Shown here: in pieces, positions 1-58,946 of the stretch
How the letters are laid out: every line of letters starts with the position of its first letter
How positions within the stretch are numbered: position 1 is the stretch's first letter
From: Hyphomicrobiales bacterium
GTDB taxonomy: Bacteria; Pseudomonadota; Alphaproteobacteria; Rhizobiales; JAJFHB01
Length of the DNA: 58,946 bases
Direction: 5' to 3'
Assembly (NCBI GenBank): GCA_021775615.1
Contig: JAJFHL010000169.1
Coordinates: 1-58,946, forward strand
Position numbers and translations under genes: made by a program
Notes under the pieces: model-generated
Told to the model about the DNA's origin: nothing
The model's database searches: none
The model's input: the letters and a program-made list of their open reading frames with translations, nothing else

Positions 1-71
1 CCTGACATGCAGGCCAGGAGCCGTAAGCTGGACATGGTTTTCCAATCTGTGAACTAACGTTGCAAACAGCG

Positions 72-91
72 GCATCCGGGTTTGCGGATGC
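72..91 (-). terminator. Candidate terminator hairpin after the His-rich gene
   Basis: A perfect 7-bp inverted repeat (GCATCCG / CGGATGC, 6-nt loop) lies about 18 nt past the stop of the leftmost minus-strand gene. On that strand it is followed only by a short, interrupted T-rich stretch, so intrinsic termination is plausible but weak. Nothing else recognisable lies in the first 108 bases. Confidence 0.35.
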
Positions 92-108
92 GCGGAGAAA
101 CGGGAGTT

Positions 109-522
109 TCAGAGAATGGAATTTGGTGGGGGAGTGGGTTGTGCCGGTGTTGCGCCTTCCATGGCCTTGCCAATGGAAGCTGAGAAACATGTCGTCAGAT
201 GCAGCCGCTTGACACCCTTTACACCGTTGGGTTCGACGCCGGCGAAGCCCATCGTGCAGTCGCCGAACGCCGCCGCCAGATCCGGCGCGGGTCCGTTCTG
301 GTTTTCAGTTGAATGATGAAGATGATGAGGTGTGCCGACGTGGTTTTCGGATGCCCTGTCGCTGGCCATGCCAATGGTGTGAGTATGCCCGGTATCCGCC
401 GCATGGTGATGCGCATGCTGCGAAGCCATTTTGTCGACCACGCAGTGTCCCGCCACGCCCAGCGTTTGTCCTAGCAGAAACACCGCTGCAACAACAAAGG
501 TGATGGCATTTTGCATCTTCAT
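109..522 (-). CDS. Small exported His-rich protein, putative copper-binding
   Basis: A 137-residue protein with a hydrophobic N-terminal signal sequence (about residues 3-22, ending near VAGH). The predicted mature part starts with a His-rich stretch (motifs AHHH, HTHT, PHHLHH) and has Cys residues near residues 27, 88 and 107. Such His/Met/Cys-rich periplasmic proteins commonly bind copper or related soft metals. It lies about 100 nt downstream of the DUF4396 gene on the same strand, so both probably use the CueR-type promoter at 1104-1134. The start is uncertain: an in-frame ATG at 567 would add 15 residues, but the ATG at 522 places the signal sequence at the N-terminus. No family name is recognised; the copper role is inferred from composition and context. 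Confidence 0.6.
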   Translation of the reverse strand: MKMQNAITFVVAAVFLLGQTLGVAGHCVVDKMASQHAHHHAADTGHTHTIGMASDRASENHVGTPHHLHHSTENQNGPAPDLAAAFGDCTMGFAGVEPNGVKGVKRLHLTTCFSASIGKAMEGATPAQPTPPPNSIL

Positions 523-623
523 CGCGGCCACTCTAGCAAAGTGCCGCGACGAGGCCAGCAGAAACATTCATCCACGACCATCGCATGGGCTTCGAAGGCG
601 CATGTTTTCTGTTGCCTCCTCAT

Positions 624-1073
624 CTAGTGACAACACGCCTTGCCCAGCGCCTTGAGACGCCAGTAGTTGTAGGGCAGGGGCGTCAGGAACCCGGCCAGCC
701 ACATAATCGGCAGGACCCACAAGGTGAGCCTGGCGCCACCGGTCACGAGCACATCGACGGTGTTCATTGCCGCTTCCATGGAGATCATGGAAATCAGCGA
801 CATGCCGCAGGCGGTCTTGAAAGCCTCCTTGAGCACCATCTGCCGTGACAGTATCACGGTCTCCAGCGCGATCGATGTCAACAGCCCGTTGATGATCGCC
901 AGCGTCATGATTGCGAGAGTCGGCCAGGGAATGCCGGTCACCTGAAAGAACGCGATCGTGCCCATGTCGCCGATCGAGCAGCCGACAAGGCACCAGAAGG
1001 TGTTCTTCGATGCCGTCACCCACGTGGGGCGGCTGGCCCAGTCCAGATCTGTAAATGTTGCGGCAACGGCCAT
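624..1073 (-). CDS. DUF4396-family membrane protein, probable copper-linked
   Basis: A 149-residue integral membrane protein with about four hydrophobic segments (roughly 25-45, 50-72, 86-110, 117-135). It matches DUF4396 in length, in the N-terminal Trp-Cys-x3-Cys-x2-Gly-Asp stretch (Cys28, Cys31, GD at 35-36), and in the C-terminal TPLPYNYWRLK motif followed by GKACCH. The third segment is rich in Met and Cys (Cys89, Met91, Met96, Met99, Met103) and the C-terminus ends Cys-Cys-His, all plausible soft-metal ligands. The gene is transcribed away from the CueR-like regulator, from a promoter whose -35 and -10 are 19 bp apart, as in MerR-activated promoters. DUF4396 has no settled function; a role in copper handling is inferred from that promoter. 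Confidence 0.75.
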   Translation of the reverse strand: MAVAATFTDLDWASRPTWVTASKNTFWCLVGCSIGDMGTIAFFQVTGIPWPTLAIMTLAIINGLLTSIALETVILSRQMVLKEAFKTACGMSLISMISMEAAMNTVDVLVTGGARLTLWVLPIMWLAGFLTPLPYNYWRLKALGKACCH

Positions 1074-1103
1074 TTCAACTTGCTCATGATGATTCTTCTG
1101 TGG

Positions 1104-1134
1104 GATATAGACCTTCCAGTAACTGGAAGGTCAA
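1104..1134 (-). promoter_or_regulatory. CueR/HmrR-type operator and promoter
   Basis: A perfect 21-bp palindrome at 1111-1131 (half sites ACCTTCCAGT and ACTGGAAGGT around a central A). On the minus strand it sits between a -35 TTGACC (plus 1129-1134) and a -10 TATATC (plus 1104-1109) separated by exactly 19 bp. This overlong spacer with the dyad inside it is the hallmark of MerR-family activated promoters, and the ACCTTCC/GGAAGGT arms match the known CueR/HmrR box. It drives the DUF4396 and His-rich genes and lies 15 bp upstream of the regulator's own ATG, which allows autoregulation. Confidence 0.9.
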
Positions 1135-1145
1135 GGAGCGATTCC

Positions 1146-1553
1146 ATGCTCAATATCGGGGAGGCGGCAAAGGCCACTGGTCTGCCGACAAAGACGGTGC
1201 GCTACTATGCCGAAATCGAGCTTGTGGTCCCAAGCGGCCGCTCCGAAAACGGGTACCGACTCTATGCGGACACGGAGCTCTCGAAGCTTACTTTTGTGCG
1301 ACGCGCTCGTGCCTTCGGTTTTTCTGTTGAAAGATGCCGCGAACTTCTGAGCCTCTACGAGGACCAGAACCGCTCCAGTGCCAATGTGAAGAGCATCGCC
1401 CTGCGGCACTTGGTGGAGATCGAGGAGAAACTGGCGGATCTGCAGAAGCTCCACGCCGAACTCTCCCATCTTGCTCAAGCCTGCCACGGCGACGCCCGGC
1501 CGGACTGCCCGATCCTGGACTCCTTCGCGGGGCCGCATTCGAGAGAAGAGTGA
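1146..1553 (+). CDS. cueR: MerR-family copper-responsive regulator (CueR/HmrR type)
   Basis: A 135-residue MerR regulator: N-terminal winged helix-turn-helix (MLNIGEAAKATGLPTKTVRYY, about residues 1-70), dimerisation helix (about 78-112) and a C-terminal metal loop Cys113-x7-Cys121 (ACHGDARPDCP). The Cys spacing matches the Cys112/Cys120 pair of CueR. Ser78 in the SANVK segment matches the Ser that marks monovalent-ion sensors; divalent sensors such as ZntR have Cys there. Cu(I), Ag(I) or Au(I) sensing is therefore expected. The ATG at 1146 was chosen because an in-frame upstream start would place the operator inside the coding region. It diverges from the DUF4396 gene across the shared operator. 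Confidence 0.9.
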   Translation: MLNIGEAAKATGLPTKTVRYYAEIELVVPSGRSENGYRLYADTELSKLTFVRRARAFGFSVERCRELLSLYEDQNRSSANVKSIALRHLVEIEEKLADLQKLHAELSHLAQACHGDARPDCPILDSFAGPHSREE

Positions 1554-1559
1554 CCCCTT

Positions 1560-2510
1560 CTATTGCAGGCGCAGCTCGCCGCAGGCCTCCGAGCCGTCCG
1601 CCGTGACGCGCGCCTCTGGATCGCCGGTATGGCCGTAGCTCGACCAGGCGGCAAACCCGAGTTGGCGCAGCCGCTCGGGCGGACTGCTCTCGAACACCTC
1701 GCGGCGCAGACCGCGGGAATAGTTCTCAAGCGGCCTGAACTGCGGGCCGCAACTGACCGTGGTGATGCCGAAACGCGATTGTGCCGTACTGTTGGGCGCG
1801 GCGCCGTGCCAGAGCCGGGCATCGAACACGAAAGCGGTGCCGGCAGGGCCCGTAGCCGGTACCGTCGGTATCCTGTGCGGCACGGATGCGTCGGGCTGTT
1901 GGCCCGCCAGGTGACTTCCAGGCACGATACGTGTGGCGCCGTTGGCCTCGGTGAACTCCGTGACCATCCACATTGCGTTGACGGCGACCGCCGGTGAGAT
2001 CGGGGAGCTGGCAGGTGACGGGTCGAGGCAGGTGCCGGTCCCGCGGGCCATCTCCGACGATTTCGGATTGGGTTCGCCCGGCGGCACAGGCTGTGGCATC
2101 CACCATTGATCGATATGCAACGGCATGGTGCCGGCGCCGGGATGCTGGATCTGCGCATCGACGCAGGAGATCAGGTAGTCCGGCCCGATGAGATGTTCGA
2201 CCAGTGCCGTATAGAGATCGTGCTCGATCAGTTCAAAAAACGCCTGGCCCTTGTTCAACAGCATGCCGACCCACTGGGTGACCGGATCGGTATTGGCCGG
2301 GTTCTTCATATTGTGCTGCGTGCGCTCGACGGCGGCTTGTTCGATCAGGCGGTCCTGGACCGCTGACAGCGTAGCGCCTTCGAGTGCGCCCTCGATCAGG
2401 CAGTAGCCGAACCGGTTGAGGTCCTGTTGCAGGATTGCGAGATCACGCACCGGCTTCGGCAGTTCGTCATCGTTCCAATAGTTGTGTGATGTGGATGCTG
2501 GTTCCGTCAT
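1560..2510 (-). CDS. Phytanoyl-CoA dioxygenase (PhyH) family protein
   Basis: A 316-residue protein of the PhyH branch of Fe(II)/2-oxoglutarate dioxygenases. The facial triad is visible: His132-x-Asp134 (LHIDQWW) and His235 (LWHGAAPN), followed by Arg246, which would bind the 2-oxoglutarate carboxylate. The GATRIVPGSH segment (about 191-200) is typical of the family. Expected chemistry is hydroxylation of an organic substrate with O2 and 2-oxoglutarate, giving succinate and CO2. The substrate cannot be read from sequence; relatives act on fatty acyl-CoAs, ectoine and various secondary metabolites. Its stop is 7 bp from the stop of the convergent regulator gene, and it lies 96 bp downstream of the phosphatase gene on the same strand. 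Confidence 0.85.
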   Translation of the reverse strand: MTEPASTSHNYWNDDELPKPVRDLAILQQDLNRFGYCLIEGALEGATLSAVQDRLIEQAAVERTQHNMKNPANTDPVTQWVGMLLNKGQAFFELIEHDLYTALVEHLIGPDYLISCVDAQIQHPGAGTMPLHIDQWWMPQPVPPGEPNPKSSEMARGTGTCLDPSPASSPISPAVAVNAMWMVTEFTEANGATRIVPGSHLAGQQPDASVPHRIPTVPATGPAGTAFVFDARLWHGAAPNSTAQSRFGITTVSCGPQFRPLENYSRGLRREVFESSPPERLRQLGFAAWSSYGHTGDPEARVTADGSEACGELRLQ

Positions 2511-2606
2511 CGAACATTTGTCTCCATGGCGGGCTCTGCGGATTTCGGGTCTGCCGACAGTCTGCCCGCATGCCCGGTGCCGCGCAACCGGACACCGGCG
2601 CCTGAC

Positions 2607-3095
2607 TTACAGCAAAGCTGCAAGCACCTCCTCCGCCAGATCAATGCGTTCGTCGCCAACCTGTTCGGCGGTAACGAGCCTCAGTGACGCCAGCTCGCTC
2701 AGGGCCGCCTCCCGATCGAGGCCGGACAATCTGAGCAGGAGATAGGCAAAGAAACCGGTACGGTGGATGCCTGCCGAACAATGCAGATAGAGCCTTGGTT
2801 CCGGTTCGCCGGAGATCTCGCGGCAAAGCGTTTCAACCAGTCCGGCCACATCGGTGTCTCGCAGAACCTCGACTCGGCCCCCCTCGAACGGCAGCCACAC
2901 CCATTGGCACCCCAGTTTTCTGCAGATCGCTTCAATCGAGGGCGCGCCTTCGCGTTCGCTCAGCAGGGTACAGCAGTGCGTCAGATTGAGCTCTTTCAGC
3001 GCATTGAAAGACTTCTTGCCGGGGCGCGGGCCGAGAAAAATGCGCATACGGCAATCGGCCAGCATCGCGATGGCCTCGCTCAGGTTATCCGTCAT
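2607..3095 (-). CDS. Protein tyrosine / dual-specificity phosphatase-like protein
   Basis: A 162-residue soluble protein with the PTP-loop signature HCSAGIHRTG: nucleophile Cys106 and phosphate-binding Arg112 (Cys-x5-Arg). Preceding beta strands and the small size fit a compact dual-specificity-type phosphatase fold. Acidic residues upstream (for example Asp80 or Asp82) could be the general acid, but this cannot be assigned with certainty. It begins 45 bp downstream of the aldehyde dehydrogenase stop, so the two are probably co-transcribed. Substrate unknown; a phosphotyrosine protein, a phosphoinositide-like molecule or a metabolite phosphate are all possible. Confidence 0.75.
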   Translation of the reverse strand: MTDNLSEAIAMLADCRMRIFLGPRPGKKSFNALKELNLTHCCTLLSEREGAPSIEAICRKLGCQWVWLPFEGGRVEVLRDTDVAGLVETLCREISGEPEPRLYLHCSAGIHRTGFFAYLLLRLSGLDREAALSELASLRLVTAEQVGDERIDLAEEVLAALL

Positions 3096-3140
3096 GTCGG
3101 TATCAGATGCTTTGCGTCTGTTCGCCGATTGCCTGCCGCC

Positions 3141-4625
3141 TCACCGCATGACAAATGGATTGGCCATCGGCTCCGACGACGTGTTGATCCATACGGTCTT
3201 CGGTCTCGTGTAGTCGTAGATCGCCTGGAAGCCGCTTTCGCGACCGTAGCCCGATCCCTTGTAGCCGCCGAACTCGGCAATTGGCGAGACCACCCGGTAG
3301 GTGTTGACCCAGACGATGCCGGCCCGCGTCGCCTTGGCGACCCTTAAGGACTTTGCGCCGTCCCTGGTGAAGATGCCGGCCGCCAGTCCATGCGTGGTGT
3401 CGTTGGCAAGCCGGATCACTTCGTCTTCATCCTTGAAGCGCAGCACGCTCAGCACCGGCCCGAACAGTTCAGTGTCGACAATCCGCATGCTCTGATCGGG
3501 GCACTCTATGATCGTCGGCTCGTAGAACAGGCCGCGATTCAAACTGGCCGGCCGCTTGCCGCCATGCAGGACAGTGCCGCCTTCCTCCTGGGCGTGGGCA
3601 ACTTCCGCCTCGATGCGCTCCAACTGGCCCGCGGTGCACAACGGGCCCATCTGGGTCTCGTCGGCGAGCGGATCGCCGATGCGAATGTCCTTGGCCAGAC
3701 CCACCATGCGGTCGAGGAACTCGTCCGCCACGGACTCCTGCAGATAGAGCCTGGATCCGGCAACGCAGCTCTGCCCGGTGGCGCCGAATATGCCGGCGAT
3801 CGAACCGTTGACGGCGCTCTCGACGTCGGCGTCCTCGAACACCATGAAGGGGGATTTGCCGCCGAGTTCGAGCGAAACTTCAGCGAAATTCTCAGCCGAA
3901 TTGTACAGCACCTGGCGCGCCGCACCCGGACCACCGGTAAAGCTGATACGCTGCACCAGCGGATGCGAGGTCACCGCCTTGCCGCAGGGGTCGCCGTGAC
4001 CGGTGACGATATTGACCACGCCGGGCGGGAAGCCGGCTTCTTCGATCACCTTGCCGAATTCGAGCATGGCGGCGGAGGCGTGCTCGGAGGCTTTCAGGAC
4101 CACCGTGTTGCCGGCGGCCAGCGCCGGGCCGATCTTGACCGCCACCAGAAAGAGCTGCGAGTTCCACGGCACCACCGCGGCGACCACGCCCAACGGTTCG
4201 CGCATGGTGAAGACGCACAGGTCCGGCTTGTCGATCGGCATGGTGTCGCCATGCACCTTGTCGGCGCAGCCGGCGAAATAGTGGAAAAACTCCGAAATGT
4301 ACTTGGCCTGCCACAGGGTCTCTTTCAGCATCTTGCCGGTGTCGATGGTCTCGGTACGGCCGAGCGACTCCGACCTGTCGGCCAAGAGGTCGGCCAGTTT
4401 GCGCAGATAGCGACCGCGCTCGGTCGCCGTCGTGCTGGCCCATGGCCCCTCGCTGAACGCCCGGTGCGCCGCCTTCACGGCCCGGTCGACATCGCCGGCG
4501 GTGGCTTCGGGAATCTCCGCCCACATCTCGCCGGTCGCCGGATTGAGGCTTTCGAAGGTCTTGCCGTCCTGCGCGTCGACCCATTCCCCGTCGATGTACA
4601 TTTGATAGCGCGTCAGGCTGGTCAT
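3141..4625 (-). CDS. NAD(P)-dependent aldehyde dehydrogenase
   Basis: A 494-residue enzyme of the ALDH superfamily that oxidises an aldehyde to the acid. Active-site elements are present: Asn155 (VPWNSQ), Lys178 (LKASE), general base Glu253 (SLELGGKSP) and nucleophile Cys287 (GQSCVAGS). Length and motifs fit the betaine-aldehyde/gamma-aminobutyraldehyde/indole-acetaldehyde-like group, but specificity is not readable. A GGGAGGA ribosome-binding site 10 nt upstream supports the ATG at 4625. It heads a likely minus-strand unit with the phosphatase and possibly the PhyH protein. Several nearby genes act on methylated amines, so an amino-aldehyde substrate is plausible but unproven. Confidence 0.93.
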   Translation of the reverse strand: MTSLTRYQMYIDGEWVDAQDGKTFESLNPATGEMWAEIPEATAGDVDRAVKAAHRAFSEGPWASTTATERGRYLRKLADLLADRSESLGRTETIDTGKMLKETLWQAKYISEFFHYFAGCADKVHGDTMPIDKPDLCVFTMREPLGVVAAVVPWNSQLFLVAVKIGPALAAGNTVVLKASEHASAAMLEFGKVIEEAGFPPGVVNIVTGHGDPCGKAVTSHPLVQRISFTGGPGAARQVLYNSAENFAEVSLELGGKSPFMVFEDADVESAVNGSIAGIFGATGQSCVAGSRLYLQESVADEFLDRMVGLAKDIRIGDPLADETQMGPLCTAGQLERIEAEVAHAQEEGGTVLHGGKRPASLNRGLFYEPTIIECPDQSMRIVDTELFGPVLSVLRFKDEDEVIRLANDTTHGLAAGIFTRDGAKSLRVAKATRAGIVWVNTYRVVSPIAEFGGYKGSGYGRESGFQAIYDYTRPKTVWINTSSEPMANPFVMR

Positions 4626-4761
4626 CGGTGGCGTCCTCCCAGGTTCATCAACGTCCGGCAGTGTCCCGCCTGAACGGCAAACCTTCTCGTGTTTTTCCGC
4701 CAGGTGCTGGCGAAAAAACTATATACCGCGTCGCCACACGAGTTGCACTGAAATGCACCGT

Positions 4762-5034
4762 TCAGTTCAGCAGGAACTCGCCGTCGACATGGCGCCATTC
4801 GTTGGGAGAGATCAGCTTCTTTGTGGAGTAGCGAACCGAATGCAGGGGGCCGTCGAGATTTTCGGCCCAGAAGTCGAGGAACTTGCGCAGCTTGGGCAGA
4901 TCCGGCGCCTGGTCATAGTCCTGCCAGACATAAGATTGCAGCAGATCGAGGTGATCGGGCATGCGATAGAGAATTTCCGCCGTGGTCAGACTGTAGCCTT
5001 GGAGCTGGCTCACAAAATACCGATCGCTGGTCAT
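4762..5034 (-). CDS. usg: Usg-family protein
   Basis: A 90-residue protein matching the Usg-like family found almost only in Alphaproteobacteria (first noted near tryptophan genes, function unknown). Recognisable features are MTSDRYFVSQLQGYSLTTAEI at the start, the YRMPDHLDLLQSYVWQ segment and the basic C-terminal part around STKKLISPNEWRH. A GGAGGA ribosome-binding site lies 6 nt before the ATG at 5034, so the longer reading from 5127 is rejected. No signal peptide or membrane segment. It stands alone, 137 bp from the aldehyde dehydrogenase start, and gives no functional clue beyond lineage. Confidence 0.85.
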   Translation of the reverse strand: MTSDRYFVSQLQGYSLTTAEILYRMPDHLDLLQSYVWQDYDQAPDLPKLRKFLDFWAENLDGPLHSVRYSTKKLISPNEWRHVDGEFLLN

Positions 5035-5498
5035 TGTTCCTCCACAGAGCATTTGTACGACAATGAAAGTGTTTGCCGAGTCCTGTCCCAAGTCAAGCGC
5101 GAACGCTAGAAAGTTGGGCAAAATCAATGTGTTGGCAGCACCTTTCGGTGAGTGCTGATTTTCTGGCCCTCCATCCCCTTAAGTGTTAAAAAGTGCGCCG
5201 TTCGCAAAGCATGAAGTGGCAAGGCCGCTTCAGCGGCAACAGGCCGGTGGCCGCACGGTTGCGGGCGTGCTAGGGCTTCTGCGAGTTTACCGAGCCGCCC
5301 AATTTAAGTTGTGGAGACGCGTTGGATTTGGCAAAGCATGTGCGAATGGTTGCCAGGCTTTAATGAGGGTATCCGGCCAGTCTTCGCGTGAACGGCCATA
5401 CGGCCGTCACACGGGACCGTTTAGACAGACCGGTTCGGCCCGAAGCCCTTCATTGAATTGGAAATTGCAGACCGTGCCTGAACGGTAGAGGAGACCTG
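5035..5498. other. 464-bp intergenic region, no gene found
   Basis: Between the usg start and the ABC ATPase start. No convincing coding frame, tRNA or riboswitch was seen. It contains a compact inverted repeat at 5388-5410 (ACGGCC / GGCCGT around ATAC, extended by GTG/CAC with one bulged A) and several other GC-rich stem possibilities around 5225-5270. Promoters for both divergent genes must lie here, but no sigma-70 match is clear enough to call. Confidence 0.4.
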
Positions 5499-6476
5499 AT
5501 GACAGGTTTGATTGTTATAGACAGATTGTCGAAGCGCTTCGGCAATCTCGTCGCCGTCGATGAGATCTCGCTCGACGTGCCGAAAGGGGAGGTCCTCGGC
5601 TTCCTCGGGCCGAACGGCGCGGGCAAGTCCACCACCATGAAAATGGCCTGTGGTTTTCTTGCGCCCGATCACGGCTCGACGCAGATCTGCGGGATCGATA
5701 TTGCCAAGAATCCCAGGGCGGCCAAGCGCCATCTGGGGTATCTGCCCGAAGGCGCGCCGGCCTATGGCGAGATGACAGCCCGCGCTTTCCTGAGTTTCGT
5801 GGCGGAAGTGCGTGGCGTCGGCGGCAGCGCAAGACGCACGGCGATCGACAGCGCCATCGAGCGCACCGGTTTGCAGTCCGTCGTCGACCAGAGCGTCGAA
5901 ACGCTTTCCAAGGGCTTCAAGCGCCGGGTCGGTCTGGCCCAGGCGATCCTGCATGACCCCGACGTGCTTATCCTCGACGAGCCGACCGACGGTCTCGACC
6001 CGAACCAGAAGCACGAGGTGCGCAAGCTGATCAAAAAAATGGCACCGGAAAAGGCGATCGTCGTCTCGACCCACATCCTTGAAGAGGTGGACGCGGTCTG
6101 CACCCGTGCGGTGATCATCGACAAGGGCCGCATCGTGGCGGACGGCACGTCAAGGGAACTCAAGCTGAAGCTGCCCTATCACAATGCGGTTTCGCTGCGC
6201 ATCGCGACGGACGATTTTGAGAAGACCAAAGCGGCGCTTGAAGCGCTTAAGGGCGTTGTAAAGGTCGAAGCGCGCCGCGGCAAGAAAACCAGCCATCTGC
6301 GCGCCATGCCGAATGGCGGAAGATCCATTGCAACGGCCGTCGCCCAGTGCCTGACGAATGCCGCCGTGCATCCAGATGAGCTGTTCGTCGAGCACGGCAG
6401 CCTTGACGACGTGTTTCATCAGATCACCACGTCGGAAACCGGAAAGACCACCACCGGAGAAACAACCAATGGCTAA
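5499..6476 (+). CDS. ABC transporter ATP-binding protein, GldA-like
   Basis: A 325-residue nucleotide-binding subunit: Walker A GPNGAGKST (37-45), signature LSKGFKRR (136-143), Walker B VLILDEP (156-162), followed by the switch His in VSTHILEE. The LSKGF(K/R) signature and the roughly 90-residue C-terminal extension fit the ABC-2 exporter group containing GldA and drug or polysaccharide exporters. It opens an operon: the permease ATG lies 8 bp inside its 3' end, followed by a GldG-like protein and a DUF4340 protein. That order is the typical GldA-GldF-GldG-type auxiliary ABC system found in many non-gliding bacteria. The exported or remodelled substrate is unknown. Confidence 0.88.
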   Translation: MTGLIVIDRLSKRFGNLVAVDEISLDVPKGEVLGFLGPNGAGKSTTMKMACGFLAPDHGSTQICGIDIAKNPRAAKRHLGYLPEGAPAYGEMTARAFLSFVAEVRGVGGSARRTAIDSAIERTGLQSVVDQSVETLSKGFKRRVGLAQAILHDPDVLILDEPTDGLDPNQKHEVRKLIKKMAPEKAIVVSTHILEEVDAVCTRAVIIDKGRIVADGTSRELKLKLPYHNAVSLRIATDDFEKTKAALEALKGVVKVEARRGKKTSHLRAMPNGGRSIATAVAQCLTNAAVHPDELFVEHGSLDDVFHQITTSETGKTTTGETTNG

Positions 6477-7203
6477 CATCTGGGCCATCGCCAAGCGCGA
6501 ACTTCAATCCTACTTCGGAACTCCGATCGCCTATGTCTTCCTGGCGATCTTCGTGGCGTTGACAGGCGTCTTTGCATTCTTCATCGGTGCCTTCTTCGAC
6601 CGCGGCGAGGCCGACCTGAAGCCATTCTTTGAGTATCATCCCTGGCTCTACCTGCTTCTCGTGCCGGCCATATCCATGCGGCTTTGGGCGGAGGAGCGCT
6701 CGAGCGGCACGATTGAACTTCTGATGACCCTGCCGGTGTCCGCTTTCGAGGCGGTGATCGCGAAGTTCCTTGCCGGATGGGCATTTCTTGGCATCGCCCT
6801 CATTCTGACGTTTCCGATGTGGATTACGGTCAACGTGCTGGGCACTCCCGACAACGGCATCATTGCGGCGAGTTATGTCGGCAGCTTCCTGATGGCCGGA
6901 GCCTTTCTGGCGATCGGCGCCTGCATCTCATCGTTTACGAAGAACCAGGTGATCGCTTTCGTGGTCGCCTCGGTGGTGTGCTTCGTTTTCGTCATGAACG
7001 GCACCGAAATGGTGCTCGGAGTGTTCCGCGGCTGGATGCCCGAATTCGTCGTTTCGGCGATTTCCTCGCTGAGCTTCCTTACCCATTTTGAAGATGTGTC
7101 TCGCGGTGTCATCGATATCCGCGACATCGTCTTCTATGTCTCGATCATTTGTTTCTGGCTTTTCGTGAACACCGTTGTCGTCGGTATGAAAAAAGCTGAC
7201 TAG
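6469..7203 (+). CDS. ABC-2 type permease, GldF-like
   Basis: A 244-residue polytopic membrane protein with about six hydrophobic segments, starting MANIWAIAKRELQSYFGTPIAYVFL, the usual N-terminus of GldF-like permeases (cytoplasmic helix with the RELxxYFxTP motif, then TM1). The WAEERSSGTIELLMTLPVS segment is the conserved ABC-2 coupling region. The ATG at 6469 overlaps the end of the ATPase gene by 8 bp, indicating translational coupling. Upstream in-frame starts would extend far into the ATPase and are rejected. It should pair with the ATPase as the membrane half of the exporter. Confidence 0.87.
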   Translation: MANIWAIAKRELQSYFGTPIAYVFLAIFVALTGVFAFFIGAFFDRGEADLKPFFEYHPWLYLLLVPAISMRLWAEERSSGTIELLMTLPVSAFEAVIAKFLAGWAFLGIALILTFPMWITVNVLGTPDNGIIAASYVGSFLMAGAFLAIGACISSFTKNQVIAFVVASVVCFVFVMNGTEMVLGVFRGWMPEFVVSAISSLSFLTHFEDVSRGVIDIRDIVFYVSIICFWLFVNTVVVGMKKAD

Positions 7204-7215
7204 AGGACTTTTTGA

Positions 7216-9150
7216 ATGTTCAAAGACGGTCTGAAACGCGGAGAACTTGCCTGGGGCTGCGTCATCATGGCGGCCATCATTCTCCTGTCTGTCAACGTGC
7301 TTTCCGAAACCCAGCTCCGGCAGGGCAATATCGATCTGACGGAAAACCAGCTCTACACGCTCACCGACGGCACCCGAAAAGTGCTCTCGCAGATCGACGA
7401 ACCGATCCGGGTGAGGCTCTATTTCTCCAAGACGCTGGGCGAAAGCGTATCCACTTTTCAGCGCTACTTCGATCGCGTGCGCCGGCTGCTGGAGCGGTAT
7501 TCCGATATCGCCGGCGGCAAGCTCGTGCTGGAGGTTTTCGATCCCGAGCCGTTCTCGGACGCCGAGGACCGCGCCGTCGCGTCCGGCCTTCAGGGTGTGC
7601 CCCTGAGTGCCGGGGGAACCAACGTCTATTTCGGCGTCTATGCCTCCAACTCGACCGACAACGAAGAGCTGATCCCGTTCATGACCATCGAGCGTGAGAA
7701 GTTTCTCGAGTACGACCTCACCAAGATGATCTACTCGCTGGCCAATCCGGAGAAGAACGTGGTTGGTGTGCTGTCGGCGATGCCGATCAACGGCGGCATG
7801 AACCAGCAGCGCCAGCAGATCCCCCCGTGGCAGGTGATGACCCAGATTGGCGAGGTCTACGAAGTCCGCCAGTTACAGCCCAATCTGGATGTGATCCCTG
7901 AAGATGTGAACCTTCTCATGCTCGTACAGCCGGTCGGGTTGACGGACAACGCGCTCTTCGCAATCGACCAGTTTGCCCTCAGGGGCGGCAAGGTGCTGGC
8001 CTTCGTTGATCCGGTGTCCGATGCATTGACCCGACAGGTGCCCGGCATTACCGGTGGCCAGAAGGACACCGGCATCGAGCGGCTGCTCACTGCCTGGGGC
8101 CTTGAACTGGCCGAAGGCAAGGTCGCCGGCGATATCGACCATGCCCGCCGGGTGCAGTTTGCGCAGGCCGGCCAGCCGGTGGTCGTCGACTACATCGCCT
8201 GGCTGGCGCTCGGCGAGACAAGTCTTGACCCCGATGATGTCGTCAGCGGCGGCATTGAGCGGCTGCATGTCGCATCGGCCGGTATTCTCGACCCTATTGA
8301 AGGGGCAGGCACGACATTCACGCCGCTTCTGGTGACCGGGCCGCGCGCCATGCGCGTCGATGCCTCGAATTTCGCCTTCATTCCCGACCCGGTTAAACTG
8401 ATCGAGGAATATGCACCCGGCGGCGCGCCTCTGACCCTGGCGGCGCGCGTGACCGGACCGGCAAAGTCGGCATATCCCGAAGGGGCGCCGAAACCGGAGG
8501 AGCCCGAGACAACGCCGCCCACTGAAGAGGGCGAGGAAGAGCCTGCCGAAAAGCCCGAAACGGCCGAGGCCGAGGAGACTGCGCCATCGATCAAGGAAGG
8601 CAATGTCAATGTCATCGTCTTTTCCGACACCGATCTCCTGCATGACAGCTTCTGGGTTCAGTTCCAGGAGTTTCTCGGTCAGCAGATCCCGGTTCCCGAA
8701 GCCAACAACGCCGATTTCGTGCTCAACGCCCTCGACAACCTGACCGGAGGCGAGGCCCTGATCGGGCTACGCGGCCGCGGCGTCGAAAGCCGGCCCTTCC
8801 ATCTGGTCGACCAGATCCGCCGTGACGCCGATCAGCAGTACCGCGCCCGCGAGCAGGCGCTCAACGCAAAGCTTACCGAGCTGCAGGGCCAACTGAAAAG
8901 GATCGAAGAGAAGTCGGTCGGCGGAAAGGTCATCCTGACCGAGGACGAGGAGAAGGCGATCGAGGCGTTCCGTGTCGAGATGATTGCCGTGCGGCAGGAA
9001 CTCCGCGCCGTGAAACTGGCTCTCAAGCGCGATATCGACCGGCTCGACACCGGGCTTAAGCTGGCCAACATCGCAGCGGTTCCGCTGCTCATCGGCTTCG
9101 GTGGTCTCGGCGTGCTGGCGTTCCGCCGCCGCAGACGCCGTGCCGCCTGA
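7216..9150 (+). CDS. GldG-like auxiliary ABC component
   Basis: A 644-residue protein with one N-terminal membrane segment (about 13-31), a large extracytoplasmic region, and a C-terminal membrane segment (about 619-636) followed by a basic RRRRRR tail. The LTENQLYTLTDGTRKVLSQID segment just after the first helix is diagnostic of the GldG / ABC-type uncharacterised transport (PF09822-like) family. A Pro/Glu-rich low-complexity linker (about 425-460) separates two extracytoplasmic parts, and a predicted coiled coil (about 535-605, rich in Q, E, K) precedes the last helix. It begins 12 bp after the permease stop. GldG proteins partner GldA/GldF; their function outside gliding Bacteroidetes is unknown. 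Confidence 0.85.
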   Translation: MFKDGLKRGELAWGCVIMAAIILLSVNVLSETQLRQGNIDLTENQLYTLTDGTRKVLSQIDEPIRVRLYFSKTLGESVSTFQRYFDRVRRLLERYSDIAGGKLVLEVFDPEPFSDAEDRAVASGLQGVPLSAGGTNVYFGVYASNSTDNEELIPFMTIEREKFLEYDLTKMIYSLANPEKNVVGVLSAMPINGGMNQQRQQIPPWQVMTQIGEVYEVRQLQPNLDVIPEDVNLLMLVQPVGLTDNALFAIDQFALRGGKVLAFVDPVSDALTRQVPGITGGQKDTGIERLLTAWGLELAEGKVAGDIDHARRVQFAQAGQPVVVDYIAWLALGETSLDPDDVVSGGIERLHVASAGILDPIEGAGTTFTPLLVTGPRAMRVDASNFAFIPDPVKLIEEYAPGGAPLTLAARVTGPAKSAYPEGAPKPEEPETTPPTEEGEEEPAEKPETAEAEETAPSIKEGNVNVIVFSDTDLLHDSFWVQFQEFLGQQIPVPEANNADFVLNALDNLTGGEALIGLRGRGVESRPFHLVDQIRRDADQQYRAREQALNAKLTELQGQLKRIEEKSVGGKVILTEDEEKAIEAFRVEMIAVRQELRAVKLALKRDIDRLDTGLKLANIAAVPLLIGFGGLGVLAFRRRRRRAA

Positions 9151-9195
9151 GCCGCCGCGCATCGCCAAGATCAGCTCTACCAAGGAATACCGACA

Positions 9196-10239
9196 ATGAC
9201 CCCCAAACTGTTTTACGGACTGACCGTGGTGGCTGCGCTGTCGCTGGCCGCGGCGGGGACAACCTATTACTCGACGCGAACCTGGGCGCCGAACACCTCG
9301 CAGGGTGACCCGCTGTTTCCGGGGCTGTCGACCGCCGCCGGCAAGGTCGCCGCGGTTACGGTCCAACAGGGGAGCGAGACCATCACCATCGCCCGAAACG
9401 GCGACGTGTGGGGCATCAAGGACCGCGCCGGCTGGCCGGCCAACGCCGAGGAAGTGCGCGAAGTTCTGGTCGGTCTGACCCAAATGCAGATCATCGAGGA
9501 AAAGACCCGCAACGAGGCCCGTTACAAACTTCTCCATCTCGAGGACCCGGCCTCGGACGACGCGCAATCCAAGCTGGTGCGTCTTGACGATGCGAGCGGA
9601 AACGCCATCGCGACGGTTGTTCTTGGCAAGATCAAGTTCGGCGTCCTCGGCCCCGGACGCAACGGCACTTATGTGCGCAAGCCCGACAATGCCCAGACCT
9701 GGCTCGTCTCCGGCAGCATGGACGCGCCGGTCGACGTGCGCGGCTGGGCGCAGAAGGCGATCTTCGAAATCCAGAAGGACGATGTCGCACAGATCAGGAT
9801 CAGCCATCCCGGCGATGAAGACATCGTGCTGGCGCGCGGCGAAGGTGAGGATGCGGACATCGCCCTGGCGAACATCCCCGAGGGTTCCAAGCTCAGGCAG
9901 GATGCCGACATCGGCTTCATTGCGACGGCGCTGGCGCAGTTGGAACTGTGGGACGTCAAGAAGCGTGACGAAGTTGCGGGCGATCCGGACAGCGCCATCA
10001 TAAGCGAAATCATCACGAAGGGCGGCCTCACCGTGTTCGTCAACATGATTGCTTCAGAGGGCGACGACCACTGGGTAACGGTCGAGGCGCAGGGTGTCGG
10101 CGAGGTCAAGCCGGCGGCCGACGAGATCAATGCCCGTGCCGACGGATGGGTGTTCAAGATCCAGAGCTACAAGGCCGAAAGCTTCAAGAAGAGGCTTTCC
10201 GATCTGACCGAAGAAGACAAACCGGAAAGCGACTCCTGA
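9196..10239 (+). CDS. DUF4340 domain-containing protein
   Basis: A 347-residue protein with a short N-terminal membrane anchor or signal (about 5-25, ending near AAAGTTYY), then a mostly beta-rich extracytoplasmic region. The pattern of repeated short domains (ITIARNGDVWGIKDRAGWPA; GRNGTYVRKPDNAQTWLVSG; KAIFEIQKDDVAQIRI) is typical of DUF4340. This family almost always follows GldG-like genes and is thought to work with that ABC system. It starts 45 bp after the GldG-like gene, with an AAGGAA ribosome-binding site. Molecular function unknown. Confidence 0.85.
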   Translation: MTPKLFYGLTVVAALSLAAAGTTYYSTRTWAPNTSQGDPLFPGLSTAAGKVAAVTVQQGSETITIARNGDVWGIKDRAGWPANAEEVREVLVGLTQMQIIEEKTRNEARYKLLHLEDPASDDAQSKLVRLDDASGNAIATVVLGKIKFGVLGPGRNGTYVRKPDNAQTWLVSGSMDAPVDVRGWAQKAIFEIQKDDVAQIRISHPGDEDIVLARGEGEDADIALANIPEGSKLRQDADIGFIATALAQLELWDVKKRDEVAGDPDSAIISEIITKGGLTVFVNMIASEGDDHWVTVEAQGVGEVKPAADEINARADGWVFKIQSYKAESFKKRLSDLTEEDKPESDS

Positions 10240-10269
10240 TCGTCGCTGGCATTCTGGAGAGGAAGTGCA

Positions 10270-10899
10270 ATGAAGTTCTACGACTGCTCGACTGCCCCGA
10301 GCCCGCGGCGGGTTCGGATGTTCATCGCGGAGAAGGGGCTGGACATACCGGTCGTGCAGGTGGATCTGCGTTCCGGAGAACAGATGAGCGATGCCTTCCG
10401 CGCCGTCAATCCGCATTGCACTGTGCCGGTTCTGGAACTGGACGATGGCACGACGCTGCTCGATTCAAATTCCATATCGCTGTTTCTCGATGAAACCTAC
10501 CCGGAGCCCAACCTGATGGGGCGTGACCCGAAGGAAAAGGCGGTCATCGCCGGCTGGAACCGGATGGCCGAGTGGGATGGCATCGCCGCCGGCGCCGAAG
10601 CCCTGCGCAACCACGCCAAGGGGATGAAAGGCAGGGCGATTACCGGTCCGGTCAACTATGAACAGATCCCTGAACTTGCCGAGCGCGGCAATAAGCGCGC
10701 CACGCATTTTCTCGAGGAACTCAACGACCGCTTCGCCGAAAGTGAATTTCTCGCCGGCGACCGCTTCACCATCGCCGACATCACCGCGGTGATTGCGGTC
10801 GATTTCTACAAGTGGATCAAGGTCGAAATCGCGGACGAGCAGACAGCGCTGCGGCACTGGTACGATCAGGTCGCTGCCAGGCCGGGCTACGTCGACTGA
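10270..10899 (+). CDS. Glutathione S-transferase family protein
   Basis: A 209-residue protein with an N-terminal thioredoxin-like GST domain (residues 1-80; FYDCSTAPSPRRVRMFIAEKG, cis-Pro segment HCTVPVLEL, then the DSNSISLFLDE glutathione-gamma-Glu binding motif) and an all-alpha C-terminal domain with the conserved FLAGDRFTIADIT capping box. Cys6 or Ser7 are candidate catalytic residues. The reaction (conjugation, dehalogenation or peroxidase) cannot be decided. An AGGAAG ribosome-binding site precedes the ATG, and the gene starts 30 bp after the DUF4340 stop, so it may be the last gene of the Gld-like operon. Its 3' end overlaps the convergent Popeye gene by 13 bp. Confidence 0.85.
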   Translation: MKFYDCSTAPSPRRVRMFIAEKGLDIPVVQVDLRSGEQMSDAFRAVNPHCTVPVLELDDGTTLLDSNSISLFLDETYPEPNLMGRDPKEKAVIAGWNRMAEWDGIAAGAEALRNHAKGMKGRAITGPVNYEQIPELAERGNKRATHFLEELNDRFAESEFLAGDRFTIADITAVIAVDFYKWIKVEIADEQTALRHWYDQVAARPGYVD

Positions 10900-11609
10900 C
10901 TGCCCAACGCGGCCCGTTCAGGTACCGGTACAATCAGCTTTTTGGTGAGATCCTCGGTGAAGACCGACTGCAGGGTTGCCGCCATGGCCGGGTTGCGGCG
11001 CAACAGGGCGCGCAACTCTTCCTTTTGCCAGGAGACATAACGTGTCGGCACCACCGTTTGAACGGTCGCCGTCGCCGCGCCGCCTTTGATGAAGCTGATC
11101 TCGCCGACGAATGTGCCGTCCCGGTAACGCGGGTTGCGACCATCGGGCAACTTGGCTTCGATCTCCCCATTGTAGATCAGCATCACGTCCGTCGGCTCCT
11201 CGCCGAGCTCGGTCAAGACCTGGCCGGGTTCTGCCTGGTGCCATTTGGAGATCCGCACCAGTTTCATGAACTCGAGCGCCGTGAAATTGCGAAACATCGA
11301 TTGATAGAGTTCGCGTTCTTCTTCTGAGAACCTGACGCTGCGCCTCTCATAGATCAGCCGGATGCTCCAGGCGACGTTGATGATGGTAAAGACGGATTGC
11401 CAGAATGCGGCGATCAGGTTTATCGGGTCCGATCCAATGGCATACGTGATGTTGCACGCCGATGCGATGATCGCCACGATGCGCAGCAACAAAATGTCAC
11501 GCAGCAGGAATGCCAGGGCCACCAGCGAATAGGAGAGGTGGCCTATGAACTGATAGGTGTTCTGGTTCCAGAAATCGTTGAGTGACAGGGTTCCCAGGTT
11601 CAGGTCCAT
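10887..11609 (-). CDS. Popeye-domain membrane protein with cNMP-binding-like domain
   Basis: A 240-residue protein with three N-terminal membrane segments (about 20-38, 40-57, 64-85) and a cytoplasmic cyclic-nucleotide-binding-like domain (about 95-230). The order is that of the Popeye (POPDC/BVES) family: the DPINLIAAFWQSVFTIINV membrane segment, the RRSVRFSEEERELYQSMF linker, the FVGEISFI loop, the RYVSWQKEELRALL helix and the LTKKL tail all line up with recalled animal BVES. In canonical cNMP-binding domains the phosphate-binding cassette contains a conserved Arg. Here that segment reads GEISFIKGGAATATV, with no Arg. Popeye proteins bind cAMP through an unusual site, so binding remains possible. 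It has its own transcript, antisense to the end of the GST gene. Confidence 0.8.
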   Translation of the reverse strand: MDLNLGTLSLNDFWNQNTYQFIGHLSYSLVALAFLLRDILLLRIVAIIASACNITYAIGSDPINLIAAFWQSVFTIINVAWSIRLIYERRSVRFSEEERELYQSMFRNFTALEFMKLVRISKWHQAEPGQVLTELGEEPTDVMLIYNGEIEAKLPDGRNPRYRDGTFVGEISFIKGGAATATVQTVVPTRYVSWQKEELRALLRRNPAMAATLQSVFTEDLTKKLIVPVPERAALGSQST

Positions 11610-11875
11610 AACGGTTCCTCCACGGGTCGGAAATATGATTGTTCAGCAGGATACAGCCACGCATGGCAGCTTGGGGAAGAAACCGAAAGTCGCGGACGGC
11701 GCAGGCCGGATGAAGTGCTCGATTTCGGTGTTGGCGGGCAGATATGGGTGACGGGGAGGTTGGGCTAAATGCCCGTTGTCAATAGCTTTAATCAGATTGA
11801 CATGAATCAAACTGTTGTACTTGAGAGCGCTTTCATGTTGCGTAGATTACAAAGCAGGTCTACTACGTTTTGCCT

Positions 11876-12349
11876 ATGGGACACAGCAATAACGTGAATC
11901 GGGGCGCCGTGGAGGAAATTTTTGCCGAAGAGGTGGAGGATTTCCTTCTCGAGGACTATGTCGGTCACCTGCTGCGCAAGGCGTCGCAGCGTTCCGCTGA
12001 GATATTTCAGCGTGTCATGCGCACGTTCGACGTTACCCCGACGCAGTTTGCCGCTTTGGTCAAACTGGCGGACGAGGGCGAAGTCTCCCAGAATGTGCTG
12101 GGACGGCTGACCGCGATGGACCCGGCAACGATACTGGGTGTCGTATCGCGGCTTCGCCGCCGCAATCTTGTCGAGTCCAGGCTCGACCCGAGCGACGGCC
12201 GCAGGATCTTGTTGTGTCTGACCGATGAGGGTAAATCCATGGTCGAGGCAATGCGTGAAGTGGCTGGTCTGGTGACCACCGAAGCGCTCTCACCTTTGAC
12301 GAAAGCCGAATCCAAGACCTTCATGCGTCTTCTGCACAAGCTGGCCTGA
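11876..12349 (+). CDS. MarR-family transcriptional regulator
   Basis: A 157-residue MarR/SlyA-type regulator. The winged HTH is visible: TPTQFAALVKLADEGEVSQNVLGRLTAMDPATILGVVSRL, then the wing VESRLDPSDGRRILLCLTDEG with the DPxDGR motif. The helices flanking it (about 22-50 and 120-157) would form the dimer interface. A TTG two codons upstream is possible, but the ATG at 11876 is preferred; no strong ribosome-binding site is seen. A TTGA/TCAA dyad at 11797-11810 overlaps a TTGACA-like -35 and could be an autoregulatory site. Ligand and targets unknown; neighbours on both sides are transcribed separately. Confidence 0.85.
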   Translation: MGHSNNVNRGAVEEIFAEEVEDFLLEDYVGHLLRKASQRSAEIFQRVMRTFDVTPTQFAALVKLADEGEVSQNVLGRLTAMDPATILGVVSRLRRRNLVESRLDPSDGRRILLCLTDEGKSMVEAMREVAGLVTTEALSPLTKAESKTFMRLLHKLA

Positions 12350-12361
12350 ACTCCCGGCGGG

Positions 12362-13072
12362 TCAGCGGTCGGCATCCCGCATCGCTTCGGCCCCAAAGTC
12401 TCCCCCTGCCTTGCGCAGATTTTCGCAGACTTCGGCGCCATAGTTCTCCAGCATGGCATCGCTCAGCATCTGCGCCGGCACGTCGGCGTACGACCCTTTA
12501 TAGGCCATGTACTCCATGTGCATCCGTCCCTGCCGATCATAGGGGTGCAGGAGTGCGTCGTTCTCTCCGTCGAATTCGAGCGCGACAACACCGAACTTTT
12601 CGCACAGTTCGAGGTTGAACGTGGGCGTAACCTTGACCCAGCCGCCATCAAGGAAGAGCTCGGTGTAGCCATGATTCATGAAGACGTCCGAGCCGCCCAT
12701 GATTTCGCGCAGGCGCGGCGTGCTCAGGTGATTGCGGACATCCGCATAGGCGACGCGAGACGGAATGCCCGCGGCGCGGGCGCAGGCCGCCAGCAATGAG
12801 GCCTTTGCAATGCAGAAACCGCGGCCGTTTCTGGCGCAGGTGCTTGCCCTGTAGCTCTCCAGGTCGGCAATTGCCACATAGGGGTCATATCGGATGTTGT
12901 CGCGCACCGCGTAGTAAAGCGCGACAGCCTTTTCCCGGGGCGTGTGCGCGTCCTTTGTTACTTCGGCAGTGAAGGCGAGCACCTCGGGCGATTCAGAATC
13001 GATGTATTCCGCCGGCCGCAAGCACGCCTCGATGCTCTCGTCGTCTTTCGGCTGATCAGCAATCGCGTCCAC
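12362..13072 (-). CDS. Transglutaminase-like domain protein
   Basis: A 236-residue soluble protein with the transglutaminase-like core: Cys87 after GRGF (GFCIAKASL) and His134 (MNHGYTELFL). The catalytic Asp normally found in a W-x3-DPT motif is replaced: the segment reads GGWVKVTPTFN, with Thr at that place. Related short bacterial transglutaminase-like proteins with a K-x-(T/S)-P-(T/A)-F-N sequence exist, so this is probably a subfamily trait rather than decay. The family may act as a protease or amide hydrolase, or be non-catalytic. It converges on the MarR gene (stops 13 bp apart). Substrate unknown. Confidence 0.75.
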   Translation of the reverse strand: MDAIADQPKDDESIEACLRPAEYIDSESPEVLAFTAEVTKDAHTPREKAVALYYAVRDNIRYDPYVAIADLESYRASTCARNGRGFCIAKASLLAACARAAGIPSRVAYADVRNHLSTPRLREIMGGSDVFMNHGYTELFLDGGWVKVTPTFNLELCEKFGVVALEFDGENDALLHPYDRQGRMHMEYMAYKGSYADVPAQMLSDAMLENYGAEVCENLRKAGGDFGAEAMRDADR

Positions 13073-13229
13073 GTCGTCAACTCCCGCTCGAATGCACCAT
13101 GACCGATGCCGTTCCCTCGGCCCGGTTCAGAAACTACCAAGTGGGCATGGAGTGCAAGCGTTTTTTCCGATCCGGAAATCATGTGCCGCGGACGACACCG
13201 CCGCTGGGTTGTGAGGTACCCCGGTTCGC

Positions 13230-13958
13230 CTACAAAATGACATGCCCGGTGTGAATCTCGCCTTCGGCCCGTTTGCTCAGCGCCGATGCAAGCTGGTTCA
13301 GGGCACCGTCAATGAGCTCGATTTCAGAGTGCACCTCCGAGGGTTCATCCGCCAGTTCAATGAGCGCCTCGCGCGCCGCCTCGAAGCAGAACTGCATCTG
13401 CACCATGACCCGGCAGACGTCTTCATGCATTACGTCTTCCGTCGTGTGTTCGGTCCAGCCATCCATGATCAGCGCCGCATCGCGTGATGTTTTCAGGAAT
13501 GTGTAGAACGCGGTCACATCGAGTACCGTCTGCTTTGGCAGATCGGCGAGCGCCCTCGTGTTCTGGCTGAAGGCCTCCGTATAGTTTTCGCGGCGGCTTA
13601 GCGATTGCGACATGAATTCCCTGAACCGTTCGGGATGGAAGTTCACCAGACTGTCGGCAATGTGCAGCGTGCAGGCTGCCTTGCACAGGCTGGCGATCTC
13701 GCTGCGAAACAGATGCACGGTGCCCCGCCGGACGAAGGCGTGGCTGAGGAGCCTCTGGATGACGGTCGCCGTGATGGTGATCAAGATGCCCATGGTTGGA
13801 AGAACGACATCCCATTCCGGATTTCCTTCGGGCCGGACAAGCCGGTACCACAATGCGAACGCCCCGCCCGCCAGCAGCACCAGCCAGAGCAACGTAAAGA
13901 GCACGATGTCCCGATTGTGTTTCGGCCAGAGCCAGCGAAGGAGGCGGCGGGTTTTCAT
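13230..13958 (-). CDS. Hypothetical membrane protein downstream of matB
   Basis: A 242-residue protein with two N-terminal membrane segments (about 15-38 and 48-66), then a mainly helical cytoplasmic region without a family I recognise. The ATG at 13958 lies 16 bp after the matB stop, so the two are probably co-transcribed. An in-frame start at 14135 would overlap matB by about 160 bp and lacks support. The soluble part contains HLFRSEIASLCKAACTLH, several Arg-rich helices, and an acidic, Leu-rich C-terminal region (ALIELADEPSEVHSEIELIDG), possibly a coiled coil. No catalytic motif was seen. Confidence 0.65.
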   Translation of the reverse strand: MKTRRLLRWLWPKHNRDIVLFTLLWLVLLAGGAFALWYRLVRPEGNPEWDVVLPTMGILITITATVIQRLLSHAFVRRGTVHLFRSEIASLCKAACTLHIADSLVNFHPERFREFMSQSLSRRENYTEAFSQNTRALADLPKQTVLDVTAFYTFLKTSRDAALIMDGWTEHTTEDVMHEDVCRVMVQMQFCFEAAREALIELADEPSEVHSEIELIDGALNQLASALSKRAEGEIHTGHVIL

Positions 13959-13974
13959 GGCATAGCTTACGGTT

Positions 13975-15498
13975 TCATTTGCCTGCGGTGAATGTTTCGG
14001 CGTAGCGCGACCTGAGATCGGCCTTCTGGACCTTGCCCATTGTGTTGCGTGGCAGTTCGTCCACGAAAAAAACCCGCTTTGGCACCTTGAACTTGGCCAG
14101 CCGCTGCGCGAGGGAACCGATAATCCATTGTTCATCCAATGCCGATGTGCCGGTCACGACGGCCACGACGCTCTCGCCGAAGTCCGGATGTGGGACACCG
14201 ACAACCGCGGACTCGTCAATGCCGTCCAGCTCATCGAGCTCGCCTTCGATTTCCTTCGGATAAATGTTGAAGCCGCCGGAAATGATAAGGTCCTTGCCGC
14301 GCCCGACAATCGACACCCGGCCGTCTTCGCTTATGACCGCCATATCGCCGGTGATGAAATAGCCGTCGCCGCGAAACTCCTCGGCGGTTTTTTCAGGCAT
14401 GCCCCAATAGCCTTTGAACACATTGGGTCCCTTGATCTCCAGGATGCCGATTTCGCCGTGTGGCAGCGGGTCTCCGATGTCGCCGGCGACGCGAACGTCT
14501 ACGTCTGGCAGAGCGAAGCCGACCGTTCCAGCGCGCCGCTCGCCATCATAGGGGTTGGACGTGATCATGCCCGCTTCCGTCATCCCGTAGCGCTCAAGTA
14601 TGCGATGGCCGGTACGCTGCTCGAACTGCGTGTGGGTCTCGGCCAGCAGAGGAGCCGACCCGGAGATGAACAGCCGCATGGTGCCGCATAATTGCGGATC
14701 AAGCGCCGGATCGGCGAGCAGCCTGGTGTAGAACGTCGGCACGCCCATCAATATCGTGGCCCTGGGCAACAGCCCGATTATGGTCCCGGCATCGAACTTC
14801 GGCAGCCAGATGATCTTGCTGCCGTTGAGGAATGACGTGTTGAGCGCCACATAAAGACCATGTACGTGAAAGATCGGCAGGGCGTGTATCAGAATGTCGC
14901 CCGGCTCGAAGGCCCACAGCGTGTGCAGAGTGAGAGCATTGGAGGCAAGATTGCCGTGAGACAGCATTGCGCCTTTGGACCGTCCGGTGGTGCCCGAAGT
15001 GTAGACCAGGGCCGCCAGATCATCGGGCGCACGAGGCACCGTTGCGAACGCTTCTGATTGTGCATCGGCGAGTTCTGCCATGCTGCCGCGTCCCAACGCA
15101 TCGAGAGTGACAACGTGATCGATCTCGTGGGCGCTTGCAATCTCGCGGATGGCATCCATCGCAGCAGGATCGCAGACGATAACCCGCGGTCGCGCGTCTG
15201 AAACGTAATAGTCGACCTCCGCCGGCGTGTAGGCGGTGTTCAGGGGATTGAATACGGCGCCGCATTTGAGCGCGGCGAGGTAGAGATAGACATTGGCAAG
15301 CGACTTTTCGATCTGAACCGTGATGCGGTCGCCCGGGCCAAGTCCGAGAGACGCCAGCGCATTTGCGTACCGCGATACAATCAGATCGAGTTGCGGATAA
15401 GACACTGTCGAACCGTCGATCAGCTCGAATGCCGCCGCCTCTTCATCCGCCGGGAACCTGGAATTCAAGAGGGCGTAGAGGTTATGTTCGTCCCGCAT
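13975..15498 (-). CDS. matB: Malonyl-CoA synthetase
   Basis: A 507-residue ANL-superfamily ligase that activates malonate (or methylmalonate) with ATP and CoA. Motifs: ATP-binding YTSGTTGRSKG (about 165-175), the IFHVHGLYVALN segment typical of MatB rather than general acyl-CoA synthetases, ERYGMTEAGM, the hinge ITGDMA...GRGKDLIISGG, and the C-terminal catalytic Lys in RNTMGKVQK. It closely follows recalled Rhizobium MatB along its full length. It diverges from malonyl-CoA decarboxylase, giving malonate to malonyl-CoA to acetyl-CoA. The usual MatC transporter and MatR regulator are not beside it. Length is normal (about 500). Confidence 0.93.
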   Translation of the reverse strand: MRDEHNLYALLNSRFPADEEAAAFELIDGSTVSYPQLDLIVSRYANALASLGLGPGDRITVQIEKSLANVYLYLAALKCGAVFNPLNTAYTPAEVDYYVSDARPRVIVCDPAAMDAIREIASAHEIDHVVTLDALGRGSMAELADAQSEAFATVPRAPDDLAALVYTSGTTGRSKGAMLSHGNLASNALTLHTLWAFEPGDILIHALPIFHVHGLYVALNTSFLNGSKIIWLPKFDAGTIIGLLPRATILMGVPTFYTRLLADPALDPQLCGTMRLFISGSAPLLAETHTQFEQRTGHRILERYGMTEAGMITSNPYDGERRAGTVGFALPDVDVRVAGDIGDPLPHGEIGILEIKGPNVFKGYWGMPEKTAEEFRGDGYFITGDMAVISEDGRVSIVGRGKDLIISGGFNIYPKEIEGELDELDGIDESAVVGVPHPDFGESVVAVVTGTSALDEQWIIGSLAQRLAKFKVPKRVFFVDELPRNTMGKVQKADLRSRYAETFTAGK

Positions 15499-15692
15499 GA
15501 GGCGTCCCTGTGCCGGGTCTTCGCGCCGTGATGGTGGCCCGCGGACCCCATTGATGATCTAAAGCGCGTGTTTAACCGATCGAGGCAAGGAAGAAAATGC
15601 CGGTCGCGGACAATCGAGGTCGAGGAGCGGCAATAAACCTGCTTGATCTTGTTGCCGAGCCGATTACGTGAGGCCACGAGACCGGAACTGAA

Positions 15693-17081
15693 ATGCAAGG
15701 CGAGGGCTGCAGCGCTGTGAACAAATCTTTCCTCAATGGCCTGTTCGACCAGATTGTCGACCGCGGCAGGTCTCTGCTTGACCTGTCGCTTGTCGGGCTG
15801 GGGCAGGGCGACAGCATTGAAGATCTTGCGCGCGCCCTCTTGTCCGGGCGCGGCGAATCCTCGGGCGTGGTCATCGCGCAGGCGATTCTGGCGGCGTATC
15901 GCTCGCTCGAGGCTGAGCAGAAAGCCGCTTTCTTCATGTTCCTGATGGAAAAGTTCGCCGCCGACGAAGACAGCGTCCGAGAGGCCGCGTCGGACTATCT
16001 TGAACATCCCGGCCCCTCGACACTCAATGTCCTGGCCCGGGCGACCGAAGCGCCACGCCAGGAGTTCTTCCGCCGCCTCAACCTGGCGCCGGGAGGCACC
16101 GCCGATATCGTGGCCATGCGGGCCGATCTTCTGGATATTCTCAAGGAGCACCCGGAACTGGCGCCGGTCGACGAAGACATCGTTCATCTCTTCGGAGCCT
16201 GGTTCAATCGCGGCTTTCTGGTGCCCCGGCGTATCGACTGGACGACGCCGGCCACAATTCTGGAAAAGATCATCGAGTATGAAGCCGTGCACGAAATTCA
16301 CGGATGGGGGGATCTGAAGCGCCGCCTCGATCCGGTGGACCGGCGCTGCTACGGCTTCTTCCATCCCTCTTTGGTGGACGAGCCGCTGATCTTCGTGGAA
16401 GTGGCGCTGACGCTCGATATGCCGGCGTCGATACAGGAGTTGCTCCACGAGGAAATCGTGGATACCGGGAAGGCGCCGACAACCGCCGTGTTCTATTCCA
16501 TCTCCAACTGCCAGAAAGGGCTTGGAGGCATCTCGTTCGGCAACTTTCTCATCAAGGAGGTCGCCACCGATCTTGCCGGTGAACTGCCAAGTCTGAAATC
16601 CTTCGTTACCCTGTCGCCGATACCCACCTTCGCCCGCTGGCTCGAACTTGAGCGGGGCAATGAAAAGTCGACCGTGCTTGACGGCGACGATCTCGTCACG
16701 CTGTCGGCGCTGGACGAGGCGGGCTGGCATGGCGACAAGAATGTCCTGCGCGACCTCAAGGGCCTGATCACCGGGCTCGGCGCGCATTATCTCGTCGCCG
16801 GCAAAACGCCCGCCGGCCGGCCTCTCGACCCCGTCGCCCGCTTCCATCTCGGCAACGGCGCACGTCTCGAACGGGTGAACTGGATGGGCGATGTGTCGGA
16901 CCAGGGCATCGCCCGGTCAGCCGGTCTCATGGTGAATTACCACTATGATCTCAAAGACATTGAGCGCAATCACGAGGCCTTCGCCAATGAAGGCAAGGTG
17001 GCGGCGTCGAGCCAGGTGACGAAGCTGGCACGACGTGCCGTGAAGGCTGCCAAACCCGCTGAGACCGCAGACCAGGTTTAG
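15693..17081 (+). CDS. matA: Malonyl-CoA decarboxylase
   Basis: A 462-residue enzyme of the MCD family: an N-terminal all-helical domain (about 1-165), then a GNAT-fold catalytic domain. Family motifs are FFHPSLVDEPLIFVEVAL (His and Ser of the active site), YSISNCQKGL and FVTLSPIPTFARWL. It converts malonyl-CoA to acetyl-CoA and CO2. It is transcribed away from matB across a 194-bp intergenic region, a malonate-utilisation arrangement with the usual transporter missing. The ATG at 15693 is used; a GTG at 15717 is an alternative. Its 3' end overlaps the convergent ABC ATPase gene by 4 bp. Confidence 0.93.
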   Translation: MQGEGCSAVNKSFLNGLFDQIVDRGRSLLDLSLVGLGQGDSIEDLARALLSGRGESSGVVIAQAILAAYRSLEAEQKAAFFMFLMEKFAADEDSVREAASDYLEHPGPSTLNVLARATEAPRQEFFRRLNLAPGGTADIVAMRADLLDILKEHPELAPVDEDIVHLFGAWFNRGFLVPRRIDWTTPATILEKIIEYEAVHEIHGWGDLKRRLDPVDRRCYGFFHPSLVDEPLIFVEVALTLDMPASIQELLHEEIVDTGKAPTTAVFYSISNCQKGLGGISFGNFLIKEVATDLAGELPSLKSFVTLSPIPTFARWLELERGNEKSTVLDGDDLVTLSALDEAGWHGDKNVLRDLKGLITGLGAHYLVAGKTPAGRPLDPVARFHLGNGARLERVNWMGDVSDQGIARSAGLMVNYHYDLKDIERNHEAFANEGKVAASSQVTKLARRAVKAAKPAETADQV

Positions 17082-17833
17082 AGAATCTGGCTCAGAAACT
17101 CCTGGGTCCGCGGATCTTTCGCCTTCTTGAAGAAGGTGGCCGGCGGCCCGTGTTCGACGATTACGCCTCTGTCGGTGAAATAGATGTGGTCGGCGATTTC
17201 ACGCGCGAATCCCATCTCGTGGGTCACCAGGATGCAGGTCATGCCTTCCGCCGCCAGGTCCTTGATGGTGATCAGCACTTCCTTGACGGTTTCGGGATCG
17301 AGCGCGGCCGTCACCTCGTCGAACAGCATGACATCGGGCTGCATGGCAAGCGAGCGGGCGATGGCGACGCGCTGCTGCTGGCCGCCTGAGAGTTCACCGG
17401 GATAGCTGTCTTCCTTGCCCTCGAGCCGCACTTTGGCGATCAGCGCCCGGGCGCGCTTTTCCACCTCGGCCTTGTCTTCCTTCAAGACCAGGACCGGCGC
17501 CATCATGACGTTTTCAAGCGCCGTCTTGTGCGGAAACAGGTTGTACTGCTGGAAAACCATGCCGACCTTCTTACGTAGCGCGAGCTTGTCGAGATGGGCA
17601 TCGTGGACTTCGAGGCCTTCAACCTTGATTGAGCCCGACTGAATATCGTTGAGCGCGTTGATGCAGCGGATCAGCGTAGATTTCCCCGATCCCGACGGGC
17701 CGATGATGCAGATCACCTCGCCCTTCATGACATCGAGCGACACGCCTTTCAGCACTTCGAGCGCACCGAAGGACTTGTGCACCTCCTTTATGGAGACAAT
17801 CGGTTGGTCCGTGGTCCAGTTGGTCTCTGCCAT
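17078..17833 (-). CDS. Polar amino-acid ABC importer, ATPase
   Basis: A 251-residue GlnQ/HisP-type nucleotide-binding subunit: Walker A GPSGSGKST, Q-loop FQQYNLFPH, signature LSGGQQQR, Walker B VMLFDEVTAALDPE, switch His in VTHEMGFAR. The PAT-family traits (LFPHKTALENV, EHGPPATFF near the end) place it in the polar amino-acid uptake family. A GTGAGG ribosome-binding site precedes the ATG at 17833, which is preferred over the GTG at 17845. It is the last gene of the minus-strand importer operon, 12 bp after the second permease. Confidence 0.92.
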   Translation of the reverse strand: MAETNWTTDQPIVSIKEVHKSFGALEVLKGVSLDVMKGEVICIIGPSGSGKSTLIRCINALNDIQSGSIKVEGLEVHDAHLDKLALRKKVGMVFQQYNLFPHKTALENVMMAPVLVLKEDKAEVEKRARALIAKVRLEGKEDSYPGELSGGQQQRVAIARSLAMQPDVMLFDEVTAALDPETVKEVLITIKDLAAEGMTCILVTHEMGFAREIADHIYFTDRGVIVEHGPPATFFKKAKDPRTQEFLSQIL

Positions 17834-17845
17834 CTGACGCCTCAC

Positions 17846-18754
17846 TTACAGTTTCACTTGGAATTTGCGTTCAAGCGCCATGGTGATGCGCGCGATCGGG
17901 TAGCAATAGGCAAAGAAGATCACCAGGGCGAAGCCGAAGAACGGGATCAGCAGTTCGGGATGATTGTCTTCGGCTTCCATCGCCTGGCGCGACAGCGTTA
18001 CCAGTTCTTCGACGCCGAGCAGCGACACCAGCGGTGTCGCCATGGTCAAGATGGCATACCAGTTCATCCAGGGCGGGATCATCCGCTTGAAGCACTGCGG
18101 CAGGATGATGCGCCACAGGGTCTGGCTGCGCGAGTAGGCGAGGGACTCGGCGGCCTCCCATTGCCCGGTCGGCACCGACTGAATGGCGCCGCGCACGATT
18201 TCGGAGATATTCGCCATGATCGGCAACGACAGGCCGAACACGGCTTTGATCCAGTCCGGTATCTTGATGATGGTGAAACCGAGATCGATTTCGAACGGGA
18301 ACGCCAGCATGACGATGAACAGGAGGACCAGCCACGGCGAGTTGCGGAACAGCTGGGTGATGAACCAGGCAAACTGGCGCACCGGCCTGATGAGCGACAC
18401 CTGCCACAGGCCCAGCACGACCCCGGCCGCGGTTCCGACCACCATGGTCGCGAAGCTGATCAGAATGTTGAGGGCGAACCCCTGTCCGACGATAAAGGGG
18501 AGCCAGCGCCACAGGGCGTCGAACGCCCGGGCCATCGTGTAGCCGCCTTGTGCCATGGCGGCCACCGGCCACACCGCCGCCAGTGCGATGAGCGCGCCCA
18601 GCGCCCAGGGATTGCAGGACGCGAGCCAGCGCGAGAACTGAAGATCGCTGGCGCCGCCGGCCGGAACCGCCCGGAACGGCAGGAGAACCGGCAGGTCGGT
18701 CTGCGCCGCCGCGGTGACGCCCGGAATGGCGCGCTGAAGCCTGGCGCGCCTCAT
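17846..18754 (-). CDS. Polar amino-acid ABC importer, permease 2
   Basis: A 302-residue HisM/GlnP-type permease. After an unusually long N-terminal part (about 45 residues before the first membrane segment) come about five membrane segments and the EAA-like coupling loop (EAAESLAYSRSQTLWRIILPQCFKRMIP, about 205-232). The ATG at 18754 overlaps the stop of the preceding permease gene as ATGA, which indicates coupling; in-frame starts further upstream would lie deep in that gene. It should form a heterodimer with permease 1. Confidence 0.9.
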   Translation of the reverse strand: MRRARLQRAIPGVTAAAQTDLPVLLPFRAVPAGGASDLQFSRWLASCNPWALGALIALAAVWPVAAMAQGGYTMARAFDALWRWLPFIVGQGFALNILISFATMVVGTAAGVVLGLWQVSLIRPVRQFAWFITQLFRNSPWLVLLFIVMLAFPFEIDLGFTIIKIPDWIKAVFGLSLPIMANISEIVRGAIQSVPTGQWEAAESLAYSRSQTLWRIILPQCFKRMIPPWMNWYAILTMATPLVSLLGVEELVTLSRQAMEAEDNHPELLIPFFGFALVIFFAYCYPIARITMALERKFQVKL

Positions 18755-19506
18755 GCCCCGTACCCCGGAATCCGCATGGAACGCTCCCAGCGGTTCATGC
18801 CAAGCACCAGGATGCCGACAAGCCCGATATAGACTATGAACAACACCGTCATGGCCGCGTTCTGGGCGGTCGAATAGTCGTTGTAGATCGAGACCATCTG
18901 GTAGAGCAGTTCGGGCACCGCGATGGCGATCGCCTGGGTGGTGGTCTTGACCAGGTTCACAAGGTTGTTGTTGAGCGCCGGCAGGCTGACCCGGAAGGCC
19001 AGCGGCATGACCACATAGATGTAGGTCTGCAGCCGGCTCATGCCGAGCGCCTCGGAAGCCTCCTTGGTCGAGTCGGGAACCGCCTCGATGCCGCTTCGGA
19101 AGATTTCCACGTTGAATGCGCCGGCAAAGAAGGACAGCGAAATAATGGCCCAGCCCACGTTGGAGATCCATGGCACTTCAAGCCAGCCGTCCGGCGAATA
19201 GGTCGGCGTGAACTGGCCGAGCGCGAAGTAGAAGAACAGGAGCTGGATCAGTGGCGGCGTGTTGCGGAAGAACTGGATGTAACCGGCAACGAGATAGCGC
19301 AGCGGTCTGATCGGCGAGCCCTGCAGCCAGGCGCCGACAAGCCCGATGATGACGCTGAGAATGACGCAGACAACCGACAGCTGGATCGTCACCCAAAGAC
19401 CGGTCACCACCCGGTCCCATTGGGACGGATCGTAGAAGAAGATGAAGTTCCACTTGGGATGAGTTTCGGCCAGATCCCTGAAGAACGCCTGAACCGTCTC
19501 AAGCAT
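18751..19506 (-). CDS. Polar amino-acid ABC importer, permease 1
   Basis: A 251-residue HisQ/GlnP-type permease with about five membrane segments and the coupling loop SEALGMSRLQTYIYVVMPLAFRVSLP (about 145-170). The YIQFFRNTPPLIQLLF segment is characteristic of polar amino-acid permeases. It lies downstream of the binding-protein gene, separated by an 87-bp gap holding a strong hairpin (19533-19570), and overlaps the next permease by 4 bp. Substrate not readable. Confidence 0.92.
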   Translation of the reverse strand: MLETVQAFFRDLAETHPKWNFIFFYDPSQWDRVVTGLWVTIQLSVVCVILSVIIGLVGAWLQGSPIRPLRYLVAGYIQFFRNTPPLIQLLFFYFALGQFTPTYSPDGWLEVPWISNVGWAIISLSFFAGAFNVEIFRSGIEAVPDSTKEASEALGMSRLQTYIYVVMPLAFRVSLPALNNNLVNLVKTTTQAIAIAVPELLYQMVSIYNDYSTAQNAAMTVLFIVYIGLVGILVLGMNRWERSMRIPGYGA

Positions 19507-19532
19507 CGCCCGTCAGCCCCTGCAGTTGGCGG

Positions 19533-19570
19533 GCGCCGGGAACGGCGGCCGAGGCCGCTATTCCCGGCGC
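19533..19570 (-). repeat. Large intercistronic hairpin after the binding-protein gene
   Basis: A perfect 10-bp outer stem (GCGCCGGGAA at 19533-19542 with TTCCCGGCGC at 19561-19570) encloses a second GC stem (GCGGC / GCCGC). It sits 24 nt past the binding-protein stop and 27 nt before the permease start, with no T tract. Such structures commonly protect the upstream mRNA from 3' decay or partly terminate transcription, so binding protein exceeds membrane subunits. That role is inferred from position. Confidence 0.75.
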
Positions 19571-19593
19571 GTGTTCAGATGGAGCGGATCAGA

Positions 19594-20433
19594 TTATTCC
19601 TTGATCCAGTCTTCGAACCGCTTGTGCTGGTCGGCGAGGTACTTCGTCGCCTGAATGCCCCACTTCTTTTCAAGTTCGATGAGGCGGCCGGAATGGTGCC
19701 AGTTGACGGTCATGCCGGACATGAACTGACCGTAAACGCAATCCTTCTCCGCCAGCGGAACCGCGAGCCCCCAGGGATTGTCGTCTTCCGATGCAAGAGG
19801 CATTTCATAGTCATTGTAATTGCCCGACGAGAGATCCGACATGATCGACGAGTCGTCATAGACCCAGGCGATACACTTCTTGTCGCGCAGAGCCTGTTTG
19901 GCTTCGGCGTTGCCGGTGAAGGCGATCACGTTGGCGCCGTAACGCTCCGTCACGATCTTGTTGTAGAACGCGCCCTGTTTGCCGCAGACCGGCTTGCCGC
20001 GCAGGTCTTCCCAATTCTTCAGGCCAATCGCCTTCGGCGCCATGATGTTGGTGCCCGAGGTGTAGTAGTTGGGCAAGGGGATGCCGACAATTTTGCGCCG
20101 GTCCGGCCGGTCCGACATTGTGGCGATCATCATGTCGATCTTGCCCTGCTCGAGGAACTGCATGCGGTTCGAGGACTGCACCGCAACCAGTTCGAGCTCG
20201 ACGCCCATGGCATCGGCCACGTCCTGCGCCATGTCGGCTTCCATGCCGACGATGCCGCCGGACTCATTGCGGAAGCCCCAGGGCTTGTAGTCCGCCTTCA
20301 CACCGATGACGATCTTGCCGCGCTCCATGACCTTCTTCCAGACGTCATTGGTGCACTGGGCTGCTTCGGCCGGCAGCACGGTTGCAGCCGCCATGCCGAT
20401 TGCGGCGGTCAACATGAGCAGTTTCTTCAACAT
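19594..20433 (-). CDS. Polar amino-acid ABC importer, periplasmic binding protein
   Basis: A 279-residue family-3 solute-binding protein: signal peptide 1-24 (MLKKLLMLTAAIGMAAATVLPAEA style, cleavage after AEA), then two-lobed domains with GKIVIGVKADYKPWGF (lobe 1 start), MQFLEQGKIDMMIATMSDRPDRRK and the hinge region LRGKPVCGKQGAFYNK. The canonical Arg and Asp that bind the amino-acid backbone are probably Arg in the SDRPDRR segment and Asp in VYDDSS. The ligand is unknown. The gene diverges from a dimethylglycine-dehydrogenase-like gene, so an N-methylated amino acid is a reasonable guess, but only that. Confidence 0.92.
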   Translation of the reverse strand: MLKKLLMLTAAIGMAAATVLPAEAAQCTNDVWKKVMERGKIVIGVKADYKPWGFRNESGGIVGMEADMAQDVADAMGVELELVAVQSSNRMQFLEQGKIDMMIATMSDRPDRRKIVGIPLPNYYTSGTNIMAPKAIGLKNWEDLRGKPVCGKQGAFYNKIVTERYGANVIAFTGNAEAKQALRDKKCIAWVYDDSSIMSDLSSGNYNDYEMPLASEDDNPWGLAVPLAEKDCVYGQFMSGMTVNWHHSGRLIELEKKWGIQATKYLADQHKRFEDWIKE

Positions 20434-20588
20434 TTGGTTTTCTCCCTCACTTTACAACTCTGGTGCCGCCGTCTCTTGTGGTCCGAAACGCACGCTCCGA
20501 CCATCCGTGTACGGCATTGTCGCCCGCAGCGGCAACGAAGACACCGGTCAACACATCCGACACCGTAACTACAGCGGTGCGGGAAGGG

Positions 20589-20604
20589 AAGTGGTCCTCC
20601 ACTT
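20589..20604. promoter_or_regulatory. Inverted repeat in divergent importer / dehydrogenase promoter region
   Basis: AAGTGG and CCACTT separated by TCCT, about 44 bp upstream of the dehydrogenase ATG, in the 214-bp region between the importer and dehydrogenase genes. It could be an operator for a shared regulator. No binding protein can be named and a 6-bp dyad may be chance. Confidence 0.3.
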
Positions 20605-20647
20605 GTTTGTCTACTATGAGTTCCGCGTTTGAAATCAGGAGCGCGCC

Positions 20648-23128
20648 ATGTCCGGGCCATTGCCGTCGCATGCCAGTGTCGTAGTCATCGGAGGAGGGGT
20701 GATCGGGTGCTCGACGCTCTACCATCTGGCCAGGGCCGGCGTGCGCGATGCCGTGCTCCTGGAGCGCAAACAACTGACCTGCGGGACCACATGGCACTCG
20801 GCGGCGCAGGTGCGCCAGCTGCGCTCTACCAACAACCTCACGCAGCTCATCAAGTATTCCTCCAGGCTCTACGCCAGCCTTGAACACGAGACCGGCCAGG
20901 CGACGGGATGGACAAAAACCGGGAGCCTCTCGATTGCCACGAACCCGGACCGGATGACCCACATCGCGCGTCAGGCCTCGCTGGCCCGCCTGTTCGATGT
21001 CGAGGCGGAGATCATCGGACCCCGCGAGGCCGCCGACCTGTGGCCGATGATGCGCAGCGACGACATCATCGGCGCCGTCTATTCCCCGAATGACGGGCGG
21101 GTCAATCCGTCCGACCTCTGCGCCGCCCTGATCAAGAGTGCGAAAGCGAGTGGCGTGCGGGTGTTCGAAGAGATCGCCGTAACCGGCTTCGATATCGCCG
21201 GTGGCCGGGTTCGCGGGGTAAAGACGCGGGACGGAACCATCGCTTGCGAGAAAGTCGTCAATTGCGCCGGGCTCTGGGGCCGCCAGATCGGTGCCATGGC
21301 GGGTGTTTCGGTGCCGCTTTATGCCTGCGAGCACTTCTATCTCCTCACCAGGCCCATAGCGGGACTGGGCACGCACCTGCCGACACTTTCCGATCACGAC
21401 GGCCATCTTTACATCCGCGATGAGGTGTCGGGTCTGCTTGCGGGGTGTTTCGAACCCAATGCCAGACCTTTGCCGATCGAGAACCTGCCCAGGGATTTCG
21501 CCTTCGATCTCCTGAACGAGGACTGGGATCATTTCGAGCCCATGATGTGGAACGCGATACACCGGATCCCGGCGCTCGAAACAGCCGAGGTGCGCATGTT
21601 GCTCAACGGCCCGGAAAGTTTCACGCCCGATGGCGCCTTCCTCCTTGGCGAGGCGCCGGAGGTCGCAGGGTTCTTCGTTGGATGCGGCATGAACTCGGTC
21701 GGTGTCGCCAGCGGCGGCGGCGTCGGCCGCGCGCTTGCCGACTGGGTCATCTCGGGCGAGCAGCCGATGGACCTGGCCTCGGTCGACATCCGGCGGTTTG
21801 CGCCCTTCCATTCAGACGAAAAGTTCCTCGCCGAGCGCATCCCCGAAGAACTCGGTCTCCACTACGCGATCAGCTATCCCGGCAGGGAGCTCGAGAGTGC
21901 GCGCAATCAGCGCCTCGGGCCGGTGCACGACCGGATTGCGGCGAAGGGGGCACGCTTCGGCGTCCGCATGGGGTGGGAGCGGGCGAACTACTTTCCCGAT
22001 CCGGAGTTCCCCGATCCGGCACCCCTGAGCTTCGCGCAGCCGGCCTGGCACGATGCGATCGCACGAGAATGCTTTGCCGCCCGCAACGCCGTAGCGGTGT
22101 TCGATCAGTCGTCCTTTGCCAAGCTTATGATCGAGGGGCGCGACGCCGCAGAGGTTCTGCAGCGCCTTGCCGCAAACAACGTTGCGGTTGCGGCCGGCAA
22201 GGTGGTTTACACGTCACTGCTGAATGCGCGCGGCGGCATCGAAAGCGATCTGACGGTCTTTCCCCTGAGCGCCGAGCGGTTCTTGCTGGTGACGGGCACG
22301 GCGCAGCCGGTGCACGATCGCCACTGGATCACGCGCAACCTTGCCCCGGACGAAGACGTCACGGTCACCGACGTCACCGAAGAGACCGCGGTGCTGAGCG
22401 TCATGGGGCCGAAGTCCCGCGCCCTGCTTTCGCAGTTGACTTCGGCTGATCTGTCGAACCAGGCGTTTCCAGTGTTCACGTTCCAGGACATGACGGTCGG
22501 GCCCGTGGAGGTGCGCGCGGCGCGCCTGTCCTATATTGGCGAGCTTGGGTGGGAGCTCTATGTCCCCTGGGATCGGGCGGGCACGCTTTATGACGCCTTG
22601 TTTGAAGCGGGCGAAAAGCTGGACATCCGGGACGCCGGCGGCTTCGCCCTCACATCGCTGCGGATCGAGAAGGGCTACCGCGCCTGGGGTCATGAACTGT
22701 CCTGCGAGGAGACGCCGCTGGAGGCCGGTCTCGGCTTCGCCACGAAACTCAGGACCGATATTCCGTTTCTCGGGCGCGAAGCGCTGGAACGCCAAAGCGT
22801 GGACGGCATCCATAAGAGGCTGGTCCATTTCGTACTCGACGATCCGAACGCATTTCCCCTGGGCGATGAGCCGGTCCTGCAACACGGCGAGCTGGTCGGC
22901 CAACTGACATCGGCCGCCTTCGGCCACACGCTCGGCTGTTCGGTGGCGATGGGCTATGTGCGGCTGAACGGCCATGATGCCGTGCAGGTCGTCTCAACTG
23001 GCGGCTTCGAGGTCGACATCGCGTGCGAGCGGTTCTCCTGCTCGGCCTCTCTGAAACCGCCTTTCGATCCGTCGGGGGAGCGAATGAGAGCGCAACGCCT
23101 GAAAACCCGCCCGCAATCTCAGGCGTAG
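20648..23128 (+). CDS. FAD-dependent demethylating dehydrogenase, DMGDH/SarDH-like (paralogue 1)
   Basis: An 826-residue fusion: an N-terminal DAO-type FAD domain (about 8-385; dinucleotide motif VVVIGGGVIGCSTLYHLA) and C-terminal GcvT tetrahydrofolate-binding domains (about 430-815). His50 in TTWHSA matches the His to which FAD is covalently bound in dimethylglycine dehydrogenase. Expected reaction: oxidative N-demethylation of a secondary or tertiary amino acid, methylene passing to THF. The sequence after TWH reads SAAQVRQLRS instead of the usual AAG, and a second such enzyme lies at 31210, so substrates probably differ. A CAGGAG ribosome-binding site supports the ATG. It is divergent from the amino-acid importer. 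Confidence 0.88.
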   Translation: MSGPLPSHASVVVIGGGVIGCSTLYHLARAGVRDAVLLERKQLTCGTTWHSAAQVRQLRSTNNLTQLIKYSSRLYASLEHETGQATGWTKTGSLSIATNPDRMTHIARQASLARLFDVEAEIIGPREAADLWPMMRSDDIIGAVYSPNDGRVNPSDLCAALIKSAKASGVRVFEEIAVTGFDIAGGRVRGVKTRDGTIACEKVVNCAGLWGRQIGAMAGVSVPLYACEHFYLLTRPIAGLGTHLPTLSDHDGHLYIRDEVSGLLAGCFEPNARPLPIENLPRDFAFDLLNEDWDHFEPMMWNAIHRIPALETAEVRMLLNGPESFTPDGAFLLGEAPEVAGFFVGCGMNSVGVASGGGVGRALADWVISGEQPMDLASVDIRRFAPFHSDEKFLAERIPEELGLHYAISYPGRELESARNQRLGPVHDRIAAKGARFGVRMGWERANYFPDPEFPDPAPLSFAQPAWHDAIARECFAARNAVAVFDQSSFAKLMIEGRDAAEVLQRLAANNVAVAAGKVVYTSLLNARGGIESDLTVFPLSAERFLLVTGTAQPVHDRHWITRNLAPDEDVTVTDVTEETAVLSVMGPKSRALLSQLTSADLSNQAFPVFTFQDMTVGPVEVRAARLSYIGELGWELYVPWDRAGTLYDALFEAGEKLDIRDAGGFALTSLRIEKGYRAWGHELSCEETPLEAGLGFATKLRTDIPFLGREALERQSVDGIHKRLVHFVLDDPNAFPLGDEPVLQHGELVGQLTSAAFGHTLGCSVAMGYVRLNGHDAVQVVSTGGFEVDIACERFSCSASLKPPFDPSGERMRAQRLKTRPQSQA

Positions 23129-23748
23129 TCGGCGCTGGCTGCCATCTTGACGCCGGTCTTCAGCATCATCGCCTTGGCATGCTCCAGCGAGCCGTCAACG
23201 TCGATGGCACGGCAGGCATCTTCGACCACGAAGCTTTCGAACCCGCACCTGACAGCGTCGATGGCGGAAAACGCGACGCAGAAATCTATCGCCAGGCCGC
23301 ACACATGCACCCGCTCAAGGCCACGTTCGTTGAGATAGCCCTTCAGGCCGGTCTGGGTGAGTTGGTCGTTCTCGAAGAACGCCGAATAGGAATCGACCTC
23401 CTTGCGGAAACCCTTGCGGATGATGAGTTCGCCGGTCGTGGTTTTGAGGTCAGGGTGGAAATCGGAGCCGGGCGTGCCCTGCACGCAGTGATTGGGCCAC
23501 AGGGTCTGAATGCCGTAGCTGACATTGATGGCGGAAAACATCTGTGCGTTGTGGGTCGAGGCGAAGGAGCCATGTCCCGGCGGGTGCCAGTCCTGTGTGA
23601 ACACCACATGATCGAATTTCCCGATCAGGGCATTGACTGCGGGCACGATTTCCTCACCGCCACGCACTTCCAGCGCGCCACCGCCGCAGAAATCGTTCTG
23701 CACATCGACGACCACAAGTACGTCCTTGTCCGAGGGTTTCGTTGACAT
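23119..23748 (-). CDS. pncA: Nicotinamidase / pyrazinamidase
   Basis: A 209-residue isochorismatase-fold amidase that hydrolyses nicotinamide to nicotinate in NAD salvage. The triad is present: Asp15 (VVVDVQNDFC), Lys112 (IRKGF) and Cys157 (LAIDFCV). Metal ligands appear in TQDWHPPGHGSF (Asp53, His55, His59), and the LWPNHCVQGTPG segment is diagnostic of bacterial PncA. The ATG at 23748 fits the usual N-terminus; the 31-residue upstream extension is unsupported. Its 3' end overlaps the convergent dehydrogenase gene by 10 bp. Confidence 0.92.
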   Translation of the reverse strand: MSTKPSDKDVLVVVDVQNDFCGGGALEVRGGEEIVPAVNALIGKFDHVVFTQDWHPPGHGSFASTHNAQMFSAINVSYGIQTLWPNHCVQGTPGSDFHPDLKTTTGELIIRKGFRKEVDSYSAFFENDQLTQTGLKGYLNERGLERVHVCGLAIDFCVAFSAIDAVRCGFESFVVEDACRAIDVDGSLEHAKAMMLKTGVKMAASADYA

Positions 23749-23949
23749 GGCGGAGAAGTCCTTTCCTGAAGTGGGTTTAGAGCCGTTGGCGCCAGTTTCA
23801 CGCGATGTGGTTGCCGGGGCGGCACACGGGTGTGATCCCAATCACCCCACCACACGTATTATGCATGTTCACATTGTTCAACCGGATGGAAGACGACACA
23901 CTGCCGCGCAACTCCGCCGGCCGAGATACGCCAGACCAAAACGGATGAG

Positions 23950-24864
23950 ATGGCACGCAGAAAATTCACGTCCCGCATGACGATGGCATCGTTGCTTTTT
24001 GCCGGCGTCGTCGCCAGCCTTGTGGCTATGTACAGTTTTTCCGCAGCCTCCCTCGGGGGTGTGTTCAACGCTGTCTTCGCCGAAGGTAGCGTGCGTGTTG
24101 AGACGGGGCTGTCCTATGGTCCCCACAGGCGCCATGCGCTGGATATCTATTCCCCGAAAGATGGAGCGCATGATGGGCCCGTCGTGGTGTTCATATATGG
24201 TGGCGGCTGGCGTTCCGGCGAGCGCGAGACCTACGGGTTTGTCGGCGCGGCGTTCGCGTCCCGCGGCATCACCACGGTCATTCCCGACTACCGGCTCTTT
24301 CCTGAAGTGATGTTTCCCGATTTCGTGACCGACGCCGCCCGGGCCTACGGGTGGGTCACGGACAACATCGAGGGGGCCGGCACAACGCGACCGATCGTTC
24401 TGATCGGCCATTCCGCCGGCGCCCATATCGCCGGCTTGATGGCCGTCGACCGCCGATACCTGAGCCAGGGCCGCAATGACATCCCGGCTCCAGCGGGCTT
24501 TGTCGGTCTGGCCGGACCGTATTCGTTCGATCCAACCACCTTCGAGACGACGCGCGACATCTTCGCGTCCGTCACCGATGCCGGGCGTGCCCGTCCGACG
24601 CAACTGGTAACACCGGACACGCCGCCGACGTTGGTCATGCATGGGCTCGACGATGAGACGGTCAGGGTGTGGAACACGCGGACATTTGCTCAAGCGCTGG
24701 ACAAGGTGGGAGTGCCGGTCAGGAAACTGGAATTTGAGGGTATTGGCCACACCGGCATCCTCCTTGCGCTCTCGCGGCCGCTGCGCTGGCGCGCTCCGGT
24801 GCTGGAGGAGATCTTGAGCTTCATCGAAGGCGTGGCGGGGCAGGTGTCGTCGAAAGCGTCCTGA
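23950..24864 (+). CDS. Alpha/beta hydrolase (carboxylesterase-like), membrane-anchored or exported
   Basis: A 304-residue alpha/beta hydrolase with an N-terminal hydrophobic segment (about 11-33) serving as anchor or signal. The oxyanion-hole motif YGGGW (83-87), nucleophile Ser155 (IGHSAGAH), acid near HGLDDETV and base His in GIGHTGI are all present, as in BD-FAE/kynurenine-formamidase-like esterases. Expected activity is hydrolysis of a small ester outside the cytoplasm. Substrate unknown. Its stop faces that of the deaminase-like gene, 13 bp apart. Confidence 0.82.
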   Translation: MARRKFTSRMTMASLLFAGVVASLVAMYSFSAASLGGVFNAVFAEGSVRVETGLSYGPHRRHALDIYSPKDGAHDGPVVVFIYGGGWRSGERETYGFVGAAFASRGITTVIPDYRLFPEVMFPDFVTDAARAYGWVTDNIEGAGTTRPIVLIGHSAGAHIAGLMAVDRRYLSQGRNDIPAPAGFVGLAGPYSFDPTTFETTRDIFASVTDAGRARPTQLVTPDTPPTLVMHGLDDETVRVWNTRTFAQALDKVGVPVRKLEFEGIGHTGILLALSRPLRWRAPVLEEILSFIEGVAGQVSSKAS

Positions 24865-24877
24865 TCGCCGGCATTTT

Positions 24878-26284
24878 TCAACCGGAGGCCGCCCACAATG
24901 CATTGGCGGCGGCACTGTGATCGGCGATCAGCGCTGCTTCATCGACATCCACCAGAGCGCCATCCCTGACCCTCCAGCTTCCGTCCACCATAACCGCGTG
25001 CGCTCTGTGCGCCCCGCATAGTATGAGGGCCGCGAGCGGATCCTGGGCGCCGGAAAACCGCATTTCATCGAGCTTGAACATTGCGAGATCGGCCCGCCTG
25101 CCAACGGCGATCTCACCGATGTCGCCACGCCCTAGACAGCGTGCGGAGCCTTTTGTGGCCCATGCGAGTGCCCGATGGTGGTCGATCGTCTCGGCGCCAT
25201 ACTGCAAGCGCTGCAGCAACATCGCCTGGCGCACTTCCTGGATCATGTTGGAGCAGTCATTTGAGGCGGAGCCGTCGACGCCGATCCCAACCGGTGCGCC
25301 GGCACCTTCAAGATCGGCGGTTCGGCAGATACCCGATGCCAGAACCATGTTCGAGGACGGGCAATGGCACACACCCACACCGGCGGTGCCGAGGCGGGCC
25401 ACCTCGTCGTCCGAGAAGTGAATGCCATGGGCTACCCAGACGTCATCCGCCATCCACCCGACATCTTCGAGGAAATCGACCGGCCGCAATTTGTAAGTCT
25501 CCAGGCAATGGGCGGTCTCATCGTGGGTTTCGGCAATGTGGGTGTGCATCCGGACCCCATGGGCACGGGCCACCGTGGCGGTGTCGCGCATGCACTGGGG
25601 CGTGCACGAAAACGGCGAACACGGAGCCAGTACGATCTGGATAAAGGTGCCTTCGCCCGGTTCGTGGTAGCGCGAGATGACCCGTTCGCAGTCGGCCAGG
25701 ATGACGTCTTCGTGCTGCACCATCGATTTCGGCGGCAGTCCGCCGTCTTCCACCGACAGGCTCATGGAGCCGCGGGTCAGCACGGCCCGCATGCCGACGG
25801 CCCGTGCCGCTTCGACCTGAATGTCGACCGCTTCAGTGATGTTCCGGGGAAAGACATAATGGTGGTCGGCAGCCGTCGTGCAACCCGACAGCAGCAATTC
25901 GCTGAGCGCCAGCCGGGTGGCCAGTGAAACCATCTGTGGCGTCAGGTGCTGCCAGATCGGATAGAGCGCGGTCAGCCAGGGAAACAGCGGCTTGTTGATT
26001 GCCTGTGCGTGTGCCCGTGTCAGGGTCTGGTAGAAGTGATGATGCGTGTTGACCAGCCCGGGCAAGACCACCTGATCCGACGCGTCATAGATGTCGTATG
26101 AGGTTCCCGCATCGAATCCGGGCGGCGTCTGCCCTTTTCCGACCAGTGCTGAAATCCGGCCGTCCTGGATCACGACACCATCGTCCGATCCCTCGGCCAG
26201 AACAGCCAGGGGGTGCTTGATCCACAGCGGTTTTCCAGTCACGTCGAGGCCTCCGTGCCATCCGGGCGGGCGCCAGTCTGTCAT
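24878..26284 (-). CDS. 8-oxoguanine deaminase-like amidohydrolase
   Basis: A 468-residue member of the amidohydrolase superfamily (ATZ/TRZ-like deaminases). Metal and catalytic motifs: NTHHHFYQ (His81, His83), HTHIAETHDE, the VAHGIHFSDDE zinc His, and GVDGSASNDCSNM with the metal Asp. The last motif, with TAHCLE and HCPSSNMVLASG, is characteristic of the 8-oxoguanine deaminase branch, which converts 8-oxoguanine to urate. Related branches deaminate cytosine, guanine or triazines, so the exact substrate is a family-level prediction. It has a separate minus-strand transcript preceded by a long gene-free region. Confidence 0.8.
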   Translation of the reverse strand: MTDWRPPGWHGGLDVTGKPLWIKHPLAVLAEGSDDGVVIQDGRISALVGKGQTPPGFDAGTSYDIYDASDQVVLPGLVNTHHHFYQTLTRAHAQAINKPLFPWLTALYPIWQHLTPQMVSLATRLALSELLLSGCTTAADHHYVFPRNITEAVDIQVEAARAVGMRAVLTRGSMSLSVEDGGLPPKSMVQHEDVILADCERVISRYHEPGEGTFIQIVLAPCSPFSCTPQCMRDTATVARAHGVRMHTHIAETHDETAHCLETYKLRPVDFLEDVGWMADDVWVAHGIHFSDDEVARLGTAGVGVCHCPSSNMVLASGICRTADLEGAGAPVGIGVDGSASNDCSNMIQEVRQAMLLQRLQYGAETIDHHRALAWATKGSARCLGRGDIGEIAVGRRADLAMFKLDEMRFSGAQDPLAALILCGAHRAHAVMVDGSWRVRDGALVDVDEAALIADHSAAANALWAASG

Positions 26285-26741
26285 TTACTCAGACCTGCGT
26301 CCATGAGAGGAGCGAAGTCTTCTGCGCTGGAGCATTGCGCGCGCCTCACGCAACGGCTTTGACCAGCAGCAAGCGGGCGATTCGCCCCTCCGGCACGCTG
26401 CTGTAAGGTCCCGCCCTGTCCGGCGCCTGTCGTGCAATGGTCGTTGGTTAACCAAACATCAAGAACAGCGGCAATAACATATGGTTTGTAGTACGTTATT
26501 TGCATGGTCATCCAATGCTTGTGTTGCGTGATTTGAGTGGTAATCTGTGCGTTCAGGGACCCAATCATCGCGCAAAGTGTCGGAGAGCGGCACGTGGTGC
26601 AGCGTGACATGCGCGGCGGCGGTGACCGGAGCCGGTGGTTGGCCGGTTGTAAATTTGTGGTGTAACGCACATCTTTTTGACATGGTTCGTTTGTAACGCC
26701 TTTGTCAGAAGGACAAACTGACCCCGAGGGGAATTCGAGCG
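26285..26741. other. 457-bp gene-free region with a 12-bp palindrome
   Basis: No plausible coding frame. It holds a perfect 12-bp palindrome TTGGTTAACCAA at 26444-26455, a short hairpin GGGCGA/TCGCCC at 26367-26379, and an AT-rich stretch (about 26455-26530) that stands out against GC-rich surroundings and could hold promoters for the divergent deaminase and the exported hydrolase-like gene. No riboswitch motif was recognised. Confidence 0.4.
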
Positions 26742-27971
26742 TTGGATGGTTTAACAGCCAGTTTTTGGCGGCGCTTTGCGTTGATGTCCGCGGTTGCGGG
26801 CACGACGGCACTTGCCGTGTTCTGGGTTGTTCTTCCGGTTGTCGATATCCTGTCAGGGTCCGGCAAGACCAACGTGTCGTCCAATGGCGGTACGCCAAAG
26901 GGCGATTTCGTTTTGGTCGAGCGGGCGCCCAAGGTGCAGTTCAAGCGCCGCGCCGCCATCGCGACGACGCAGCATATACAGGTCTCGCCGAAGGGTGATT
27001 TCCTTGGCTGGTTCCCGGAAACCGGCAATCTTGAATTGGAATTCCAGATCACTCAAACCGAGGATCCGCTGGCGTTTGAGCGCCCGAGCTTCTCGTTCCC
27101 CCATATCACCGAGCAGACGACAACCCGCCTTGTCGCGTTTGCTAACGCGCCGTTCCCCATCGCTGCCAAGGCAACTGGATTTTTCAGCAGAAAAGAGACG
27201 CAGCGCGCCCACCGCTCCGGGACGTTCAGCGACCCGCGGGCTCTGATTCACATTCCCAAAGGCTTCGACATCAAGTCGCCTGGTGTGATGGTGGTGTTCT
27301 ACCACGGCCATGGCGCCACCCTGCGCCGCGACGTCTACAAGCGTCAGCGGGTGCCGCAGCAGATCACCGAATCAGGCGTCAACGCGGTTGTCGTCGCGCC
27401 ACAGTTCGCGGTCGATGCGCGCAGCTCCAACCCCGGCAAGCTGTCGCGCAAGGGCGGGCTGAAGCGGTTCCTTGATGAAGTTGCCACCCAGTTGGCCAAT
27501 GAGCACGGTGCGCCGGGCGCCCGTGAGGTGTTTGCCAAGATGCCCGTCGTCGTCGTCGCTTACAGCGGCGGATACGTGCCGGCCGCCTGGAGCGTGTCCC
27601 GCGGTGGTATCGGCGATCGCCTGAAGGGTCTTGTATTGCTTGATGCGCTCTATGGGCATGTCGACCGGTTTGCCGACTGGATCGCTTCTGATCGTTCTGC
27701 GTTCCTGATCAATGCCTATGCAGGCGGATCGCCGCGCCGCAACAGCCAGCGATTGAAAGCTGCACTGCGCGAAAAAGGCGTTCCGTACCGCACCGAACTT
27801 AACGGGCAACTGCGTCCGGGAAGTGTGACCTTCCTGTCCGCCGTGACCAGCCATCGCAGCTATGTCACCAGGGCATGGACCAAGAGCCCGATTGCCGACG
27901 TGCTTCGCCGCATGCACTACGTGCTCGGTGATCCGCCGGTGCATCTGCGCACGATCGCCGCTTCGCAGTAA
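26742..27971 (+). CDS. Exported or membrane-anchored alpha/beta-hydrolase-like protein
   Basis: A 409-residue protein with an N-terminal membrane segment (about 12-38) followed by a basic, extracytoplasmic region. No close family is recognised. The second half looks like an alpha/beta hydrolase: a hydrophobic strand VMVVFYHGHGATLRRD (possible oxyanion region, HGHG), then VVVVAYSGGYVPAAW, where Ser would be the nucleophile of a G-x-S-x-G-like elbow with Ala replacing the first Gly. A candidate base is His in SAVTSHRSYV. TTG at 26742 is used as start; ATG at 26784 is an alternative. It is probably its own transcription unit. Confidence 0.65.
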   Translation: MDGLTASFWRRFALMSAVAGTTALAVFWVVLPVVDILSGSGKTNVSSNGGTPKGDFVLVERAPKVQFKRRAAIATTQHIQVSPKGDFLGWFPETGNLELEFQITQTEDPLAFERPSFSFPHITEQTTTRLVAFANAPFPIAAKATGFFSRKETQRAHRSGTFSDPRALIHIPKGFDIKSPGVMVVFYHGHGATLRRDVYKRQRVPQQITESGVNAVVVAPQFAVDARSSNPGKLSRKGGLKRFLDEVATQLANEHGAPGAREVFAKMPVVVVAYSGGYVPAAWSVSRGGIGDRLKGLVLLDALYGHVDRFADWIASDRSAFLINAYAGGSPRRNSQRLKAALREKGVPYRTELNGQLRPGSVTFLSAVTSHRSYVTRAWTKSPIADVLRRMHYVLGDPPVHLRTIAASQ

Positions 27972-28111
27972 GTGGCGCGGAGCGGGCGCGGCAACCGGTA
28001 TTCGCAGGCGAACCGCCGGTCATTTCACTTTTAAGAATCGGATGCTTGCTCCGGCATGGCGCGCAGGCTAGTTTGCCGCCGGATTCGAAATTAGATGCAT
28101 TTCAATTGATC

Positions 28112-29470
28112 ATGACGAGTACGGACGAGTTGGGCACATCACGCCCGGCAGGCGAAGCCGTTGCCGGTATCACCACTTTTACCGCCACGGCGATTGCCGT
28201 TGCGGACATGGTGGGTATTGGCGTCTTCACGAGCCTTGGATTTCAGGTTCTGAGCATCGATTCGGGTTTTTCGCTGGTGATGCTCTGGGTCGTTGGAGGC
28301 ATCGTCGCGCTATGTGGCGCGCTGTGTTACGCCGAGCTTGCCGCCGCACTGCCGCGTTCGGGCGGGGAATACAATTTCCTGTCGCGGATCTATCATCCCG
28401 CCGTCGGCTTCATGGCGGGGTGGCTTTCGGCGACGGTCGGATTCTCGGCCCCCATCGCGCTGGCCTGCATGGCGTTTGGCGCATATTTCAATGGCGTTCT
28501 TCCAGGCGTTGCGTCGCCGGTCGTGATCGGCCTGTGCGCCGCCTGGCTCATCACGGCAGTTCATCTCGCCGGCACCAGTCACACGAGTGCGTTTCAGAAC
28601 ATTTCGACGATTTTCAAGGTCATCCTTATTCTGGCTTTCATCGTCTGCGGCTTCGTGTATGCAGACCCCCAGCCGATTTCCTTTGCGCCGGCTCCGATTG
28701 ACTGGACGCATATGAGCGGGGCGGCCTTCGCCGTCTCACTGGTGTTCGTGATGTATGCCTATTCCGGTTGGAATGCGTCAGTCTACATCATCGGTGAGAT
28801 TCGTGACCCGCAACGCACCGTGCCGCGCGCCCTGTTCGCCGCCACGTTGATCGTGCTGCTTCTGTACGTGGCGCTCAATGCCGTGTTCCTTTATTCGACA
28901 CCGATCGATGCCATGAAGGGCCAGGTCGAGGTCGCGCTGGTGGTGGGCAAGCACGTCTTCGGCGAAGAGGGAGGCCGCGTCGTCGGCGGGCTGATCTGCA
29001 TCGGCCTGGTTTCAGCCATCAGTGCCATGATCTGGCTTGGACCCCGGGTCACCAAGGTGATGGGAGAGGACCTGCCACTGCTCAGCTTTTTCTCGAAGGA
29101 CAACAAGAGAGGCGTGCCCGCGGCCGCGATCATTCTGCAACTCATGTTCGTCACCATCATGATCTTGACCAACAGCTTCGAGTCGGTGCTGAAGTTCATT
29201 CAGTTCAGCATCACGCTGTCGTCTTTTGTGGCAGTGCTCGGGGTGATTGTTCTGCGCTGGCGCCAGCCCGGCCTCCTGCGGCCCTATCTGACATGGGGAT
29301 ATCCGGTAACGCCGCTGATCTTCCTCGCGGTGACCGGATACATGCTCTATTTCGTCCTCATCAACGACACGGTCGAGTCTCTTTCGGGTCTTGCCCTTTT
29401 GTCGGCCGGATTAATTGTTTATTTCATTTCTATCAAACTAAAGCAGTCGAGCACTGCACCAGGAGAATGA
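28112..29470 (+). CDS. APC-family amino-acid/amine permease
   Basis: A 452-residue polytopic protein with about 12 hydrophobic segments. The unwound TM1 motif is VADMVGIGVFTSLGF, followed by the conserved CYAELAAALPRSGGEYNF of TM2-TM3, the signature that defines amino acid-polyamine-organocation transporters. It probably exchanges or imports an amino acid or amine driven by ions. The ATG at 28112 is chosen because it starts the natural N-terminal tail; no strong ribosome-binding site is seen. The following secreted-protein gene begins 4 bp after its stop, so they form an operon. Confidence 0.88.
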   Translation: MTSTDELGTSRPAGEAVAGITTFTATAIAVADMVGIGVFTSLGFQVLSIDSGFSLVMLWVVGGIVALCGALCYAELAAALPRSGGEYNFLSRIYHPAVGFMAGWLSATVGFSAPIALACMAFGAYFNGVLPGVASPVVIGLCAAWLITAVHLAGTSHTSAFQNISTIFKVILILAFIVCGFVYADPQPISFAPAPIDWTHMSGAAFAVSLVFVMYAYSGWNASVYIIGEIRDPQRTVPRALFAATLIVLLLYVALNAVFLYSTPIDAMKGQVEVALVVGKHVFGEEGGRVVGGLICIGLVSAISAMIWLGPRVTKVMGEDLPLLSFFSKDNKRGVPAAAIILQLMFVTIMILTNSFESVLKFIQFSITLSSFVAVLGVIVLRWRQPGLLRPYLTWGYPVTPLIFLAVTGYMLYFVLINDTVESLSGLALLSAGLIVYFISIKLKQSSTAPGE

Positions 29471-29474
29471 TGCG

Positions 29475-31043
29475 ATGAGTAACCTGTTCAAAGCGGTCCA
29501 GACCGCAGCTGTCATGTTCACCTTGCTGGTGGCCGCAGCCGTTTCCGCTTCGGCGGACAACAGGGCAGCTCCCGGCGATGTGGCCCGCTTCGTCGCCGGC
29601 ATGGAGCCTTCCGCGAACTCGCCGCTTGCCGCCATGACCAACGAGCGCAGCTGGCAACTCCACGCCAACCACTTCAACCAGGCCTGGAAGGCGCTTCAAC
29701 AGCGCCAGCTCAATCCCATCGCGGAGTGGCAGAAAGCCAACCTGACGAAACACAACGACTTCATGCTCTACCTGTTCTCAGGCCCGGACTTTCTCTACGC
29801 CAATGCGTTCTTCCCCAATGCGTCCACCTACATCTTCACCGGACTGGAGCCGGTTGGCACCGTCCCCTCGCTGACGAACCTGTCGGCCAGCACGCGGGCC
29901 TATTCGCTTCAGGCGCTGCGGGCATCGATGCAGACCATCGTCAACATTTCCTTCTTCATCACCAAGAAGATGCATTCGCAGCTCAGAGAGGGTCAACTCA
30001 CCGGGACGCTGCCGGTGCTCTACGTGTTCATGGCGCGGGCCGGAAAGACGGTCGAGAAGGTCGAACTCGTCACGCTGAAGACCGACGGCACGATCGCTCC
30101 CGCATCGGCAAACACAGAGCGGGCCGACGCGCCGGGCGCCAAGATCACGTTCTCCGATCCCGGCGGCAAAACCAAGACACTCTACTATTTCCGCACCGAC
30201 CTTTCGAACGGCGGCATGAAATATAACGGGCTGTCGAAGTTCATCGAAAGCCAGGGCACCGCCGATGCCCTGATCAAGAGCGCGTCCTATCTGATGCATG
30301 GCGGCAATTTCAAGACCACCCGAGATCTGATTCTCAATCAGAGCAGCCGCATTCTCCAGGACGATTCCGGTATCCCGTTGCGGTTCTACGACAAGGAAAC
30401 CTGGGACTTCACACCGTTCGGTTTCTATCGCGGCCCGATCCCGATCTTTTCCGGCCAGTATCAGCGCGACATGCAACGGCTTTTCGCCACCGCGAAAGCC
30501 ACGCCGATCAAGTTCGGTTTCGGTTACAAGTGGCGCCCGAACCAGTCGAACGTGCTGCTGTCCACCAGAAAGGTCATGCCGAAACCGGAGGCCGAAATGA
30601 AGCCGGAGGAAGAAGCTCCCGCCGAAGCGACCGAAGAGGCGATGACCAAGCCGGATGAAGACAAGGCCGAGGAGGCAATGGAAAAGCCGGCTGAGGAAGC
30701 CGCCGACGACACCATGACCAAACCGGTTGAGGAAACTTCCGATGACACCGTGGCGAAACCAGCCGGGGAGAACGCCGAACAATCCTCCAGCGATACCATG
30801 GAGAGCACCGAACAGGACACCGCTGCCGACGAGACAGCGGCTGAGGCCAAGGTCGATGTGGCTGCGATCTCCACATGCCGCGCCGACTGCGGTTCGGTGT
30901 ATGAACCCTGTCGCGACACCGCCGACGAGCGCATGGAGAGCTGCTTTTCGACAGGCGACAGCGTTCGGTGCCAGTCCACTTGGAAGGACGAGGCCGGCCA
31001 GTGCATCAACGAGCGCCTGGAATGCCTCGCCACATGTAAGTAG
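29475..31043 (+). CDS. Secreted protein with acidic repeat linker and Cys-rich C-terminus
   Basis: A 522-residue protein I do not assign to a named family. Signal peptide about 1-27 (cleavage after ASA). Residues about 35-365 form a globular domain (motifs LYLFSGPDFLYANAFFP, FITKKMH, LPVLYVFMARAGKT, LMHGGNFKTTRDLIL). Residues about 372-458 are a low-complexity linker of repeated K-P-x-E-E/D units rich in A, E, T. The final about 55 residues have eight Cys (CRADC, EPC, ESC, VRC, GQC, LEC, TC), suggesting four disulphides. AGGAG lies 9 nt before the ATG. Translationally linked to the APC permease, so it may act with it. Function unknown. Confidence 0.8.
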   Translation: MSNLFKAVQTAAVMFTLLVAAAVSASADNRAAPGDVARFVAGMEPSANSPLAAMTNERSWQLHANHFNQAWKALQQRQLNPIAEWQKANLTKHNDFMLYLFSGPDFLYANAFFPNASTYIFTGLEPVGTVPSLTNLSASTRAYSLQALRASMQTIVNISFFITKKMHSQLREGQLTGTLPVLYVFMARAGKTVEKVELVTLKTDGTIAPASANTERADAPGAKITFSDPGGKTKTLYYFRTDLSNGGMKYNGLSKFIESQGTADALIKSASYLMHGGNFKTTRDLILNQSSRILQDDSGIPLRFYDKETWDFTPFGFYRGPIPIFSGQYQRDMQRLFATAKATPIKFGFGYKWRPNQSNVLLSTRKVMPKPEAEMKPEEEAPAEATEEAMTKPDEDKAEEAMEKPAEEAADDTMTKPVEETSDDTVAKPAGENAEQSSSDTMESTEQDTAADETAAEAKVDVAAISTCRADCGSVYEPCRDTADERMESCFSTGDSVRCQSTWKDEAGQCINERLECLATCK

Positions 31044-31114
31044 CCGGGTCTGCCCGGGCCTGACGGAACGGCTGCCGCCGCACCCGCAAGCCCGCACTGA
31101 AAGCCGACATTTTT

Positions 31115-31154
31115 GCGCCTTGGGCGAATAATCGCTCAAGGCGCAATTATTTTC
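31115..31154 (+). terminator. Rho-independent terminator
   Basis: A near-perfect 13-bp stem (GCGCCTTG at 31115-31122 with CAAGGCGC at 31137-31144; inner GCGA/TCGC plus one G-T pair, loop ATAA), directly followed by AATTATTTTC. It lies 71 bp past the secreted-protein stop and should end the permease/secreted-protein transcript. The second FAD-GcvT gene starts 55 bp further on and needs its own promoter. Confidence 0.85.
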
Positions 31155-31209
31155 AGTTGTGAGACTTGGAGCTTTTTCCTACGCCGGACCCTCCAGGGAA
31201 GGAAAAGCA

Positions 31210-33630
31210 ATGAAGTCACATGCCCAAGTGGTGGTTATCGGCGGCGGGGTCACCGGCTGCTCCGTACTCTATCATCTCGCCAAAATGGGCTGGACCGACA
31301 TTGTCCTGATCGAGCGCAAGGAACTGACATCGGGTTCCTCATGGCACGCGGCAGGAGGGCTGTTTGCACTGACCTCGCCGTCCAATGTTGCGGCGCTGCA
31401 GAAATACACCATCGAGCTCTATCCCGAAATCGAGAAGGAAAGCGGGCAATCGGTCGGCTTTCACCTGACCGGCGGCTTCCATCTCGCTCGGACACCGGAA
31501 CAGGTGACGGCGCTCAAGCTTGCATGCAGCCGCGGTCGCCGCAACGGCATAGATGCCGAGTTCATATCGCTTGACGAAGCCCGCCGCCGCTCGCCCATTC
31601 TCAATACCGACCAGCTCGAAGCGGTGCTTTGGGAGCCGCTGAAGGGATATGTCGATCCGGCAAGCGCGACCAATGCGTTCGCCATCGCGGCGCGGAAGAT
31701 GGGCGCCACCGTCTATCGCCACACACCTGTTGTCGAGACCAACCAGACCGCAGATGGTGACTGGGAGGTCGTCACGACCGAGGGCACGATCAGGACGCCG
31801 GTTGTGGTCAATGCCGCCGGTTTGTGGGCCCGCGAGGTGGCCGCCCTGGCCGGCGCCAAGCTGCCGCTGATGCCGGTCGAGCATCATTATCTCGTCACCG
31901 AGAACGTGCCGGAAATCGAGAGCTTTGATGGCGAGATCCCGACCATGACGGATTCGGAATCAGGGTGGTACATGCGCCAGGAATCGCAGGGCATCCTGCT
32001 CGGGGCGTATGAGAACACCTGCTATCACTGGGCCGAAGAGGGCACGCCCGCCGACTTCGGCCACGAGCTGCTGCCCGATGACCTGTCGCGCATGGAAGAT
32101 AACTTTGCCCGTGCGGTGGAGACCATTCCGTGCCTCGAAACCGCGGGCATCAAGCGGGTCATCAATGGCCCGATGATCTTCTCTCCCGACCTGTCGCCGC
32201 TGCTGGGGCCATATCCGGGCCTCAAGAACTACTTCTGCGCCTGCGGTGTCATGACCGGGTTCAATCAGGGCGGAGGCGTTGGCCGGGTGCTGGCCGAATG
32301 GATCGTCGACGGCGAACCCTCGCTCGACATTTTCGGTTGGGACGTCAGCCGGTTTGGCGCCTGGGCGGGAACCCGGTACACGCGCGAACGCACCCGATAC
32401 TTCTACGAACACCGCACCGCACGGATTTATCCGTATCAGGAGTTTCCCGCCGGCCGCCCGGTCGCGACATCACCGGTCTACGAAACACTGGTTCGGGAAG
32501 GAGCCGTGTTCGGATCGAACTTCGGGCTCGAGTATCCCCTGTGGTTCGCCCGCGACGGAGCCGAGCCGCGTGACGAGTACGGCTATGGCCGCGGCAACTG
32601 GTTCAACACGGTTGGCGAAGAGTGCCGGGCGGTGCGCGACGGTGTCGGCCTCTTCGAGGTTTCGACCTTCGCCAAGTATGAAGTGACCGGGGAGGGCGCG
32701 TCCGCTTGGCTCGACCGGATCATGGCGAACCGCATGCCGCGCGACATCGGCAAGGCGGTGCTGACGCCGATGCTCAGTCCCAACGGGCGCCTGATCGGCG
32801 ATTTCACCGTGACCAAGCTTGCCGAGGGACGCTACTGGATTCTTGGCTCGGGAACGGTGCAGCGTTACCACATGCGCTGGTTCGAGCAGAACCTGCCGCC
32901 CGAGGGGGTGCATGTCGAGAACCGGACGGCGCAGTACTCCGGCCTGCAGATTGCCGGCCCCAACGCGCGCGCGTTGCTTGAGCGTGTCGTCGGCGGTGAC
33001 GTCGGCGGCAACGCTCTGCCGTTTCTCACCGGCCGCGAGATGGAAGTCGGCCGTGCATCCGGCACGGTTGTCGTGCGGGTCTCCTACACCGGCGAGCTGG
33101 GCTACGAACTCTACTGCCCCGCCGGGTATCAGCGCGGACTGTTCGAATTGCTGCGCGAGGAGGGGCGCGACCTCGGCCTGAGGCTTGCAGGCTCGCGCGC
33201 CATGATGAGCCTGCGCCTGGAGAAGTCGTTTCCGGGCTGGGGGCTTGAGCTGGGCCCGGACTACACGCCCTATGAGGCCGGCCTCGGGCGTTTCGTGAAA
33301 CTGGGCAAGGGGGATTTCATCGGCCATGCGGCGGCGGAAAGGCGCGCCGGGGAAGGCCCGAAGGAACGCATCGGCACATTCGTGGTCGAGGCCGACGGCG
33401 CCGATGCTTTCGGCGGTGAAGCCGTCTATCGAAACGGAGACCTGGCCGGTTACATCACTTCCGGCGGGTTTGGTCACTGCGTCGGCGAAAGTCTGGCCAT
33501 GGGATATGTGAAGCCCGAGTTTTTCGAGCCCGATGGTGCATATCAAATCGACATCCTGGGCGAGCGGCGCCCGGCCGTTCTCGCGTCCGCGGCACGGGTG
33601 GACGCGGATGGCAACCGCATGCGCAGCTGA
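31210..33630 (+). CDS. FAD-dependent demethylating dehydrogenase, DMGDH-like (paralogue 2)
   Basis: An 806-residue FAD-GcvT fusion like the gene at 20648: N-terminal FAD domain (VVVIGGGVTGCSVLYHLA at 7-24), the SGSSWHAAGG motif whose His46 matches the covalent-FAD His of dimethylglycine dehydrogenase, and GcvT domains (about 410-800; conserved SYTGELGYELY and the LRLEKSFPGWGLEL core). Expected reaction: oxidation of an N-methyl group with transfer to tetrahydrofolate. The textbook WHAAG motif makes it the more canonical of the two paralogues. An AAGGAA ribosome-binding site supports ATG 31210. It follows a terminator, so it is transcribed on its own. Confidence 0.9.
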   Translation: MKSHAQVVVIGGGVTGCSVLYHLAKMGWTDIVLIERKELTSGSSWHAAGGLFALTSPSNVAALQKYTIELYPEIEKESGQSVGFHLTGGFHLARTPEQVTALKLACSRGRRNGIDAEFISLDEARRRSPILNTDQLEAVLWEPLKGYVDPASATNAFAIAARKMGATVYRHTPVVETNQTADGDWEVVTTEGTIRTPVVVNAAGLWAREVAALAGAKLPLMPVEHHYLVTENVPEIESFDGEIPTMTDSESGWYMRQESQGILLGAYENTCYHWAEEGTPADFGHELLPDDLSRMEDNFARAVETIPCLETAGIKRVINGPMIFSPDLSPLLGPYPGLKNYFCACGVMTGFNQGGGVGRVLAEWIVDGEPSLDIFGWDVSRFGAWAGTRYTRERTRYFYEHRTARIYPYQEFPAGRPVATSPVYETLVREGAVFGSNFGLEYPLWFARDGAEPRDEYGYGRGNWFNTVGEECRAVRDGVGLFEVSTFAKYEVTGEGASAWLDRIMANRMPRDIGKAVLTPMLSPNGRLIGDFTVTKLAEGRYWILGSGTVQRYHMRWFEQNLPPEGVHVENRTAQYSGLQIAGPNARALLERVVGGDVGGNALPFLTGREMEVGRASGTVVVRVSYTGELGYELYCPAGYQRGLFELLREEGRDLGLRLAGSRAMMSLRLEKSFPGWGLELGPDYTPYEAGLGRFVKLGKGDFIGHAAAERRAGEGPKERIGTFVVEADGADAFGGEAVYRNGDLAGYITSGGFGHCVGESLAMGYVKPEFFEPDGAYQIDILGERRPAVLASAARVDADGNRMRS

Positions 33631-33670
33631 CGCCCCGCCGAACTTCCATGTCGAATTTCTACATCGAACT

Positions 33671-34051
33671 CTATGTCGAATTGCGAAGCACGGGCCACGC
33701 CAGCACCGCGAACATCAGGAAGGACAGAGCGTAGGCCATCGCGGAAACCGCTGCGAGGGGTTGAAACTCGTCGTTGCCGGAATGCATCAGCCAAAGTCCT
33801 GCAAACAATAACGGCGACGAGACCTGCGCCAGCCAGAAATGGAGCTGCGTCATCCGCCTGGAGACGCGATCCCCGAAATGCAGGTAAAACAGCGCGAACA
33901 GAAAGAAACTGACCCATCCGATCACCATGATGTGCGCGTGCGCCGGCATCTGCGAGTGGTCTTCAAGAATGGCCATGTAAAGACCGGCAACAAGGCCGAT
34001 CAGGCCATAGCCAATTGATGCGGCAAGAAACCCGCGTGCAGTCATCCCCAT
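33671..34051 (-). CDS. Small four-helix membrane protein, heme-copper-oxidase-subunit-I-like
   Basis: A 126-residue protein with four hydrophobic segments (about 8-28, 40-60, 70-88, 98-120). The second starts with MPAHAHIMVIGW, resembling the His-containing helix of heme-copper oxidase subunit I relatives; short proteins of this type are common near respiratory or signalling genes and lack a known function. The pair of His residues could bind heme. It converges on the second FAD-GcvT gene, and its last codons lie inside an imperfect triple repeat (33647-33682). Confidence 0.6.
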   Translation of the reverse strand: MGMTARGFLAASIGYGLIGLVAGLYMAILEDHSQMPAHAHIMVIGWVSFFLFALFYLHFGDRVSRRMTQLHFWLAQVSSPLLFAGLWLMHSGNDEFQPLAAVSAMAYALSFLMFAVLAWPVLRNST

Positions 34052-34291
34052 GTCAGCCTCCCCAAGTCAGGTTCCCCATGTGCCTCCCGGTGACCACTCG
34101 CTCATATCATGTCATCTTCGTGTCGGGTGCAATCACTCTGTTCTGCGCTCCGGTTGTTGTGAACGTCCTTAAGCGCTTGTCACGGGCAAGTGCAACGGGC
34201 CATTTTTCAAGGCTGCATGGACAACTACCACTAGCCGTGAGCGGTGCGTTCATGGCATCCTGTTTCCGAACCTGGGCCGAAAGGTATGAAT

Positions 34292-34630
34292 ATGGAATTG
34301 AAACAGGAAACCCGGGAAAGAGCGCTTATCGTTGCACCAAATGGTGTGATTGATCACGATTCCGCCCCGGCGTTTGAGGAACAACTCCACAAGGTGCTGA
34401 AGAGTGCGGACGATGGCGCCTTGTCTTTGATTATTGACATGAAGGACATCGAGTACATGTCGACCGTCGGCCTGCGCGTTCTGATGCGGGTATCCAAGCG
34501 CGCGCGCGAAGCCTCCGTGGACATAAAGGTCGCCGGCATGAACGCCTGCATGTGCGAGATTTTCAAGATCTCGAGGTTCGACAAGGTGATGCAGGTGTTT
34601 GACACGGTGGACGCGGCTCTTGCGGGCTGA
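34292..34630 (+). CDS. STAS-domain anti-sigma-factor antagonist (RsbV/SpoIIAA-like)
   Basis: A 112-residue single STAS domain. The conserved loop IEYMSTVGLRVL is visible; Thr58 aligns with the phosphorylated Ser of SpoIIAA/RsbV, so phosphorylation control is expected, with Thr as acceptor. AAGG 7 nt upstream supports the ATG at 34292; the ATG at 34286 is too close to it. It is followed 31 bp later by a metallo-hydrolase gene and then the PP2C phosphatase that would dephosphorylate it, while the ATPase/kinase that would phosphorylate it is at 38833. Its final target (a sigma factor or other output) is not in the window. Confidence 0.88.
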   Translation: MELKQETRERALIVAPNGVIDHDSAPAFEEQLHKVLKSADDGALSLIIDMKDIEYMSTVGLRVLMRVSKRAREASVDIKVAGMNACMCEIFKISRFDKVMQVFDTVDAALAG

Positions 34631-34661
34631 ACCGGCATAGGGCGGCAGGAGGACGGGGACG

Positions 34662-35621
34662 ATGTTGGTCCGGTTCTGGGGAACGCGGGGGTCAATTCCA
34701 AAAGCCATGCGGGCCGAAGTCGTGCGGTCCAAGGTCATTGCCGCCCTGGTGGCGGCGGACGGCCGGCGCTTCGACAGCGAGACGGCCGTCGCGCGTTTCG
34801 TCGATGAAGAGCTGGAAATGCCGGTTGCCGGCACCTACGGCGGCGCCACCTCGTGTGTGGAGGTCGACGGCGGCGAAGGTGATTTTCTGGTTTGCGACAT
34901 GGGCTCGGGGTTTCGTGAATTCGGTATCGACGCCGCCAGACGAATGGCAGAAGGCCACTCGAAGACATTCAACATTTTCATGTCGCACATGCACTGGGAT
35001 CACATAATGGGCTTCCCGTTTTTTGGGCCGTCATTCGATCCCGAGGTCAAGATCCGTTTCTTCGGCGGTCATGACGATCTTGAAGAGGCGTTGCGGCGGC
35101 AGCAAGAGGAAATTTCCTTTCCCGTTCCGTTCGAATGGCTCAAGGCAAACATTGAATTCAACAAGGTGGTGCCCGGCGAAACGGTGGAGGTCGGCGGTTA
35201 TCAGGTTAGCACCGTCAAGCAGTATCACTCGCACGACTCCTACGGTTATCGCTTCGAGGCCGGCGGCAAGTCACTGGTCTACAGTACAGACTCCGAACAC
35301 AAGGATGATGATCCAGAAAGCGAAGATATGTTCGTCGAGTTCTTCCGGGATGCCGACCTTGTGATCTTCGACACGATGTACTCGCTCCTCGATGCCTGGA
35401 CGATAAAGCAGGACTGGGGTCACTCGAGCAATGTGGTTGCGGTCGATCTGTGCTCGCGTGCCGGTGCCCACCGGGTGGCGATGTTCCATCACGAGCCGAT
35501 ACACGACGACGCCGACATTCACAGAGTTCACACAGAGACGATCCGCTACGAAGAACTGATCGGCAGAAACTCGCGGCTCGAAGTTCTCTGCGCGTATGAC
35601 GGCATGGAAGTTGCGCTTTAG
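34662..35621 (+). CDS. Metallo-beta-lactamase-fold hydrolase
   Basis: A 319-residue MBL-fold protein beginning MLVRFWGTRGSIP, the start of the PhnP/cyclic-nucleotide-phosphodiesterase-like group. Metal motif SHMHWDHIMG (His109, His111, Asp113, His114), later YSTDSEHKDDD and HHEPIHDD supply further ligands. An extra helical insertion (about 14-52) lies between the GTRGS start and the TYGGATSCVEV strand. Expected activity is phosphodiester hydrolysis, possibly of a cyclic nucleotide; not readable. GGAGGA precedes the ATG. It sits inside the partner-switching gene set, which suggests a second-messenger or regulatory role. Confidence 0.8.
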   Translation: MLVRFWGTRGSIPKAMRAEVVRSKVIAALVAADGRRFDSETAVARFVDEELEMPVAGTYGGATSCVEVDGGEGDFLVCDMGSGFREFGIDAARRMAEGHSKTFNIFMSHMHWDHIMGFPFFGPSFDPEVKIRFFGGHDDLEEALRRQQEEISFPVPFEWLKANIEFNKVVPGETVEVGGYQVSTVKQYHSHDSYGYRFEAGGKSLVYSTDSEHKDDDPESEDMFVEFFRDADLVIFDTMYSLLDAWTIKQDWGHSSNVVAVDLCSRAGAHRVAMFHHEPIHDDADIHRVHTETIRYEELIGRNSRLEVLCAYDGMEVAL

Positions 35622-35651
35622 CGCCCTGGCGGCGAAGGCAATGGCGCACCC

Positions 35652-37814
35652 ATGAGCACCAGCACAGAAGCTGAAAAGCTGCGTCCCGAAAGCGTCTTGC
35701 TGATCCGGCTGATTGGGCTGATTGCGCTGATGGCATGTCTCTCGGCGCTCGCCGTTGGTCCGGCAAGCGAGCAGATCGGCCGTATTCGCGATACCGTTTC
35801 GGACATTTACCAGCGCATGGCGCCACGCCAGCCCCCGGAGGAGTTTCCCGCGCTCATCGTCACCATCGATCAGGCCAGCCTGGATGCGGTCGGACCATGG
35901 CCGTGGCCGAGAGCCAAGATTGCCGAACTCACTGAGCGGCTGTTCGAGTTGAAGGCGCAGGTTGTCGGGTACGATATTGTGTTTTCGGAACCGGACCGGT
36001 TTGGCGGGGAGAATCTCGCCAGAATATACCACGGCGAGCCGGAGGAGGTGAGGCAGCAGCTGCTGCAACTGGCCGATCCGGATGAGCGGCTGATCTCCGT
36101 CGTCAGCGGCGCCGGGAACTATGTTGTGGTGGGACGCGCCGGCGTTGGCGATCCCGCCGACGGCTCATCGCCCGATCCATCGGCGTTTCCGATAGAAGCG
36201 ACGTTCGACGGGGACAGGCCCCAGAACCTTCGGTTCTACCCCTCGGCGTTGACCAACATCGCCGATCTCGACGAGGTCGCCCTCGGCCACGGCCTGCTTA
36301 ACGGTGAACCTGATGGCGATGGTATCATCCGGCGTGTGCCGTTGGTTGCGATGCTGGGCAAGAGACTGGCGCCGTCATTCGCGCTGGAGCTCATTCGGGT
36401 CGCGGCGGTCTCAAGCATAGCGCAGAGCACCGGCGGCGCCGGCAAGGTTGCCAATCCCGACATCAAGCTGCATGTCGAGAACGGCAGGCTTACGTCCCTG
36501 AGTTACGGGCACTTCCGCGTGCCGGTCGAGGCCGACGGCACCATGCGCATTCACTTTTCAAGACCCGTGAAAGGCCGCACCGTTTCAGCACACGAGATCC
36601 TGGATGGAAAGGTCGATCCGATCGTCGTCGGCGGCAAGCTCGTCATCGTAGGTTTTACCGGCATCGGGATCGAAGATGTTGTCCCGACGCCACTCTACTC
36701 GGAGAACTCCGGTGTCGACATCCATGCCCAGGTCATAGAAGCGTTCTTCTACGATGGCTGGCTCAGCCGGCCATACTGGGCGCCGGCGCTGGAATGGGCC
36801 TGTGCCGCTTTGCTGGGACTGGTTGCGCTCTTGGGACTGCCGCTTCTCTCACCGGGACGGGCGGTGATTGTATCGCTGGTTGCCGCGATATTCGTTGTGA
36901 GTTTCAGTGTCGGTGCCTTTGCATTTTCAAGTTTAGTTCTCGACGCCACTTTGCCTCTCATGGGGGCGGGCATACCCGCCACCATCGTAATGGCGGGAAT
37001 CCTGCTTTCGACGGAACGGCGGCGGCGCGAGCTGCGCAGCATCGTGCAGGTCGAGGAGGCAAGGGCCGAGGAAGCCCAGAAGATCCAGTTCGCCATGCTG
37101 CCGACCGCGGACAGTCTGAGGGCGTTGCCGGCAGGCGTCGATGTCTGGCCGGTGCTTGAACCCGCACAATCGGTGGGCGGCGATTTCTATGATGCCTTCA
37201 TGCTCGATGACACGCGCCTGTATTTCACGGTCGGGGACGTCACAGGCAAAGGAGTGTCGGCCGCGCTTTTCATGTCGGTGGTGAAGGCGCTGTCGAAAAG
37301 CCTCATCCTGCGGGACGGCGGCGCGCTGGACCGGGCGGTTGTCGACATTTCAAGAGAGGTGTCGCGCGACAATCCGGACGAGATGTTTGCCACGGCACTG
37401 CTCGGTGTCATGGACGTCACGTCCGGCCATGTCGCCATGTGCAATGCCGGGCACGAAAACCCGATCATCGTCAGAAAAGACGGCACCGCGGAATTGTGGT
37501 CCATGGATGGTGGTCCACCGTTCTGCGTTATGGATGATTTTCCCTATCCGGTGGAGACGATGCGACTGGAGCCTGGAGAGGCACTGGTGATCATTACCGA
37601 CGGCGTATCGGAAGCATGGTCGCCCAAGGACGAGTTGTTCGGGCGTGAGCGGGTCCTCGATGTCTTTGCGAAGCTTCCGTCCTCGGCGCCATCAGAAGAG
37701 ATTGTGAACCGGCTGACAAAAGCGGTTCGCGTTTTCGAAAACAAGCGTGAGCCGGTCGATGATCTGACGATTATGGCGATCGGCTATCGGCGCGGCAGCA
37801 TCACCGGACAATGA
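35652..37814 (+). CDS. CHASE2 sensor - PP2C (SpoIIE-type) phosphatase
   Basis: A 720-residue sensor phosphatase. N-terminal membrane segment (about 18-38), extracytoplasmic CHASE2 domain (about 45-370; contains ALIVTIDQASLDAVGPWPWPR, the CHASE2 core), three further membrane segments (about 376-450), a short helical linker (about 455-478; QVEEARAEEAQKIQFAMLP), then the PP2C domain (about 485-715) with metal residues in VGGDFYD (509), GDVTGKG (527), NAGHENP (598) and TDGVSEA (650). It should dephosphorylate the STAS protein in response to an envelope signal. CHASE2 more often precedes cyclases or kinases. Its end overlaps the antisense FecR-OmpA gene by 14 bp. Confidence 0.9.
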   Translation: MSTSTEAEKLRPESVLLIRLIGLIALMACLSALAVGPASEQIGRIRDTVSDIYQRMAPRQPPEEFPALIVTIDQASLDAVGPWPWPRAKIAELTERLFELKAQVVGYDIVFSEPDRFGGENLARIYHGEPEEVRQQLLQLADPDERLISVVSGAGNYVVVGRAGVGDPADGSSPDPSAFPIEATFDGDRPQNLRFYPSALTNIADLDEVALGHGLLNGEPDGDGIIRRVPLVAMLGKRLAPSFALELIRVAAVSSIAQSTGGAGKVANPDIKLHVENGRLTSLSYGHFRVPVEADGTMRIHFSRPVKGRTVSAHEILDGKVDPIVVGGKLVIVGFTGIGIEDVVPTPLYSENSGVDIHAQVIEAFFYDGWLSRPYWAPALEWACAALLGLVALLGLPLLSPGRAVIVSLVAAIFVVSFSVGAFAFSSLVLDATLPLMGAGIPATIVMAGILLSTERRRRELRSIVQVEEARAEEAQKIQFAMLPTADSLRALPAGVDVWPVLEPAQSVGGDFYDAFMLDDTRLYFTVGDVTGKGVSAALFMSVVKALSKSLILRDGGALDRAVVDISREVSRDNPDEMFATALLGVMDVTSGHVAMCNAGHENPIIVRKDGTAELWSMDGGPPFCVMDDFPYPVETMRLEPGEALVIITDGVSEAWSPKDELFGRERVLDVFAKLPSSAPSEEIVNRLTKAVRVFENKREPVDDLTIMAIGYRRGSITGQ

Positions 37815-38790
37815 CCTGCACACGGCGATTGCGGTCGTTCTTGATGCCATCGGGAGTTTCCTCCATGCGGTCACGTTCGCCGCGCCCGGCGGCGCGAATG
37901 CGCGTGGGGTCCATTCCCCTCTTGACCAGAAGGTCCTTGATCTGGCCCGCGCGTTCGAGCGACAGCCGGTCATTGTAGGCGTCCGTTCCGGACCGGTCGG
38001 TGTGTCCGACGACGACCACATCAGCTTGCTCGCGGCTCTTGACGTCCTCGAAGATGCTGTTGACCGTCGCCTCCGATTCCACGGTGAGATCGGTGCTGTC
38101 ATATCCGAAATACAGTGTGTAATTGCTCGGTTGCGCCGGCATATTGTTCAGCAAATCGCCGTGCTCATCCAGAACGGCGGTGCTGTCTGTCTGTGTTTCG
38201 TAATCCTTCTGGCTGCCGAGTTTTGCAACCGAATAATCGCCCTGGACGACGGTGCGGTCTTTTCCTTCTGTGTCGAGGACGGCCAGCGCGCTGGGCTTGT
38301 TCTCGACTTTTTTGCCCGGCTCGGGCTTTTTTACCTCACTCGGCAGAAGCACGAGCGCAGGTTGGACCTGGACAATGAAGCGCGTGCCCCTGACGCCCAG
38401 AATGGACGTCGGCGTCCTGACCTGCATGGCGTCTTCGCGGTGGGCCGCGATCTGGCCGGATACGATTGCAACGGTGCCCTTTTCAATGACAACCTCGAAC
38501 TCACCTTCGTGAGTGGTTTCATTGAACTGGAACTCCGCCAGATTGATCCGGCTGTCGGGTCCGGTTGAGAAACGGCTGTTGTCGATGAATGTCACGGTGA
38601 TACGGCCGTCGCCGCCGGTCACCAGAATGTCACTTCGCTCCAGTGTCATTCCTGAGGTGACCGCGATTTTCTCATCGCCGCGTTGCACAAAGGCTTCACC
38701 GTTGGTCCTCTTTACCCGGCCGATCTCGGCCAGCGCGAAAGACGGTAGACAGAGCAACACCAAAGCGAGAAGAATAGCTTTCCGAAACAT
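37801..38790 (-). CDS. FecR-like domain - OmpA C-terminal domain envelope protein
   Basis: A 329-residue protein: signal peptide 1-21 (cleavage after ALA), a FecR-like domain (about 35-140; GMTLERSDILVTGGDGRITV, TPTSILGVRGTRF), a variable middle (about 150-205), then an OmpA-type peptidoglycan-binding domain (about 210-329) with GHTDRSGTDAYNDRLSLERA and the NRRVQV end. It should sit in the periplasm bound to peptidoglycan. A much longer reading from 39240 would cover the kinase gene antisense; the ATG at 38790, followed by an obvious signal peptide, is correct. It faces the CHASE2 phosphatase gene, so it may be its partner. Confidence 0.87.
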   Translation of the reverse strand: MFRKAILLALVLLCLPSFALAEIGRVKRTNGEAFVQRGDEKIAVTSGMTLERSDILVTGGDGRITVTFIDNSRFSTGPDSRINLAEFQFNETTHEGEFEVVIEKGTVAIVSGQIAAHREDAMQVRTPTSILGVRGTRFIVQVQPALVLLPSEVKKPEPGKKVENKPSALAVLDTEGKDRTVVQGDYSVAKLGSQKDYETQTDSTAVLDEHGDLLNNMPAQPSNYTLYFGYDSTDLTVESEATVNSIFEDVKSREQADVVVVGHTDRSGTDAYNDRLSLERAGQIKDLLVKRGMDPTRIRAAGRGERDRMEETPDGIKNDRNRRVQVIVR

Positions 38791-38832
38791 AATCAACCTG
38801 CGTTTTTCTTTGTTGGACCCGTCCCATACATA

Positions 38833-39270
38833 ATGTCTGTCTGCAACGAGAGCAATCCGCACACAAACCACCTGGCCGGAGCGGTGAAGTCTACGCAACT
38901 CGGAATGTCCGAGGCTTTGGACAATGCACGCGCCTTTGCAAGCGCAGTCGCGCTCAATGAGTTGACGCGGTATCAGTTTTTGATCGTGGTCGAAGAGCTG
39001 ATGACGAACATCATCAGCCATGGGCAACCCGCACAAACCTCGATGGTCGAGTATGAGTTTACATATCGGGACGGAGCGGTCCGTATCCATCTGACCGACG
39101 GTGGCGTGCCGTTTGACCCGCGCGAGTTGTCCGTGCGTGCCGCCGATGTCGATCAGGGACGCGAAGGCGGCTGGGGATGGCCCGTCATTCTCAAGTGGTG
39201 CAAGCTTTTGGCATACCGCCACGAGGATGGCCGCAACCATCTGGACCTGCTTCTCGAATCAAAGGAGTAA
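38833..39270 (+). CDS. RsbW-like ATP-binding protein (anti-sigma factor / serine kinase)
   Basis: A 145-residue HATPase_c protein of the RsbW/SpoIIAB type: N box EELMTNIISHG (about Glu54-Gly64), G1 box LTDGGVPFDP (about 88-97), G2-like EGGWGW (about 111). No His-phosphorylation or sensor domain. Members bind a target such as a sigma factor and phosphorylate the cognate STAS protein. It diverges from the FecR-OmpA gene, 42 bp away, and ends 7 bp from the stop of the convergent MttB gene. With the STAS and PP2C genes it completes a partner-switching set. Confidence 0.87.
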   Translation: MSVCNESNPHTNHLAGAVKSTQLGMSEALDNARAFASAVALNELTRYQFLIVVEELMTNIISHGQPAQTSMVEYEFTYRDGAVRIHLTDGGVPFDPRELSVRAADVDQGREGGWGWPVILKWCKLLAYRHEDGRNHLDLLLESKE

Positions 39271-39277
39271 GGGCACA

Positions 39278-40822
39278 TTACAGACCGGTGCGCTCGATCT
39301 CACTCTTCCGCCTTGCCATCAAGGCGTTGAGTTCGCTTTCGATGGCCGGGTCGATCGGCGGCCGCTCATAGTCGGCGAGCAGCTGTTTCCAAACACCGTT
39401 CGCCCGCTCGGTTGCGGTCCGAGAACCATCTTCTTCCCAGGTCTCGAAGTTGCGCCAGTCGGACAGGACCGGATCCTGGAAAGCCGTTTCGTAGCGCTCC
39501 AGCGTGTGGTCCTCGCCGAAAAAGTGCCCCCCCGGCGGCACTTTCAGGATCGCGTCCAACGCCAGTTCCTGACCGTTGACTTCAAGCGGTTGCAGTGTTT
39601 CGAACCACGAACGCAGCATTTCCGCATCGACCACCATTTTTTCAAACGAAGCGGTAAGCCCGCCTTCGAGCCAGCCGACACTGTGCATGACCATGTTCGA
39701 GTGGGACATGACGGCGGCCCACAGCGCCATGCCCGTTTCATAGACGGCCTGGGCGTCGACCGCGTTGGACGCGTTCACGCTGCTGGAGCGGTAGGGCAGG
39801 GCGAAGCGTCTGGCGATCTGGCCGCCGGCGAGCGTTGCCTTGACATACTCCGGCGTCCCGAATGCCGGAGCGCCGGACTTCATGTCGACATTGGAGGTAA
39901 ACCCGCCGAACACCACGGGGCAGCCAGGGCGTATCATCTGCGTCAGCGCAATGACGCCAAGCGCCTCACCGGTCTGTTGCGCCAGCGAACCGGCGATGGT
40001 GACCGGGCTCATGGCGCCTGCCAGAGTGAATGGGGTGACCACGTTGGGCTGTCCGTTTTCGGCCATTGCCATCAGGCCGTCGAGCAGATCCTCGTCGACC
40101 CGGCGGGGCGAATTCACATTGATGACGGTGTAAAGGCTCGGCTCGCAAAGCAACTGATCGCGGTCGCAGCCGCGCGCCAGCGCAACCATGTCCAGCGCAT
40201 CGAGGATGCGTGTGCGTCCGATGCCGCTGGCAAACCAGGCCTGGTCGCTGAGCGTGATGTGCGCCATTGAAACGTCGAGATGGCGGGTATCGACGGCAAG
40301 GTCGATCGGCGCCACCAGGCCGCCGCCCGAAACGTGCGTGACGCCGAGCCCATGAACGACTCGGATCAGGTCGCACAGTGTCGCAAAGTCGCCCGACTGT
40401 CGCCGGCGGTCGAGGCTCGAGACATTTGGCGGGCCGCCAACCGGCGCAAATGCGATGTTGGCGCCGCCGACGGTGATGTCGCGGTCCGAGACGCGGGCAT
40501 GCATCTTGAACCGGCTCGGCGCCTTGCCCACGAATTCGCGGACGATGTCGCGCCCGAGCCAGACCATCTGGCTCTCGTCATCGACCTTTGCGCCATTGTC
40601 CGCATAGATCTGGCGCGCCCGGGCGCTACGCACTTCCAGGCCGCCTTCCTCGAGCATGCGAAACGCGGTGTCTTCGATGCGTTCGAGGGCTTCTTCACCA
40701 AGGATTTCCACCGGTGCGAATGGGTTGGTCAACTCAGGCAGGCGGGGCCTTGCAACGCCGTTCGACCTTTCACCGCGGTCGGGGCGTCTTCGGCGTCCAC
40801 CTTTGTTGCGTCGCTCCGGCAT
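39278..40822 (-). CDS. MttB-family (trimethylamine methyltransferase-like) methyltransferase, non-pyrrolysine
   Basis: A 514-residue TIM-barrel methyltransferase of the MttB superfamily, reading through without an in-frame TAG, so it lacks the pyrrolysine of true MttB. Recognisable stretches are HVSGGGLVAPIDL, GFTSNVDMKSGAPAFGTPEY, YRSSSVNASNAVDAQAVYE and the C-terminal KVPPGGHFFGEDHTLERYE. Known non-Pyl members demethylate quaternary amines such as glycine betaine, carnitine or proline betaine onto a corrinoid protein. No corrinoid-protein gene is next to it. It lies 99 bp downstream of the LysR gene, same strand, next to soxBDAG. Confidence 0.85.
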   Translation of the reverse strand: MPERRNKGGRRRRPDRGERSNGVARPRLPELTNPFAPVEILGEEALERIEDTAFRMLEEGGLEVRSARARQIYADNGAKVDDESQMVWLGRDIVREFVGKAPSRFKMHARVSDRDITVGGANIAFAPVGGPPNVSSLDRRRQSGDFATLCDLIRVVHGLGVTHVSGGGLVAPIDLAVDTRHLDVSMAHITLSDQAWFASGIGRTRILDALDMVALARGCDRDQLLCEPSLYTVINVNSPRRVDEDLLDGLMAMAENGQPNVVTPFTLAGAMSPVTIAGSLAQQTGEALGVIALTQMIRPGCPVVFGGFTSNVDMKSGAPAFGTPEYVKATLAGGQIARRFALPYRSSSVNASNAVDAQAVYETGMALWAAVMSHSNMVMHSVGWLEGGLTASFEKMVVDAEMLRSWFETLQPLEVNGQELALDAILKVPPGGHFFGEDHTLERYETAFQDPVLSDWRNFETWEEDGSRTATERANGVWKQLLADYERPPIDPAIESELNALMARRKSEIERTGL

Positions 40823-40921
40823 CACTCTCGAATGGTCTCAACACTGTTCGCGAGCATAATTGTTGGTGCGCGCAGGTGGCGCTGCAACCGAATTCTTTCG
40901 GTGGTCTGCTGAATTCGAACG

Positions 40922-41827
40922 TCAGGCGACCTGCGCTATGGCGGGTGGGCAGATCGCCAGAAGCCAGTCCCTGAAGCGGCGAACGCCGGACATTCCGATC
41001 GACGGCTTGGTGGCCACCAGATAATAGGAATAGCCGGTGGAGAGCGGCCTTGGAATGGGCATGACGAGGCTGCCGTTGGCAATGGCGTCGTCGATATAGG
41101 GCCGGCGCCCGATGGCGATACCAAGCCCTTCCTTGGCAGCGCTCAGGGTGGATGAGCGCGCATCGAGCTCAAGCCAGTGACCGACCACGTCGCTGGCGAG
41201 CCCCTCACTGCCAAGCCACATGGTCCATTCACCGGGTTCCGCGTTGCAGAAAATCAGCGTGTGCCGCAGGAGATCGGATGCATTGCTGATCGCCTCGATC
41301 CGCTCTAGGTAGCCAGGAGAGCAGACCGGAACCAGCTCTTCATGGAACAGAAAATCGCCGGCCGCCTCGTCAGCGGCTGCAGCCGTATAATGGATCGCCA
41401 GATCGACGCCGGTCCCGGCAAAGTCGTTCGGCCGGGTTTCGGTCATCAGCCGCACCGTGATGTCGGGATGCGCTTCATGGAAAGCGCCAAGTCGGGGGAT
41501 CAGCCACATTTCTGCAAGAATGGGGTAGAGATTGACCGTCAGGAAGGTGCGTCCGCGCGGTTTGGCGACCTTTGCGGTCGCCTGCTCGATCAGGTCGAGC
41601 GCCTCGCGCAGTTCCCCGTGATAGCCGTTGCCCTCTGGCGTCAGGGTCAGGCGATTGTTGTTGCGGATAAAGAGTTGGATGCCGAGGTGGTCTTCCAGCG
41701 CCTTGACCTGATGGCTGACCGCGGAAGAGGAGATCAGCAGTTCGTCGGCGGCCTGCTGAAAATTGCAGTGCCGCGCCGCGGCTTCAAACGCCTTGATGGC
41801 GGCAAATGGTGGCAGGCGACGTCCCAT
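40922..41827 (-). CDS. LysR-family transcriptional regulator (GcvA-like)
   Basis: A 301-residue LysR-type regulator: HTH (about 18-50; MGRRLPPFAAIKAFEAAARHCNFQQAADEL start, then ISSSAVSHQVKALEDHLG) and a type-2 periplasmic-binding-like effector domain. The PPFAAIKAFEAAARH start resembles the GcvA subgroup, often tied to glycine and betaine metabolism. It diverges from soxB across a 184-bp region and lies upstream of the MttB gene on its own strand, so it could control both. Effector unknown. Confidence 0.88.
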   Translation of the reverse strand: MGRRLPPFAAIKAFEAAARHCNFQQAADELLISSSAVSHQVKALEDHLGIQLFIRNNNRLTLTPEGNGYHGELREALDLIEQATAKVAKPRGRTFLTVNLYPILAEMWLIPRLGAFHEAHPDITVRLMTETRPNDFAGTGVDLAIHYTAAAADEAAGDFLFHEELVPVCSPGYLERIEAISNASDLLRHTLIFCNAEPGEWTMWLGSEGLASDVVGHWLELDARSSTLSAAKEGLGIAIGRRPYIDDAIANGSLVMPIPRPLSTGYSYYLVATKPSIGMSGVRRFRDWLLAICPPAIAQVA

Positions 41828-42011
41828 GATCCCTTCGGTCGGCTGACATTCTGGTCACCGGTGCGATCCACGTTCCCTAGGGGATGAATTGTTTTCAAGC
41901 CTGCTGCACCAAGTCAAGAAATTTCAGTGGCCCCTCAACCAATTATCTCTTATCAACCCTAACGCCATTGTGCGATGTGTGCGTCAGGACAAATGCGGCG
42001 ACCGTCGATTT

Positions 42012-43265
42012 ATGAAGTATTCAGCTCTCAACCTTCTGCGTCAGGCGATGGGCGGCCACAAGGATTGGCCGCGGGCATGGCGTGATCCCGAGCCAAAGGA
42101 CGCTTACGATGTGATCATCGTGGGCGGCGGCGGTCATGGTCTGGCAACAGCTTACTATCTGGCAAAAAATCATGGCATCCGCAATGTCGCGGTCGTCGAA
42201 AAAGGATGGCTTGGTGGCGGCAATGTCGGGCGCAACACAACGATCGTGCGCTCCAACTACCTGTTGCCCGAAGAACTCCCCTTTTATGAATGGTCGCTCA
42301 AGCTCTGGGAAGGTCTGTCGCAGGACCTGAACTTCAACGTGATGTTTTCCCAGCGCGGGGTCCTGAACCTGGTGCATTCGGACGCGGAAGTGGACGCGGC
42401 GGTGCGGCGCGGCAATGCCATGATCATGCATGGCGCCGATGCTGAGTTCCTGAGCCGGGACGAATGCGTGAAGATGGTGCCGGGCATCGACGACAAGAAT
42501 TCCCGCTTTCCGGTTTATGGCGGCCTGCTTCAGCCCCGCGCCGGCAATGCCCGCCACGACGCGGTGGCCTGGGGCTATGCCCGCGGCGCCGACGGATATG
42601 GCGTCGACCTCCTGCAGAATTGCGAGGTCACGGGGATCACCCGGGACCGGCAGGGCAGGGTGGTCGGCATCGAAACCACCCGCGGCAAGATCAGGGCGAA
42701 CAAGGTCGGTCTCGCGGCGGCCGGTCACTCTGGCCATGTCGCTGCGATGGCGGGACTGCGTCTGCCGATCGAAAGCCACAAACTGCAGGCGTTCGTCACC
42801 GAAGGCCTGAAACCGCTGGTCGACACGGTGGTCACCTTCGGCCACGGGCACTTCTACTTGAGTCAGTCCGACAAGGGCGGCCTGGTGTTTGGCGCCAGCC
42901 TCGATGGCTATAATTCTTACGCCCAGCGCGGCAACCTGCCGACGGTGGAGGCGACCATCGAAGCCGCCATGCATCTGATGCCCTCGATCGGCCGGGTGCG
43001 GCTGCTGCGGCACTGGGCCGGTGTCATGGACATGTCCATGGACGGCTCGCCGTTCATCTGCAAGACGCCCATCGACGGGCTCTACCTCAACGCCGGCTGG
43101 TGCTATGGCGGCTTCAAGGCGACGCCCGCATCGGGGTGGTGCTTTGCCCACACCATCGCCAATGACGAACCGCATGCCTACAACGCCCACTATACGCTCG
43201 ACCGTTTTGCACGGGGCTATGCGGTCGACACCAAGGGCGTGGGCGCGCAGCCCAACCTGCATTAG
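42012..43265 (+). CDS. soxB: Sarcosine oxidase, subunit beta
   Basis: A 417-residue flavoprotein subunit of heterotetrameric sarcosine oxidase, which converts sarcosine to glycine with production of 5,10-methylene-THF and H2O2. FAD motif DVIIVGGGGHGLATAYYLA (about 33-51). The RHDAVAWGYA segment holds His182, matching the His that binds FMN covalently in the Corynebacterium enzyme. ATG at 42012 was chosen from the family N-terminus (MKYSALNLLRQA); a 41-residue upstream extension is unsupported. It is the first gene of soxBDAG, 13 bp before soxD. Confidence 0.94.
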   Translation: MKYSALNLLRQAMGGHKDWPRAWRDPEPKDAYDVIIVGGGGHGLATAYYLAKNHGIRNVAVVEKGWLGGGNVGRNTTIVRSNYLLPEELPFYEWSLKLWEGLSQDLNFNVMFSQRGVLNLVHSDAEVDAAVRRGNAMIMHGADAEFLSRDECVKMVPGIDDKNSRFPVYGGLLQPRAGNARHDAVAWGYARGADGYGVDLLQNCEVTGITRDRQGRVVGIETTRGKIRANKVGLAAAGHSGHVAAMAGLRLPIESHKLQAFVTEGLKPLVDTVVTFGHGHFYLSQSDKGGLVFGASLDGYNSYAQRGNLPTVEATIEAAMHLMPSIGRVRLLRHWAGVMDMSMDGSPFICKTPIDGLYLNAGWCYGGFKATPASGWCFAHTIANDEPHAYNAHYTLDRFARGYAVDTKGVGAQPNLH

Positions 43266-43278
43266 GGAAAGCCGGACA

Positions 43279-43554
43279 ATGCGCATCAAATGTCCCGTAT
43301 GCGGCGAGCGGCCCCTTGAGGAATACGCCTATCGCGGCGACGCCAAGGTGCAACGCCCGCGGACCCACGCCCCCGACCAGGCCAATGCCTGGCACGACTA
43401 TGTCTATCTGCGGGACAACCCCAAGGGCCGCCAAAAGGAACACTGGCGCCATTCCGGCGGCTGCGGCGCCTGGTTGGTGGTCGACCGCGACACCTATACC
43501 CACGAGATCTTCTCGGTGCGCCTCACCAAGGCCGCCAGGCGGAGGGCGAAATGA
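43279..43554 (+). CDS. soxD: Sarcosine oxidase, subunit delta
   Basis: A 91-residue zinc-binding small subunit. MRIKCPVCGERPLEEYAYRGD at the start is the family signature; CPVCG plus a downstream His and the GGCGAW Cys are the zinc ligands. The ATG at 43279 follows soxB by 13 bp, and the stop overlaps the soxA ATG (ATGA, 43551-43554). A longer in-frame reading starting inside soxB is rejected. It stabilises the tetramer; no catalysis. Confidence 0.95.
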   Translation: MRIKCPVCGERPLEEYAYRGDAKVQRPRTHAPDQANAWHDYVYLRDNPKGRQKEHWRHSGGCGAWLVVDRDTYTHEIFSVRLTKAARRRAK

Positions 43555-46514
43555 GCGCGCAAGCCTACCGCTTGGAACGAGGTGGCCTGGTGGAGCGCTC
43601 AAAGCCGCTGCACTTCACTTTCGACCAGTTGCAGTATGACGGTTATGCGGGCGACACGCTCGCATCGGCGCTGCTGGCCAACGGCGTGCGCCTGGTCGGA
43701 CGCAGTTTCAAGTATCACCGCCCCCGCGGCATTTTCACGGCTGGAAACTACGAGCCCAACGCACTGGTGGAACTGCGCAACGGCGCACGCCGTGAGCCCA
43801 ATACCCAGGCGACCATGGCAGAGCTGTTCGACGGGTTGGAGGCGACCAGCCAGAACCGCTGGCCGAACCTTTCCCTCGACCTCTTGTCGGTCAATTCAAA
43901 GCTGTCGCCGCTCTTGTCCGCGGGCTTCTACTACAAGACCTTCATGTGGCCGCGCTCGTTCTGGACCAAGGTCTACGAACCGTTCATCCGCCGCGCCGCG
44001 GGCCTGGGTTCGGCGGCCGGAGCCAATGATCCCGATCGTTACGAAAAAGCCTATGCCCATTGCGATGTGCTGGTCGTTGGATCCGGGCCCGCCGGTCTGA
44101 TGGCGGCCGAAGCCGCGAGCGGTGCCGGCGCCCGTGTCATTCTGTGTGAAGAACATCCCCGTATCGGTGGCGCGTTGCTCACCGAGCGCATCGAAATCGA
44201 CGGCCGGCCGGGCCAGGACTGGGCGCTCGACGCGCGATCTCGCCTGCAGGCGTCGGGCGTTCGTATCATGCCGCGCACGGCTGTGGTCGGCTGGTATGAC
44301 GGCAACACGTTTGCGGCGATGGAGCGGGTCGCGGACCATCTGGCCGAACCGCCGGCGCATCTGCCGCGCCAGCGCCTGTGGCGTATTGCGGCGAAGCAGG
44401 TGGTCATTGCCACGGGCGCCCAGGAACGCCCGCTGGTGTTCCCCGACAACGATCGACCTGGCGTGATGCTGGCCTCCGCGGCGCGGACCTACGTCAACCA
44501 GTATGCGGTGCGACCGGGCCGGCGCGCCGTTATCTTCGGCAACAACCAGAGCATGGAAACCACGGCGCACGATCTTGCCAGGGCAGGTGTGGACATCGCC
44601 GCCATCATCGACCCTAAGGACGTTGTATCCTCCGACATTTCACACGTGGTGAGAGGCCAAGGTGTTGCCGTGGTCCGCGGCGGCCGGTCCATAAGCGGCG
44701 TCAAACCGTCTGGCCGCGGCGCAAAGACCATCGGCTGTGATCTGATCTGCGTTGCCGGCGGCTGGAACCCTTCGGTCCATCTCATATCCCAGCGCGGCAT
44801 GAAGCCGGTCTGGGACAATGAGATCCAGTCCTTCGTTCCACCCGTCACGTCGGGTCCGGGCTTCATCTGCGTTGGCGCCTCGCGCGGTCTCTATTCCACT
44901 GAAAGCTGTCTGGAGGATGGCTACCAGGCGGGCCTGGCGGCGGCGCGTGAGGCCGGTTTCAAGGACGTTGAGACCGCGACGCGGACTTTCACCGCAAGCG
45001 GCCCCGAGCAGGGTCGGGTCGAACCCCTGTGGCGCCCCGAGAGCGGGGCCAAGGGCAAGTGCTTCGTCGATATGCAGAACGACGTGACCGACAAAGACGT
45101 CTCGCTCGCCGCGCGCGAGGGCTATGTTTCCGTCGAGCACCTCAAGCGCTACACCACGCTCGGCATGGCGACCGATCAGGGCAAGACGGCAAACGTTCCG
45201 GGCCTCGGTCTTCTGGCGGGCGATCTGGGCAAGGAGATTGGCGAGGTCGGCACCACCACTTTCCGGCCGCCTTATGCGCCCGTCAGTCTGGGTGTGATCG
45301 CCGGTCATTCGCGCGGGCCTACCTGGCGCCCTGTGCGCCGCACCGCGTTCCACGGCTGGGCCGAGGAGCAGGGCGCGAAATTCATCGAGGCGGGCCTGTG
45401 GATGCGCTGGCACTATTTCCCAAGGGCGGGGGAGGGTTTTGCCGAAGCCACCGCGCGCGAAGTCAATCAGGTTCGCAACGCCGCCGGCTTCGCCGATGTC
45501 TCGACCCTCGGCAAGATCGACATACAGGGCAGGGATGCGGTCGAACTGATCAACCGGGTCTACACCAACAGCTTCACCAAGCTTCCCATCGGCCGCGCGC
45601 GCTATGGTCTCATGCTGCGCGAAGACGGCATTGCACTGGATGACGGCACGGTTACGCGTTTCGACAAGGACCGCTTCTTCATCACCACGACCACAGGCGA
45701 GGCGGGTCACGTGATGGAGCACCTTGAATACTGCCACCAGGTGCTGTGGCCGGAGCTGGACGTGCAGATGGTGTCGGCGAGCGATGCCTGGGCGGGCCTT
45801 GCCATCGCCGGACCGAAGTCGCGCGACGTAATCGCCGAACTGGTCGACGGGTTCGACGTCTCCAATGAGGCGTTTCCGTTCCTCAGCGCCGCCGAAATCA
45901 CGGTGTGCGGCGGCGTGCCGGCGAAACTGTTCCGCATCAGCTTCTCAGGCGAACTGGCCTATGAGCTTTGCGTCCCCTACGGCTTTGGCGATGCGGTGGT
46001 GCGCACGCTGGCCGAGCGTGGCGCCCGGCACGGCCTCGTGCCCTATGGGCTTGAGGCGCTGGGCATCATGCGCATCGAGAAAGGCCACGTCGCCGGTTCG
46101 GAAATCACCGGCTGGGCCACGGCGGGAGATCTCGGGCTCGGCTGGATGGTGCCGGAGAAAAAGCCACACAACTATATCGGCCGCGCCATGGCGGCGCGCG
46201 AAGGGTTGATCGATCCGAACCGCGAGGTGCTGGTCGGCCTGAAATCGCTGAACCCGTCGGAAAAGGTTCCGGCCGGGTCACACCTGATCGCGGATGGTGC
46301 ACTTAATTCGCCCGAGGCCGATCATGGCCATGTCACGGCCACCACCTGGAGCCCGACGTTGAACGCCTACATCGCGCTCGGGGTACTCAAGCGTGGCCGC
46401 GAGCGTCACGGCGAGATCCTGCGCGCCGCCAACCCCTTGCAGAAATACGACGTGATGGTCGAAGTGGCCGATCCCGTCTTCTACGATCCGGAGAACGCCC
46501 GTGTCCGAGATTGA
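43551..46514 (+). CDS. soxA: Sarcosine oxidase, subunit alpha
   Basis: A 987-residue large subunit. N-terminal ferredoxin-like region (about 15-95; FDGYAGDTLASALLANG style, GRSFKYHRPRGIF), an NAD-binding/FAD-like pyridine-nucleotide region (about 172-450; DVLVVGSGPAGLMAAEAA), and C-terminal GcvT tetrahydrofolate domains (about 600-980) where the methyl-derived carbon is transferred to THF. The soxD overlap is 4 bp, the soxG overlap 14 bp; both indicate coupled translation. Length is typical (about 970-1000). The GcvT half parallels those in the two DMGDH-like proteins of this window. Confidence 0.95.
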   Translation: MSAQAYRLERGGLVERSKPLHFTFDQLQYDGYAGDTLASALLANGVRLVGRSFKYHRPRGIFTAGNYEPNALVELRNGARREPNTQATMAELFDGLEATSQNRWPNLSLDLLSVNSKLSPLLSAGFYYKTFMWPRSFWTKVYEPFIRRAAGLGSAAGANDPDRYEKAYAHCDVLVVGSGPAGLMAAEAASGAGARVILCEEHPRIGGALLTERIEIDGRPGQDWALDARSRLQASGVRIMPRTAVVGWYDGNTFAAMERVADHLAEPPAHLPRQRLWRIAAKQVVIATGAQERPLVFPDNDRPGVMLASAARTYVNQYAVRPGRRAVIFGNNQSMETTAHDLARAGVDIAAIIDPKDVVSSDISHVVRGQGVAVVRGGRSISGVKPSGRGAKTIGCDLICVAGGWNPSVHLISQRGMKPVWDNEIQSFVPPVTSGPGFICVGASRGLYSTESCLEDGYQAGLAAAREAGFKDVETATRTFTASGPEQGRVEPLWRPESGAKGKCFVDMQNDVTDKDVSLAAREGYVSVEHLKRYTTLGMATDQGKTANVPGLGLLAGDLGKEIGEVGTTTFRPPYAPVSLGVIAGHSRGPTWRPVRRTAFHGWAEEQGAKFIEAGLWMRWHYFPRAGEGFAEATAREVNQVRNAAGFADVSTLGKIDIQGRDAVELINRVYTNSFTKLPIGRARYGLMLREDGIALDDGTVTRFDKDRFFITTTTGEAGHVMEHLEYCHQVLWPELDVQMVSASDAWAGLAIAGPKSRDVIAELVDGFDVSNEAFPFLSAAEITVCGGVPAKLFRISFSGELAYELCVPYGFGDAVVRTLAERGARHGLVPYGLEALGIMRIEKGHVAGSEITGWATAGDLGLGWMVPEKKPHNYIGRAMAAREGLIDPNREVLVGLKSLNPSEKVPAGSHLIADGALNSPEADHGHVTATTWSPTLNAYIALGVLKRGRERHGEILRAANPLQKYDVMVEVADPVFYDPENARVRD

Positions 46515-47112
46515 GATGACATGGCGCTCGCCGCTCGAGCGTGAAGCGGTGCCCGGGCGTTACGGCAATCCGGAGGTGTCCGTGCCCGGCGTGACGCTGC
46601 GGGTCGTCAACGGCCGCGACATTGTGAGGATCAGTCCGTTTGCGGGCAAGCGGGATCCGGCCAGCGCCGCGTTGCGCAAGGTCTGCAAGATGGCCTTGCC
46701 GGCGGTCGGCAAGTCCTCCGCCAAAGACGGTTATGTCGTCGCCTGGGCTGGCCTGGAAGCCTGGATGGTAATGGCGCCCGGCAAGGGCAGGGGCGGCCTC
46801 TATGCCAAGCTCGCCCGATCGCTGCGGACCTCATGTGCCGTGGTCGACCATACTCATGGTGTCACCGGAATAGACGTCTCCGGCGAAAGGGCCCGCGACC
46901 TGCTGGCAAAGGGCTGTGCCGTCGATCTCGATCCGGCCCTATTCGCGGTCGGCGCCTGCGCGGCCACGCAGATGGAACATATGGGCATCCATCTGCGGCG
47001 AACCGGCGAGGACGCCTACCAGGTTCTCGCGCCCACCAGCCAGGTGGGGAGCTTCTGGCACTTTTTCACGGAAATGGCGCTCGAGTTCGGTTACGAGGTC
47101 GAAGCCGGCTAA
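46501..47112 (+). CDS. soxG: Sarcosine oxidase, subunit gamma
   Basis: A 203-residue gamma subunit, a GcvT-like scaffold without catalytic centre. Typical segments are MTWRSPLEREAVPGR near the start, VDHTHGVTGIDVSGERARDLLAKGCAVDL and MEHMGIHLRRTGEDAYQVL. It begins at a GTG inside the last codons of soxA (14-bp overlap). It ends the soxBDAG operon and overlaps the stop of a convergent acetyltransferase gene by 4 bp. Confidence 0.93.
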   Translation: MSEIEMTWRSPLEREAVPGRYGNPEVSVPGVTLRVVNGRDIVRISPFAGKRDPASAALRKVCKMALPAVGKSSAKDGYVVAWAGLEAWMVMAPGKGRGGLYAKLARSLRTSCAVVDHTHGVTGIDVSGERARDLLAKGCAVDLDPALFAVGACAATQMEHMGIHLRRTGEDAYQVLAPTSQVGSFWHFFTEMALEFGYEVEAG

Positions 47113-47585
47113 CGGCCCGCAAGATCCGACAGCGGCGCGCCGTTCAGGACAAATGGCAGCTCCTCCGTCTGTTGCATGCCGATAGCCTTGTAGAACTCCT
47201 GCGCTGGATTTTGATTGTGCACGTGCAGGTCGACGCGGCAGCAGTTCTTCTCGACCGCGATCTCCGCCAGGGCCGCCATCAACTGCCTGCCCAGATTCCT
47301 GCCGCGCGCTTCCGGCGCCAGGATCAGATCCAGGACGAACAGACAGGGCCGGCCCTGTAATGTCGAGTAGGTGAAGAAGTAGGTCGCGAGGCCCGATTGG
47401 ACATCGTCAATAGTCGCAATCAGGCTGTGATAATGCCGATCAGGACCGAACCCGTCCCGAAGCACGTCGTCGGGTTGCGCGGCAAAGTGCTCCAACTCAC
47501 CGACAAACTCCGCCAGGTGGCGCACCATCTCAAAAATGAAAGGCGCATCACCTTCACACGCGGGTCTGATCTGTATGTCCGGCAT
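47109..47585 (-). CDS. GNAT-family N-acetyltransferase
   Basis: A 158-residue acetyltransferase. Motif A is ILAPEARGRNLGRQLMAALAEIA (acetyl-CoA pyrophosphate loop RGRNLG), then VHNQNPAQEFYKAIGMQ, the motif-B alcohol/thiol region. The IRPACEGDAPFIFEMVRHLAEF N-terminus and FTYSTLQGRPCLFVLDL resemble diamine/thialysine acetyltransferases. A GAGGGG ribosome-binding site supports the ATG at 47585. Substrate likely a small amine, not proven. It follows the second GNAT gene, 4 bp apart. Confidence 0.82.
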   Translation of the reverse strand: MPDIQIRPACEGDAPFIFEMVRHLAEFVGELEHFAAQPDDVLRDGFGPDRHYHSLIATIDDVQSGLATYFFTYSTLQGRPCLFVLDLILAPEARGRNLGRQLMAALAEIAVEKNCCRVDLHVHNQNPAQEFYKAIGMQQTEELPFVLNGAPLSDLAGR

Positions 47586-47589
47586 ACGT

Positions 47590-48174
47590 TTACCCCTCGG
47601 TTGGATCATCTCGCCGCCGGTGCCATCGTTCCCGCGTGATGCGAAATCCCGGCAGCTCCATGGCATAGGCCCGCCGTGTGCCGGAGTCTTCAAATCCGGC
47701 CTTGCGCAGGACGTTTTGCGAGGCCGTGTTTTCCGGTTCAGTGACCGCGACAATCTCCTGCAAAGGTGTTTCCCTGAACGCGAAATCGAGCAGCGTACGG
47801 GCCGCTTCGCTCGCGAAGCCCTTGCCCCATGCGGCCGGCTTGAGGAAGTAGCCGATCTCAATCTCCGCGTCCGGCAGATTGGGGCCGTCGACCAGGTCCC
47901 AGTCGGTGTCGTCCTTGTCGATGGGCAAGGGGATCAGGGCAGCCGTGCCAAGCTGCTCTTGCGTTTCGCGCAACATCACACACCACACGCCGATGCAGCC
48001 TCCGCCACCGCGACGCAGATACAACGGCATTTCGGCAGTGAGCTGTTCTTCCGTTTGGACCCCGCCGGCATACTTCGTTACCCGGGGGTCGGTGAACAGT
48101 TCGATGCCGAGCGCCAGATCCGCCTGCTCGATCGGCCTGAGGCGAAGGCGCGGTCCATCCAGTATCAGCTTCAT
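47590..48174 (-). CDS. GNAT-family N-acetyltransferase (RimJ/RimL-like)
   Basis: A 194-residue acetyltransferase of the RimJ/RimL-like group: N-terminal GPRLRLRPIEQADL, the acetyl-CoA loop WGKGFASEAARTLLDFAF (Gly-Lys-Gly), and VTEPENTASQNVLRKAGFE, all typical. Proteins of this group acetylate protein N-termini or antibiotics/metabolites; substrate not readable. First gene of a two-GNAT operon on the minus strand. Confidence 0.85.
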   Translation of the reverse strand: MKLILDGPRLRLRPIEQADLALGIELFTDPRVTKYAGGVQTEEQLTAEMPLYLRRGGGGCIGVWCVMLRETQEQLGTAALIPLPIDKDDTDWDLVDGPNLPDAEIEIGYFLKPAAWGKGFASEAARTLLDFAFRETPLQEIVAVTEPENTASQNVLRKAGFEDSGTRRAYAMELPGFRITRERWHRRRDDPTEG

Positions 48175-48397
48175 CTATTTGCGATCCGGGCCCGCATGGC
48201 CCTGGGCACTGGAACTGAAGATCACGGCGCCGGGCCGAGGCGGACCCGAGGCTTTTGCAGCCCTGTAACGCACCGCGCCGCATGCGCACCCGTCGGCTAT
48301 CGCTTTATCTGCCATATCTCTCATTCCTGCGGTCGGCGAGTTGCCATAAAGTGTGACATCGTTTCAGCCCGTTTTGATAAAGCCGGATCAAGTTGCT

Positions 48398-49174
48398 ATG
48401 CAAGCACATATCGTCCTCGCTCACCCCGAGCCGCAGTCCTTCAATGCTCACCTGGCCTGCACCGCCAGGGACGCCCTGGCCGCACGAGGTTGGGATGTGA
48501 CCCTGTCCGATCTTTACCAGATGGGTTTCGATCCGAGCGAGCGCCCGGAGCATTTCACGCAGCGTGCCGACGCGGCGCGGTTCGATGCCCAGGCGGAACA
48601 GCACCATGCCTCCGAAGGCGGAACCATCGCCGGCGAAGTCATGGGCGAGATTGAGCGTCTCGACGCGGCCGACCTGGTCATCCTGCAATACCCCATGTGG
48701 TGGCACCTGCCGCCGGCGATGCTGAAAGGCTGGTTCGACCGGGTGCTTGTCTATGGTGAAGTCTACAGTTCCAAACAAAGGTTCGAGCATGGCCGGTTCA
48801 GGCAGAAAAAAGCGATGCTGTCGCTCACCGTTGGCACAAGTCCGCAAACCTATGCGCACAACGGCCGCAGCGCGGATATGGACCTGCTGCTCTGGCCGGT
48901 GAACTTCTCCCTCGCTTATGTCGGGTTGGATGTCCTCTCCCCCCAGGTGACCTACGGGGTCGAGGCGGGGCTGCGCTATTCCGATCCGGCGGAAGTGGAA
49001 AAACGCCTGCAAACGGCGGTCGAAGTCTATGTGGCAAGGCTTCAGACCGTCGAGGCGGAAGTGCCCCTACCGTTCAACCGCATGAGTGAGTGGGGAGCGG
49101 ACGGGCACATCAAACCCGATGCGCCGGTCTATACACCATTCATCCGGCATCGCGAGCATTTGGACATCGGGTAG
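48398..49174 (+). CDS. NAD(P)H quinone oxidoreductase-like flavoprotein
   Basis: A 258-residue flavodoxin-fold reductase of the NQO1/KefF-type. It opens with MQAHIVLAHPEPQSFNAHLA (FMN/FAD loop) and contains VILQYPMWWHLPPAMLKGWFDRV, the classic phosphate/quinone-site motif. Two-electron reduction of quinones or electrophiles is expected. ATG 48398 fits the family start; an in-frame GTG at 48353 is less likely. It is monocistronic and ends 12 bp from the stop of the convergent thioredoxin-like gene. Confidence 0.85.
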   Translation: MQAHIVLAHPEPQSFNAHLACTARDALAARGWDVTLSDLYQMGFDPSERPEHFTQRADAARFDAQAEQHHASEGGTIAGEVMGEIERLDAADLVILQYPMWWHLPPAMLKGWFDRVLVYGEVYSSKQRFEHGRFRQKKAMLSLTVGTSPQTYAHNGRSADMDLLLWPVNFSLAYVGLDVLSPQVTYGVEAGLRYSDPAEVEKRLQTAVEVYVARLQTVEAEVPLPFNRMSEWGADGHIKPDAPVYTPFIRHREHLDIG

Positions 49175-49186
49175 GTGTCGCGTGCG

Positions 49187-49762
49187 TCAGGCGCGGGCGT
49201 GCGCCAGCATTTCGACAATCATCTGTTCCGCCGGCACCGGCTCGAAATAGCCGAACTTCTGAAAGGCGATCATGCCGTCCGTGTCGATGAACACCATCTC
49301 CGGCGTGCCGCTGGTTCTGTAACGCTCCATCGTCACCGGGATACGGTTTCCGTCCACATGGCGGTCGACGCCGACCGGGACCGTGATGTTCTTTTCGCCG
49401 ATATAGGTCTTCAGCCGCTGGACCGTCTGATAGCTGTGGCCCTCGAACACGGTGTGGATTTTCACCATGACCAGGCGGCCCGCCTCGATGTCCTCGGCGA
49501 ACCTCTGCTGCCAGTATGTCATGAGGGGGCCGGAGAACTTGTTGCAGCCGGGGCACCAGAGTTGAAAAAAGTCGATGATGACGACCTTGCCGGAGAGCGT
49601 GTCGACATTGCCGGCATCGCCGTTGATCCATTCCGATATGTCCCACTGCGGCGCCTTGCGGCCGGCCGCCATCGCGAGTTGCGCCGGAAGCGATGCCGCT
49701 GCGAAGGTGGCGGCGCCGGCGGCGAGAAACGTGCGGCGGGACCGCGGTTTCCGATCAGTCAC
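49187..49762 (-). CDS. Tat-exported thioredoxin-like (TlpA-type) protein
   Basis: A 191-residue protein with a Tat signal (SRRTFLAAGAATFAAASLPA, twin Arg at 9-10) and a thioredoxin-like domain with the redox pair CPGC (FQLWCPGCNKF) and a later cis-Pro loop (TSGTPEMVFIDTDG). Expected role: disulphide reduction or peroxide-linked redox work in the periplasm, possibly for cytochrome or metal-site maturation. Tat export of a thioredoxin-like protein is unusual but seen. It converges on the flavoprotein gene and precedes the cobalamin riboswitch on the other strand. Confidence 0.82.
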   Translation of the reverse strand: MTDRKPRSRRTFLAAGAATFAAASLPAQLAMAAGRKAPQWDISEWINGDAGNVDTLSGKVVIIDFFQLWCPGCNKFSGPLMTYWQQRFAEDIEAGRLVMVKIHTVFEGHSYQTVQRLKTYIGEKNITVPVGVDRHVDGNRIPVTMERYRTSGTPEMVFIDTDGMIAFQKFGYFEPVPAEQMIVEMLAHARA

Positions 49763-49929
49763 GGTTCAGGGCTCCAAGTTCGCTGCAATAGATCTCAAAA
49801 TGCAGCGCGCCAGTTACGCAATGCAACAAACATCTTTGTGAGATCGCGTCAGTGAGCAGGTCACGAAAATTCGTCCACGCGTCGAGTTTGGAATTGACCC
49901 GAAACAACGGATGGCTTCATATGACCGCC

Positions 49930-50120
49930 ATACGGTTCCCCGTCAGGTGCAAAGCACCGGGGATCAAATGGGAATGCGGACGAGGACGACCCGTTCCGGG
50001 GCTTCGAACCGCAGCCGCCCCCGCGACTGTATGCGGTGAGTGCGCCGTTAGACTGCCACTGGCGTTGAGCTGGGAAGGCAACGGCGCATGTTAAACCGCG
50101 AGCCAGGAGACCTGCCGTAT
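49930..50120 (+). promoter_or_regulatory. Cobalamin (B12) riboswitch
   Basis: The B12 box AGCCAGGAGACCTGCC is intact at 50101-50116. Other conserved parts are AAATGGGAA (about 49966-49974), CCCCCGCGACTGTA (about 50018-50031), GCCACTG and GGGAAGGC (about 50073-50080). The flanking ATACGG (49930-49935) and CCGTAT (50115-50120) pair to close P1. It lies about 130 nt upstream of the hupE-like gene, so adenosylcobalamin should repress that gene. Confidence 0.95.
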
Positions 50121-50121
50121 G

Positions 50122-50143
50122 CGACCGCGACGTGTTGCGGTCG
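50122..50143 (+). promoter_or_regulatory. Hairpin next to the riboswitch, candidate expression platform
   Basis: A 7-bp stem CGACCGC / GCGGTCG with an 8-nt loop lies directly 3' of P1. It has no following T run, so it is not a classic intrinsic terminator; it may compete with P1 or act through a Rho or translational mechanism. Confidence 0.4.
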
Positions 50144-50248
50144 GCCCATGTAACGGACGGGGTGATCCGTGGAGGGTTGAAGGCAACGAGGCCGTTCTCC
50201 CTTTCTTGGCCGGACCCCCTTTTCGACAGGACCACTCGAAGGGGACAT

Positions 50249-50905
50249 ATGATGAGAAAATTTCTGATTTCCGCTGGTGTCGTTGCGCTGTCTGCGACGC
50301 CTGCACTGGCGCACCATCCGCTTGGCGGAATGCCAATGGAGACATTCGCGCATGGACTGCTGTCCGGCATCGGTCATCCGCTGCTCGGCTTTGACCATCT
50401 GTTTTTCGTCGTGATCGTCGGTATCGCGGCACTGTTCACCGGCCACGCGCGGCTGGCGCCGGCGGCCTACATCGCGGCCATGCTCTCTGGCTGCCTGCTC
50501 ATGAGTTTTGGCGTCGGCCTGCCGATGAAGGAAGCGGTTATCGGTCTGTCGCTCCTGGTTGTTGGTGGACTGGTTCTGTCCGGCCGGTCGCTTGCTCTGG
50601 TGCCGGCCCTGGCGCTGTTCGCCGGGTTTGGCCTGTTTCACGGCTCGGCCTTCGGGGACGCCATCGCGCAACAGGAAGCCGGCATGGGCACCTCCGTTCT
50701 CATCGGCTACCTGATCGGACTGGGCGTCCTGCAATATGCCATCGCGGTTGCGGCCGGATGGGTTGCGGCCACCTTGTGGAAGGCAACCGAAGCACAGGCG
50801 GTGTCAGCGCGGCTTGCCGGCGCAGTGGTTGCCGGCGTCGGGCTTTACCTGACGCTGGAAAATGCCGAAGGCGCACTCTTCGATCTGCTGTCCTGGACGG
50901 CCTGA
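50249..50905 (+). CDS. hupE: HupE/UreJ-family protein, probable cobalt transporter
   Basis: A 218-residue membrane protein with a signal-like first segment (cleavage near ALA-HH) and about six membrane helices. The HPLGGMP motif after the signal, GIGHPLLGFDHLFF and GLFHGSAFGD (His and Asp in helices) are HupE/UreJ signatures. HupE members under a B12 riboswitch are accepted as cobalt importers, and this one lies right behind such a switch. GGGGAC precedes the ATG at 50249 (an ATG at 50252 is equally possible). Confidence 0.9.
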   Translation: MMRKFLISAGVVALSATPALAHHPLGGMPMETFAHGLLSGIGHPLLGFDHLFFVVIVGIAALFTGHARLAPAAYIAAMLSGCLLMSFGVGLPMKEAVIGLSLLVVGGLVLSGRSLALVPALALFAGFGLFHGSAFGDAIAQQEAGMGTSVLIGYLIGLGVLQYAIAVAAGWVAATLWKATEAQAVSARLAGAVVAGVGLYLTLENAEGALFDLLSWTA

Positions 50906-50917
50906 CGGGTCATAAAG

Positions 50918-50947
50918 CCGAAGCGCGGGGTTCGCCTCGCGCTTCGG
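50918..50947 (+). terminator. Strong hairpin after hupE, probable terminator
   Basis: A perfect 10-bp stem (CCGAAGCGCG at 50918-50927 with CGCGCTTCGG at 50938-50947), 13 nt after the hupE stop, without a T tract. It may end or stabilise the hupE transcript. The rest of the 387-bp gap to the GntR start holds a direct repeat (50956-50981), a possible operator at 51202-51211 and no gene. Confidence 0.55.
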
Positions 50948-51201
50948 TGCCCAAACCCACATTCCTTGTCCCCACATTCCTCACACCCAAGCTCCTTACT
51001 CTATGAGAGCGGCGGCGCCATCGGCCCCGTCGTGCTACGCCGGGTTCGTGCCCCGGAGGCGCGTTTCGTGATGCCCGAGCTTGGCTTCCTATAACAAGAC
51101 CTTTCATTCCGTCACGGCACGGGCGCAAAAGTGAAGCCATGCGTGTCTCCGCGAGGGCAAAATCTTGCCTTTGATGTTGCCGCCTCGTGGTTCGTGGGCT
51201 A

Positions 51202-51211
51202 TGGTATACCA
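51202..51211. promoter_or_regulatory. Putative GntR operator
   Basis: The perfect 10-bp palindrome TGGTATACCA lies about 82 bp before the GntR gene. It matches the TNGTATACNA-type sites bound by many FCD-class GntR regulators, which suggests autoregulation of the oxalate operon. Binding is inferred from motif and position only. Confidence 0.5.
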
Positions 51212-51292
51212 GATACAAAGCCGGGGGAGGAATGCACGTAAGCAGGCTGGCCCTGCGCACGACGTGCACTCAACATGCGAGCCAGGGCAAGT

Positions 51293-52000
51293 ATGTCGGC
51301 AAAATTGGTGGTTCAGCCCGTAGAAGGCACCTTCAGCCTCAAGGAACACATCTATGATGTTCTGAAGGACGCGATCACGTCCATGAACATCTACGCCGAC
51401 GATGCCGACCTCAGGCTCGACGAGCGCGAGCTTTCAGAACAGTTCAAGATTTCCCGCACACCCATCCGCGAGGCTCTGGCCCGTCTCGAGCAGGAGGGTC
51501 TGGTGACCATCGTGCCGCGCAAGGGCGTTTTCATTGCGCGCAAGTCGATCGGTGAAATTCTCGAGATGATCACCGTCTGGGCGGCGCTTGAAAGCATGGC
51601 GGCCCGTCTCGCGACGGTCAGCGCGTCGGACGAGGAACTGGGCTCGCTGAGGCGGGTGTTCGCCTCCTACAGCGAGAACCAGACCCAGGCCGAGATTGAC
51701 GAATATTCGGAAGCGAACATCAACTTCCATCTGCGGATTCTCGAAATCTCCAAATGCTCGCTCCTCAAAACCACCGCGGAAGGCCTGTTCCTGCACATGC
51801 GGGCGATCCGGGCGCGGACCATGGGCGAGGGGGACCGGATCTCGAAATCCATGGTCGATCACATGCACATCATCGAAGCCCTCGAAGGGCGCGATGCGGA
51901 TCTCGCCGAACGGCTGGTCCGCGAACACACACTCAATCTCCACGACCACGTCAAACGCACATGGGTGGAACCGGCAAACAGGCAAATGCGGGCTGGCTAA
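51293..52000 (+). CDS. GntR-family (FCD) transcriptional regulator of the oxalate operon
   Basis: A 235-residue FadR-type regulator: winged HTH (about 20-85; ISRTPIREALARLEQEGLVTIVPRKGVF) and an all-helical FCD effector domain (about 90-225) with likely metal/ligand His in NFHLRIL, HMHIIEALEGRD and REHTLNLHDH. AGGG 5 nt before the ATG at 51293 favours that start over 51275. It precedes oxc by 32 bp in the same direction, so it probably controls and is co-transcribed with the oxalate genes; effector perhaps oxalyl-CoA or oxalate. Confidence 0.88.
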   Translation: MSAKLVVQPVEGTFSLKEHIYDVLKDAITSMNIYADDADLRLDERELSEQFKISRTPIREALARLEQEGLVTIVPRKGVFIARKSIGEILEMITVWAALESMAARLATVSASDEELGSLRRVFASYSENQTQAEIDEYSEANINFHLRILEISKCSLLKTTAEGLFLHMRAIRARTMGEGDRISKSMVDHMHIIEALEGRDADLAERLVREHTLNLHDHVKRTWVEPANRQMRAG

Positions 52001-52032
52001 GACTAGAAGAACCCGCATGAAGGAGGCGTTGG

Positions 52033-53802
52033 ATGTCCAGCACGGCGACGGACACACTTGCAAAGCAGAGCAGTGAAGAGGGCGAGATCGCGGGCGGCCA
52101 CTCGGCCGCGACGGAGCTGACGGATGGGTTTCACCTCATTATCGATGCGCTCAAGCTCAACGACATTGATACGATCTATGGCGTGCCCGGCATCCCGATC
52201 ACGGACTTTGGCCGTCTTGCGCAGGCCGAAGGCATGCGTGTCATCTCGTTCCGGCATGAGCAGCACGCGGGAAATGCGGCGGCAATCGCCGGCTACCTGA
52301 CGCAAAAGCCGGGCATCTGCCTCACGGTGTCGGCTCCCGGTTTCCTCAATGGCCTCACCGCGCTGGCCAATGCCACGACCAACTGCTTTCCCATGATCCT
52401 GATTTCGGGCTCGTCCGAGCGCGAGATCGTCGACCTGCAGCAGGGCGATTATGAGGAGATGGACCAGCTGGCCATCGCCAAGCCCCTTTGCAAGGCCGCC
52501 TTCCGCATCCTCCATGCCGAAGACATCGGCATCGGCATTGCGCGCGCCATTCGCGCGGCCTGCTCGGGCCGTCCCGGCGGCGTATATCTCGATCTGCCGG
52601 CAAAGCTCTTCGGCCAGACCATGGACGCAACGGCCGGCGAGAAATCGCTGATCAAGGTTGTGGACCCGGCGCCCCGCCAGCTTCCTGCACCGGATGCGGT
52701 TGCACGTGCCATCGATGTTCTGAAGGGCGCCAGGCGGCCCCTGATCATTCTCGGCAAGGGCGCGGCATATGCGCGTGCCGATGAAGAGATCCGCGCCCTG
52801 GTCGAAAAGAGCGGCATTCCCTACCTGCCGATGAGCATGGCCAAGGGACTGCTGCCCGACGACCACCCACAGTCGGCCGGCGCGGCGCGCTCGCTGGTGC
52901 TGAAGGAAGCCGACGTGGTGGTGATGATCGGCGCCCGCCTCAACTGGCTCCTGTCGCATGGCAAGGGCAAGACCTGGGGCGATCAGCCCAAGCAGTTCAT
53001 CCAGATCGACATCGAGCCGAAGGAGATGGACTCCAATGTCGAGATCGCCGCACCGCTGGTCGGCGACATCGGCTCGTGCGTCTCGGCCCTGCTTGAAAGT
53101 ATGGGTGACGGCTGGACCGCGCCTCCTGCCGACTGGACCGGTGCGATCGACGCTAAGAAAGAGACGAATCTCGCCCGCATGGCGCCCAAGCTGCAGAACA
53201 ACAACGTGCCGATGGATTTCCACGGTGCGCTTGGTGCGTTGCGCAGGATCATCAAGGAGCGGCCGGACGCCATCCTTGTCAACGAGGGCGCCAATACGCT
53301 CGATTTTGCCCGCAGCATCATCGACATGTACCAGCCGCGCAAGCGGCTTGACGTCGGCACCTGGGGCGTCATGGGCATCGGCATGGGATTTGCGATTGCG
53401 GCCGCGGTCGAAACGGGAAAGCCCGTGCTCGCGGTTGAAGGCGACAGCGCCTTCGGGTTCTCCGGCATGGAGATCGAAACGATCTGCCGTTACAACCTCC
53501 CCGTTTGTGTCGTGGTCTTCAACAATAACGGCATCTATCGCGGGACCGACGTCAATCCGACGGGCGGACCGGATGTTGCGACCACGGTTTTCGTCAAGGA
53601 TTCCCGCTACGACAAGATGATGGAAGCGTTCGGCGGCATCGGCGTTTATGCGACGACACCCGACGAACTCAGCCGCGCCGTGAATGAGGCAATGGAGAGC
53701 GGCAGGCCGACGCTAGTCAACGCTGTGATAGATGAAAATGCCGGCACCGAAAGCGGCCGCATCGGCAATCTCAATCCGCAGAGCGCGGTTTCCAAGAAGT
53801 GA
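52033..53802 (+). CDS. oxc: Oxalyl-CoA decarboxylase
   Basis: A 589-residue thiamine-diphosphate enzyme converting oxalyl-CoA to formyl-CoA and CO2. The three-part TPP fold is present; catalytic Glu in [11 protein letters not shown] and the TPP/Mg motif [19 protein letters not shown] followed by NNNG are visible. The [13 protein letters not shown]-terminus is typical of Oxc. It is about 20 residues longer than usual at the N-terminus. AAGGAGG precedes the ATG. It is coupled with formyl-CoA transferase 43 bp downstream. Confidence 0.95.
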
Positions 53803-53845
53803 CCGAGCTCGCAACGATGCAAACCCATAAGAACAGGAGCGCACC

Positions 53846-55120
53846 ATGAAGGCCCTGGAAGGCGTGAAAATTCTTGACTTTACACATGTGCAATCCGGCC
53901 CGACATGCACCCAGCTCTTGGCCTGGTTCGGGGCCGACTGCATCAAAGTCGAGCGACCGGGCGTCGGCGATGCCACCCGCGGCCAGCTGCGAGATGTCCC
54001 GGATGCGGATTCGCTCTATTTCACAATGCTCAATCACAACAAGCGGTCGATCACGCTCAACACCAAGAACGAAACCGGCAAGGAAGTGCTCGAGCGTCTG
54101 GTCAAGGAATGCGACGTGCTGGTGGAGAACTTCGCCCCCGGTGCGCTCGACCGCATGGGCTTCGGCTGGGACCGCATCCAGGAACTCAATCCGCGCATGA
54201 TCATGGCCTCGGTCAAGGGCTTCGGTCCGGGGCCGTACGAAGACTGCAAGGTCTATGAAAATGTTGCGCAGTGCACCGGCGGTGCCGCCTCGACCACCGG
54301 TTTTCTCGGCGGCCCGCCGACAGTGACCGGCGCCCAGATCGGCGATTCCGGCACCGGCCTGCATCTGGCGCTCGGCATTGTCACCGCGCTTTACCAGCGC
54401 GAAAAGACCGGCCGCGGCCAGAAGGTGCTCGCCGCCATGCAGGACGGTGTCCTCAACCTCTGCCGCGTCAAGCTGCGCGACCAGCAGCGTCTCCAGCACG
54501 GACCCCTCAACGAATATTCGCAGTTCGGGCAGGACATTCCTTTCGGCGAAGCGGTGCCGCGCGCCGGCAACGATTCAGGCGGCGGGCAGCCCGGCTGGAT
54601 CCTGAAATGCAAGGGCTGGGAAACCGATCCGGACGCCTATGTCTATTTCATCACCCAGGCGGCGGTCTGGCCGGCGATCTGCGATCTCATTGGCAAGCCC
54701 GAATGGAAAGAAGAACCCGGCTATGCAACGCCGCCGGAACGGCTCGACAAGATCAGCCAGATCTTCGACACCGTTGAGGAATGGACCAAGACCAAGAGCA
54801 AATTCGAGGTCATGGACACCTGCAACCCGCTCAATATTCCCTGCGGGCCGATCCTCTCAATGAAGGAACTCGCCGAAGAGCCGAGCCTGCGCGAGACCGG
54901 AACCGTGGTCGAAGTTGATCATCCGGTGCGCGGCAAGTATCTCACCGTCGGATGTCCGGTCAAGCTGTCCGACAGCCCGGCCGAGGTCACCAGATCGCCG
55001 CTTCTCGGCGAGCATACATCGGAAATCCTCAGCGACGTGCTGGGCTACACCGGGGATGAGTATGACCGCGTCGTGTCGTCGGGAGCGGTGGGTGACATCA
55101 AGGCGGAAGCCGCCGAGTAA
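53846..55120 (+). CDS. frc: Formyl-CoA:oxalate CoA-transferase
   Basis: A 424-residue class III CoA-transferase that moves CoA from formyl-CoA to oxalate, giving formate and oxalyl-CoA. Asp167 in [10 protein letters not shown] matches the catalytic Asp169 of the Oxalobacter enzyme, and Gln16 in THVQSGPT the conserved Gln17. Full-length match with normal size (about 425). With oxc it forms the oxalate cycle: net oxalate to formate plus CO2. Confidence 0.95.
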
Positions 55121-55156
55121 GTACGCTCCGGCGTAACAGGAGAGGGGAGACAGCCC

Positions 55157-56071
55157 ATGCGGCTCATTGTCAACGGACAGCAGGCGTTTGGAAAAGCGGC
55201 GCTGGAAAAGATACTCGAAGCAGGCGTCGATGAAGTGGTGGCCGTCTATACGGCGCCTGACAAGGAAGGCCGCCCGGTCGATCCGATGAAGGAAGCCGCC
55301 CTCGAGCACGGCATTCCGCTCTATCAGCCCGCCAGCTACAAGGACCAGGCGGTGCTCGACGAGATGGCGGCGCTCAACGCCGATGTGATGGTGATGGCCT
55401 ATGTCATCATCTTCATTCCCGAGGTCGCCCGCGAAACGCCGAAGATGGGCTCGATCTGCTTTCATCCCTCGCTCCTGCCGCTGCACCGTGGTCCCAGTTC
55501 CATCAACTGGCCGATCATCTGGGGGTCGGTCAAATCGGGATACAGCTGGTTCTATCCGACAGACGGTCTCGACGAAGGCGACATCCTGCTTCAGCGCGAG
55601 GTCGAGATCGGACCCGACGACACGTTGGTCGACGTCTACTTCAAGAAGATCTTCCCGGCAGCCGTCGACAGCGTTCTCGACGTGCTCGACGCCTTCCGTA
55701 CCGGCAATCCGCCGCGTTCGAGCCAGGACGAAAGCAAGGCGACCTACGAAAGCTGGTGCAAGAAGGCCGACGCCGAGATCGACTGGTCGAAGCCCGCAGC
55801 CGAAGTCTACAACCTCATCCGCGGCACCAATCCGCAGCCCGGCGCCTGGTCGGTGCACGATGGCACGGAGGTACAGATCTACGACAGCGCGCCGGTCGAT
55901 GCAGAAGGTGCTGCCGGAACGGTGATCGAGGTTGCTGCAGATAGTTTCACTGTCGCGGCGGGCACAGGTGCGATAAAGGTTTCGCGCGTGCGTCCCAAGG
56001 GCGGCCAGAAAGTCGCTGCCGGTGAATATATCGGCGCGTCCGGATTGTCGCTTGGCGCACAGCTTGGATAA
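55157..56071 (+). CDS. Formyl-THF hydrolase-domain / formyltransferase-like protein
   Basis: A 304-residue formyltransferase-fold protein resembling the N-terminal hydrolase domain of 10-formyltetrahydrofolate dehydrogenase (ALDH1L) more than methionyl-tRNA formyltransferase: segments [53 protein letters not shown] and the PGAW motif. The catalytic His of HPSLLP and Asp of DEGD are present, and a C-terminal FMT-C-like domain (about 205-300) follows. It could hydrolyse 10-formyl-THF or transfer a formyl group. Its place between frc and fhs links it to formyl/folate flux. No ALDH domain is fused. Confidence 0.85.
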
Positions 56072-56138
56072 GCAAGGGGTACACACGGCGCGCGATCAGC
56101 GCCGCATTATCAAAAGAATACGTGAGAGGCTTGGTCTG

Positions 56139-57812
56139 ATGGTTAAGAGCGATATTGAGATCGCCCGCGAAGCGACGATGAAACCGGTTGCCGAGGTCGG
56201 TGCCGAAAAGCTGGGCATTCCTGCAGACGCGCTGCTGCAATATGGACCGCACAAGGCCAAGGTCTCGATGGATTACATCGATGGACTGGCGGATCGTCCC
56301 AACGGCAAGCTCATCCTGACGACGGCGATCACGCCGACACCGGCGGGCGAGGGCAAGACCACGACGACGGTCGGCCTTGGCGACGGCCTCAATCGCATCG
56401 GCAAGAAGGCCATGATCTGCCTGCGCGAACCCTCGCTTGGACCCTGCTTCGGCATGAAGGGCGGCGCCGCCGGCGGCGGCTATGCCCAGGTGGTTCCAAT
56501 GGAGGACATCAACCTCCACTTTACCGGTGACTTTCACGCCATCGGCATTGCGCACAATCTGCTCTCTGCAATGCTCGACAATCACATCTACTGGGGCAAC
56601 GAGCCCGCCATAGATGTGCGCCGGGTCGCCTGGAAGCGCGTCGTCGATATGAACGATCGGGCGCTGCGCCAGATCGTCAACTCACTCGGCGCGGTCGGCA
56701 ACGGCTTTCCGCGCGAGGACGGGTTCGACATCGTCGTGGCGTCGGAAATCATGGCGATCTTCTGCCTTTCGAAGAACCTGAAGGACATGCAGGAGCGCAT
56801 CGGACGCATCGTCGTCGGCCAGAACCGCCAGCGTGAATCGATCACTGCCGCCGACATCAAGGGCCCCGGACCCATGTCGGTGCTGCTCAAGGATGCGGTT
56901 GCGCCGAACCTGGTGCAGACGCTCGAAAACAACCCGGCCTTCGTGCACGGAGGCCCGTTCGCCAATATTGCGCATGGCTGCAACACGGTGATCGCCACCA
57001 AGGCAGCGCTGAAATTGTGCGATTATGTTGTCACCGAAGCGGGCTTCGGCGCCGATCTCGGCGCGGAGAAATTCTTTGATATCAAGTGCCGGCTCGCCGG
57101 ACTGAGACCCGATGCGGCGGTGATCGTCGCGACAGTGCGCGCCCTCAAGATGCATGGCGGTGTTGCCAAGGACGAGCTTGGCACAGAGAATGTCGACGCG
57201 GTCAAGGCCGGTTGCGACAACATGATCCGGCATATCCGCAACGTCCGGTCCTTCGGCGTTCCGGTCACCGTTTCGATCAACAATTTCATCACCGACACGC
57301 CGGCCGAGCTTCAGGCTGTGAAGGAAGCCGCCGAAGCCGAGGGCGTGAAAGCCTTCATCGCCACCCACTGGGCCGATGGCGGCAAGGGCACCGAAGATCT
57401 TGCGGCCCATGTCTGCGAACTGGCGGACAGTGGCGAGGCCGACTTCCAGCCGCTCTACCCGGACGACATGCCGCTGCGCGACAAGGCCGAAACCATCGTC
57501 AAGAAGATCTATGGCGGCGACGGCATCACCTGCGACGGTGCCATCGAGGCGCGGTTCAAGGAACTGCAGGCCGACTACGGACACTTCCCCATTTGCATGG
57601 CGAAGACCCAGTACAGTTTTTCCACCGATCCCGATGCCAAGGGCGCACCTTCGGGCTTCACCGTGCCGATCCGCGAGTTGAGGCTGTCAAACGGGGCAGG
57701 GTTCATCGTCGCGGTGGCCGGCGCCATCATGACCATGCCCGGTCTGCCCAGAGTGCCCGCGGCCAACAACATCTATCTCAATGACGACGGGCAAATTGAG
57801 GGGTTGTTCTAG
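56139..57812 (+). CDS. fhs: Formate-tetrahydrofolate ligase
   Basis: A 557-residue ligase: formate plus THF plus ATP gives 10-formyl-THF. P-loop [13 protein letters not shown] (about 67-79), the [22 protein letters not shown] stretch and [14 protein letters not shown] motif are diagnostic. Normal family length is about 556-560. ATG 56139 follows an AGAGG site; a reading 39 residues longer would overlap the preceding gene. It captures the formate made by oxc/frc into the folate pool. Confidence 0.96.
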
Positions 57813-57857
57813 CACTGTGGGCGCCTATGGGTGCCTGCTCTCCAGCGAGGTCCGGAC

Positions 57858-58715
57858 ATGACGATACGCACGATACTTGTTCCCGTTCGCGGCGATGATC
57901 GTGGGGAAGGTCTGCTGGGCCACGCGCTTGCCCTTGGCCGCCGAAGCAACGCTCATATCGAGGTCGTACACTGCCGGGCCCGGCCCGAGGACATGCTGCC
58001 GTTCGGCGTTTTCCTCCCCGCTTCCATGCGCGAGCAGATCAAGACCGCCGCCGGCAGCATGGCCGATGTCGAGGAGGACAAGCTCCGGCCCCTGTTCGAC
58101 GCCTACGCCAAGACCCACGGCGTTGAAGTGGTCGAATCACCGCCATGGCCGCAGGATCGCGCCTCGATGTCGTGGCGTGAGCGCACCGGCAAGCAGCCGA
58201 ACATCATTGCGGTTTACGGCCGGCTCGCAGATGTGATCGCCGTACCGCGGCCGGACAGATCGCAAAACTTCGGAGTGAACACCCTCGAAGCGGCTTTATT
58301 CTCCACCGGAAGGCCCGTCCTCATGTGCCCGCCAGGCGCTGCGGGTACGGTCGGTGAGCATGCCGCCATTGCATGGAACGGATCGGCTGAGGCCGCGCGC
58401 GCGGTCGCGCTGGCCATGCCGGCCCTGATCGGCGCGGGCAAAGTGACCATTCTGTCGATCGGCTCCGAGGCGGCCGCCGATATGGGGCCGGACATGCTGG
58501 CGGCGCACCTTGCATCGCACGGCATTGAGGCCGGCGTGATTGAAAGGGACGGCGGCAAAGTCGCCCAGACCGTTCTCTCCGAATGCGGCAACTGCGGCGC
58601 CGACCTGCTCGTCATGGGCGCCTATGGCCAGAGCAGGCAGCTTGAAATGGTTATGGGCGGCGTAACCCAACATGTTGTCGACAACGCAAGACTGCCGATC
58701 CTGATGAGCCACTAG
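57858..58715 (+). CDS. Universal stress protein (UspA family, two-domain)
   Basis: A 285-residue protein with an N-terminal USP-like half (TIRTILVPVRGDDRG, then HIEVVHC) and a C-terminal UspA-type half ending in GAYGQSRQLEMVMGGVTQHV. The ATP loop G-x2-G-x9-G-(S/T) is present with Gly where Ser/Thr is usual. GAGG lies 8 nt before the ATG at 57858. It is 45 bp after fhs, likely the last gene of the oxalate/formate operon. An IS481-type element starts immediately after its stop codon. Confidence 0.85.
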   Translation: MTIRTILVPVRGDDRGEGLLGHALALGRRSNAHIEVVHCRARPEDMLPFGVFLPASMREQIKTAAGSMADVEEDKLRPLFDAYAKTHGVEVVESPPWPQDRASMSWRERTGKQPNIIAVYGRLADVIAVPRPDRSQNFGVNTLEAALFSTGRPVLMCPPGAAGTVGEHAAIAWNGSAEAARAVALAMPALIGAGKVTILSIGSEAAADMGPDMLAAHLASHGIEAGVIERDGGKVAQTVLSECGNCGADLLVMGAYGQSRQLEMVMGGVTQHVVDNARLPILMSH

Positions 58716-58716
58716 A

Positions 58717-58946
58717 TGTGAGCTTTCAGTAGGTTGTCCATTCGGCCCTTTCCGCAGAGACTGGAGTTACCAGACTTCAGCGCTTCACGGAGGGACCGAA
58801 TGAACATCCATAAGAATGCCCGTTTGACGCCATTTGGTCGAGAGCGCATGGTGCGGCAGATCCTGAGCGGCCAGACACCGGAAGCCGCGGCGCGATCGGC
58901 AGGCGTGTGCTCGCGTACCGCACGCAAGTGGTTAGCCCGTTTCAAG
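58717..58946 (+). mobile_element. IS481-family insertion sequence, left end (truncated by window)
   Basis: The non-coding part begins just 1 bp after the usp stop with TGTGAGCTTTCAGTAGG, the TGT-start typical of IS481 terminal repeats. A transposase gene then opens at 58800. The element continues beyond the window, so its right end, target duplication and integrity cannot be judged. Confidence 0.75.
58800..58946 (+). CDS. IS481-family transposase, N-terminal fragment (runs off window)
   Basis: The first 49 codons (MNIHKNARLTPFGRERM start, then the HTH with EAAARSAGVCSRTARKWLARFK) match the conserved DNA-binding N-terminus of IS481 transposases. GAGGGA precedes the ATG. The DDE catalytic core lies outside the window. 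Confidence 0.85.
   Translation, partial: MNIHKNARLTPFGRERMVRQILSGQTPEAAARSAGVCSRTARKWLARFK

Follow-up and report, generated by a model that had tools for sequence, protein, structure and literature searches.

The beginning of the window (the whole stretch of 58,946 nucleotides analyzed here, from a Hyphomicrobiales bacterium) raises the question of which gene is controlled by the CueR-type promoter located there, and whether the two genes behind it belong together. Next to the promoter lies a gene for a membrane protein of DUF4396, a Pfam family without function, followed by a gene for a small His-rich, putatively exported protein. A sequence-only reading had taken them as an isolated CueR-controlled pair, found instead of the usual CopA ATPase or CueO, and had derived a metal role for DUF4396 from it. 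The features of the locus are listed in Table 1.

Table 1. Features at the beginning of the window; positions are those of the window unless another locus is given.
Feature	Position	Strand	Basis or details
Next operon gene, 91-aa RAHYHSVMSGY protein	1-35, ATG at 35-33; L145:5530-5805 on contig C19	-	141-nt overlap, ORFs
Predicted mRNA hairpin, from the leader stop region to just before the next ATG (35-33)	40-121	-	RNA folding
His/Cys-rich ORF, putative CutF/CruR-like leader; C-terminus PAQPTPPPNSIL	109-567	-	Same-genus homologue, synteny
DUF4396 membrane protein, 149 aa	624-1073	-	PF14342, E=3.2e-34
Promoter	1104-1134	-	-35 TTGACC 1134-1129, 19-bp spacer, -10 TATATC 1109-1104
CueR/HmrR dyad ACCTTCCAGTAACTGGAAGGT (ACCTTCCAGT-A-ACTGGAAGGT)	1111-1131	.	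0 mismatches
cueR, predicted Cu(I)-responsive MerR-family regulator, divergent from DUF4396	1146-1553	+	TIGR02044

The perfect 21-bp MerR-type dyad within a 19-bp promoter spacer that had been described from the sequence was confirmed. It consists of two perfect arms of 10 bp each with a single central base between them, and the palindrome is the same as the CueR/HmrR palindrome ACCTTCCAG-(3)-CTGGAAGG (Permina et al., 2006; PMC1526738). Together with the promoter, the dyad is located between the divergent cueR and DUF4396 genes; it lies (ACCTTCCAGTTACTGGAAGGT) inside the minus-strand promoter TTGACC-19 bp-TATATC, which faces the DUF4396 gene. The cueR product reached 162.4 bits compared to a cut-off of 147.4 (NCBIfam TIGR02044) and carries the C-x7-C motif CHGDARPDC. 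Using a sigma-70 scan with a spacer of 16-18 nt, no promoter was found within positions 1-1600, which is the expected outcome since the spacer of the CueR promoter is 19 bp long. No known RNA family was identified in positions 1-2600 at E<=1.

Next to the dyad itself, the motif ACCTTCC-N7-GGAAGGT has a single further match in the window, with 3 mismatches. In the whole genome (6.26 Mb) the dyad was the sole match at 0-1 mismatch and the sole perfect site, and the matches at <=3 mismatches correspond to background (174 vs. 175 for the reversed-pattern control). The combined promoter-plus-dyad pattern was found once in the genome, which contains one DUF4396 gene, one CueR over the cut-off and three Cu-ATPases over the cut-off, all three on other contigs. 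The pattern was present at 0 of these three Cu-ATPase loci, where the best sites have at least 3 mismatches; with respect to CueR control, the statement that DUF4396 stands here instead of CopA therefore holds. The DUF4396 gene is thus the only clear predicted CueR target of its own genome.

For the analysis of conservation, species-representative genomes were scanned with the DUF4396 protein of the window, resulting in 73 relatives. A divergent CueR gene (>=45% identity, within 400 bp upstream) was identified in 36 of the 73 relatives and was absent in 37. The core box, a pattern that was shaped after the loci of the relatives had been inspected, was found in 40 and absent in 33 relatives, 33 of the 73 having both core box and divergent CueR; seven of the 73, and in addition L155 and L163, have the core box without a divergent CueR match. 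In the remainder of the same 73 loci (1,219,490 bases, both strands counted) the number of core boxes was 0. Since the pattern is post hoc, only the count with the published consensus and the test on 35 further loci are free of that bias. The published consensus alone, allowing <=3 mismatches, gave sites in 26 of the 73 relatives compared to about 0.5 expected. The core-box pattern leaves the second base of the -10 region unfixed, and 38 of the 40 core boxes have the A of the -10 TA at the 19-bp position. When the relatives were clustered at 90% identity, the box was kept in 22 of 45 clusters; single linkage at 80% resulted in 15 clusters with the box in three, the low number being due to the merging of most alphaproteobacterial members.

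The independent sample comprised all DUF4396 places over the cut-off among relatives and phylum members (35 loci, own genome and the same-genus genome G001 excluded), analyzed in 12-kb windows together with 35 control windows from the same genome set. Three core boxes were found in the sample (L155, L163 and L172), each 57-61 bp before DUF4396, and two of them precede distant type-B members that are about one third identical or less to the protein of the window. The 35 control windows contained 0 core boxes. The survey of CueR boxes near DUF4396 genes, which had been proposed as a test together with the sequence-only reading, thus left its claim unrefuted.

In 25 chosen genomes, 30 CueR-type promoters were identified, 23 of them before DUF4396 and two before a Cu-ATPase, the remaining ones preceding cytochrome c, CueR or nothing recognized. 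These genomes were hand-picked (21 from the scan for relatives, mostly boxed, and four known beforehand to carry the box), so that the rate of 23 in 30 is subject to selection bias. CueR control of the DUF4396 gene is supported on the sequence level by the cueR gene over the cut-off, the unique promoter and the conserved box, and DUF4396 is regarded as a real and conserved CueR target that has probably not been described so far. As a separate observation, four gammaproteobacterial loci (L058, L061, L062 and L071) show a skewed variant box, TTGACCTTTC...CGGCAGGTTTAG, upstream of DUF4396 (e.g., L058:4940-4970), with additional changes in L071 and without a CueR match nearby in any of the four. 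This variant is possibly the site of a different MerR-type regulator.

The DUF4396 protein matched PF14342 with 118.7 bits (gathering cut-off 27), and no match was obtained in an NCBIfam scan. Five Cys and nine Met were counted in its 149 residues, and its C-terminus is CCH. Among 78 type-A ORFs, the end is CH in 64 and CCH in six, including the protein of the window; of the others, a Cys occurs close to the end in four, and in the remaining four there is none. C28 and C32 (CxxGC), M99-E100 and N104 are invariant in the alignment. The family tree (46 rows) separates a branch of subtypes A, B and D from a branch of C and E with a support of 100/99. C28, G31, G35, P134 and N136 are nearly universal across its rows, C32 is retained outside subtype C, and M99-E100 and N104 are marks of subtypes A and B. 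On plasmids, DUF4396 was observed on one Streptomyces plasmid (31%).

The AF2 model, calculated with 58 relatives (pLDDT 81.5, pTM 0.71), contains long helices at residues 15-46, 52-76 and 81-111 and a broken pair at 120-130/133-143. Judged by eye from the charge distribution, both ends are cytosolic, which fits the N-terminal cytosolic HMA domain of the fused members described below. Using Foldseek, no match was found at E<=0.001 (best E 0.48), and the best hit in VIA was MtrC with a Z of 7.7, within the background of helical bundles. MtrC, TRIC, RNF/NQR and CcmB were considered as fold relatives (Z 5-8), were not convincing and were left uninterpreted. Since no convincing relative was found in the PDB, transport by DUF4396 receives no support from the fold.

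Several gene fusions connect DUF4396 to copper. In the archaeal loci L078, L082 and L084 an N-terminal HMA (copper-chaperone) domain is fused to DUF4396, and in L161:4827-6746 (639 aa) and L162:5748-7703 (651 aa) DUF4396 is followed by a His-rich linker and a multicopper oxidase; the L161 fusion adjoins a Cu-ATPase and a CueR-like gene. The archaeal fusion proteins belong to Thalassarchaeaceae, and in the DUF4396 part they share 62-64% identity with the bacterial protein, which suggests a transfer between the domains of life.

The flanks of the 73 relatives contain cytochrome c (17), CopC (14), CopD (14) and multicopper oxidase (6), where the seeds were partly drawn from the counted loci, L030 matching its own CopC and CopD seeds and L017 its own cytochrome seed. 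Any copper seed (CueR, CusC, cytochrome c and one L017 protein excluded) was found in the flanks of 20 of the 73 relatives, of which L030 and L082 are included only via their own seed, in six of the 35 sample loci and in one of the 35 controls. The downstream neighbors vary across the relatives, and box and DUF4396 remain together. Subtype E accounts for 18 of the 35 sampled loci and has a copper link in one of them (a neighbor at L159), so that the copper claim covers subtypes A and B, and C by fusion, and does not extend to the family as a whole. The metal role that had been proposed for DUF4396 consequently stands for this part of the family, as a role in copper handling, and its extension to all DUF4396 proteins is unsupported. 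Based on CueR control, recurring copper neighbors and fusions, DUF4396 is very probably an unrecognized copper-handling membrane protein; our best guess is that it may serve to move Cu(I) within the inner membrane.

Contig C78 starts with the window and shares an exact overlap of 141 nt with the end of contig C19. Across this overlap, the gene order on C19 continues with the 91-aa RAHYHSV protein, an outer-membrane efflux protein, a multicopper oxidase, a cupredoxin, CusF and DUF2652 (ORFs, Pfam). The same operon order, from the homologue of the His-rich gene onward, was found in the same-genus genome G001. The apparent absence of an oxidase is therefore an artefact of the contig edge. The description of DUF4396 as standing instead of CueO had to be given up, and the two genes are not an isolated pair under the promoter, as a copper-resistance operon that includes a multicopper oxidase follows on from the His-rich gene. 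The DUF2652 protein at the end of this operon (L145:835-1863, minus strand) has a similar ORF in G001. For the exported 91-aa RAHYHSVMSGY protein no Pfam match was obtained.

The true start of the His-rich ORF is likely the ATG at 522, giving 137 aa compared to 152 aa from the first ATG. The gene lies 56-101 bp downstream of DUF4396 on the same strand, with no terminator-like site on that strand. In G001 a stretch of about 560-580 bp, in which a small ORF lies on the opposite strand, separates the two genes, and this shows that they are no fixed pair. The intervening ORF (L141:2587-2766, minus strand) encodes a product of about 60 aa whose N-terminus resembles an export signal, judged by eye, and is absent from the window. 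The His-rich homologues of window and G001 share 41% identity and the common ending PAQPTPPPN, conservation being strongest in the proline tail rather than in the His spacing. A profile search of 289 genomes of the class identified homologues in the own genome and one weak match in one other genome (E 5.6e-4, in a 930-aa frame), which was not used. A MazG-like assignment of the His-rich protein (E 0.054) was far under the cut-off and was dismissed as chance.

The start of the next gene is located on the same strand 73 nt after the stop of the His-rich ORF, and in both genomes this stop and the next start lie in opposite arms of one predicted hairpin. Its z-score was -3.5 in the window and -3.7 for the homologue in G001, with 0 of 200 shuffles as stable; for a longer folded region, the values were weaker (-2.0 and -2.1). 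The ribosome binding site beside the hairpin of the window is weak, judged by eye. Distant homologues of the RAHYHSVMSGY protein were found in seven of 385 genomes of the class, several of them behind PP-tailed leaders: of the additional RAHYHSV matches (L220-L227, eight in seven genomes), five have a small His/Cys ORF with a PP tail immediately upstream (L222, L223 and L225-L227). For L222 and L223, pairing is predicted between the Pro-Pro codons and the following ribosome binding site (z -1.5 and -3.6, respectively), and in L225-L227 a strong hairpin follows the PP-tailed ORF (z -1.1 to -1.7). Most likely, judging from its sequence and context, the His-rich gene encodes a CutF/CruR-like leader of the copper-oxidase operon and not a partner of DUF4396. 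As the CutF Cys motif is absent, "CutF-like" is used as a working name for a putative member.

Building on the observed anatomy, uniqueness and conservation of the promoter, the contig continuity, the domain fusions, the neighbors and the predicted hairpin, we infer a two-layer copper-defense island, consisting of a CueR-driven DUF4396 gene and a CutF/CruR-type leader operon, and assign a probability of roughly 60% to this reading. A rise of cytosolic Cu(I) would cause CueR to untwist its own promoter with the 19-bp spacer and to switch on DUF4396. The product, predicted to be a small inner-membrane protein of four to five helices, would handle Cu(I) within the membrane and most likely pass it on from the cytosol towards the periplasm, and the path may be formed by CxxGC in the first helix, MExxMN in the third helix and the C(C)H tail. 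Downstream, the putatively secreted His/Cys-rich leader would sense periplasmic copper during its own translation; its proline-rich end may delay the ribosome and open the hairpin over the start of the next gene, by which the outer-membrane efflux protein, the multicopper oxidase, the cupredoxin and CusF would be switched on.

Other explanations were considered for DUF4396. It could act in the membrane as a copper chaperone or assembly factor instead of a transporter and deliver cytosolic Cu(I) to a neighboring multicopper oxidase, cytochrome or CopC/CopD. The multicopper oxidase fusions, with the HMA fusion at the other end, and the CopC/CopD and cytochrome c genes downstream in many relatives agree with such a role. 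However, a copper-enzyme seed in the flanks of just 20 of the 73 close relatives indicates no fixed client, and CueR-type induction suits the removal of excess copper better than assembly, so that a chaperone appears rather unlikely. An importer or scavenger, which would take up copper from the periplasm in the manner of MerT/MerP, either to detoxify it or to supply the cell, is suggested by MerT/MerTP mercury transport, where the first helix of a small multi-helix membrane protein carries a Cys pair and MerR-type control and an HMA fusion are found. DUF4396 resembles MerT/MerTP in the Cys pair, the control and the fusion, although metal and direction presumably differ. CueR activates at an excess of cytosolic Cu(I), where import would be harmful, and no cytosolic reductase-like partner was seen; import is thus considered very improbable. 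That the box serves only the autoregulation of cueR, with DUF4396 as a passenger of a conserved divergent layout, could be argued from the divergent cueR in 36 of the 73 relatives, but is hardly credible: the promoter faces DUF4396, boxed DUF4396 genes occur without a divergent CueR match (seven relatives, L155 and L163), and box and DUF4396 stay together while the downstream neighbors change.

With regard to the second gene, the His-rich protein could be an ordinary stable periplasmic copper buffer in one CueR-driven operon with DUF4396. Its position on the same strand 56-101 bp behind DUF4396, its His/Cys content and the lack of a terminator-like site fit this explanation. The gap of about 560-580 bp with the opposite-strand ORF in G001, the proline tail that is better conserved than the His spacing, the leader-type hairpin and the synteny all point the other way, and a buffer is considered improbable. 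The G001 separation and the CutF/CruR-type anatomy of the leader likewise argue against the proposal made from the sequence, in which a stable protein would bind metal in the periplasm as the partner of DUF4396.

Under the preferred reading of a two-layer island, the CueR promoter and the HMA and multicopper oxidase fusions give a Pfam family without function a specific and testable copper role, and CueR regulons in many alphaproteobacteria may center on DUF4396 rather than on CopA. The leader is likely a CutF-type sensor without the Cys motif first used for finding such leaders, which suggests that searches for this motif miss members. More tentatively, and as a wider proposal that may well turn out too far-reaching, DUF4396 of subtypes A and B could be an unrecognized family of Cu(I) membrane transporters, a non-ATPase counterpart of CopA on which CueR acts mainly or exclusively in many alphaproteobacteria, fed by HMA domains in archaea and with a sister branch hard-wired to a multicopper oxidase. 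Here it would be coupled to a CutF-type translational sensor, so that one island would read cytosolic copper through CueR and periplasmic copper through the nascent leader.

In the literature outside subscription journals, DUF4396 was found to be named only in passing, as the flank of a metal-resistance cluster (PMC7760498), and PF14342 was named nowhere. Titles and the starts of abstracts on CueR/HmrR regulons and on copper proteins of unknown function gave no description of a DUF4396 target, and DUF4396 was not found in passages of PMC4938975 and PMC6769254. The locus resembles the CueR/HmrR copper regulon (copA, cueO; PMC1526738) in the CueR-class regulator, the promoter with the 19-bp spacer and the divergent layout. 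The targets given there are P-type ATPases, a multicopper oxidase, a copper chaperone, cytochromes and glutathione S-transferase; in contrast, the target here is a DUF4396 membrane protein, which is absent from the CueR/HmrR results and discussion of that study.

The similarity of the leader to CruR/DUF2946 of Bordetella (PMC9426467) is looser. In both cases a copper operon is headed by a small ORF, putatively exported in the present case, that carries PP close to its C-terminus, whereas the leader of this study has no CxxC, no RAPP and no match to the DUF2946 profile (PF11162; none to E<=1 for the leader and none to E<=0.1 for the G001 homologue). For CutF, the filters described in PMC9973294 include PP within the last 15 residues, a size of <170 aa in the first list and of <=150 aa later, and a next same-strand gene within 1,000 nt. 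The leader has PTPPPNSIL within its last 15 residues and agrees with size and spacing, the limit of 150 aa holding only for the start at 522. A signal peptide is a further filter, and the N-terminus of the leader is hydrophobic, judged by eye. The predicted hairpin would shield the downstream start as in CutF. CxxxC, part of the first list of rules, was not found in the leader, which has three isolated Cys. Compared to CutF of the cutFOG operon in Rhodobacter capsulatus (PMC9973294), the leader is His-rich, lies behind a CueR-controlled gene and is followed by the 91-aa RAHYHSV protein, then by the efflux protein and then by the oxidase. Nevertheless, it shares with the described cutFOG system a small, putatively secreted leader rich in metal ligands, a proline-rich C-terminus, a hairpin and a multicopper oxidase in the operon.

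Follow-up and report, generated by a model that had tools for sequence, protein, structure and literature searches.

Searches of Pfam and NCBIfam assign families to five adjacent genes in the window, the whole 58,946-nucleotide stretch from a Hyphomicrobiales bacterium that was analysed. With one internal segment, they are:

34292..34630, plus strand: STAS protein of the anti-sigma-antagonist type (PF01740, E=2.7e-17; TIGR00377 over cut-off)
34662..35621, plus strand: MBL-fold hydrolase of the class II phosphodiesterase / RNase Z clade, the proposed effector (PF12706, Lactamase_B_2, E=8.8e-19)
34707..34829, plus strand: codons for residues ~16-56 of the MBL protein, a helical insertion (predicted model and homologue comparison)
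35652..37814, plus strand: CHASE2-SpoIIE/PP2C membrane phosphatase (PF05226, 1.1e-49, and PF07228, 2.2e-44, in a single polypeptide)
37801..38790, minus strand: fused FecR-OmpA secreted protein (PF00691, 5.6e-19, and PF04773, 3.2e-09, in a single polypeptide)
38833..39270, plus strand: RsbW/SpoIIAB-like stand-alone kinase (PF13581, HATPase_c_2, E=8.8e-18)

The STAS, MBL and CHASE2-PP2C genes, all on the plus strand, are separated by 30-31 bp; the FecR-OmpA gene shares its last 14 bp, tail-to-tail, with the 3′ end of the phosphatase gene and is divergent from the kinase gene, with 42 bp between the two starts. The FecR-OmpA gene starts at 38790 and its product has a signal peptide, MFRKAILLALVLLCLPSFALA; a longer open reading frame reaching 39240 was rejected, as it arises from upstream start codons within the kinase gene. 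A promoter and terminator scan gave no excess over shuffled sequence. The first-pass annotation had named these five genes, and at its coordinates each has a significant family match, with active-site residues intact; the full phosphatase-kinase-STAS circuit that it proposed is supported, PP2C, GHKL kinase and STAS all having their key residues.

In the predicted model of the phosphatase (pLDDT 86), a first transmembrane segment (residues 11-34) precedes a periplasmic CHASE2 domain (~58-375), two further transmembrane segments (377-398 and 401-426) and the PP2C domain (496-712), towards which an unbroken helix, 433-482, comprising a fourth transmembrane segment plus linker, runs. The metal-binding aspartates D511, D529, D650, D703 and D704 are invariant. 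Nearest in structure to the PP2C domain are the RsbU domain of Rv1364c, RssB, SiaA and SpoIIE, all of which we take to be partner-switch phosphatases, and the protein is the single strong SpoIIE protein of the window genome. Direct fusion of CHASE2 to the phosphatase, claimed earlier, is evident from the presence of both domains in one polypeptide, the three other CHASE2 proteins of the genome being nucleotide cyclases. The kinase, in which N-box E55/N59 and G1-box D89 are invariant, is the only strong stand-alone HATPase_c_2 match in that genome. Thr58 of the STAS protein is where it had earlier been placed, within MST58VGLRVLM, and presumably corresponds in position to SpoIIAA Ser58. In an alignment of 15 STAS sequences, which leaves out that of genome G126 considered below, residue 58 is Ser in 14 of the 14 sequences other than that of the window and Ser57 is invariant; Thr58, adjacent to the latter, is the predicted phosphoacceptor.

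Distribution was surveyed in 289 genomes drawn from the class (Alphaproteobacteria), supplemented by a genome-contig search and MBL searches. Eleven of the 289 genomes, besides that of the window, encode a full-length CHASE2-PP2C relative (E below 1e-90). Loci with a module-type MBL number 20 with the window included, a count that contains close relatives and is not one of independent events, and in every one of the 20 a STAS gene is directly upstream of the MBL gene on the same strand. The core is intact, with CHASE2-PP2C directly downstream of STAS-MBL, in 15 of the 20; in the others the phosphatase gene is broken by an insertion (L156) or continues on another contig (G195), a contig end precludes judging what is downstream (L158), or the STAS-MBL pair is kept without the phosphatase (L155, L157). 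There are also a phosphatase gene that has a RecQ helicase gene as its neighbour and no STAS-MBL (L097), and, at a contig end in a record labelled Deltaproteobacteria, a phosphatase with FecR/OmpA only (L036). The host genomes span some ten or more families, with named Novosphingobium records (L035, L037) among them. Co-conservation had been set beforehand as a check by the first-pass annotation, and the set withstood it, STAS-MBL-CHASE2PP2C recurring across many alphaproteobacterial families. Distance matrices of STAS, MBL, CHASE2PP2C and RsbW correlate positively with one another (rho 0.46-0.67), for which shared descent alone could suffice. Within the window's own order a module-type MBL is present in one of 199 genomes, that of the window itself, and GC3 of the module is slightly below that of its flanks (69-73% versus 74-79%). 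Acquisition of the whole set by transfer is likely; alternatively, the contig may be mis-binned.

The location of the kinase gene is also pertinent. Divergent RsbW-FecR pairs occur in six contiguous loci. A profile of module kinases, run against ten genomes with no RsbW seen next to the module, identified a stand-alone RsbW at a distant site in nine. In five of these (G608, G230, G082, G197 and G112) the distant gene and a FecR gene are divergent, three of the five also having an adjacent OmpA match, and in G246 there is a weak FecR match (E=6.6e-5) near a contig end; in G281, G080 and G195 no FecR gene adjoins it, FecR/OmpA in G281 staying with the phosphatase. In G112 the CHASE2-PP2C gene is without adjacent STAS-MBL; this, and the three RsbW genes with no adjoining FecR, tell against the interpretation favoured below. 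The genes behave as two cassettes, STAS-MBL-CHASE2PP2C and OmpA-FecR/RsbW, which are joined in some genomes and lie apart in others. That these genes pair up again away from the module argues strongly for a single pathway, and there is high confidence that STAS, MBL, CHASE2-PP2C, FecR/OmpA and RsbW form one.

In relatives FecR and OmpA are the products of two adjacent genes, FecR being periplasmic with a signal peptide and OmpA a lipoprotein with its own lipobox (e.g. LSAC, MAAC or LAAC); the fusion in the window is without a lipobox. Since the two are normally separate genes, the conserved set has six parts, and the five-member set proposed earlier describes the present locus and not the set as conserved elsewhere. 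A conserved gene beyond the named parts, the search for which had also been suggested, was rejected: clustering of open reading frames near the module gave known parts, antisense shadows and lineage-specific genes only, and clustering around the in-trans RsbW loci gave RsbW, FecR and OmpA with no further conserved gene. Fusion of otherwise separate FecR and OmpA genes suggests physical pairing of the two proteins. Antisense FecR/OmpA is tail-to-tail after the phosphatase gene in nine loci (the window and eight others), the gap ranging from -14 to +8 bp. Outside the module, too, FecR adjoins CHASE2 genes (L019, L067, L079, L086 and L090, of which L067 and L090 encode cyclases), and in G098 it is near a separate CHASE2-SpoIIE (L105).

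At the gene level, the earlier claim of a link between FecR and CHASE2 stands, the pairing recurring in further genomes and being published twice (PMC9239204, PMC5192318). The first of these papers has a Campylobacterota cluster of CHASE2-adenylate cyclase, FecR outer-membrane protein, phosphodiesterase and TPR genes; it is like the module in that genes for a phosphodiesterase and for an envelope protein with a FecR domain adjoin that of a CHASE2 sensor, but its output is a cyclase fused to CHASE2, and no STAS, RsbW or PP2C is described for it (PMC9239204). In the BiofilmReg operon of Burkholderia contaminans a CHASE2 sensor is co-encoded with a LysM-FecR envelope protein, though with LysM where the module has OmpA and with a histidine kinase and response regulator as output (PMC5192318). 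The recurrent gene proximity, here and in published clusters, makes it plausible that FecR-OmpA feeds CHASE2, as the first-pass annotation had proposed. Where FecR and the sensor gene are far apart in a genome, FecR is still often next to the kinase gene, perhaps because this divergent pair has a promoter region in common.

For the MBL protein, the motifs SHxHWDH, H189, D210 and H276/H277 are invariant in an alignment of 14 sequences, with HxHxDH and the further His/Asp ligands being those expected of a class II (MBL) cyclic-nucleotide phosphodiesterase. The structure nearest to its predicted model (pLDDT 79.5) is that of B. subtilis YhfI, followed by RNase Z, PhnP, PqqB, yeast PDE1 and Apyc1. 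YhfI, which prefers cAMP/cGMP (PMC9117128), and Apyc1 are class II phosphodiesterases which the module enzyme resembles in both HxHxDH motif and fold; in the case of another of the class, Rv1339, the likeness is from the literature alone (PMC9293780). The module enzyme differs from all three in a 40-residue helical insertion and is well under the curated cut-off for cyclic-nucleotide phosphodiesterases (NF041851; 40.2 versus 400 bits), so that a cyclic-nucleotide substrate is only a lead. We know of no STAS partner for YhfI, Apyc1 or Rv1339. The chemistry is likely phosphodiester hydrolysis, with a cyclic nucleotide the leading, if rather doubtful, guess as to substrate. Given that the other CHASE2 proteins of the genome are cyclases, nucleotide breakdown as the output is an attractive guess.

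The insertion, at approximately residues 16-56, lies between RGSxP and YGGxTSC and has helices at 18-31 and 40-51 in the model. Homologues examined from outside the module skip model positions ~17-57, and the insertion is seen in module MBLs only; it is a candidate partner-binding surface and STAS docking site. Relatives of the enzyme across the phylum, encoded away from STAS and PP2C genes, include several receiver-domain (REC-MBL) fusions, from which it appears that this enzyme type serves as a signalling output elsewhere, and these fusions together with the module-only insertion point to an output role for the MBL protein. The closest MBLs share 59-62% identity with it and come from Novosphingobium and from two further genomes, G525 and G608. 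Generic MBL homologues (L109-L135) were not counted in the module, since STAS, kinase and CHASE2 are all missing within ~1.5 kb of them.

The first-pass annotation had the MBL protein perhaps adding a nucleotide-signalling arm; its gene, adjacent to that for STAS in all 20 loci, is instead the one most tightly linked to STAS, and the protein is the likeliest effector. In G126 STAS-MBL is alone, with no match to the profile of module kinases anywhere in the genome. Retention of STAS with MBL in the absence of kinase and phosphatase, coupled with no SigB/F/G-type factor over the curated cut-off in the window genome, is most simply read as STAS controlling MBL, and by analogy with SiaC, HsbA and BgrV, STAS-type proteins that control the diguanylate cyclases SiaD, HsbD and BgrR respectively (PMC8457831), it probably does so. 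The adjacency can, though, reflect co-expression instead of binding.

The interpretation favoured, with moderate confidence, is of a membrane-anchored partner switch with an enzyme and not a sigma factor as output, in which an envelope signal would arrive via FecR/OmpA and CHASE2, and STAS would control MBL. Its signalling direction, STAS-MBL binding, FecR-CHASE2 contact and substrate are what we infer. Periplasmic FecR(-OmpA), tethered via OmpA to peptidoglycan or the outer membrane, would inform the CHASE2 domain of the state of the envelope or of a ligand, and the continuous helix would relay this state from the last transmembrane segment to PP2C in the cytoplasm. The latter domain would strip phosphate from Thr/Ser58 of STAS and the RsbW-like kinase would restore it, with the phosphorylation state setting whether STAS partners the kinase or the MBL enzyme, whose activity would then change; STAS perhaps docks on the module-specific helical insertion. 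A more specific version, in which the effector is an MBL cyclic-nucleotide phosphodiesterase and the CHASE2/FecR/OmpA sensor would control second-messenger breakdown via STAS docked on the insertion, is put forward tentatively.

In a classical anti-sigma circuit, RsbW would sequester a sigma factor from another locus, STAS would reverse this and MBL would be a co-transcribed accessory; in its favour, the domains are those familiar from sigma-B/F regulation, and there are known cases of split rsb loci. A precedent is RbaV-RbaW-RbaY of Rhodobacter capsulatus, like the module an alphaproteobacterial STAS/kinase/PP2C set; RbaVW is likewise without a neighbouring sigma factor and its cognate one was not found, though RbaY is a REC-PP2C encoded elsewhere and, in the part of the source available, no MBL, CHASE2 or FecR is reported (PMC3999984). 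The earlier statement that there is no sigma factor in the unit is, however, correct, and can be extended: none of SigB/F/G type is over the TIGR02980 cut-off in the window genome, and no sigma factor gene is in the conserved neighbourhood clusters of the module. Nor does an anti-sigma circuit predict the persistence of STAS-MBL in G126 without an RsbW match. Other sigma factors exist in the window genome and RsbW may contact one of them; overall, a classical circuit is unlikely.

Adjacency of STAS and MBL does not prove direction, and there are other partner switches whose targets are unlinked. MBL could be upstream of, or beside, the switch, e.g. tuning kinase or STAS through a ligand that it makes or removes, with the true STAS target unlinked, but the pair is retained in loci without the phosphatase and the enzyme type is a receiver-domain output elsewhere, making such an arrangement improbable also. 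Retention of STAS-MBL alone in G126, without kinase or phosphatase, would fit a constitutive enzyme complex having STAS as structural subunit and only later plugged into a separate envelope switch. With the phosphatase directly downstream in most loci, and Ser57 and Ser/Thr58 conserved in the 15 aligned STAS sequences (that of G126 not being among them), there is little chance of this. The sparseness within the window's own order, one of 199 genomes, is what a chance neighbourhood of unrelated genes has in its favour; since gene order and orientation are kept across many families and the same genes re-pair in trans, its probability is close to nil and co-conservation rules it out.

A partner switch with an enzyme output, the interpretation preferred, has counterparts. 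SiaABCD of Pseudomonas aeruginosa is like the module in its PP2C, kinase, Thr-phosphorylated STAS-like protein (SiaC T68) and enzyme partner (PMC7647112, PMC8457831), and HsbA-HsbD and Sinorhizobium meliloti BgrV-BgrR are likewise enzyme-output switches (PMC8457831). SiaABCD differs in having a GGDEF diguanylate cyclase as output and in SiaC being DUF1987, whereas the module has a Pfam STAS protein and MBL hydrolase, a CHASE2 sensor and FecR/OmpA; no GGDEF effector is conserved near the module, and its STAS matches PF01740 and not DUF1987. No description of the gene set was found in the open-licence literature, and to that extent this genuine signalling module, a partner switch with an envelope sensor and a probable MBL-fold enzyme output, is undescribed. 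Sigma factor release is the best-known role of partner switches, and the enzyme outputs in the papers cited are diguanylate cyclases. A switch tied to an MBL-fold hydrolase would, if the interpretation is correct, widen the effector repertoire of partner switches and provide a concrete path from envelope state to nucleotide turnover, with the co-encoded likely partners FecR and OmpA being a testable handle on what CHASE2 senses.

Among relatives, variants of the module include one in genome G081 with tandem STAS genes (two) upstream of MBL (L098:6867-7845), and one in G679 where ~2.3 kb of inserted DNA splits the CHASE2-PP2C gene between its CHASE2 and phosphatase parts (L156:4472-6736). Separate from the module is a second CHASE2-PP2C/FecR arrangement, in the small genome G098, in which genes for a secreted protein without family assignment and for a FecR protein come after the CHASE2-SpoIIE gene (L105:7893-12760), with no STAS or MBL genes nearby. 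Another phosphatase-sigma pair could be present at G000:C264:3534-6839 (L168, L169), where a second, weak SpoIIE-type match lies ~2.4 kb from a sigma-factor match that scores below the SigBFG cut-off.

Elsewhere in the window, a 522-aa protein (29475-31043, +) without a Pfam match has an apparent signal peptide, carries acidic repeats of Ala, Glu, Pro and Thr, and is rich in Cys at its C-terminus. Also present are an MTTB-family methyltransferase gene, which lacks an in-frame stop, and, on either side of it, genes of FAD oxidoreductase/GCV_T type, apparently for the catabolism of methylated amines; this set does not share the module's conservation.

39278-40825 (-), MTTB-family methyltransferase
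31159-33630 (+), flanking FAD oxidoreductase/GCV_T-type genes
41889-46514 (+), flanking FAD oxidoreductase/GCV_T-type genes

In Pseudomonadota genomes, the module's MBL type also occurs fused to receiver (REC) domains, the MBL part apparently being a response-regulator output.

L122:1411-2652, REC-MBL fusion
L135:1063-2295, REC-MBL fusion
L176:2058-4241, REC-MBL fusion
L179:1271-2659, REC-MBL fusion
L182:805-2418, REC-MBL fusion
L183:1651-2952, REC-MBL fusion
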